From Parietichytrium sp. I65-24A (taxonomy: Eukaryota > Sar > Bigyra > Thraustochytrida > Thraustochytriidae), in the NCBI GenBank assembly GCA_012862575.1, contig BLSF01000146.1, forward strand, positions 1 through 32,201: a stretch of 32,201 bases of DNA, written 5' to 3'. The position numbers and the translations under genes were made by a program. Below, piece after piece: positions 1 through 32,201 of the stretch (position 1 is its first letter; each line of letters opens with the position of its first letter). The notes under the pieces were generated by a model. It was not told the origin of the DNA, did no database searches, and was given only the letters and a program-made list of their open reading frames with translations.

Positions 1-1
1 T

Positions 2-205
2 TCCGATCCTAAACGCGTAAAGCTAATACGCAACATGATGTCACACTCGCAGCAGCAGCGGCAGCACAAGCCAAGGGAACGAATGGTTCCGATTCCATTT
101 GTGATCAATGATCAGGATGAAGCATCCATCCTCGATACATCAAGGATGGCTGAAGAACTACCAGAATCATATGAACGATTAGTCAAGTTGAATTTAGTTT
201 TTTAG
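2..205 (+). CDS. C-terminal end of an unknown protein (5' truncated by the window)
   Basis: The frame starting at base 2 is open for 67 codons and ends at TAG 203-205. The visible tail has a QQQRQ stretch, a basic segment (HKPRER) and an acidic segment (NDQDEAS). The other two forward frames stop within the first 20 bases. No domain is recognisable. The last 23 bases overlap the 3' end of the minus-strand gene at 183-554, so the two genes converge tail to tail. It could be a chance open frame, but codon use looks like that of its neighbours. Confidence 0.55.
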   Translation, partial: SDPKRVKLIRNMMSHSQQQRQHKPRERMVPIPFVINDQDEASILDTSRMAEELPESYERLVKLNLVF

Positions 206-554
206 GATAAGGCTTGAATAGCTTTTCAATGTTGTTTCGAAGACTTTGAAGCGACGTTTCTGACAATGAGCCCAGGATCTGTGCATTGGTGATTCGTGGA
301 TCTGGGTCATCGAGGAGATAATACAACTCGTACCCATCCAGCCAATCGACAATGACATTTCTTGCGGTGTTGTATAAACTTGTATTTTTAACTATGAATG
401 GCGGTAGCCAAATTGATTCCCCACGGCAGACTACACCGATAATGTAATTGGTGACACGTGAAGCCTGACTTCGCCCATGTACGCATATCTTGTCGTTTAC
501 AGCTAATAGGCCTGCGAAAACGTCGTCGAAATTGATGTCATATTCTTCTTTCAT
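183..554 (-). CDS. Hypothetical protein, 123 aa
   Basis: An ATG-started ORF with stop TGA at 183-185. The protein is soluble and mixed in character, with an acidic N-terminus (MKEEYDINFDD), a central YELYYLLDDPDPR segment and a basic C-terminus (LFKPYPKKLN). No signal peptide, membrane helix or known motif is visible. It lies 38 bp downstream of the next minus-strand ORF (593-1174), with no room for a long promoter, which fits the compact layout here. Function unknown. Confidence 0.6.
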   Translation of the reverse strand: MKEEYDINFDDVFAGLLAVNDKICVHGRSQASRVTNYIIGVVCRGESIWLPPFIVKNTSLYNTARNVIVDWLDGYELYYLLDDPDPRITNAQILGSLSETSLQSLRNNIEKLFKPYPKKLNST

Positions 555-592
555 TGTGATACTACTACAAATCTCCTTTTTTTATCACATCT

Positions 593-1174
593 CTATCTAA
601 TTTGCATGGTATATAGATGATTCACGTCATCAGAATTCCAACGATTCCAACGTTGAATTGTTCGTTCGCCTGTGGTTGGATCTCGATGAAAGATTCCTAA
701 ACAAAAGCAGCCAAACTTCATGGCATGATCCATGTTTAACATCAGATCATTGCTATCGCGACTGTCCAGGAATGCGTATGTCATTATTTCATCCTGATTT
801 TGTAAGACAAAGCGAATGATTCCATTTCTGTGCACCACCCAGATGTATGGAACTTCAAACTGAAAAGTCTCCCCAAAAGTCCCATCTGGCGGATTGTTGA
901 TAGGATGATGCAAATCAGCTCTCGCGATTTTGCATTTGCCCATGTCTATTGCACCAACAATGTCGCTGCCTCGCGCACATGACTTGCAATTAGAGTCAAG
1001 TTGAGTTGCAAACGCATGACCGTTCACACGTGGATCGGATGCTGGGATGATGCACTCTTCCGATGTGACGTATTCAAAGTCGCCATGTATTGTTGAAAAC
1101 GTGACGGTGCCAATGACATCATGGATATCGTTAATCGGGGTCGCAAATTGGTGAACGATGCTCTCAGAATTCAT
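593..1174 (-). CDS. Hypothetical protein, 193 aa
   Basis: Soluble protein with a CKSCARG cysteine pair near the middle, a VPYIWVVHRNGIIRFVL hydrophobic beta-like stretch and a Trp-rich end (RWNRWNSDD). No family is recognised. The frame is open to an upstream ATG at 1219, but a TATA-like element at 1207-1215 lies between the two ATGs. The internal ATG at 1174 (MNSESIV) is therefore preferred, because it gives the 30-40 bp TATA-to-ATG spacing seen at other genes in the window. Confidence 0.65.
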   Translation of the reverse strand: MNSESIVHQFATPINDIHDVIGTVTFSTIHGDFEYVTSEECIIPASDPRVNGHAFATQLDSNCKSCARGSDIVGAIDMGKCKIARADLHHPINNPPDGTFGETFQFEVPYIWVVHRNGIIRFVLQNQDEIMTYAFLDSRDSNDLMLNMDHAMKFGCFCLGIFHRDPTTGERTIQRWNRWNSDDVNHLYTMQIR

Positions 1175-1206
1175 CTCTTTTTGGTTCCTAAACAAAAAAG
1201 TATCCG

Positions 1207-1215
1207 TATATATTA
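1207..1215 (-). promoter_or_regulatory. TATA-like element for the 193-aa gene
   Basis: TAATATATA on the minus strand, about 35 bp before the chosen ATG at 1174. Assigned by spacing and composition only. Confidence 0.4.
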
Positions 1216-1232
1216 TCATTCTTGGTTTGTAG

Positions 1233-1410
1233 ATGCCGCAAGTATCACCGCCGCCGCTGCCATTGCTGCTGCTGCTGTTGCTGTTGAGCGAGGGTAGAAA
1301 ATGTGAGCAGGTGTCGGTGGAGAAGAGTAAAATAATGCGGCATTTCGTCGTTGTCTGCGCTGATTGGTGCCGCCGATGTTGCTGCTGCTGCTGCTGTTAT
1401 TGTCGATACT
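1233..1410. repeat. CTG/CAG-rich low-complexity tract
   Basis: Two clusters of CTG/TGC triplets (about 1256-1284 and 1378-1401) lie in the gap between the 193-aa gene and the PAP2 gene. A 67-aa minus-strand frame (1216-1419) reads through them as Ser- and Ala-runs. Its stop abuts the TATA element of the next gene, so it could be a small gene, but its low complexity makes chance more likely. Nothing else is seen up to 1524. Confidence 0.5.
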
Positions 1411-1524
1411 TTGTGTCATATTTTATCGTTACTCTCACTTGCGCGCTCACCCGAGTTTGGTGTTTGCTCATTGCACGATGCTTCCACTCGCTCAAATGAA
1501 CAAAAACGAACGTGCGTTAATTCC

Positions 1525-2610
1525 TTAGTAGTCGTTACTAACAATCCATCGATTGAGGTGGTAGACACCTGCGACATGCCATAAACCATAGAACACCTGC
1601 ATCGGCATTCGCACGATGTATTCGTTGGTGATTTTGAATTGCTTGGCGACAAAGTTGCGAATAAAACGCTCCATCACAGTCAGAAAGACGCTTCCAAGAA
1701 CGGACAAGACTGCCATATGATATTCTCCCCCATTCTCCGGGAATGGCTCTTCGACCTCAATCCCACCATGCGCCAGTCCGAAAAAGAGACTCATCAAGTA
1801 AATGTAGTTTGTGATATCCGTAAAGATCATAAAGATCTTGACGCGTGATGGGTAGTTGTTGACGGGGACCCGAGCAATATACGGCGGTGGTGCAATCGAT
1901 TGCCCGTTGAAAACAACGTACAACGCTGCAATGTGTGCCAGAATCAATGCAATCGAAATTCCTACAATGTAGTAGAACGCTGTGTGAATGTTAAATGCAT
2001 TGATAGGGACTGCTAGATTGATATAGTATGATACTACTGCGAATAGTGTCCCAATCAACGCCCCAACTAGCACATCTTGTGGCCAATGGACAGCCAATGC
2101 TAGCCTGGAACATCCGACAATCAGCGTTGCTAGACAATATGCCAGCATGGATTGCCACTGACAATTGTAGTACATTGCAAACATCATGGAAGCGAATGAA
2201 ACAAACGCGGTATGTCCACTTGGGAATGAGAAATCTCTGGTGGGTGCATCGGGAGTTCGCACTCGATCCGACGCTACCCATTGAGGCCTAGGTACTTGTA
2301 TGTAGGACTTTAGAAAGTCGACAGTAGGGGAGACTAAGATGTCACCATAGACCTCTAGTCCCAACTGGACATTCCAACTAACATGCGCAGGTAGGATCCA
2401 GTACATTGCAGGCCATAGTGTGATCTTGATAGGACGCTTATAGAGCCAATGAAAGAGTAATGAGAGGGGTTCGAGGAAAAATTTGAAACGCTGGAAGAAG
2501 CAGATGATGCTGATCTGTAGCTCTTCGTATGGGACTACCGCTTCGCGTTCTGAGTTTATTATTTTATGTGGTAGTGGTGGCGACGTGATCACAAAAGAAT
2601 TGCTGTACAT
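1525..2610 (-). CDS. PAP2-superfamily membrane lipid phosphatase
   Basis: All three phosphatase motifs of the PAP2 superfamily are present: KSYIQVPRP (KX6RP), FPSGHT (PSGH) and SRLALAVHWPQD (SRX5HX3D). Several hydrophobic segments surround them. In this family the conserved His residues form and resolve a phospho-His intermediate on a lipid phosphate at a membrane face. The layout resembles long-chain-base-phosphate or phosphatidate phosphatases, and a second PAP2 protein at 8865-9875 belongs to a sphingolipid cluster, so a sphingoid phosphate substrate is plausible but inferred. An upstream in-frame ATG exists at 2652. The ATG at 2610 is preferred because a TATA-like TATAGAATAAA lies about 35-40 bp before it. 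About 360 aa. Confidence 0.88.
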   Translation of the reverse strand: MYSNSFVITSPPLPHKIINSEREAVVPYEELQISIICFFQRFKFFLEPLSLLFHWLYKRPIKITLWPAMYWILPAHVSWNVQLGLEVYGDILVSPTVDFLKSYIQVPRPQWVASDRVRTPDAPTRDFSFPSGHTAFVSFASMMFAMYYNCQWQSMLAYCLATLIVGCSRLALAVHWPQDVLVGALIGTLFAVVSYYINLAVPINAFNIHTAFYYIVGISIALILAHIAALYVVFNGQSIAPPPYIARVPVNNYPSRVKIFMIFTDITNYIYLMSLFFGLAHGGIEVEEPFPENGGEYHMAVLSVLGSVFLTVMERFIRNFVAKQFKITNEYIVRMPMQVFYGLWHVAGVYHLNRWIVSNDY

Positions 2611-2734
2611 GATGGTCTGCGTTTTATTGACTTGGAAATTTATTCTATACATCTATGGATATCATGTCACCACAACTATCGCCATTGTGATATCGAAGCG
2701 AAGTTTGTCACGAGTGAAACATATTTGGGTTCGT

Positions 2735-2959
2735 TTAACGAAGTCGAAGTACAAGATGTAGTGTGGAATCCTTCATAACATTATAGTCAGCAAGTGTTCG
2801 CCCATCTTCAAGTTGTTTGCCGGCAAAACTAAGCCGCTGTTGGTCAGGAGGGATCCCTTCCTTGTCTTGGATCTTGGTTTTGATTGTCTCAATCATGTCA
2901 GTTGCTTCCACGTCAAGTGTGATCGTTTTACCAGTCAATGTTTTTACGAATATTTGCAT
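2735..2959 (-). CDS. Ubiquitin variant lacking Gly-Gly, 74 aa
   Basis: The sequence is clearly ubiquitin ([18 protein letters not shown] at the start, [10 protein letters not shown] in the middle). All seven acceptor lysines (6, 11, 27, 29, 33, 48, 63) can be placed. Two features are abnormal. The frame ends LRLR-TAA, so the Gly75-Gly76 tail needed for activation and conjugation is absent. Position 44, normally Ile at the centre of the hydrophobic patch, is Ser (codon AGT). It is a single unit, neither poly-ubiquitin nor a ribosomal fusion. An upstream ATG at 3016 would add 19 residues, but the TATA-like element at 2999-3005 argues for 2959. It could be a ubiquitin fold used without conjugation, or an early pseudogene. 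The lack of frameshifts favours the first. Confidence 0.85.
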
Positions 2960-2998
2960 GTTTATTCCGTTTTTTTTAAAATAGAAGCATCTCCTTCG

Positions 2999-3005
2999 TA
3001 TATAT
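2999..3005 (-). promoter_or_regulatory. TATA-like element for the ubiquitin-variant gene
   Basis: ATATATA on the minus strand about 40 bp before the ATG at 2959, matching the spacing at other genes here. Confidence 0.4.
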
Positions 3006-3020
3006 CTTTCGAGCACTGAT

Positions 3021-3051
3021 GATGAATGAATTCATGAATGAATGAATGAAT
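3021..3051. repeat. (TGAA)n microsatellite
   Basis: Imperfect TGAA/ATGA repeat just upstream of the ubiquitin-variant promoter. Confidence 0.7.
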
Positions 3052-3142
3052 GTATGGCGACACTGTTTATTTCACCAACTGGTACGCCCGGTACCAAGCC
3101 TGGAAATCAACGGTGTCGCAAATATTTCATTTCCCCTCGTTG

Positions 3143-3445
3143 CTACACTCGTCGCAATGGATAACGGTGTACTGCCGGCGGCGAAGAATCCTCATCATCG
3201 CGAAACCTCTTCTTTTTCTTCTTCTTCTGCTGTTGATTCTCTGTCACGTCAGGTTCAATTGCATCCTTCTTTTTCGTCTTCTTCTTCTTCTTCTTCTTCT
3301 TCTTCTTTAGCTCCTTTGACGCGCGCGAAACTGTCTTATTCGATTCTTCGCCACCTGACGGAGACGACACAGGATCATCTTCGGTTTCAGCCCCATCGAG
3401 TGGTGCCACCTGCTCCATCAGTCCAATATTGGGTCTGTTGGACAT
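3143..3445 (-). CDS. Lysine-rich small protein, 100 aa (uncertain)
   Basis: An ATG-started frame with an acidic N-terminal half (ETEDDPVSSPSGGEES), two long Lys runs (about ten and six residues) separated by a short acidic linker, and a basic C-terminus ending YPLRRV. This composition fits a nuclear or nucleolar basic protein. The Lys runs come from a CTT microsatellite on the plus strand (about 3271-3306), so the ORF may be a by-product of that repeat. No TATA-like element is evident upstream. Function unknown. Confidence 0.4.
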   Translation of the reverse strand: MSNRPNIGLMEQVAPLDGAETEDDPVSSPSGGEESNKTVSRASKELKKKKKKKKKKTKKKDAIEPDVTENQQQKKKKKKRFRDDEDSSPPAVHRYPLRRV

Positions 3446-3480
3446 GCAACTCCGGGATCTTTAGCAGGACATTCCTGGTC

Positions 3481-3755
3481 CTATTGAACAACATAATAGT
3501 GGCATCTCTCGACGCCAAATAAAGTACGGTCACCTGTGTGCTAGACAACGACGAATTCAAGTTCTGAACGACGGCTCTCCCGTCCAGTAGCATTTGGCGG
3601 GATCAAAAGATGCTGACAAGCAACTATTGAAGAACGTAATAGCGGCATCTCTCGACGCCAAACAAAGTACTGAATGAATTTCATGACCTGTGTGCTGGAC
3701 AGTTCTGAACGACGACTCTCCCATCCCTCAGTATTTGACGGGATCAAAAGATGCT
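3481..3755. repeat. Two-copy tandem direct repeat, about 133 bp per unit
   Basis: Unit 1 spans 3481-3614 and unit 2 spans 3624-3755. Both run from CTATTGAA, through GGCATCTCTCGACGCCAAA and CCTGTGTGCT, to GGGATCAAAAGATGCT. The units differ by substitutions and a few indels (for example extra bases around 3671-3684). Minus-strand frames across them are broken differently in each unit, so coding is unlikely. Confidence 0.85.
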
Positions 3756-4010
3756 TTCTGTTGGACAGCAGTACCGACCTATGGTATCTTACTAAATAGA
3801 GTAGGTACTTTAATTGGATCTACCATAAACCGCGTTTTGCAATAAGAGTGTATATTCAAGAACTACGAATTGTATTTACAATTATGCCCCTGTTTAGTTC
3901 TCGAACAGAGAACTTTTCTATAGGATCTCAATGAATAGGTTTTTGTTCACGGAATATGATTCGTTTTGTGATAGATATATGTAGATGAGATTCGTTGCTT
4001 GGGATAACTG
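3756..4010. other. Intergenic region with a short palindrome and a TATA-like element
   Basis: No gene is seen. A 7-bp perfect inverted repeat AGTTCTC/GAGAACT lies at 3896-3902 and 3908-3914. A TATA-like GATATATG at 3974-3981 sits 30 bp before the ATG at 4011. Confidence 0.5.
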
Positions 4011-4883
4011 ATGCAGTGTCAAGTTTGCGGGAGGGGTTTCAAGGGCTCTTCTTCTTTGCTGCTACAATCAGAATCAGAATCAGATGATGATGAGGAATTC
4101 TTCTCGCGCAGCAGACCACGTCTCAGAGACCTATCAGATATTGCTGGCATGTGTCAAATACAGGAGACTATTGTATTCCAAGACATGGATTGTTCTGGAC
4201 TTGTCGAAAAGCTTACGCGATGCTTTGAAAAAAGCAGTATGACAACATGCGTCCGAATCATCAATTGCACGAATTTTGATCTGACACTGTCTGATGCCAA
4301 GGTGTGGCTCTCGAGTGGACTTGAGGAGCTGCAAATCACAACAAAAGGAGAAAATGGGACAGATCTGATGGAAACTCTGTTGAAAGCATCTGAGAAACTT
4401 TATGGTACTCCAACTCCTTCAAACTTAAGAAAACTGACGATTCAACTATCTCAGCCCGGGGATGTTGCAAGATTGCGAATGATGAGAAGACTGTTCGAGA
4501 ATAACCGTGCGTTAGAACACTTGTCGCTACACGGCACGCCATTGAATGATATCGATCTCAATGCCATTCGAGAGTGGATATATGTCTTTTTACGTCAAGA
4601 AGATGATGGTCCTTTTCTCAGCTTAGACCTCTCTGGGTGTTCATTGACGACAGCTGACATGCACGAGTCAATATTTCACTTGGTGTTGCCACACTTGTCG
4701 AGTCTGGATGTAAGCGACAACCCAGGACTGGGTGATTGGTGTGTAGAGATTCTAGAGACGATGCTTCCAGAACACTTGATCTATTTCAAAACACTCAATA
4801 TAAGCAACTGCGGTATCGACAAGGATTGTGTGAAACCCTGGGTGGAGCGATGGAGTCGGAAAGGTAAAACTGTGCAATATTAG
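4011..4883 (+). CDS. Leucine-rich repeat protein, 290 aa
   Basis: The N-terminus has a CxxC pair (MQCQVCGRGF), then a Ser/Asp/Glu-rich stretch and a basic RSRPRLRD segment. From about residue 95 onward there are irregular leucine-rich repeats of the RNase-inhibitor type, such as ALEHLSLHGTPLNDIDL, FLSLDLSGCSLTTADM, HLSSLDVSDNPGLGD and YFKTLNISNCGIDKD. It probably binds a protein partner, which cannot be predicted. No signal peptide or membrane segment is evident. Unlike the LRR gene at 27072-30668 it has no introns and its repeats are irregular, so the two are not close relatives. Confidence 0.8.
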   Translation: MQCQVCGRGFKGSSSLLLQSESESDDDEEFFSRSRPRLRDLSDIAGMCQIQETIVFQDMDCSGLVEKLTRCFEKSSMTTCVRIINCTNFDLTLSDAKVWLSSGLEELQITTKGENGTDLMETLLKASEKLYGTPTPSNLRKLTIQLSQPGDVARLRMMRRLFENNRALEHLSLHGTPLNDIDLNAIREWIYVFLRQEDDGPFLSLDLSGCSLTTADMHESIFHLVLPHLSSLDVSDNPGLGDWCVEILETMLPEHLIYFKTLNISNCGIDKDCVKPWVERWSRKGKTVQY

Positions 4884-4897
4884 ATCGTAGTAATTTT

Positions 4898-4958
4898 AAA
4901 CCACCATTGGAATCAATCATTTGTTTTTTCAAATCAGCGGTGATTCCAATGTTGGTTT
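4898..4958. repeat. Hairpin repeat H1 (ATTGGAATCA type)
   Basis: Arms at 4898-4915 (AAACCACCATTGGAATCA) and 4941-4958 pair at 17 of 18 positions around a 25-nt loop. The arm matches H2 (9976-10037) and resembles H6 (26461-26543). It lies between the LRR gene and the SPT promoter. Confidence 0.85.
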
Positions 4959-5020
4959 CATACCATACAAAAAATCCAGTATACACAAGAAAAGCTACTA
5001 CAGATACAACTCTTGGCCTG

Positions 5021-5028
5021 TTTATAAA
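5021..5028 (+). promoter_or_regulatory. TATA box of the SPT gene
   Basis: TTTATAAA, 28 bp before the ATG at 5056. It supports this ATG over the open frame that continues upstream, which has no earlier ATG. Confidence 0.55.
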
Positions 5029-5055
5029 CCGAAGCAAAGCACAAAATCAGACGCA

Positions 5056-6807
5056 ATGACTACCATTACTTTCGATAACATCGAGTATCATCTCCCGATG
5101 ACAACTCTCGTCTATCAGTATGCCTACAATTTCGCGCGATACATTGTCACAAAGCGAGCAATTCCTACCTCACTTGATTTGTACAAAAAGTATTTCCAAC
5201 CATGGTGCATTCAACGAGCTTTTCATCGCACTATATTTGGTCGAATCTCTAAGACCATTTGGATTGCTGATGATGAATACAAAGTTGCACGGAAGTGCAT
5301 CAACTTTGGTTCGTATGATTACCTTGGCCTCACATCGGATACAATGCCAGCGTACAATCCTCAAGATGAAAAAATGAATTCTATCGATGATGTGTACGAG
5401 AAAGCGGTTGAGATTATCAAGCACCAAACAAGGAAACCCAATGTTGTCTTCTGTAGGACGGGTTACGAAACAAACACGATGGCGCTGGACATGATGATAG
5501 AGAGTGAAACTCGCGAGTACGAACAAGTGGTTGTCTATTCGGATTACCGCAACCACAATTCTATCATCAACGGGATTAAACAACAGCAACAAGAAAGGTC
5601 AAATTTGACGGTGAAGAAGTTTGAGTCATTTGATGAGTTGGAGTATTCCATCCACGATCGGGTGAAGAATGACAGTACTGGTAATATGGTAATCTGGATT
5701 ATTGTGGAAGGGCTGTACAGTGTACATGGCGAGATTGTCGACCTTGCGAGGTTGATCAGATTAAAGCAAAAGTATAGCATGATCAAGCTTTATGTCGATG
5801 TGGCTCACTCATTTGGGTCATTGGGATCGAATTTTTGTGGCGGTGACGTTCAACATGTCGACATTATAACGGGAACATTTTCCAAGTCATTCAATGCATT
5901 TGGTGGATACATCGCATCCTCTTCGAATGTCAGACTTGAAAGCTGTGGCACAACTTCATTGGACCCACATACCGTTGGGTCTATTTATCACGGTTTGGAT
6001 GTTGCCTTCAATAGGCATCCTGAGCGAATTGACTACCTCCGTGAGCTGTCAGAGTATGCTTTCGATACTTTCAAAGAATGCACCCATTTTGACTTAGCAC
6101 GAACGTCTAGAGGCTCACCAATGATCTGTATCGAGATCGAAAGTGTTCCAAAGGCACTCAGAATGTCCGAGTTGCTCTTCCGTAACTATCACATTGCCAT
6201 CACTCTTGTCGGGTATCCGGCATGTTCAACATTGACAGGGATGGTAATTCGGATCTGCCTTAGTGCTGCGCACACCAAAGATGACGTGGACTCGTTGATC
6301 CAGGCACTGAACGACCCCATCATGAACAACAAAGAGTACTGGTCTGGAAAGAGTCATGTTGTCACCCGGCCATTGAAAGACGTCCAAGCGGAGGAAATCA
6401 AGTTTCTTTCGTCTAGTCCATCAAAGGTCGAGCTGATTAACTATTACGGCACTGGAGTGAATGGGCCCCGCTTCTTTCTCGGTAACACATTTGCAATCCA
6501 GTACTTGGAGGAAACCTTACGAAAAGAATACAACTGTCGTAATGGCATGATCATGATGTCCTATGACCAGGGTCTCAGGTCGTTGCAATCAAAACTCGCA
6601 AGGAACAAAAGCATTGATGAATTTCTTGTGCGCCCAATAGGAAATGACCATTCAAGTATCTTCATTGGTAGTACTGCAAATAGTCGGTGGTCAGAGCAAG
6701 TATTGTCAACTCCGATTGCGTTCGATAACTACGTATTCACCGCTACACTTCCAATTTACATGTTTGCTGATCACCTTGCCAAAAACACCCGGCAATCAAA
6801 ATTATAA
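5056..6807 (+). CDS. Single-chain serine palmitoyltransferase-like protein (LCB2-LCB1 fusion)
   Basis: 583 aa. SPT condenses serine with an acyl-CoA to 3-ketodihydrosphingosine in the ER. Residues about 1-440 resemble LCB2: INFGSYDYLGL (about 82-92), NHNSI with the PLP-stacking His (about 167), VEGLYSVHG, DVAHSFG with the PLP-pyridine Asp (about 248), and GTFSKSFNAFGGY with the Schiff-base Lys (about 277). The usual LCB2 segment between NYLG and the glycine-rich loop (YGVG..STR..GT) is missing. From about residue 450 a second aminotransferase-like piece begins with YYGTGVNGPRFFLGN. It has the GPR signature of LCB1 rather than the STR of LCB2, and ends with an LCB1-like NYVFTATLP. Most of the LCB1 core is deleted. 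Single-chain LCB2-LCB1 SPTs are known from coccolithoviruses. KDSR follows 53 bp downstream. Confidence 0.85.
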   Translation: MTTITFDNIEYHLPMTTLVYQYAYNFARYIVTKRAIPTSLDLYKKYFQPWCIQRAFHRTIFGRISKTIWIADDEYKVARKCINFGSYDYLGLTSDTMPAYNPQDEKMNSIDDVYEKAVEIIKHQTRKPNVVFCRTGYETNTMALDMMIESETREYEQVVVYSDYRNHNSIINGIKQQQQERSNLTVKKFESFDELEYSIHDRVKNDSTGNMVIWIIVEGLYSVHGEIVDLARLIRLKQKYSMIKLYVDVAHSFGSLGSNFCGGDVQHVDIITGTFSKSFNAFGGYIASSSNVRLESCGTTSLDPHTVGSIYHGLDVAFNRHPERIDYLRELSEYAFDTFKECTHFDLARTSRGSPMICIEIESVPKALRMSELLFRNYHIAITLVGYPACSTLTGMVIRICLSAAHTKDDVDSLIQALNDPIMNNKEYWSGKSHVVTRPLKDVQAEEIKFLSSSPSKVELINYYGTGVNGPRFFLGNTFAIQYLEETLRKEYNCRNGMIMMSYDQGLRSLQSKLARNKSIDEFLVRPIGNDHSSIFIGSTANSRWSEQVLSTPIAFDNYVFTATLPIYMFADHLAKNTRQSKL

Positions 6808-6860
6808 AGATAAAAAATTTAATTGATTCTATTTTTCCATCATTCCAGAAATAGAGACCA

Positions 6861-7826
6861 ATGGCAGGTACAACTCCCTCTCTCGTACTTTTAGGAGCGG
6901 CAGCAGCAACAGCAGCAGTAGCAGCAGGGCGTTGGTATCAATCGTTTCAACCCAAGCTTCAATTGTACGACGGAAAGCATGTCATTATTACGGGAGGTTC
7001 ACAGGGGCTTGGAAAAGCTGTTGCGAAGAAACTTTGCTCGTTTGGAGCGCATGTGACAATAATTGCGCGTACAGAGAAAACTTTATCAGAAGCTGTTCAA
7101 GAAATTTCCGTCGGTGCACCGGGAAAGATACAATATGTAGTTTCCGACGTGACAGATATTGAAAAGATGAAGAATGCAATCAAGATTGCTGAAGACCGAT
7201 TTGGTCCGGTTTACTCGATGTTCCTTTCAGCAGGAGCCGCGCATCCAGGATACTTTACATCCCATGACATTGCTGATTTCACACGAGCCATGGAACAAAA
7301 TTATATGGGGGCTGTCATTAGTGCAAAAATTGGGGTGGAAAATATGATCCGAAATGATACCAAAGGAGAAATAGTGTTTATCACATCTGCCACTGCTTGT
7401 GCTGGATTCGTTGGGTACAGTACTTATGCGCCAACAAAAGCCGCTCTACGTTCATTTGCTGATTGTTTGAGAAATGAGCTTGTTGGAAAGGGGATTCGTG
7501 TTAGAGTGGCATATCCGCCAGACATGGACACACCTGGGTATGAAAACGAGAACAAATCTAAACCGAAGGAAACACTGGAAATCTGTCCTCCAAACGAAGT
7601 GTACAAGGTTGAGGTGGTTGCTGAAACGTTGGTGGAGAGCTGTCTGCGAGACGAGTACCACTTGAGATCTCCTGACTTGTTACAAAATCTGCTTGTTTCA
7701 TCATGTGCAGGTATCACTCCGTGTGGACGTTACGGAGTTTTGGAGATTCTTTTTTCACCTCTGATCAAATTGCTGCTGTTATTTTATCGGCATAAAATAG
7801 ATGAAATCGTAAGACGACATAATTGA
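6861..7826 (+). CDS. KDSR: 3-ketodihydrosphingosine reductase
   Basis: 321 aa, a short-chain dehydrogenase. It reduces 3-ketodihydrosphingosine, the SPT product, to dihydrosphingosine with NADPH on the ER membrane. An Ala-rich N-terminal hydrophobic segment (about 6-25) is the likely anchor. The cofactor motif TGGSQGLG is at 44-51 and the catalytic Ser176, Tyr189 and Lys193 (YAPTK) are present. The subfamily signature is clear: AYPPDMDTPGYENEN matches the YPPDTDTPGF region of KDSR/TSC10, and the C-terminus ends IDEIVRRHN. The usual NAG is SAG here. It lies 53 bp after SPT on the same strand, and its stop is 3 bp from the stop of the convergent desaturase gene. Confidence 0.93.
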   Translation: MAGTTPSLVLLGAAAATAAVAAGRWYQSFQPKLQLYDGKHVIITGGSQGLGKAVAKKLCSFGAHVTIIARTEKTLSEAVQEISVGAPGKIQYVVSDVTDIEKMKNAIKIAEDRFGPVYSMFLSAGAAHPGYFTSHDIADFTRAMEQNYMGAVISAKIGVENMIRNDTKGEIVFITSATACAGFVGYSTYAPTKAALRSFADCLRNELVGKGIRVRVAYPPDMDTPGYENENKSKPKETLEICPPNEVYKVEVVAETLVESCLRDEYHLRSPDLLQNLLVSSCAGITPCGRYGVLEILFSPLIKLLLLFYRHKIDEIVRRHN

Positions 7827-7829
7827 GAT

Positions 7830-8819
7830 TCACTTCTTGTTACATTTTCTAAAATCATCCTTCAGGAATCCATTTCGCATCCATTTGTACCAAAGCGTGA
7901 CGTAATGTGTCTTGTTCTCATGTTGATGGAAGAATTCTGGGTCTGTCTGCGTGACCTTTGGTAGATAAATCCACGGGATATTATAAAATATGTGATGCTC
8001 GTGGTGGTATCCTGTATTGAAACCAATGATGTTTTCAATCCAATGATAGGTAGAGAGAACCGGATGCTGATTAGTGTTGTTTGTCAAATCAGAATAGTGT
8101 TCCGCGATTGATTGGCCGTGCATGATGACTGCCCATCTACTTGTTGAGATGGATAAAGTCCATAGCCGGAACAGTAATGCTTTCCAATCACGCCAGACGA
8201 ATATGTAGAGTCCTAGTTGTACGAGACAAGCTAAACGTGCAGCGTACAAATCAACCCTGTTCTTTTCCTGCTTCTGCTGTTTGTTCTTATTGGCCTGAAG
8301 TTCATTTTCTTGTGAGATGATTGTGGGAAACAGAGGGATGAATAAATCGGCCAAAAAGTGCAACCACGATTTGTTATCATTTCCAAACGCAACATGTCCT
8401 AGTTTCACACATTCGCTGTCTCTGGTACTGTCGTTTAAGAATGGATGGTGAAGCCTGTTGTGTACATCCATGTATCCGAGGAATTCGCCAAATGTGAAAC
8501 AACCTGCATCGATAAGGAGAGTTGTGAAAAGTGAAAGTCGATGTCCAAGGATAAGTCCATGTGAGTTTTCGTGAATGAACGTCGTAAGCGAATAGTAAAG
8601 TGTATTCGCATTCACAAACATCAAGATAAAGTAGACCGCAAAGTTGTGTACATTTTCTGAAACCCAAAAGCTCAACCAAAACTGGAAATATGTCAGTACA
8701 AGCACGAACAAAATGGATGGGTAAAATGGCCCCTCGTAATCTTTCAAGCGGGGGTTCAGCTTGTAAAGGCGTTTGCGATGTGCAAGTAAAATTTTGTTGT
8801 CTTCAGATATACCGCTCAT
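7830..8819 (-). CDS. Sphingolipid desaturase-like membrane fatty-acid desaturase (DEGS family)
   Basis: 329 aa. The three histidine clusters of membrane di-iron desaturases are present: HENSH (83-87), HNRLHH (120-125) and HHEHH (272-276), between hydrophobic segments. The last box sits in FNTGYHHEHHIFYNIP, close to the NVGYHxEHHDFPNIP region of dihydroceramide delta-4 desaturases. The short N-terminus with LYKLNPRLKDYEGP recalls their Lipid_DES region. Likely role: introducing a double bond or hydroxyl into the long-chain base of ceramide. A basic insert (about 176-188, KNKQQKQEKNR) is unusual. The frame is open from an ATG at 8858, but the ATG at 8819 (MSGISEDNK) aligns better with the family start. 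It lies just downstream of the phosphatase gene on the same strand. Confidence 0.88.
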   Translation of the reverse strand: MSGISEDNKILLAHRKRLYKLNPRLKDYEGPFYPSILFVLVLTYFQFWLSFWVSENVHNFAVYFILMFVNANTLYYSLTTFIHENSHGLILGHRLSLFTTLLIDAGCFTFGEFLGYMDVHNRLHHPFLNDSTRDSECVKLGHVAFGNDNKSWLHFLADLFIPLFPTIISQENELQANKNKQQKQEKNRVDLYAARLACLVQLGLYIFVWRDWKALLFRLWTLSISTSRWAVIMHGQSIAEHYSDLTNNTNQHPVLSTYHWIENIIGFNTGYHHEHHIFYNIPWIYLPKVTQTDPEFFHQHENKTHYVTLWYKWMRNGFLKDDFRKCNKK

Positions 8820-8864
8820 TGTGTGTCTGCTGAAAAAATGGTCAGAAAGGAAACACATGTTTAT

Positions 8865-9875
8865 TCAAAATAATTCACATCCATGAATTCCTAGGTGATT
8901 AAAGAGAATTGTGCTCATTACAATCCACGTGGATTGAATGGAGAGCATGGTAATTTGGAATACGACGATCCAAAATGGCACAAGTCTCGAATTGAAATGT
9001 TTCTCAAGCTGCTGAGATGTGTAAAAGACCAACACGCAATACGGAATAAGCACTGACAAACCAAACAAGCAGCGCGGAATGTTGTAAATGATTTCGATAG
9101 ACTCGGTGCAGACAGTTTCGTACACGAGCTCATTGAAAGAATTCCCAGTTGATTTAAGAATGGGTACTGAAATCAGTCCACCGATTAATGTTCCAAAGAC
9201 TGGCGTGTAAACATCTTTGATGTTTCGTTTCCCGTAATCATTCTGCTGCTGCTGAACAACGGCGTACCGAACAAATTCCATCGAGTTGTACATCACAAAG
9301 CATAAGACAATTGTTGACATGATGAATTCCGAAAGGGTGGTTGTTGGGTCGAGTACCCATTCCAGTAGCTTCATCTCTTGCAAGATGAATGAAATGAGTG
9401 CACCAACCGTCCATCCAACAAGGACGTCAGAAATGTAATGCACACCCAAGTAAACTCTCGAGACCCCGACGAGAAAACATAGACTGAATGCAATAGATGT
9501 CATCGTGACGTCCCATCCATACAGCGAACAGAGGGACCAGACGATACAGGCACTTCCCTGTGAATGACCAGATGGAAATGAAAAGTCCCTTTCGGTCGTC
9601 TTACCAAGGTTTTTGATGTGGTTTGTCTCTGTGTTCCAATACGGTCGAGGTCTCATGAATGTCCATTTTAACAATCCATTCACCCACTCGCTGATGGAAA
9701 CGATAAAACAAATGTAAATTCCAATGATTGGAGTGTACAACCAGACCAACATGGGGAGAAAAATCATCACTCCAATGGTAGAAATGAGATGCTTGAAAAA
9801 CTGGGCGACTAGAGTCGCGAATGGGACGTACTTTTCAGTGACCGATTGGAACTTGTATTGGATAGTGGCTTCCAT
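8865..9875 (-). CDS. PAP2 phosphatase, likely long-chain-base-phosphate (S1P-type) phosphatase
   Basis: 336 aa, multi-pass. The motifs are KWTFMRPRP (KX6RP), FPSGHS and SRVYLGVHYISD (SRX5HX3D). The spacing and the FMRPRPYW and RDFSFPSGHSQGSAC context are typical of sphingosine-1-phosphate or dihydrosphingosine-phosphate phosphatases, which release long-chain base from its phosphate in the ER. Five to eight hydrophobic helices follow. With SPT, KDSR and the desaturase adjacent, this completes a run of four sphingolipid genes. A TATAAATA box lies 59 bp upstream and hairpin H2 about 100 bp upstream. It is paralogous to the PAP2 gene at 1525-2610, though not closely. Confidence 0.88.
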   Translation of the reverse strand: MEATIQYKFQSVTEKYVPFATLVAQFFKHLISTIGVMIFLPMLVWLYTPIIGIYICFIVSISEWVNGLLKWTFMRPRPYWNTETNHIKNLGKTTERDFSFPSGHSQGSACIVWSLCSLYGWDVTMTSIAFSLCFLVGVSRVYLGVHYISDVLVGWTVGALISFILQEMKLLEWVLDPTTTLSEFIMSTIVLCFVMYNSMEFVRYAVVQQQQNDYGKRNIKDVYTPVFGTLIGGLISVPILKSTGNSFNELVYETVCTESIEIIYNIPRCLFGLSVLIPYCVLVFYTSQQLEKHFNSRLVPFWIVVFQITMLSIQSTWIVMSTILFNHLGIHGCELF

Positions 9876-9880
9876 TTTTA

Positions 9881-9897
9881 GATGGATGGATGGATGG
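9881..9897. repeat. (GATG)n microsatellite in a 5' leader
   Basis: About four GATG units directly before the start of the phosphatase gene. The same unit recurs in the leader of the kinase gene near 12240. Confidence 0.8.
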
Positions 9898-9933
9898 TTT
9901 GTTTGTTGGCTGTTTGATGTTCGTTGTTTTTAA

Positions 9934-9941
9934 TATTTATA
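9934..9941 (-). promoter_or_regulatory. TATA box of the phosphatase gene
   Basis: TATAAATA on the minus strand, 59 bp before the ATG at 9875. Confidence 0.55.
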
Positions 9942-9975
9942 TGAGAAAAATTGCAGAGACGATACCACGAATGGT

Positions 9976-10037
9976 GAAACCACCATTGGAATCAACATTG
10001 TGTGCAAGTCGACATGGATGATTCCAATGGTGGTTTC
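9976..10037. repeat. Hairpin repeat H2 (perfect 19-bp arms)
   Basis: GAAACCACCATTGGAATCA at 9976-9994 is exactly complementary to 10019-10037, with a 24-nt loop. It shares its arm with H1. It lies upstream of the phosphatase promoter in a region without genes. Confidence 0.92.
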
Positions 10038-10069
10038 ATCATCATCCTTGGTGGGTGGTTCCATTCATC

Positions 10070-10149
10070 AATCGATCCATCGATCGATCGATCCATTCAT
10101 GGAGGAGGAGTATCGAGAAAGTCAGTCAGTCAGACAGACAGACAGACAG
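10070..10149. repeat. Tetranucleotide microsatellites
   Basis: (ATCG)n around 10070-10093, then (GTCA)n and (GACA)n at about 10121-10149. Open frames across them are simple-sequence artefacts. Confidence 0.8.
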
Positions 10150-10228
10150 GCAATGCTACTGGTACCTAACTGGCATTATAAACAGCAGAACATTTATCCC
10201 CACTATCCTGAGATTGGGCCTGAATGAT

Positions 10229-10249
10229 TACCTGCAAAATGCTGGTGTT
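10229..10249 (-). repeat. Dispersed near-palindromic motif, inverted copy
   Basis: TACCTGCAAAATGCTGGTGTT matches, in reverse complement and with one mismatch, the motif at 25521-25541 (AACACCAGC..GCAGGTA). Related copies are at 26398-26414 and 31372-31388. Confidence 0.65.
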
Positions 10250-10262
10250 CATGTATTTCAGA

Positions 10263-10298
10263 CCATCTTACACTTACGCTAACAGTGTAATAGATGGT
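10263..10298. other. Stem-loop and surrounding gene-free region
   Basis: ACCATCTTACACT at 10263-10275 pairs with AGTGTAATAGATGGT at 10284-10298, with a 2-nt bulge and an 8-nt loop. It could be a transcript-end or RNA structure. From 10299 to 10629 no gene is seen, only a 12-bp perfect palindrome GGTGTGCACACC at 10479-10490. Confidence 0.5.
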
Positions 10299-10629
10299 GT
10301 AGTGGGACTATCGATTCATGCTTGTAGACAATAACTTAGCTGGTTCTATTTGTGGGCGATGTTTGATGCCTGTTGTTTTCACTACCTAAACTGATCTAAG
10401 GACGTGGCAGCACACGCCGTGAAACGCTGTACTGTACTACATATTTTATCACCATAAACTATAATGTTTTGTGCTCTGGGTGTGCACACCTTTTGGCACA
10501 ACTGGAATGGGCGGAGAAAGACAGAAATACAGGGTGCAACAAGTTGAAGCAAGGGGGAGGACGCGCACGAACAGAAAGCAGCAAGTAACAAGCGGCAAGC
10601 AGCACGCAGCAAGGCGACAAACAGGCACG

Positions 10630-10878
10630 ATGAGCTCGGACAACCGTATTGAAAACCAACTGACAGAGTCGGCCGTGGAATTGATCAGCTCAGCCACTGG
10701 TGTTCTTCTTGGTTTCATGAGTCTCACTGCAGCGGTTGCTTGGAGGAAGTTTGGGAACGCTGCCTCAAATGAAGAAGTCAATACAGCCTCTGAACGACTT
10801 GTCGAGATGCGAGAACACTTGGGCGAGACAGAAGTCCTTCGATCTGGTGACATCGAGAATCTGGGAGGTTCGAATTAA
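10630..10878 (+). CDS. Small membrane protein, 82 aa
   Basis: The start at 10630 (MSSDNRIENQ) is preferred over the upstream frame from 10471, which reads through a repetitive Arg/Gln-rich leader. One hydrophobic stretch (about 18-37, ELISSATGVLLGFMSLTAAV) is followed by a basic WRK and a charged C-terminal half with heptad-like spacing (SERLVEMREHLGETEVL). The family is not recognised. It converges with the kinase gene, with stops 20 bp apart. Confidence 0.6.
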   Translation: MSSDNRIENQLTESAVELISSATGVLLGFMSLTAAVAWRKFGNAASNEEVNTASERLVEMREHLGETEVLRSGDIENLGGSN

Positions 10879-10898
10879 CTTTTAATCAAAAAGTAATT

Positions 10899-12176
10899 TC
10901 ATGTTTTTTTGTTCGGAAAGTTACCAGTTGTCAATCTCATCGCTTGTAAATAAGCACACATATAAGATCGTAGAGAATCGCGTGTCTTCACCCACATCGC
11001 GGGCGACGTAAAGAATTGGATTGTACGATTGCGAGCATGTGCAAGAATCTTGGTCATGATGTCATCGGAGACTTCAAATATCGATGCAAGTTCAGGGGCA
11101 TAGTCTTTGAGTCGGGCAGTGTATTTGCCAAGTACAGATCGATTGTGTGATTTGGTTACACAAACTCCATCGGACATCGTTCCCAAAAAACCTACAAGGT
11201 CTTCATGTATTGCGGCATAACGAATCGAACCAAAGTCTACAAGCGCCACTTTTGTGACAGTGTCATCTTCGTCAGTCTTTAACATCACATTATGTACCCA
11301 TGGATCTCCGTGACTCAATAGTTGCATGCCTTTCATCTCGTCACCGAAAGATTCTATCATTGCCTCCTTGCTTGTTTGCAATTCCTCTACGAATCCTTTG
11401 AAATTCTGATAATCCGGCCAAGAATCGATTGCCTGATCAAGAATGTGTCGAAAAATTTTCCTGCCTAAGGATATGGCAGTGTCGCTGTTCATAGGCTCGG
11501 TGAACTCAAACTGATCCTGAATGCTCCAAAGAGCAATGTGAAAATCAGCAAGCGCGATCGCAAATGCCTCACTCTGGTCAAAATCAATATTGTCCGTGTA
11601 TTTCTGTCCTTTAAAACCACGCGCAGTGAGATCCTCCATGACCAGCATCGTCGGGTGTTTCTCCTCGGCCTCAGGGTCAGTAAAAACCTTTGGACCTTCA
11701 AATAGCCTTGGAATGACCAGCTTGGTGTCTTCCGGTAACAACAAGGTGCCATCATCTGCAGCTTTCCACCATATGCGCAAAAACGCACGCTCGAGTTTTA
11801 ATTGATCGGTAGGCTCCATGATCGCCAGTGACGGTGGGCATTTCTCGTCATAGTCGGCAAGAGCATCCTGCCCGGCTTCTTTGATGGCATCCTCGTCTTT
11901 TCCAAGTGTCCTGGCCCACTCCTCCGCCTTGATGCGCACATTGTCTCGCTGCTCCTTTGCTTGCTCCTTGTACGAGTGTTCGGGGACCACCTTGATAAAC
12001 AGCGGCACCTCCCATCGCGGTCCACGCAACGTAAAGCTGGTCGACTGCAAGCCCAAACTGTCCTTAATCACCTCGAGTACATCGCCATCTGCCTCACTCA
12101 ACCCAAGCGCACGCACCACCCTGTCGCGCGATTGCTCAGGGTTGTCGAGCTTCAAGTCCTGCCGCAACTGCTCCAT
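10899..12176 (-). CDS. CHK/EcKL-type small-molecule kinase-like protein
   Basis: 425 aa with the aminoglycoside-phosphotransferase/choline-kinase fold: a beta-lane Lys in PLFIKVV (about 62), MEDL near 180-183, catalytic loop SHGDPWVHNVML (Asp291, Asn296) and metal-binding VDFGSIRY (Asp314), followed by HEDLVGFL. HGDxWxxN and the DL..FL continuation match the CHK (ecdysteroid kinase-like, DUF1679-related) branch better than true choline kinases. It probably phosphorylates a small hydroxylated compound, substrate unknown. The start at 12176 (MEQLRQDL) is chosen because the longer frame to 12263 reads through a microsatellite leader (SIHPSVRPYLPSYLP). Confidence 0.82.
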   Translation of the reverse strand: MEQLRQDLKLDNPEQSRDRVVRALGLSEADGDVLEVIKDSLGLQSTSFTLRGPRWEVPLFIKVVPEHSYKEQAKEQRDNVRIKAEEWARTLGKDEDAIKEAGQDALADYDEKCPPSLAIMEPTDQLKLERAFLRIWWKAADDGTLLLPEDTKLVIPRLFEGPKVFTDPEAEEKHPTMLVMEDLTARGFKGQKYTDNIDFDQSEAFAIALADFHIALWSIQDQFEFTEPMNSDTAISLGRKIFRHILDQAIDSWPDYQNFKGFVEELQTSKEAMIESFGDEMKGMQLLSHGDPWVHNVMLKTDEDDTVTKVALVDFGSIRYAAIHEDLVGFLGTMSDGVCVTKSHNRSVLGKYTARLKDYAPELASIFEVSDDIMTKILAHARNRTIQFFTSPAMWVKTRDSLRSYMCAYLQAMRLTTGNFPNKKT

Positions 12177-12202
12177 CCTGGTGGTGGGAGCGCACGTGCG
12201 CG

Positions 12203-12262
12203 CGCGTCTCGGTAGGTAGGAAGGTAGGTAGGGACGGACGGATGGATGGATGGATGGAAGCA
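12203..12262. repeat. GGTA/GGAC/GGAT microsatellite in the kinase 5' leader
   Basis: Successive GTAG, GGAC and ATGG tetranucleotide runs upstream of the kinase ATG. Confidence 0.75.
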
Positions 12263-12374
12263 ACGTGCAGTTGCGTGTCTGCTTGCGCTCCGCCTTGTTG
12301 CTTTGTCAGAGTGTGCACGTGGTAGTAGTAGTATGAATATTTGGAAATATGAACTTATATTTTGTGTATATAAA

Positions 12375-12537
12375 AATAGTTCGTTGTTCGTCCATCTGAT
12401 GTCACATGTACCCCAATGTTATTCTCGGTCCAGCCGAGCTAGCGGTTATTGTTCGTTGTTCGACCGGACGTAACAAAGCCGTCAATGGTGTTATGGAAAT
12501 AGTTCGTTGTTCGTTCGGACGTAACAAAGCCGTCCTG
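12375..12537. repeat. Degenerate direct repeats with TTCGTTGTTCG core
   Basis: TTCGTTGTTCG occurs at about 12380, 12452 and 12502. The latter two are followed by CGGACGTAACAAAGCCGTC and lie about 50 bp apart, the first is a partial copy. A TATATAAAA at about 12366-12374 precedes them on the plus strand. Non-coding. Confidence 0.7.
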
Positions 12538-12560
12538 GTTCCGTAGTAGATGCGACGCGA

Positions 12561-12625
12561 GTGAAACCACCAGTGCCGTAGGGATGGTTCAATGCAACCA
12601 AGGGTGACGGCAAAGATGGTTTGAC
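12561..12625. repeat. Hairpin repeat H3 (TGCCGT type, decayed)
   Basis: GTGAAACCACCAGTGCCGT at 12561-12579 pairs imperfectly with 12604-12625. The arms resemble H4 and H5, but the loop is unrelated and more mismatches are present. It precedes the first recombinase-like gene as H4 and H5 precede the next two. Confidence 0.7.
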
Positions 12626-12752
12626 TGATTAAATCCTTCATTCATTTATTCGTTCGTTCGTCGAAAAGATAAATCATTCCAGACGCAAAAATCCGTTGTA
12701 AACTAATGCAGCGCAGGCAACGCAGCTGAACGGACAAGAAGCAAACTAGAGC

Positions 12753-12777
12753 AGACCAGACCAGACCAGACCAGACC
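12753..12777. repeat. (AGACC)n microsatellite in a 5' leader
   Basis: Five AGACC units about 60 bp before the first recombinase-like gene. ACCCGCAA and GTAAAGCAAAG after it match the leaders of the two downstream paralogues. Confidence 0.75.
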
Positions 12778-12832
12778 CGCAATTGCAAACCGCGCTCAAG
12801 TAAAGCAAAGAAAACTACGTCACGTCAACACA

Positions 12833-14536
12833 ATGGATGACGAGGAGCTTTTCTTTGAGTTTGATGCCACCATATGCGAATCCAATGTTGCCTCACCAGA
12901 CAACGACGACCTGGACTGGGATGAATTGATGCATTTTGCTTCTTCTTCTTCTGATGATGATGTCCTGGGCGATGAAATTCTTTTAAAAAAAGAGCTGGTG
13001 TCGCCGCAACCGCAATCGCAACCGCAGCCGCAACCGCAGCCGCAGCCTCATCTCATCGTCATCGTCAAAAACCCCGGTGATGTGCCTCAGGTCGTTCAAT
13101 TCAAGGCGCAAGACGTGAGAATCAAAAAGTTTCTAAAAGCCATGTCCGAGCAATGCGACTTTATAGGCGGCGATGGCAAAATGTTTATCGATTACTTTCA
13201 GTCAACATTGCGAGCAAAGGTGAATCATGACACTGTGAGTGCATTCACGTCCAATTACATTGTCGAGTTTAGTGACTATCAGCGAAGGAAGCAGAACGCA
13301 ACTGGTGGGACGATGACTCGTCGATTGAAGGAAGCGTTTGATCGCTGGAAGATTCCATACGATGAGAACAAGGTCAATGTCGTCGTTCGCGAACTTTTGC
13401 GTGAAGAGCATCAGTCCCAGTCCCCACTAAAACAACGAAAACTGATGAGTGATAGCATGTTTGTGAATGAAGTGGTAAATTTCGAGCAATGCTTGCGCAA
13501 ATTGATCAAGTTCCTAGGATCGACCAGTGCGTCCATGATGAAAAAACAATGCAGTGCTGCAGTAGATCATTTCAGATGCTCAAAACGATCCAATTTGGTG
13601 GAAAGTTTGACCAAAATGATGGCATTGGATGATTTGTTACTGACCAAGTATATGATGGCATTGAGGGCGATGGTTGCCATTTCGTCAGTGACAGGTCTTC
13701 GACTTTTAGCGTACAACCGAATGCGAATCACTGATTTCAAGCTTTCTAGCAACAAGGACGGGCTTATCATCTCTTACCAGGATTCAGCGACGGCGACGAC
13801 ACTTTATTGCAAGGCAGTGAGGCATAAGGATCCCCAAGTCGATGCGATTGTCTGTCTGTCACAGTATATCGCATTTCTACAAAAGCATTCAGTGGCGCAG
13901 CAGTCTAGTCCAACAACCAAAAGGTGGTTCAAAAACAACATTCGTGATCTTGGGTTTCCTGAATTGCTTTTTATTACAAGCGATCAGCACCTGTGTAGTG
14001 AGATGACCTGGTTGAGAGATTTTAATGGATTACTGATCGCAGCTGCTTTTGCCACCGGCGATTCGGAGCTCTTCCAAAAGAGTAACAAGAAGTTCCATCA
14101 AATTCGCTGGTATTGTAATGCCATGCTTACCATCCGCGGTGCATTGGAATCTGAGCGAGAACTTTTACTGGGAGAGTTACCCAAACCATTACATGAAGTA
14201 GAGGCCAATAAAGCGTGTTTCATTGCAGCCCAGCGCTTGAACAGGTTATCGTCTACGACTGGCGGCGAAAAAATTGAGGATGAGCCAAGTATCTGGAAGC
14301 GAGTGCCAACTGATTGTGACTATTATCCCGGGCAAATAGATGCCATCTGCTCCATTGCGGAGGAAGAATCGGTCGAGAAGAAGTACCATCGCGAATTAAA
14401 GGCTGAAATCCGCGAGCTGGAAAGCAGGTATCGAGAGACGAGCGATGAAGTCAATAAACTCAAGCGAACGATGGAGTTTCTGGAAGTGGAGATGGCACTG
14501 AAGCGTTCGAAAATAAATTCGTTGAGATGCACGTAA
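12833..14536 (+). CDS. Tyrosine-recombinase-like protein, copy 1 (catalytic Tyr lost)
   Basis: 567 aa. Order: acidic N-terminus with LDWDELM (shared by all three paralogues), a Gln/Pro repeat (about 59-75), an alpha-helical SAM-like/core-binding region (about 100-200), then the catalytic-type domain: TGLRLLAYNRMR with box-I Arg290, and FHQIRWYC with HxxR (His422, Arg425). It ends in a coiled coil (about 515-560). Compared with copy 2, a stretch of roughly a dozen residues after LLLGE is deleted, which removes the W and the nucleophile Tyr, so strand cleavage by this protein is unlikely. The overall pattern is that of Crypton-type transposon recombinases, and family placement is by motif only. 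The frame is otherwise intact, so the protein may be kept for DNA binding. Confidence 0.7.
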   Translation: MDDEELFFEFDATICESNVASPDNDDLDWDELMHFASSSSDDDVLGDEILLKKELVSPQPQSQPQPQPQPQPHLIVIVKNPGDVPQVVQFKAQDVRIKKFLKAMSEQCDFIGGDGKMFIDYFQSTLRAKVNHDTVSAFTSNYIVEFSDYQRRKQNATGGTMTRRLKEAFDRWKIPYDENKVNVVVRELLREEHQSQSPLKQRKLMSDSMFVNEVVNFEQCLRKLIKFLGSTSASMMKKQCSAAVDHFRCSKRSNLVESLTKMMALDDLLLTKYMMALRAMVAISSVTGLRLLAYNRMRITDFKLSSNKDGLIISYQDSATATTLYCKAVRHKDPQVDAIVCLSQYIAFLQKHSVAQQSSPTTKRWFKNNIRDLGFPELLFITSDQHLCSEMTWLRDFNGLLIAAAFATGDSELFQKSNKKFHQIRWYCNAMLTIRGALESERELLLGELPKPLHEVEANKACFIAAQRLNRLSSTTGGEKIEDEPSIWKRVPTDCDYYPGQIDAICSIAEEESVEKKYHRELKAEIRELESRYRETSDEVNKLKRTMEFLEVEMALKRSKINSLRCT

Positions 14537-14569
14537 TGAATTACTAATGAATCTTATAAATGAGTAGAT

Positions 14570-14632
14570 GAAACCACTAGTGCCGTCACCAATTGGTTTT
14601 GCAAAAGCAACAGTGACGGCATGGGTGGTTTC
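14570..14632. repeat. Hairpin repeat H4 (TGCCGTCAC type)
   Basis: GAAACCACTAGTGCCGTCAC at 14570-14589 pairs at 17 of 20 positions with 14613-14632 around a 23-nt loop. The whole element, loop included, is nearly identical to H5 (17346-17408). It lies in the leader region of copy 2. Confidence 0.92.
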
Positions 14633-14725
14633 AAACTTCCTTCCTTCCCAACCGCAACCGCATCAGACCCGCAACTGCGCTGTGCGAACAAGCAAGTAAG
14701 CGAGTAAAGCAAAGCAAAGCAAGCG

Positions 14726-17167
14726 ATGGAGCTCCTCTTTGATGTCACGCACAAGTCCGGAGTCTCTCCGGCAGACATCGACTGGGATGAACTGATGCGT
14801 TGTTCTTCTTCTTCTTCGGAAGTGACGAATGAAGCGCATGAACAACAACCTCCTCCGTTGCCACCAGCACAAGTTGAAGCACCGACGCAACAGCAAATTC
14901 GTATCACGATCGTAAAAAAGTCTGGTGACGATCGCGATGATATCGGAGATGTCGAATTTAGTAACAATGCCATTGTTCAGTCATTCCTTGTGAAAAATGG
15001 CGCGGCTCTCTCTACCGCCACTAGCACTGCAACAACATTGTCAGTCAACGGCAGTGACTCAGAGACTGCGAGTTCATCTGAAGGCGTTGGTGGTACTGGC
15101 GTTGGTGGTACTGGCAAGAAACTGTCGGCTCATTACAAAAAGCAAGACGCCAAAATTAGACAGTTTGTCCAATCCATGGCAGATCGTTGTACCTTTGTGG
15201 GTGGCGATCGTGAAACGTTTCTTGAACACTTTCGATCTACCTTACGAGCAAAGGAGAATCGTGATGCAGTGTGTGCATTCACGTCCAAGTACCTTGCCGA
15301 ATTTATTGAATATCAGCAGAGGAAACAGAATGCAACGGGTGGAACGATGACTCGACGTTTGAGAGAAGCGTTCGATCGCTGGAAGATTCCGTACGATGAA
15401 AAGGAGGTGAATAATATCGTGCGTATACTCATGCGTGAAGAACATCGAAAGCAGCAATCACCGCGAAAGCAGCGATTCGGAAAAGAATTGAACGGTGGTA
15501 GTAGTAACAGCAATAGCAAGAGCAACAGTCTGATGGATGTGGCAAAGTTCCAGCAATGCTTGCGTAAATGGATCGTGTACCTAGGTTCTACTAGCGCGTC
15601 TGTGATGAAGAAGCAATGCAGTGCTACCGCAGATCATTTTGAATCGGCAATGGGGATCTCGAAACGATGTTACCTGGTGGAAACGTTTAAAAAACTTGCA
15701 AACCTAGATGACCTCTTGCTTACAAAGTATATGATGGCACTAAGGGCAATGATTGCAATTTCGTCAGTGACAGGTCTTCGGCTTGTGGCGTACAACCGGA
15801 TGCGAGTCGGGGATATCAATCGTTCAAACAACAAGGAGGGTTATATCATTTCTTACCATACGGGCAAGACGCAAAAGGGTTTGATGACGACTCTTCATTG
15901 TAAAGTCGTGAGACACATTGACCCACAAATCGATGCAATTGTTTGTCTGTCACAGTATATTGCATATCTACAGAATCAGCCGAAGGTGGATCCACAATCA
16001 CACAGCAGCAGCAGCAGGAGCGGGAAGAAACTCAACAAGACGAAAGACATTCGTGATCTCGGGTTTACAGAGTTGCTCTTTATTACAAGCGATCAGCACG
16101 CAAAGAGCGAGATGACATGGTCAAAGGATTTCAATGGTCTACTACTGGCAACTGCCTTCAGCACTGGAAGCTTGGAACTCTTTGAGAATAGCAGTCATAA
16201 TTTCCATCTCATTCGTGGGTATTGTACTTCTATGCTCACAGTACGTGGCGCACTAGAATCTGAGCGGCATCTGTTACTGGGATGGTCAGACAACGTACAA
16301 AAGTCAACCGAACGCAAGCACTACCTTCCAGAAATGCATGCCGTGGAGGCTAATAAAGCATGCTTCATTGCAGCCCAACGTCTTGACCGGTCTGGTGACA
16401 TAGTTGGTGAAATCGAGAACGAGTCAAGTATCTGGGAAAGTGTGCCGAAAGACTGCGAATATTTTCCCGGACAAATTGATGCCATTTGCTCAATTGCGGA
16501 ATCGGCTGGTGTGAGGTGTATATGTTTGCCACAATGTCAGCAGGATCAACAACAAGACCAGATTAGACGCATTCTGGAGACTGAAGCTCAAATCCGAGAA
16601 TCGAAAAACAAGGAATCATTGAACATAAAGTATCGAAAGTCAGTCATGGAGGTGAACAAACTCAAGCGTAATGTAGAGTCACTTGAAGCGCAAATGACTC
16701 AAAAACGTTTGAAGACCGGTGAACAAAGTACTTTGGTAACTACATTCAAGACTCCGCTTGAACATCTCGAACACATTTGGTCCACCTATCTCAAGTCCAA
16801 TGTGAAAAACGATGATTTTCCACAAAGGTGTGTGGATGTTTTCAAAAACCATTTGGTAAACGTCATCGACACGAATCGCAACCATAAACTCCCGCATATT
16901 TTCGCTGGGATTGAAGGGATGGACTCTTCTTCGGGGTTTGCAAAAAAGTTGTTTGCAGTGTTTGACTTGGCGTGTATATCTCCAATCATCATCAGTGGAG
17001 GGCAAGCGACGACAACACGTGAGAAAGGCCAATCTTGGGTCGCCTGGATCACTGCGCCTAAAAACAAAGGAGAGGTGAATATGTTGCTGATTCGGGCGAT
17101 GGAACGACATACCATAAAGCGACGTTGGGATCACATTAGTTCGCACATTTTGAAGACATCAGGCTGA
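14726..17167 (+). CDS. Tyrosine-recombinase-like protein, copy 2 (complete catalytic set)
   Basis: 813 aa. Shares the N-terminal SPADIDWDELMRCSS motif with copy 3 and the core-binding and catalytic domains with copy 1 (for example NATGGTMTRRL and KYMMALRAM in both). The catalytic-type residues are Arg352 (TGLR), a GKTQKG hairpin whose Lys could be the fourth residue, His494 and Arg497 (FHLIR), Trp520 (LLGW, at the usual second His/Trp position) and Tyr533 (HYLPEM). This is the complete R-K-HxxR-W-Y order of tyrosine recombinases and suggests a Crypton-like element. After a coiled coil (about 610-665) it has an extra C-terminal domain (about 680-810; LEHIWSTYLK, GQSWVAW) shared only with copy 3. 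Terminal repeats are not evident, as expected for Cryptons. Confidence 0.75.
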   Translation: MELLFDVTHKSGVSPADIDWDELMRCSSSSSEVTNEAHEQQPPPLPPAQVEAPTQQQIRITIVKKSGDDRDDIGDVEFSNNAIVQSFLVKNGAALSTATSTATTLSVNGSDSETASSSEGVGGTGVGGTGKKLSAHYKKQDAKIRQFVQSMADRCTFVGGDRETFLEHFRSTLRAKENRDAVCAFTSKYLAEFIEYQQRKQNATGGTMTRRLREAFDRWKIPYDEKEVNNIVRILMREEHRKQQSPRKQRFGKELNGGSSNSNSKSNSLMDVAKFQQCLRKWIVYLGSTSASVMKKQCSATADHFESAMGISKRCYLVETFKKLANLDDLLLTKYMMALRAMIAISSVTGLRLVAYNRMRVGDINRSNNKEGYIISYHTGKTQKGLMTTLHCKVVRHIDPQIDAIVCLSQYIAYLQNQPKVDPQSHSSSSRSGKKLNKTKDIRDLGFTELLFITSDQHAKSEMTWSKDFNGLLLATAFSTGSLELFENSSHNFHLIRGYCTSMLTVRGALESERHLLLGWSDNVQKSTERKHYLPEMHAVEANKACFIAAQRLDRSGDIVGEIENESSIWESVPKDCEYFPGQIDAICSIAESAGVRCICLPQCQQDQQQDQIRRILETEAQIRESKNKESLNIKYRKSVMEVNKLKRNVESLEAQMTQKRLKTGEQSTLVTTFKTPLEHLEHIWSTYLKSNVKNDDFPQRCVDVFKNHLVNVIDTNRNHKLPHIFAGIEGMDSSSGFAKKLFAVFDLACISPIIISGGQATTTREKGQSWVAWITAPKNKGEVNMLLIRAMERHTIKRRWDHISSHILKTSG

Positions 17168-17201
17168 CTCAGTGAAATCAATGGTGTCGCAAACCCAACG
17201 A

Positions 17202-17295
17202 TGGAAGTCAACAAACTCAAGCGAACGATGGAGTTTCTGGAAGTGGAGATGGCATTGAAGTATTAAAAAATAAATATCCGTTGAGGTGCACGTAA
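17202..17295 (+). pseudogene. Remnant of the copy-1-type 3' end
   Basis: Just after the copy-2 stop, sequence homologous to the end of copy 1 (14450-14535) reappears: codons for EVNKLKRTMEFLEVEMALK, then a changed end with an early TAA and the same ATAAAT..CGTTGAG.TGCACGTAAT flank. Copy 2 therefore seems to have gained its C-terminal domain upstream of the ancestral tail, leaving that tail untranslated. Confidence 0.8.
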
Positions 17296-17345
17296 TTAAT
17301 CAGTGTTTAATCTAATGGACCTTATGAATGACGTATGAATGTAAT

Positions 17346-17408
17346 GAAACCACTAATGCCGTCACCAATTGGTTTTGGAAAAGCAACAGTGACGGCATGG
17401 GTGGTTTC
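17346..17408. repeat. Hairpin repeat H5 (TGCCGTCAC type)
   Basis: GAAACCACTAATGCCGTCAC at 17346-17365 pairs at 18 of 20 positions with 17389-17408. It differs from H4 at only a couple of positions, loop included. H4 and H5 therefore flank copy 2 as direct repeats. Confidence 0.92.
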
Positions 17409-17483
17409 AACTTTTCTTCTTTCCTTCCTTCCTCCCTTCCTTCCCAGCCGCAACCGCATCAGACCCGCAACTGCGCTGCGAAC

Positions 17484-17531
17484 AAGCAAAGCAAAGCAAA
17501 GCAAAGCAAAGCAAAGCAAAGCAAAGCAAAG
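17484..17531. repeat. (GCAAA)n microsatellite directly before a start codon
   Basis: About nine AAGCA units run up to the ATG at 17534. Copy 2 has about three units at the same place and copy 1 two, so the tract has expanded in copy 3. Confidence 0.9.
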
Positions 17532-17533
17532 CG

Positions 17534-18754
17534 ATGGAGCTCCTCTTTGATGTCACGCGCAAGTCCGAAGTGTCTCCAGCCGACATTGACTGGGATGAGC
17601 TGATGCGTTGTTCTTCTTTGGAAGATGAGAAGAAGAAGAAGAAGGAGTATGTTGATGACCTTGAACTGGTAACTGACGATCATAGCGACTATGAAACGAG
17701 GGATGATAAAAACGGCAGCGGCAACATTGACTGTGATGAGTTGATGCGTTGTTCTTCTTTGGAAGATGAGAAGAAGAAGAAGAAGTATATTGATGACCTT
17801 GGACTGGTACCTATCGATGATCAAAGTCGTAGCGACGATGAGACGAATGATGATGTTGATGATAAAAACGGCGGCGGCAGCAGTAGCAGCGAGAATGATG
17901 ACCTTGGACTGGTAACTGACGATGATCAAAGTGACCTTGGACTGGTAACTGACGATCATAGCGACTATGAAACGAGGGATGTTAAAAACGGCAGCGGCAT
18001 CAGCAGCGAGAATGTTAAAGTCAATGTGATTCTGAACGAAACGCTACGACGAAAGAATAAGCGTCTGATGCTTGAAAACATTGAACTGAAAAACAATGTC
18101 CAGCGATTGGAAAGGGACATTAACTACAATCGGATAACGTCGAATCAACAGGAGCAGCAAGAACAGCAGCAGCAGCAACAACAAGTAGTAGTAGATGACG
18201 TCCTATCGCCGCATGACAAGGTGATACAGATCTGGGACATGTACCTTAAGCCGCATGTAAAGCAGACAGATTTCCCGATGAGATGTCTGTCGATTGTGAG
18301 AGATCATCTCATCCCTCTCATTGATGCGAATAGAAGCCTCGGGCACAAGCACATTCTTTCGGGAGTGAATCTGGAGTCCAACTCAGCAATAGGGAAGCGA
18401 ATCTATTGCGTAATTGATTTGGCCTGTATTGCATCAGTACAAGGCGGTGAGTTGTGTCGCGAACTGCTCTCGAGAGAAGAAGGTCAATCATGGTTTGCCT
18501 GGGCAAACAACAAGTTGCACAGGCAGGAGTTGAATGCAATTCTTGCGGTTTTAATGCCTGGTAGATCACGGTTTCGAAATTGGAATCAAATCAGTCACCT
18601 TATTCTTCATCCGGCTTCCGTGAACGTGTCCTTGGACAACGTGAGATCAAGTCTCATGGAGGCGATGAAAAACATTGACGATGGCCTTCCATCCGTTTCT
18701 CCGCCTCGAGTTGTAGAGAAATTACATGGCCATAAACGACAAAGAGTATGCTAG
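17534..18754 (+). CDS. Recombinase-array paralogue, copy 3 (catalytic domain absent)
   Basis: 406 aa. The first 28 residues are almost identical to copy 2 (MELLFDVTRKSEVSPADIDW). The region to about residue 155 is made of internal duplications of DELMRCSSLEDEKKKKK and DDLGLVTDDHSDYETRD, strongly acidic with Lys runs. A coiled coil (about 165-200) and a Gln run (about 206-220) follow. The C-terminal domain (about 225-370; IQIWDMYLKPHVKQTDFP, GQSWFAW) is homologous to the end of copy 2. The core-binding and catalytic regions are gone. It may act as an accessory or regulatory protein binding the same sites or partners; this is inference. It shares the hairpin-bearing leader with copy 2. Confidence 0.75.
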   Translation: MELLFDVTRKSEVSPADIDWDELMRCSSLEDEKKKKKEYVDDLELVTDDHSDYETRDDKNGSGNIDCDELMRCSSLEDEKKKKKYIDDLGLVPIDDQSRSDDETNDDVDDKNGGGSSSSENDDLGLVTDDDQSDLGLVTDDHSDYETRDVKNGSGISSENVKVNVILNETLRRKNKRLMLENIELKNNVQRLERDINYNRITSNQQEQQEQQQQQQQVVVDDVLSPHDKVIQIWDMYLKPHVKQTDFPMRCLSIVRDHLIPLIDANRSLGHKHILSGVNLESNSAIGKRIYCVIDLACIASVQGGELCRELLSREEGQSWFAWANNKLHRQELNAILAVLMPGRSRFRNWNQISHLILHPASVNVSLDNVRSSLMEAMKNIDDGLPSVSPPRVVEKLHGHKRQRVC

Positions 18755-18756
18755 GA

Positions 18757-18790
18757 GGGCGGTAGACTTTAATAAGGTTAGGTTAATAAT
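18757..18790 (+). repeat. GGCGGTAGACTTTAA motif, isolated copy
   Basis: GGGCGGTAGACTTTAATAAG begins 2 bp after the copy-3 stop and is followed by GTTAGGTTAAT. The same motif with CCTAAC/GTTAGG-type sequence recurs five to six times at 23820-24115. Confidence 0.75.
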
Positions 18791-18797
18791 ATTCCCA

Positions 18798-19700
18798 TCA
18801 TAACGACTCCATGACTGATCTGGTAATTCGAGCGGCATCAGAAGTGCATAACAATGTATGCCCGCATATGTACGGAGCAGCGGCAACGTTGATGCAGGTG
18901 ATTTTTTCGCGGTCAAGGTACATGTCGCATGCTTTTACGAAAGCTCTACGACGCAGAATTCGTTCTAAAATGCTTTTCTCCAAGATACTACGTGGTTGAG
19001 ATGCACTGGAGTAAAGAAAGTAAGCAGCGACGCAATATGCATTTTTCCATTTGATACGCACGACCCATGCGATGATGAACATGTAGATGATGGTACGAAA
19101 ATTTGGCGGTGAAGTGAACTGGCGTTTATGTGAGTCTTCTTTGGTGAAAATTCTACTGTCAGATGTCGACACGACGGAATCGTTTTCGGATTTAATAAAG
19201 TAAGTGTTTCCGTAAGAATTGATCTCCGAAATGACAGATGTGTCATAGAGCCGATCGATTGCTTTTGTGTGTAAGAATAGATCCATAACAGTTGGAAGTT
19301 GATGAGCGATTTTCTTGAGATGAGGCTGGTTAATCTTCTTCATTGAACCTCTATGTGGGACGGCGAAAAAGTACAACTCCTTCTTTAAAATACCACGCAT
19401 GTCTAACCACTCGCGCATTTTATAGATCAAACTGCGCACGAGCAGTCCTCCAAACGAGAACCCATAGAATGAAATCTCAGTAATAGTGTCATCTTGATGT
19501 AGTATAAAGTCGGACAACTCACGTACAGATCGCTCGGTGATCACATCAAGTCCATCGAGGCTTTTATGCAACTCGTAATTCTTCAACGTAAAGAATATAT
19601 CTTGATCGCCAAGATGGCGTTGTCTGAAAAAATCAACTTGACTCGATATTGTGGATCCATCAGCGAAAACTCCATGACAAAAGACATGTAAATGTTTCAT
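18798..19700 (-). CDS. DUF676-like alpha/beta-hydrolase (putative lipase)
   Basis: 300 aa. The N-terminus has the hydrolase strand and oxyanion region HLHVFCHGVFADGST, and the nucleophile elbow is GFSFGG (Ser82). An Asp in KSENDSVVSTSD (about 172-180) and a nearby His fit the acid and base positions. The pattern resembles DUF676/ROG1-type serine esterases acting on membrane lipids. A hydrophobic segment (about 204-220, IIYMFIIAWVVRI) and a basic tail follow, which suggests membrane attachment. It lies 67 bp downstream of the carrier-domain gene on the same strand, so it may deacylate or remodel the same lipid. Substrate unknown. Confidence 0.75.
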   Translation of the reverse strand: MKHLHVFCHGVFADGSTISSQVDFFRQRHLGDQDIFFTLKNYELHKSLDGLDVITERSVRELSDFILHQDDTITEISFYGFSFGGLLVRSLIYKMREWLDMRGILKKELYFFAVPHRGSMKKINQPHLKKIAHQLPTVMDLFLHTKAIDRLYDTSVISEINSYGNTYFIKSENDSVVSTSDSRIFTKEDSHKRQFTSPPNFRTIIYMFIIAWVVRIKWKNAYCVAAYFLYSSASQPRSILEKSILERILRRRAFVKACDMYLDREKITCINVAAAPYICGHTLLCTSDAARITRSVMESL

Positions 19701-19767
19701 GTTTCGTGAGAAGTGAAATTACCTCTGTATTTGAGATATTACCTGTATGGTGTTTGAGAGAGACAAA

Positions 19768-21882
19768 CTAATCTTTTGGGTAAGTGTATGGTTTGATTTC
19801 GACCTCAGAGTGCTTTCCAATGACAAAAGCCGGTCCATGTATTGTGACATTTTCGATTTCGGTACTATGGGATACAAATTTGCGTTGTTCAAATACATGT
19901 CCTGAAAGCAACGCATAGTGATCCAAAAGATTCGAAAGTGTATACGAGCCGTAAGAACTGTCGGTGGATGAACATCGGATAGACAAGTTGTGATAGTCTA
20001 CCATGCGCCCAAAAATCATGTGTGAGCGGATGGGATGGTTGAACTTTACTCCGCAGAGAAGGAGCCAAACTTTCCGCAACAAGCTACCATTGAAGAAAAC
20101 ACATGATATACACTCAATGTTGTAATTGAGACAGTGTAGCGACATGTAGTAGTTCGCCAAGTATTTTGGAAGCAAATTATTGGTGTAAATCCGCATCAGC
20201 AGCGCCACGCCAAATAAGTAAACAATGATACACAATGGGAGTAGTACGAAAGTATTTATCATGGGTATCTTGGACGCAACGTGAAATATTGCATACGGCC
20301 AAATGATGTACTGAATGGTCGAGTGAATCAGTCCAAGTAGGGTGCATATGACATCATAAAACAATTTAGAGCAAAATGTGATCCTCGACGTGCTCTCATC
20401 GGCATGTTTTGTTGTCACCCGGTCGATCATCAGTCCGTTATACAACATCACTTTATTTTTCGTGTCACCGTCGTTCATTTTACCATGCCATATACACTCA
20501 CAATTGTCATAGGTGATCTTCTTTGTTCTTGACATGTCTGGCATGACCAATGCCGAGCTCATGAAACAGCCATTTACAAGTTTAATGTGATGCATTGTAG
20601 ATGCAGACGGGAAGCTATAGTCCAGAAAGTTTGTTCGCTGGTGATCACCGTCGCTCCACCGCAGACCCAAGAGGAGATGGTAGATACGAATGATTGGTGA
20701 ATACCCCACCCACCGACATAGGATATTGTGAGTGAATTTGGAGTAGATTTCATCAACAACAAGTCGTACGATCTCATTGTTTTCACGAAAAAGTATCACA
20801 AAGACCCATTTGAGGAGAATATTTTGAATCGCCACGAAGAGCAATGTCAAAAAGTACACTCCCCAGTAAAGCCAAAAGGATGACATGGAAGAACTCAAGA
20901 GATAATACGACAAGTATCCGCATCCAATAAAGATGCCTGGAATGAAAATACACTTGACGACTGTCCGCATCAGTAAAGTTGTCCGTACGGGAGACACCGG
21001 TTGTTGTTGTTGTTGTTGTTGATCGACAAATGTGTAGGTGTGAGGCAACAATTCACTTGATTCTGGTGCGGTCGTTCCGGCGAATACTCGTGTCTTGGAA
21101 TGGATCTTGGTATTGTCACCAATATATACGTGATCCGAGTAGACCGTCTGTGAATCCAAATATTCCAATGTATTGACAATGCCATTGACTGTGACATTCT
21201 TCCCGATGTGTAGTTTATGATCGTGAAAAACACTACTTGAGTCTGTAATGATCGCGTCAAGAATTGAATTGAATTGAACGCCACCACATCTTAGAAAAAC
21301 ATTGTACAGGAACGTTCCGTCAATCCACCCACCGATCAGAAAATTCCAAGTGAGTTGCATTTGGGTGACGAAGTAGACTTTGGTAATATAAACCAGTGGA
21401 TGACGATGAATGTTAATCAAGCTCTGCTGATCTGGTATCGACAGTATGCGCTTGAATAGAATCAACTCAACTGAATAGAATAACATCCACTGGATGATGT
21501 CTAAGAAAGGCACACTAGTCCACTTGTAGATGATGAAAATGTTGAGGAAAATGATGGCCAAATTGAGCACATTCACCAACACCATCATTACTTCAATGAA
21601 AACATGCGAACTCATTGGTGCAGCTATTGTCTCTCTGTCCGATTCTTTCAAATAGGACGACGTTCGAATCAATGTCAGATCAGCTTCTTCAGGCGTGCGT
21701 AAAGTAAGAAGAAGATCGTTGATTGGCATCTTGATGTCCAGTTGCTGCTCTCCACCAGCACCGGAAACGTTTAGTAGCGTCATCAGCTCAATGTATGCGT
21801 GTGAATCAATGCCATTCTCTTCTAGAGACTTGCTGAAATCAACTTCTGGACCCAAGACCTGTGTGATGATGTTTTCTGCCAT
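19768..21882 (-). CDS. Carrier domain fused to Pls/NRPS-terminal-type membrane beta-helix protein
   Basis: 704 aa. Residues 1-60 form an acyl/peptidyl-carrier domain: the phosphopantetheine motif is NGIDSHAYIELM with Ser27, where DSL is more usual. It is followed by several membrane helices. Between and after them lie two left-handed beta-helix-like stretches: about 195-270 (HIGKNVTVNG, VYIGDNTKIHSKTRVF) and about 595-700 (CGVKFNHPIRSHMIFG, VTIHGPAFVIGKHSEV). This order is that of the C-terminal region of poly-lysine synthetase Pls and the NRPS terminal domain TIGR02353, but without an adenylation domain. The adenylation partner is probably the divergent FAAL at 22003, sharing a 120-bp promoter region. 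Predicted role: accept an acyl group on Ser27 and transfer it to an acceptor in the membrane. Confidence 0.75.
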   Translation of the reverse strand: MAENIITQVLGPEVDFSKSLEENGIDSHAYIELMTLLNVSGAGGEQQLDIKMPINDLLLTLRTPEEADLTLIRTSSYLKESDRETIAAPMSSHVFIEVMMVLVNVLNLAIIFLNIFIIYKWTSVPFLDIIQWMLFYSVELILFKRILSIPDQQSLINIHRHPLVYITKVYFVTQMQLTWNFLIGGWIDGTFLYNVFLRCGGVQFNSILDAIITDSSSVFHDHKLHIGKNVTVNGIVNTLEYLDSQTVYSDHVYIGDNTKIHSKTRVFAGTTAPESSELLPHTYTFVDQQQQQQQPVSPVRTTLLMRTVVKCIFIPGIFIGCGYLSYYLLSSSMSSFWLYWGVYFLTLLFVAIQNILLKWVFVILFRENNEIVRLVVDEIYSKFTHNILCRWVGYSPIIRIYHLLLGLRWSDGDHQRTNFLDYSFPSASTMHHIKLVNGCFMSSALVMPDMSRTKKITYDNCECIWHGKMNDGDTKNKVMLYNGLMIDRVTTKHADESTSRITFCSKLFYDVICTLLGLIHSTIQYIIWPYAIFHVASKIPMINTFVLLPLCIIVYLFGVALLMRIYTNNLLPKYLANYYMSLHCLNYNIECISCVFFNGSLLRKVWLLLCGVKFNHPIRSHMIFGRMVDYHNLSIRCSSTDSSYGSYTLSNLLDHYALLSGHVFEQRKFVSHSTEIENVTIHGPAFVIGKHSEVEIKPYTYPKD

Positions 21883-22002
21883 GACGACGAGTTTTGAGTT
21901 TGGAACGAACGAACTGATTTTGACTCTACACGTTTACAAACTTGCAATTGGAAAAAAAATATATAGATCTCTGTAGAGAGAAATAGGTGCTACCAACTGA
22001 AT
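21883..22002. promoter_or_regulatory. Bidirectional promoter between the carrier and ligase genes
   Basis: The only sequence between two divergent genes. AATATATAG at about 21959-21966 is a TATA element about 40 bp before the FAAL ATG. No clear TATA is seen for the other direction. A shared promoter would co-express ligase and carrier. Confidence 0.55.
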
Positions 22003-23760
22003 ATGCTCAACTTTGTCGAAAAATTGGCGCACAGGATTGAGAATGGTCAAGATACGGAGTTGATATGGGTGGATGAAAACCTGAAGGCGTTACGAACAAT
22101 GACGTTGCGATACATTGATGAAAAGTCCAGTAGTGTTGCTCAGATGCTACACAGCCGATTCAAGCTCAAAAAAGGCGATCGGGCTGTGATTGCATACCCA
22201 TTTGGACTTGATTTCTTAATTGGGATGATAGCATGCTTCAAGATCGGAGTAATTGCGTGTAGTGTATACCCACCCAATCTACTGAAGAACGCCAACGAGT
22301 CAGTACTCAAGTTCAACTACTTTTTAAAAGATGCAAGTGCAAAACTCGTGCTGACAACGCAATCGTTTCGTCGTTTGCTCTTTGGGATGTACCGTCTCGG
22401 TAAACTCCCTGACTTTAAGAAGCAAGAGTACAAGTGGGTGGCAACAGATAAAGACTATGGTAGTCGAATGGGTTTCTCTTGCTTGAAGCAAGGCAGTATA
22501 AATTGCCCCCTGGTGCATTTGAATGAAGAGGACATTGCGTTCATTCAATATACTTCTGGAAGTACAAAGGCTCCAAAAGGAGTGGTTATCACGCATGGTA
22601 TTCTTACAAGACACCTTTGTGTCGCGTTGGGAAACTTTGGAAACAAGGACACAGTAACTGAAGTTGGTTTCACTTGGTTACCTCAATACCATGACTATGC
22701 ACTAATAACCAATTACCTATCTGCGTTGTACAACACGAACATTCGCCTCATTGCAAGCTCTCCATTTAGCTTTATTAAGAAGCCATTAATGTTGCTTCGC
22801 GCGATCGAAAAATACAAAGTCAATTATGTGAACGGGCCAAACTTTGGATACAGTCTTCTACATAAACGCTGGATTGAGAATAACCGTCCAAGTTATGACC
22901 TTTCCTCTCTGCTACATGCAAATATCGCAGCTGAGCCCATTCGAATCGAAACAATTCATAAGATGGTATCAATGGGGATTCCATCCAGTTGCATTTTCCC
23001 GTCCTATGGAATGGCCGAAAGTGTCATTCAGATTACTGGCATGCATTTGAATCCTCACTCAGAGAAGAATGCGCAATATGATCTATTAAAGTACATTCAC
23101 AACGATGCCGTCCCATCGGGTCACATGGACGTCTTCTCATACAATGACAAGGAAATTTTGATTGCGACAAGTAATGATGATGACGGAACGCTCTGTCCAA
23201 TCACAGAGGACGAAAAAGTCGGTGAAATCTTTGTATCTGGCACTGACGTTGCAACGAGTTACTGGAACAAACCAGAAGAGACACACCATGTCTTCCAACG
23301 AAACATCTTTAATGGCAAAGCATGGATGCGCACTGGCGATCTGGGGTACAAGTACAATGATTTGCTCTACATTACCGGCAGGGCGAAAGAGTTGATTATC
23401 ATTGGTGGGAAGAACATCTACCCACAAGATGTGGAATTCGAGGTGGAACAGATTGCTGGCCCAACTAAGCTACGCCTCGGATGCACAATTGCTTTCCAGT
23501 ACAATGACGACGAGATTGGTATTGTCTGTGAGTGGAAAGAGAAGCTCAAACCATCTTCTGGTGCTAGTGCTTCTGAATTTCTATTAAATCTGAAACCCAA
23601 GCTCAATGCAGAGTACAAAATTGGTTACATAGCAATCCATGAAGCGGGATCGATCCCAAAAACTACAAGTGGTAAATTGAAGCGCACATTCGTTCGAGAC
23701 AACTTTGATTCTCTCTCCAATCGCATCGCATCGCATCGCATTGCTTTGTTGATTGATTGA
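22003..23760 (+). CDS. Fatty-acyl-AMP ligase (FAAL)-like adenylating enzyme
   Basis: 585 aa. ANL-family motifs in order: A3 YTSGSTKAPKG (about 183-193), the FAAL-typical FTWLPQYHDYALI, A5 FPSYGMAES, A7 MRTGDLGY, A8 GRAKELIIIGGKNIYPQDVE and A10 PKTTSGKLKR with the catalytic Lys. WLPQYHD and NIYPQD..E are hallmarks of FAALs, which activate fatty acids as acyl-adenylates and pass them to a carrier domain, not to CoA. The obvious acceptor is the carrier domain of the divergent 704-aa protein. Whether the characteristic FAAL insertion is present needs an alignment. The last residues after SLSNRIASHRIA are encoded by CGCAT and TTGA microsatellites. Confidence 0.88.
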   Translation: MLNFVEKLAHRIENGQDTELIWVDENLKALRTMTLRYIDEKSSSVAQMLHSRFKLKKGDRAVIAYPFGLDFLIGMIACFKIGVIACSVYPPNLLKNANESVLKFNYFLKDASAKLVLTTQSFRRLLFGMYRLGKLPDFKKQEYKWVATDKDYGSRMGFSCLKQGSINCPLVHLNEEDIAFIQYTSGSTKAPKGVVITHGILTRHLCVALGNFGNKDTVTEVGFTWLPQYHDYALITNYLSALYNTNIRLIASSPFSFIKKPLMLLRAIEKYKVNYVNGPNFGYSLLHKRWIENNRPSYDLSSLLHANIAAEPIRIETIHKMVSMGIPSSCIFPSYGMAESVIQITGMHLNPHSEKNAQYDLLKYIHNDAVPSGHMDVFSYNDKEILIATSNDDDGTLCPITEDEKVGEIFVSGTDVATSYWNKPEETHHVFQRNIFNGKAWMRTGDLGYKYNDLLYITGRAKELIIIGGKNIYPQDVEFEVEQIAGPTKLRLGCTIAFQYNDDEIGIVCEWKEKLKPSSGASASEFLLNLKPKLNAEYKIGYIAIHEAGSIPKTTSGKLKRTFVRDNFDSLSNRIASHRIALLID

Positions 23761-24171
23761 TTGATTGATCGTTGATTTGGTTAACCTAACCTAACAACCT
23801 AACCTATTTTTACACATCTGTCATGGACTTAAACAAGTTATACGAAGTAATAGAGCGTGCACTATGAAAATGATGGCGGTAGACTTTAATGTTAAGTCAA
23901 GTGTATTTGTAGATTTTAACCTAACCTAACCAAGTAGAGGTGGACTTTAAATACGCTTCATCATCAACCCTAACCTAACCAAATTTAAGCAACTTGTATG
24001 ACATAACATTTGAGAATCTATGTCTTCGAAGGCGGTAGACTTTAAGATTAAGTCAGTCGTATGTCTAGATGATGCGATTCTAAGTAGATAGTGGTGGTGG
24101 ACTTTAACCTTACACAGCCTAAGACTATATACATGATACTTACGCAATAGAGAGAGAGAGAGCGAGAATAA
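23761..24171. repeat. Cluster of (G)GTAGACTTTAA motifs with CCTAAC runs
   Basis: No gene. GGCGGTAGACTTTAA starts at 23875 and 24030, and diverged copies GTAGATTTTAA, GGTGGACTTTAA and GGTGGTGGACTTTAA lie near 23909, 23939 and 24091. Between them are short runs of CCTAA (for example 23780-23803, 23920-23931, 23968-23979). A TTGA run opens the region and a GA run ends it just before the RINGv ATG. Confidence 0.75.
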
Positions 24172-24981
24172 ATGTTGGAAAATGAAATGTCACGCGAGAA
24201 TAATATTGATGCAAAGACGCCATTGATGGTCAAGTCATGTCGCATTTGTCTGGAAGAAGAAGGAGAAGGTTCAAAAAAAGATCTCATTGCACCTTGCTTG
24301 TGTGCTGGAACGTGCAAATATGTCCATCGAGAATGTCTGGACAATTGGCGGGTTGCTGATGTTGGTTTGAACGCGTTCTATCAGTGTCCCAACTGTAAAT
24401 TTCATTACGAGTTTGTAAAAGAGATGAACATCATGCAACGCATCTCTGCCATGTCATGGTTTGTCGCCCAAACTCTGCTGCTGATCGTGGGCTTTCTGGT
24501 CGTCATGTCATGTGCAGCCATCTTTTTTTCATTTTTGATCATTGTATTCGTTCGATCTGATAAGCTTCATTTCTCTGTCGAGAGTCTAATTGAGACACTT
24601 CCAATTGGATTGTTCTTTTCGTTCTTATTGATTGGTTTCATCTCGATCTTTTACATTTCCGTCACCACTCCAAGCAATGCTCGAGGCACCGCTTCAAGCA
24701 CCGCTTCAAGCACAACTCAAAGCACGAATGGTCCAACCTGCAATATCATCGCACCAAATTGTTACTGCCCGCCACCAGCACCATCTCATCATCACAACAA
24801 TTCGATTGTAGATGATCTTGTCGGCGCATTGTTTGCAATCGTGCTCATTTTCATTGCATTGGTTGGATTGTTCACTGCGCTCCAGATTATTTGGACACAA
24901 ATTGAGATCAATCGAACGCGCGCTTGGAAGACACAAATTCATACAAGAATGGTGGTGAAGAATTTAGAAGAAGAAAAGTAA
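24172..24981 (+). CDS. RINGv (MARCH-like) membrane E3 ubiquitin ligase
   Basis: 269 aa. N-terminal C4HC3 RINGv domain: Cys23, Cys26, Cys42, Cys44, His52, Cys55, Cys72 and Cys75, with CxC and a 7-residue spacing to His, plus the Trp of LDNWR. This type recruits an E2 and ubiquitinates membrane proteins. Three hydrophobic segments follow, at about 93-127, 143-163 and 220-250. A loop with STAS/STTQS repeats and a Cys/Pro/His-rich part (NCYCPPPAPSHHHN) separates the second and third. The C-terminal tail is basic. MARCH proteins usually have two helices, here three are predicted. It converges with the zinc-finger gene, stops 17 bp apart. Confidence 0.87.
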   Translation: MLENEMSRENNIDAKTPLMVKSCRICLEEEGEGSKKDLIAPCLCAGTCKYVHRECLDNWRVADVGLNAFYQCPNCKFHYEFVKEMNIMQRISAMSWFVAQTLLLIVGFLVVMSCAAIFFSFLIIVFVRSDKLHFSVESLIETLPIGLFFSFLLIGFISIFYISVTTPSNARGTASSTASSTTQSTNGPTCNIIAPNCYCPPPAPSHHHNNSIVDDLVGALFAIVLIFIALVGLFTALQIIWTQIEINRTRAWKTQIHTRMVVKNLEEEK

Positions 24982-24998
24982 TAAAAAAAGAAATCAAA

Positions 24999-25316
24999 TT
25001 ATTCAGGTATCGTATGCTGATGTAGGGTATGAATTAGGTAACCAGGATAACCGTAAAACCTTTTTTTACAAAATCGGCAATGATATTGAATATTTGGCAT
25101 TGCACAATCATTGCAAATATGTTTTATCAACTCGTCTGAATTGCCATATATTGTTTGACACATAGGACATTTGCGACAACACATCTCATGTATAAAAATG
25201 TTGTCCATATAGTCCGTTCCAAATGTACAGCCTTCTTGTGAGCATCTATACAAATGTACCTCCTCCTCCTCCTGATGTTGAAATTTGCCACAAGTTGTGC
25301 AACGTGGGCGACTCAT
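24999..25316 (-). CDS. C2H2-type zinc-finger protein, 105 aa
   Basis: Cys/His-rich throughout. The last finger is classical: YHCRFCKKRFYGYPGYLIHTLHQH (C-x2-C-x12-H-x4-H). Before it, CPMCQTIYGNSDELIKHICNDC resembles another finger with a Cys in the final position, and the N-terminus has CTTCGKF and YRCSQEGCTFG. Possible roles are nucleic-acid or protein binding. TATA-like element at 25347-25357, about 35 bp before the ATG. Confidence 0.75.
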   Translation of the reverse strand: MSRPRCTTCGKFQHQEEEEVHLYRCSQEGCTFGTDYMDNIFIHEMCCRKCPMCQTIYGNSDELIKHICNDCAMPNIQYHCRFCKKRFYGYPGYLIHTLHQHTIPE

Positions 25317-25346
25317 TTTCTTTCTTTCTTCTTTTTCTCAATACCT

Positions 25347-25357
25347 CTATATATATT
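25347..25357 (-). promoter_or_regulatory. TATA box of the zinc-finger gene
   Basis: AATATATATAG on the minus strand, 31-41 bp before the ATG at 25316. Confidence 0.55.
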
Positions 25358-25372
25358 GCTTTTTAGTTGAAA

Positions 25373-25417
25373 CGAACGCGCGCTTGGAAATCGCACATCC
25401 AAGCAAAGATGATTTAA
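25373..25417 (+). pseudogene. Orphan fragment of a RINGv C-terminal tail
   Basis: Fourteen codons, RTRAWKSHIQAKMI then TAA, match the tail of the RINGv protein (RTRAWKTQIHTRMV). The first 17 bases (CGAACGCGCGCTTGGAA) are identical to 24914-24930. An in-frame TAG lies three codons upstream. It is a remnant of a second RINGv copy left on the far side of the zinc-finger gene. Confidence 0.7.
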
Positions 25418-25512
25418 ACGAAATCGGGGTGGGCTGGTCCTAAAACTTCATTGAGTAGACTATGTCGTTGTAGACTAAACTCTAAGTATGTATTCCTATA
25501 CTATGCTGTATA

Positions 25513-25590
25513 GAACCTCCAAACACCAGCATTATGCAGGTAAAATATTTGTTCGAAAATCTTGAAGTATGGGTGAAACCTGCGGAAGAG
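25513..25590. repeat. Direct repeat R3, copy 1
   Basis: Shares ACCT.CAAACACC, a near-palindrome at 25525-25541 (ACCAGCATTATGCAGGT), TTCGAAAATCTTG and GGTGAAACCTGCGGAAG with copy 2 at 26386-26458. The two copies flank the 232-aa gene in the same orientation. The last block resembles the 3' tip of 18S rRNA with one extra A. Confidence 0.8.
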
Positions 25591-25651
25591 AATTCAGTGT
25601 GGTATGTGATAGATAGATAGGTATGTAATTCTCAATAAAAAAAGACGAATC

Positions 25652-26350
25652 ATGTCAAGCACAAGCAAAGTTCATTCTCTCTACGATGTTTTGCCAGCTT
25701 CATACCAAGATGCGCTGGGTAAGATGGCACGAGATTGGTGTGAACGACCATCCGTGTTTTCTAGTCTTCTACCGAAACTTCCTGGTTCTCCCTTGTTCTC
25801 CAGTGAAGAAAAATATGAACACGTATTGAGCTCTGAAATCATCAAAGAGTTTGAGGATGCCATGCAGATCGAGGTACCAGGCGAATACCTACTGCGACAC
25901 GTCTACATGCATCCAAAGATTGTTGCATTGATCTACAGTGACGGGCGGATTTTTCACCGCCCTTGGACAGGAATTGTGTTTACAGATGTGTGCACAAAGT
26001 ATGCTCTGAGTTTCACTCCAAACCATTCAGAATCATGGTACATGACCATGGCGAGGCTATTTTTGGGTTATCTAATCTCTGATCGACGCGCGCGTAGAAT
26101 GATTACAAGTGAATTAGTTGCAAACTTTCGTTTAGAGATGATTCCCATCTACGAATGGGGGAAAAACTGGTCACGCCGTGACATCGCAGACATGTTTCTA
26201 TTGGAGCTCGATAAATGCAGGCGGGAAAATTTGTGGCGCAAGGCAATTTGTTATGCGCGGTGCTGTGTTTATTTTAACCGAGCGTATTTACAAGGACGAC
26301 GACATGACGAGTCGCGAAAGAAAGATCGATGGAGTTGTTTGATAACCTAA
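25652..26350 (+). CDS. Hypothetical protein, 232 aa
   Basis: Soluble, with no recognised domain. The N-terminal part has SLYDVLPASYQDALGKMARDWC, the middle LRHVYMHPKIVALIYSDGRIF and FTDVCTKYALSF, and the C-terminal third is basic and aromatic (RRENLWRKAICYARCCVYFNRAYLQGRR). A GATAGATAGATAG stretch lies about 40 bp upstream of the ATG. The gene is bracketed by R3 direct repeats, which suggests it may have moved or been duplicated as a unit. Function unknown. Confidence 0.6.
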   Translation: MSSTSKVHSLYDVLPASYQDALGKMARDWCERPSVFSSLLPKLPGSPLFSSEEKYEHVLSSEIIKEFEDAMQIEVPGEYLLRHVYMHPKIVALIYSDGRIFHRPWTGIVFTDVCTKYALSFTPNHSESWYMTMARLFLGYLISDRRARRMITSELVANFRLEMIPIYEWGKNWSRRDIADMFLLELDKCRRENLWRKAICYARCCVYFNRAYLQGRRHDESRKKDRWSCLIT

Positions 26351-26385
26351 AATCAAAGTAGATAATCCTATAGTTGTACTGTCTA

Positions 26386-26458
26386 AGACCTACAAACACC
26401 TGTAATATGCTGGTAAATTATTCCTTCGAAAATCTTGGAGGTGAAACCTGCGGAAGGG
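26386..26458. repeat. Direct repeat R3, copy 2
   Basis: Counterpart of 25513-25590, with a diverged palindrome ACCTGTAATATGCTGGT at 26398-26414 and the same TTCGAAAATCTTGGAGGTGA context. Directly followed by hairpin H6. Confidence 0.8.
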
Positions 26459-26460
26459 TG

Positions 26461-26543
26461 GAACCACTCTTAGAACCACCATTGGAACCATGACTAATCG
26501 CCACAGCAAATGATGGTTCCAAAGATGGTTCAAAGAGTGGTTC
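26461..26543. repeat. Hairpin repeat H6 (longest stem)
   Basis: Positions 26461-26491 pair with 26513-26543 at 28 of 31 positions with a 21-nt loop. The arm contains GAACCACCATTGGAACCA, close to the H1/H2 arm (AAACCACCATTGGAATCA). Confidence 0.9.
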
Positions 26544-26660
26544 CAATAGATCGATTCAAAAACATGGGACTCCTCGAATTCATGAATAGATTTCTCGTTC
26601 TCAACAGATGTGTTCGTAAGCCAGAAAGCCGTTGGAATAAAAGAACAAGTAACCAAAGTC

Positions 26661-26788
26661 CTTGGTGAAATTGAGCAACACACCATTTCTGGTGAATAGA
26701 TATACACAAAATAAGGGCACTGAGTGTGAAAAAAATAACGGACATGTGTATGACCTTTGCGGTTGTACGAGCATTATATAATTTCTAG
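26661..26788. repeat. Direct repeat R2, copy 1
   Basis: Begins CTTGGTGAAATTGAGCA and ends ATATAATTTCTA. About 128 bp, similar along most of its length to 31243-31366. The two copies lie outside the two ends of the exon-array LRR gene in the same orientation. Short minus-strand frames through both share YSPE.V.CSISP, but each is broken elsewhere. Confidence 0.85.
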
Positions 26789-27071
26789 GTCTTACAAAAC
26801 AGTATTGCTAATTAGTCTTCTTACGGAGTCTTTAGAATCTACACAAGGAGACAGGGCAAGCGGAGGCAAGCGGAAGCAAAAGCATCATTCCCTTCGAGCA
26901 AACCTCATTTACATTTCTTACGTTCCGCACTTCTGAAAAGAAAGATCAGTGCTTACGCACTTCTGAAAGTTCAGAATATTGAAATTTATCTATGGAGAGA
27001 GAGACTGACCAAACAAGCACAGGTGGCGCAGCCGACATGTGCAAGCCCGTAGGCAAATTGTGTCTACATGG
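26789..27071. other. Gene-free stretch downstream of the exon-array LRR gene
   Basis: Probably 3' flank or UTR. It contains small direct repeats (GCAAGCGGA twice near 26858-26875, GCACTTCTGAAA twice near 26927-26968). No gene or RNA fold is recognised. Confidence 0.4.
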
Positions 27072-30000
27072 CTAGGCCGCCACTGGCACGTTTGCCGTGT
27101 GAGCAAGCACGAGATTTAAAGTGAAGTGAGAAAGGACCAATACCAGTGAGGTCAACAGGGGTGCAGGTGAAGCTTCAAAGGCAATGACGATAATTAGAGC
27201 TCCAAAAAAAGAGAGGAAAAGCAGAGAGCCGAAGATAGACTCAACTGTAATCCCTCTCCGTTTTCTAAAGAACAAAACTCCTAAAACTGGGGCTATCGAC
27301 AGAACAACCTGAGCAATTGTAATTGTAGTCACCAAATCAATGCTGAAAGAGTCTTCATTAGCATCGCCTGAGCCGACGAACTGCTGTTCTCCACTCAGCT
27401 GGATGTTCCTTTCAAGTGTGGCTTGTATCTTGCTCCGACCCCAACTGAATGGAAAGAGATACGTAAAATGAAGTGTCAGAGAATCCGTAGCTCGCCACTA
27501 TCATTGGAAAGAGGTGCATAAGAAGAGCTGCACAATCAAAGAATGACGTACCTGTAAGAGGTATCAAGAACAGGCCACTCCAAAACGGTTTTGAAGATGC
27601 GAATGCTCAAGACGCGAACGAAGTCAACCACAAAACGCTCCTCCAGACTGCCAAACGAGATGGAAATTAGCCGGCGGTTTTCGATTAATTTGAAGAAAAA
27701 AAACGTACGGGAGAGTTATAAGCACAGTATTCTTTTCCAATGCGTCACCAATCGCAGTAATTCCTTCGCCGAAAATGCCATTGCTTCTAAGACTGAAAGC
27801 GGGCGTTAGTGTGTGTCGCAAAATCAAAATTCAAAATTTAAATGGAGACGACGGAAAGCCTCTAAAACAACACTGACGAAACAATCACGTACTCGAGATG
27901 AGTCAATGCAGCGTTCATTTCAATCGCGTGACCAATCGCTAATGCGCCTGCTTCCCCAATACCATTCACACTAAGACTAAATTCCAGGGTTGCACAACTC
28001 GAGAGTTAGTTTGATAAGTGACAGACTTGATTGAGTGCCAGGAAACTAACTCGAGATAGGTTACTGCAGAATTCGCTTCCAGTGCCCGACTTATTTCCAG
28101 TGCACCTCTACTGCCAATGAAATTGTGACCAAGACTATAATTTTCCATCATTGCACAAGTGAGTCGATAATACTCAACTCCATGGTCAGAAAGCGGGCTC
28201 ATTTCACGTACTCAAGAGAAGTAAGAACAGAATTTTTTTCCAATGCGCGACCGATCCAAAATGCACCACCATCTGAAATCATATTTCCTCCAATACTATT
28301 CCATACAATCGAAGAGTCAGAGATGATTATGCCAATTTCCAATTCACAATGCCAGTGACACCTACTCCAAAGTAATCAGCCCTGTGTTTTTTGCAAGCGC
28401 GCGACTGATTGCCGACGCTGCTCTGCCGAAGATGCGATTTCCTCTAAGACTGCTCGTTTTGGACCGCCCAAGGACAAAGTTAAAGAAAACAGTGAGCAAC
28501 TTAAAGACCTGTTGCATAGCACAAGGCATACCACAACAACGTACGAGAGACTAATCAAAGCACTGTTTTTTTCCAGCGCAAGACTGATAGCCAATGCGCC
28601 ATCGGTACTTATCACGTTGTTCTTGAAGCTAGCAATTTCAAAAATGTTACTATTAGAAGTGTCGCAAGTCAGTGGCCCCGTCAGAAATTAGAGAACTTAC
28701 CCTAGTCGGAGCGTCTTGCTTTCCATCAATTGCGTGGCGATTAATCTCGCTTCGACAAGATCCACTTCACAATCGAACCTGCGCGACATAATGAAGGCGC
28801 CGTGAGATTTATACAAACATGCTATGTCCCATTCGTAACTCACCAGACCTCGAGTACTCCTCTCGCAGCTGCCACAACTCCCTTCAAGACTGAATCCACT
28901 GTCAAATAGGACGCCTTTGCTCCGCAAACCAAGTGGTCTTCGTATTTTCCAAGATTAGAAATTGGTGCCGACTTGTGTTGATTCAACCCTACCTTCATCC
29001 CCGACAAGCGATCGATCGATAGTGCTCCTTCGGCGCCAAAATTTCTCAACGAAAGACTGATTTGCAAGACACGAGATCGTCAGCTACAAAGCACGAATCT
29101 GTTCAGCAAGAACGTGTACATTCAATCAAACCGTGTAAGGTTAGAGTCTCACGTACTCCAACTGAGCCAGCAGAATGTTCTTCTCCAATGCGCGACCGAT
29201 CGCTGATGCTACTTCATCGCCAATGTTGTTATTCCGAAGACTATTTCATCACAAGAAAGGAAAGAAATCGTCAGCCACCAAGTCCGAGAAAGTTTAGTAG
29301 GGTGCTAGAAAACCAAACCGGTGTCAAAGTCATACGTACTCCAATTTAGTCAGCGCAGTGTTCTTCTCCAACGCGCGACCGATCGCTGATGCTCCTTCAT
29401 CGCCAATTTCATTTTCTTGAAGACTTTCTCATTACAAAATGACATAAAATCGTCAGCCACCAAGTCCGAGAAAGTTTAGTAGGGTGCTAAACATTGTCAC
29501 CAAACCGGTGTCAAAGTCACACGTACTTCAACGTAGTCAGTGCAGTGTTCTTCTCCAACGCGGAACCGATCGCTGATGCTCCTTCACCGCCAATATTGTT
29601 ACCATTAAGACTATTTCATTCCAAAAAGACACGAATTCGTCAGCCACCAAGTCCGAGAAAGTTTAAACATTGTCACCAAACCGGTATCAAAGTCACACGT
29701 ACTCCAATGTAGTCAGCGCAGTGTTCTTCTCCAACGCGCGACCGATCGCTGATGCTCCTTTAGCGCCAATCTCGTTATAAGAAAGACTATTTCATTTCAA
29801 AAAGACATGAAGTCGTCAGCCACCAAGTCCGAGAAAGTTTAGTAGGGTGCTAAAAAATGTCACCAAACCGGTGTCAAAGTCACACGTACTCCAATCTAGT
29901 CAGCGCAGAGTTCTTCTCCAACGCGCGACCAATTGCTGATCCTCCTTCAGCGCCAATTTTATTACTATAAAGACTATATCGTTACAAAGAGACATGAAGT

Positions 30001-30668
30001 CGTCAGCCACTAAATCCAGGAAAATTTAGCAAAGCACTAACTTTCTCACCAAACCGGTGTCAAAGTCACACGTACTCCAATGTAGTCAGCGCAGTGTTCT
30101 TCTCCAACGCGCGACCGATCGCTGATGCTCCTTCATCGCCAACACCATTCAAACAATGACTATTTCATTACAAAAAGGCATGAAATCGTCAGCCACCAAG
30201 TCCGAGAAAGGTCAGCAAGAGACAAACCTTTCTCACCAAATCGGTGTCAAAGTCACACGTACACGCGACCGGTCTCTGTCCTATTTCATTACAGAAAGAC
30301 GTAAAAATCGTCAGCCACCAAGTCCGAGAAAGTTTGGTAGGGTACTAAAAAGTTTCGCCGAACCAGTGTCAAAGCCACGTAAAGTGACGCGGACTCCAAC
30401 GATGTCGGCAAGTAGTGCGCTTTCATGGAACCAGTGTCAAAGTCTCGCTGGAGAATGACTTACACCATGGACTCCGAGACAAAGCTGCGTGAAAGGAAAG
30501 CGCCATTAGAACCGACGTATTCCGCCTCTGAACAGTTTGATGATCACCAACTCACCACACGGCTTTTTCCCCTCGATCGATCGCCTGAAGCCCTTCGTCC
30601 AACGAGTCCACCGCCCAAAACCTCACCGTCGTGCCCGCTCCAACCTCTACCTCATTGTACCAGCCCAT
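27072..30668 (-). CDS. Multi-exon LRR membrane protein with one repeat per exon
   Basis: Exons in transcription order (plus coordinates): 30556-30668, 30464-30484, 30263-30280, 30076-30159, 29890-29973, 29703-29786, 29527-29610, 29340-29423, 29157-29240, 28844-29056, 28701-28778, 28545-28628, 28366-28449, 28212-28295, 28051-28134, 27893-27976, 27709-27792, 27552-27647, 27072-27444. All introns are GT-AG and phase 2, and the joined frame is open for 639 codons to TAG 27072-27074. Twelve exons are exactly 84 nt, each one 28-residue RNase-inhibitor/NLRC3-type LRR (LxxNxIGDEGASAIGRALEKNTALTxLD). The 213-nt exon adds a non-LRR insert. The last exon encodes three hydrophobic helices (IAQVVLSIAPVLGVLFF; a second after RKRRG; a third at the end). 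A membrane-anchored recognition protein is plausible. The first three exons and the start are the least certain; no kinase or nucleotide-binding domain is seen. Confidence 0.78.
29157..30262 (-). repeat. Six-unit tandem array of LRR exon plus intron, 176-187 bp per unit
   Basis: Exon starts recur every 183, 187, 176, 187 and 186 bp. Introns are as alike as exons: each has ACGTAC at the donor side, CACCAAACCGGTGTCAAAG, CGTCAGCCACCAAGTCCGAG and CTATTTCATT at the acceptor. The common intron sequence shows recent duplication of whole cassettes. The older exons at 27709-28628 keep the 84-nt size, but their introns have diverged. Confidence 0.93.
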
Positions 30669-30789
30669 CCTTTTTTTCCTTTCTTCTTCAGCCTGCCAGT
30701 CTCCAGAGTTCGCGCACGTGATGGTTTACTTTCTGCGTTCCTTTGCCCTCTTCCCTGTTTCGCGTTTACAGGCAAAGGCTGTTTACTTC

Positions 30790-30831
30790 ATTCACACCTG
30801 TGAATTACCATAGGTATCTATCTTATGGTAA
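30790..30831. promoter_or_regulatory. Two adjacent short palindromes
   Basis: ATTCACA-CC-TGTGAAT at 30790-30805, and TTACCATA (30805-30812) with TATGGTAA (30824-30831). They lie about 120 bp upstream of the LRR gene start and could be protein-binding sites. A TCTATAAAA follows at about 30832-30840 on the plus strand, with no plus-strand gene after it. No other feature is seen from 30669 to 31242. Confidence 0.35.
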
Positions 30832-31242
30832 TCTATAAAATCGCGTCTTTTATTTCACAACAATTTCGCGCAGGAACAACTCCGTGTTCAGTTAAGACAT
30901 TCATACGGGAAAAGGTAGTGTCCTTGAATATTTGATCGTTGGAAATCGCACAGCCATTGTGACAATGAGTCAAAGTGAGGGAGGTCAATTCTATAGCAGT
31001 GCATGCGGACTTCAACGTACAGAAGCGAGCATCGGAAGGCCAAGTCACTGAATAAAACTCTCACTACCTCACACTTTCGGTAGACCCCTGCCCAAGAAGT
31101 TTCAGATGTAATCGAACAAAGCCAGCGATGACAAGTCCGCTTAAGATCGACGTTGTGGTCGAGGTGCATAAACTTGAGCTTACCGATGAATTGTCTTCGG
31201 CACATCCTAGTTGAGAAGGACTTTTGGCAGACTCCCGTTTCA

Positions 31243-31366
31243 CTTGGTGAAATTGAGCACCACACCAATTCTGGTGAATAGAAATACACAAAATAAGGGA
31301 GTGAAAACAATAACGGACAAGTGTATGAACTTGGCAGTTGTACGAGTATCATATAATTTCTAAGTC
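31243..31366. repeat. Direct repeat R2, copy 2
   Basis: Counterpart of 26661-26788, about 124 bp with scattered substitutions and short indels. Followed directly by the R3-type near-palindrome at 31372-31388. Confidence 0.85.
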
Positions 31367-31371
31367 ATTTT

Positions 31372-31388
31372 ACCAGCATAATGCAGGT
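31372..31388. repeat. R3-type near-palindrome ACCAGCATAATGCAGGT
   Basis: One base different from 25525-25541, and related to 26398-26414 and to the inverted copy at 10229-10249. Confidence 0.7.
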
Positions 31389-31390
31389 GA

Positions 31391-31699
31391 TTATTTTGTC
31401 AACTTTTTTGCATTGAGTTCTACTTTATTCACCCATTTGATCGAGTCATTCATTTGTTCATCGCATGAAAATTCGTACCTGGACATTTTTCCATGTTGAT
31501 CATGAGAGAAAGACGTTGGAGATGGTGACATTGTTCCGGTGTACATAGAAGCCACACCAAAAAAGTTATAAGACATCGGATCAGGTGTCTTTGCGGTGTT
31601 GAATGGTGATTCGGAATTCATGTCTAGACGTCTACCAATCGGTGACTCGGATGGAACAACTGAAAACGAGAATGACAATATTCTGGTATCGACAGTCAA
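31391..31699 (-). CDS. Possible small protein, 102 aa (uncertain)
   Basis: ATG-started frame rich in Ser, Asn, Met and Thr (MNSESPFNTAKTPDPMSYNF, TMSPSPTSF), ending with a basic tail (VELNAKKLTK). It has no recognised domain and no hydrophobic segment. Composition does not look like simple repeat, but nothing independent supports expression. It could be an exon of a larger gene. Confidence 0.3.
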   Translation of the reverse strand: MTVDTRILSFSFSVVPSESPIGRRLDMNSESPFNTAKTPDPMSYNFFGVASMYTGTMSPSPTSFSHDQHGKMSRYEFSCDEQMNDSIKWVNKVELNAKKLTK

Positions 31700-32098
31700 T
31701 GTAAGATTAGGTTAATTTGTTCTATTGTCTACATCCAAACTGTAGCAGTTCGTAGGTGATGTCATGTTGGCAGGTTCCGCGCCGTCATGACACTGAATCT
31801 GTTATAAGTGTACATTAAGATGTATTGAGTGGATCTTATTGTCTTATTGAGACACTAAGGAATAGTGTATGTCCAAGAAAAAGTCCATGTTCAGGTGTAG
31901 TGGACGATGGCTGAATGCTACTTTTCACTGGATTACTAGGTTGATATAAGTAGGTCTTACTCATCAGGGCGGTGAGTTGGGTCTTAGTCATCAAATAGAT
32001 GAATACTAGCTCACAGGCGAGAATGGATTTTCTCGCTGATAAAGTCGAGCAGTGATGACCCAATACAACTCTGTGAGAAAATGGCCGAATCAGCCGGA
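31700..32098. other. Gene-free stretch before the rRNA tip
   Basis: No convincing ORF, repeat or RNA gene is seen. Importantly, it does not match the 18S sequence expected upstream of 32099. Confidence 0.5.

Positions 32099-32131
<33 letters not shown>
32099..32131 (+). rRNA. 3' tip of 18S rRNA gene (fragment)
   Basis: Thirty-three bases match the conserved end of eukaryotic 18S rRNA, including the well-known TCCGTAGGTGAACCTGCGG priming site and GGATCATTA end. The preceding bases (AATCAGCCGGA) are not those of an 18S gene, which should read GTAACAAG there. Only the tip is present, so it is either a truncated rDNA unit at an array edge or a displaced fragment. Confidence 0.85.
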
Positions 32132-32201
32132 TCACACTTATTGTTTTGGTTGTTGTGTTATATTGTTTTTACTTTCAGTTTTGATATTTAGAAATAGTAA
32201 A
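32132..32201 (+). other. Probable start of ITS1
   Basis: AT-rich sequence directly after the 18S end, where ITS1 should begin. No 5.8S sequence is reached within the window, so the identity rests on position alone. Confidence 0.5.

Follow-up and report, generated by a model that had tools for sequence, protein, structure and literature searches.

A dispersed family of single-repeat LRR exons with hypervariable exposed residues and several C-terminal modules

Does the 19-exon LRR gene on the minus strand of this DNA stand alone, and what could a gene assembled from exchangeable exons be for? The window, by which we mean the whole stretch of DNA analyzed (32,201 nt), is the entire contig C146 of a 42.5-Mb assembly of 172 contigs. 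The original prediction had described 19 exons encoding 639 amino acids, with all introns in phase 2 and twelve exons of exactly 84 nt. Independent chaining of open segments bounded by AG and GT reproduced this structure in full, giving a 1,920-nt coding sequence on the minus strand (30668 to 27072) and 18 introns, all GT-AG and all phase 2. The features are listed below; "cassette" denotes a one-LRR exon, and C53 is the contig carrying the nearest paralog.

27072 to 30668, minus strand: whole modeled gene, 19 exons, 639 amino acids (exon chaining).
30556 to 30668, minus strand: exon 1, start codon and N-cap (MGWYNEVEVGAGTTVRFWAVDSLDEGLQAIDRGEKAV); tblastn found N-cap homologs (E ≤ 0.01) in 15 of the 22 other cassette stretches compared.
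30464 to 30484, minus strand: exon 2, tentative 21-nt micro-exon, placed by splice consensus and phase alone.
30263 to 30280, minus strand: exon 3, tentative 18-nt cassette remnant whose flanks resemble cassette introns.
29157 to 30159, minus strand: array A, six 84-nt LRR exons (30076-30159, 29890-29973, 29703-29786, 29527-29610, 29340-29423, 29157-29240) with homologous introns; all six units best match other loci.
28844 to 29056, minus strand: exon 10 (213 nt), degenerate cassette in frame with a second N-cap (SYLTVDSVLKGVVAAARGVLEVW); weak N-cap-like matches; the C53 copy is open and has no gaps.
28701 to 28778, minus strand: exon 11 (78 nt), divergent LRR, conserved in the C53 paralog.
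27709 to 28628, minus strand: array B, six 84-nt LRR exons (28545-28628, 28366-28449, 28212-28295, 28051-28134, 27893-27976, 27709-27792); the five scorable units have their matches in the C53 paralog, in unchanged order.
27552 to 27647, minus strand: exon 18 (96 nt), C-cap/linker, indel-free relative to C53.
27072 to 27444, minus strand: exon 19, C-terminal module with three predicted hydrophobic helices (hydropathy) and the stop codon; one further genome copy (C53).

Each of the twelve 84-nt exons, made up of 27 full codons and one split codon, corresponds to one 28-residue RI-type LRR. The profile search proposed with the original prediction matched the 639-residue product to Pfam LRR_6 (E = 9.2e-46, 8 stretches), so that the protein carries 28-residue repeats matching LRR_6, by which RI-type LRRs are recognized; its PDB sequence matches include RNase inhibitor and NLR chains. 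The frame stays open without exon 2, without exon 3, or without both micro-exons.

The recurrence of 84-nt exons exceeds chance expectation. Nonoverlapping segments of the form AG-[84 nt open in phase 2]-GT numbered 14 in the gene, compared with 3.2 ± 1.5 (maximum, 8) in 500 dinucleotide shuffles and 2 to 8 in the other 3.6-kb tiles of the window. When the LRR hydrophobic pattern was also demanded, 12 segments were found in the region, versus none in 300 dinucleotide shuffles, and the opposite strand of the gene region contained none. Chance repeats as the origin of the 84-nt exons are thus ruled out by the shuffles, and the proposed symmetric one-repeat cassettes are confirmed. The cassette introns (200 measurable in 23 stretches) are 64 to 132 nt long with no preferred length phase, and not one of the 200 keeps the frame open when retained, which rules out introns as coding spacers. 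Because intron sequence is common to neighboring cassettes of array A, the duplicated unit is the exon together with its intron.

The gene, which had been treated on its own, proved to have many relatives. Cassette searches of the genome returned at least 191 protein and at least 204 DNA matches, and when the matches listed in both searches were read by hand, they defined at least 57 cassette places on at least 41 contigs. Long intronless frames and weak rows (e.g., one each on C133 and C5) were excluded from the 57, some of which are supported by a single cassette match and one of which, on C45, has no stop between repeats; a single match on C98 may be one further place beyond the 57. Sequence was examined for 38 of the 57 listed places, as 41 stretches. 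The cassette model matched these 379 times, 350 times with an open AG...GT exon, and among those intact cassettes 319 were exactly 84 nt and 6 were 90 nt long (for the window, the count takes in the degenerate first part of exon 10, to which the gene model gives another use). All 41 stretches, and with them all 38 loci, contain two or more intact cassettes. The genome also has many other LRR_6 genes that consist of long frames without interruption, with 28 to 45% identity to the query. The window gene is one member of a dispersed family in which an N-cap exon is joined to 84-nt phase-2 LRR exons in varying number and, in those members whose end could be identified, to a C-terminal module of one of several kinds.

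At one locus (L038, C42:6500-10600), five cassettes and the region 5′ of them are repeated as a block at a distance of about 1.6 kb; three of the cassettes are nearly unchanged, and this repeat is a fresh tandem duplication. Several arrays lie within ~5 kb of a contig end (C8, C30, C45, C59, C5, C91, C21, C26, C11, and C53), which could reflect either a subtelomeric location or assembly breaks in repeats. The end of the window itself (32120 to 32201) presumably comprises the 3′ terminus of an 18S rRNA gene and the first part of ITS1, although Rfam gave no SSU match there; given this rRNA-like end, the gene may adjoin rDNA or an assembly break. Elsewhere in the window, an aminotransferase I/II frame resembling serine palmitoyltransferase, with no close named relative when used as a query, has a short-chain dehydrogenase, a fatty-acid desaturase, and PAP2 phosphatases as neighbors and an AMP-binding enzyme at a greater distance (4921 to 9875, also 1525 to 2652 and 22003 to 23760); these frames are possibly a sphingolipid gene cluster. 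The genes neighboring the LRR gene may be intronless, as judged by their long ORFs. A weak microRNA-family match at 26461 to 26543 (28.6 bits versus a gathering score of 59) is most likely due to chance.

One further copy of the last two exons of the window gene was found in the genome, on C53. That paralog has four cassettes in array A, versus six in the window gene, and six in array B. Across exons 10 to 18, the exons of the two genes show zero indels while 8 of the 9 intervening introns contain them, and this confinement of indels to introns supports the exon boundaries. Exon 19 differs by gaps of 33 nt and of 26, 1, and 7 nt and is 86% identical to the C53 copy over the aligned part. Over exons 10 to 19, dN is 0.075 and dS is 0.139, a ratio of 0.54 (Fisher P value of 0.005), with array A lying outside the test.

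These values bear on a possible pseudogene status: the window copy as a whole, or its array A by itself, could be a decaying member of a shuffling repeat family. Such decay would suit the start of the gene, with its remnants of a micro-exon and a cassette, as well as the last residues, which differ between the paralog and the window protein. In the stretches examined, 29 of the 379 cassette matches have no intact exon (they are broken, partial, or cut by the stretch end), and part of the family may thus be decaying. However, the twelve 84-nt exons are all open with AG and GT borders, and the dN/dS ratio obtained against the paralog for exons 10 to 19, the part of the gene that the test covers, argues against loss of function there. 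We consider the pseudogene explanation improbable.

The original account of the LRRs is incomplete: owing to a second N-cap-like part inside exon 10, we read the gene as a double array. Its order is N-cap, array A (six cassettes), degenerate cassette plus second N-cap, divergent LRR, array B (six cassettes), C-cap, and hydrophobic exon. To trace the arrays, cassette-plus-intron units were compared in the first 23 stretches, representing 21 loci. The best match lay at another locus for 130 of 199 units (120 of 189 without the window-C53 pairs) and within the same locus for the other 69; none of the 11 scored window units had its best match inside its own locus. Units of array A best matched loci L044, L037, and L047, and units of array B matched C53 in order. 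In these comparisons, many cassette-plus-intron units are closest to units at other loci, and the window gene joins a mosaic array A to an array B collinear with that of its paralog. The proposal that cassettes can be duplicated, deleted, or swapped agrees with array A, in both its copy number (six versus four) and its mosaic makeup, but not with the collinear array B.

The composition of exon 10 also means that the model may represent one fused gene or two adjacent genes. Under the latter explanation, a truncated gene consisting of exon 1 and array A, with no C-terminal module, would be followed by a second gene that starts at the methionine in exon 10, includes array B, and has the membrane-like end. 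A weak resemblance to N-cap exons is indeed seen in the 3′ half of exon 10 (matches in L044, L043, L021, and L046, with E values of 5e-4 to 3e-3), the methionine is kept at the equivalent place in the paralog, and array A of the paralog is followed by an exon resembling the start of a kinase-type C terminus, apparently a remnant; the differing histories of the two arrays point the same way. Against this, exon 10 is open, bounded in phase 2, 213 nt long, and gap-free in both paralogs, its halves are joined without an intervening stop, and a split would leave array A without an end of its own. Replacement and silent changes relative to C53 (4 and 0 before the methionine, 9 and 5 after) do not decide between the two. 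Two neighboring genes are a serious contender, at somewhat less than even odds.

Hydropathy of the window protein peaks between residues 548 and 633, from which three membrane helices are predicted, as in the original prediction; this hydropathy-based assignment applies to an end found in one other genome copy. Pfam finds no ROC-COR in the window protein and no NACHT or NB-ARC domain in it or in the two module types scanned. The lack of NACHT and NB-ARC rules out membership in the NLRs. The exon 19 module has no Pfam family above the cutoff; the best match, Vma12 (E = 0.072), falls below the family cutoff and was rejected as a name for the module. Since hydropathy reveals no hydrophobic stretch ahead of the LRRs in the window protein, they probably face the cytosol.

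Other arrays lead into different ends. Downstream of the array on C12, an 853-residue frame contains Roc (E = 1.5e-18), COR-A (8.8e-14), and TIR_2 (1.8e-8) domains, and a 976-residue frame downstream of an array on C140 contains a protein kinase domain (4.8e-28) and a Cys-rich tail. Among the matches listed, the genome contains at least 10 ROC-COR-TIR modules and at least 16 kinase places, some of them fragments; these lists omit lesser matches, such as generic kinases and weak ROC or TIR matches. Seven of the 10 ROC-COR-TIR modules and 9 of the 16 kinase modules (16 of 26, at 15 arrays) lie downstream of a listed array, on its strand and no more than 4.5 kb away, and the other 10 of the 26 have no listed array just upstream. 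The three-helix end occurs in the window gene and its C53 paralog, and no C-terminal end was identified for the other arrays examined. Kinase-type members also occur in tandem, with two at C140:208-9631 (93% identity) and three at C88:104930-121573. Cys/His columns are conserved in their Cys-rich tail, in a pattern that we take to be RBR-like. Assignment as an RBR ligase has no support from Pfam, PDB sequences, or a structure model (poor, pLDDT of 58), nor from Foldseek, whose best match was a RING domain with an E value of 2.0. With the ROC-COR-TIR query, all named-organism matches down to an E value of 1e-64 were from Hondaea fermentalgiana (a labyrinthulomycete), at ≤44% identity, followed by lower matches from Entophlyctis (27 to 28%), Salpingoeca, and Polarella; the best match overall was a metagenome protein with 51% identity. 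On this basis the host is probably a labyrinthulomycete-like stramenopile, a link not seen with the serine palmitoyltransferase query from the window.

Within the cassettes, variation is concentrated at a few sites. Across 318 cassettes, residue entropy was 3.4 to 3.9 bits at positions 2, 3, and 5, 2.4 to 2.9 bits at positions 8 and 26, and ≤1.6 bits elsewhere; we take these five positions to be exposed sites in the LxxLxLxxN strand and in the loop after it. Codons 2 to 5 alone formed 285 distinct 12-mers among the 318 cassettes. Change was assessed in disjoint cassette pairs in which both flanking introns are <8% diverged (n = 11, several from the same arrays), with positions 2, 3, 5, and 26 as the exposed codons. 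Nucleotide differences amounted to 42 of 132 in exposed codons, 43 of 759 in the other exon sequence, and 78 of 2,223 in introns, an approximately ninefold difference between exposed codons and introns (P = 5e-25), and 21 of the 23 changed exposed codons altered the residue. The contrast was seen with a stricter cutoff (6 pairs; exposed codons, 14 of 72; introns, 15 of 1,237) and with a looser one (15 pairs; 67 of 180 and 140 of 2,986). In the sequences compared, the exposed LRR residues are hypervariable against a background of similar scaffold residues and similar flanking introns, a pattern that recognition receptors would be expected to show.

Two observations go against a simple reading of this pattern. 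Over all cassette pairs, pN/pS at exposed codons is 0.88, below 1 but saturated. In exposed codons, the excess of change is as great at third positions as at first and second positions, which simple residue-level selection does not predict. In 13 of 25 close pairs, the variable 12-mer has a donor or sharer, a finding compatible with conversion and mutation alike. Short-tract replacement together with selection would fit these observations.

The spread of cassettes over at least 41 contigs, with frequent best matches to other loci, might also be expected of a selfish exon-intron repeat whose open frame is a mere by-product. Such a repeat does not account well for an exon length held at 84 nt in 319 of 350 cassettes although intron lengths vary, for near-invariant scaffold residues, or for the position of 16 of the 26 listed signaling modules, at 15 arrays, within 4.5 kb downstream of cassettes. 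This explanation, already disfavored, is very improbable.

Comparable designs have been described elsewhere. In the excerpted text of one report, brown-algal ROCO genes (Saccharina and Ectocarpus) consist of 72-bp phase-2 exons, each encoding one 23-residue LRR, with exon shuffling and selected concave-side sites (PMC11378527). The analogy drawn in the original prediction is apt in that other cassette arrays of this genome run into ROC-COR-TIR. Going by that text, the two families share a single LRR per phase-2 exon, shuffling, ROC-COR relatives, and a variable concave face, and the brown-algal hosts are stramenopiles, as is the host here if it is a labyrinthulomycete. They differ in unit size (84-nt, 28-residue RI-type cassettes here), and LRR-ROC-COR is given as the sole ROCO architecture of brown algae, whereas cassettes here precede ROC-COR-TIR, kinase, and three-helix ends. 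ROC-COR in the same protein is absent from the window protein but present in the C12 relative. The window gene resembles the brown-algal ROCO set but, by its exon length and lack of ROC-COR, is outside that set as defined.

In Tetrahymena, according to the portion of the source available, arrays of 90-bp phase-2 LRR exons occur in thousands of genes and are associated with LINE-like elements, and the authors suggest that this gene category arose only once, in Tetrahymena (PMC6564038). Fixed-length phase-2 LRR exons, variable copy number, and ectopic recombination among dispersed loci are likenesses, as far as that portion goes; unlike there, 90 nt is the length of only 6 of 350 intact cassettes here. 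Human NOD and NLRC genes mostly have one 28-residue LRR per exon, as stated in the part of PMC6642158 cited here. The RI-type LRR and single repeat per exon are shared with these vertebrate genes as so described, but they are NACHT receptors, unlike the window protein and the two scanned modules. Closer in lineage, H. fermentalgiana has ROC-COR-TIR and LRR-ROC-COR-TIR proteins with the same module order as here and repeats (LxxNxIGDxGAKALADALAKNSSLQTL, with a variable xx-N-x) of the same type as the cassettes; at ≤44% identity to the query, this is a likeness at the protein level. In Pfam annotation, ROC-COR-TIR is also paired with WD40 repeats in Hondaea (P0160, P0161, P0163, P0166, and P0169), which suggests that sensors may have been swapped within the broader lineage.

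Taken together, we favor, with a probability of about 0.62, an exon-shuffled, cytosol-facing recognition family of which the window gene is a member with a mosaic array A and a collinear array B. Ectopic recombination in homologous introns would allow cassettes to be gained, lost, and swapped with the frame intact, and diversifying selection, possibly helped by short-tract conversion, would vary the concave contact surface. The family proteins would act as intracellular recognition receptors, with ROC-COR-TIR and kinase members signaling; the window protein would be a membrane-anchored, cytosol-facing LRR member with no recognized signaling domain. We infer an immune role for the family.

Hypervariable LRR surfaces and copy-number variation would suit any recognition task, and the sequence indicates no ligand, so the family might instead recognize self and non-self, prey or surface partners, or cell-cell contact. 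ROC-COR-TIR and kinase ends, as found in some members, are common in cytosolic defence receptors, and this, together with the missing hydrophobic stretch ahead of the window protein's LRRs, makes recognition of something besides pathogens rather unlikely, though to be kept in view. Returning to the favored recognition family, a bolder form of it, which we regard as improbable, is a single-celled eukaryote with an anticipatory repertoire, in which a few contact codons of interchangeable LRR exons undergo short-tract replacement at a higher rate than the flanking introns change, by directed conversion or mutation and not selection alone, and are joined to alternative cytosolic signaling ends.

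In the literature searched, which covered few subscription journals, we found no description of a labyrinthulomycete cassette-LRR family, and the main text of a comparative thraustochytrid genome paper contains no mention of leucine, LRR, ROCO, TIR, or immun- (PMC12258536). The family is a variant of exon-shuffled LRR recognition families, distinct by its 84-nt unit and its several ends. It places the one-LRR-per-exon design, with a unit of its own, in what is probably a labyrinthulomycete, where alternative ends draw on one cassette pool and variability falls on the contact face, and it is possibly an actively diversifying recognition repertoire. Such organisms grow as single cells, and if clones differed in their cassette number or contact codons, or if either changed on viral challenge, this would bear on how a protist can diversify recognition.
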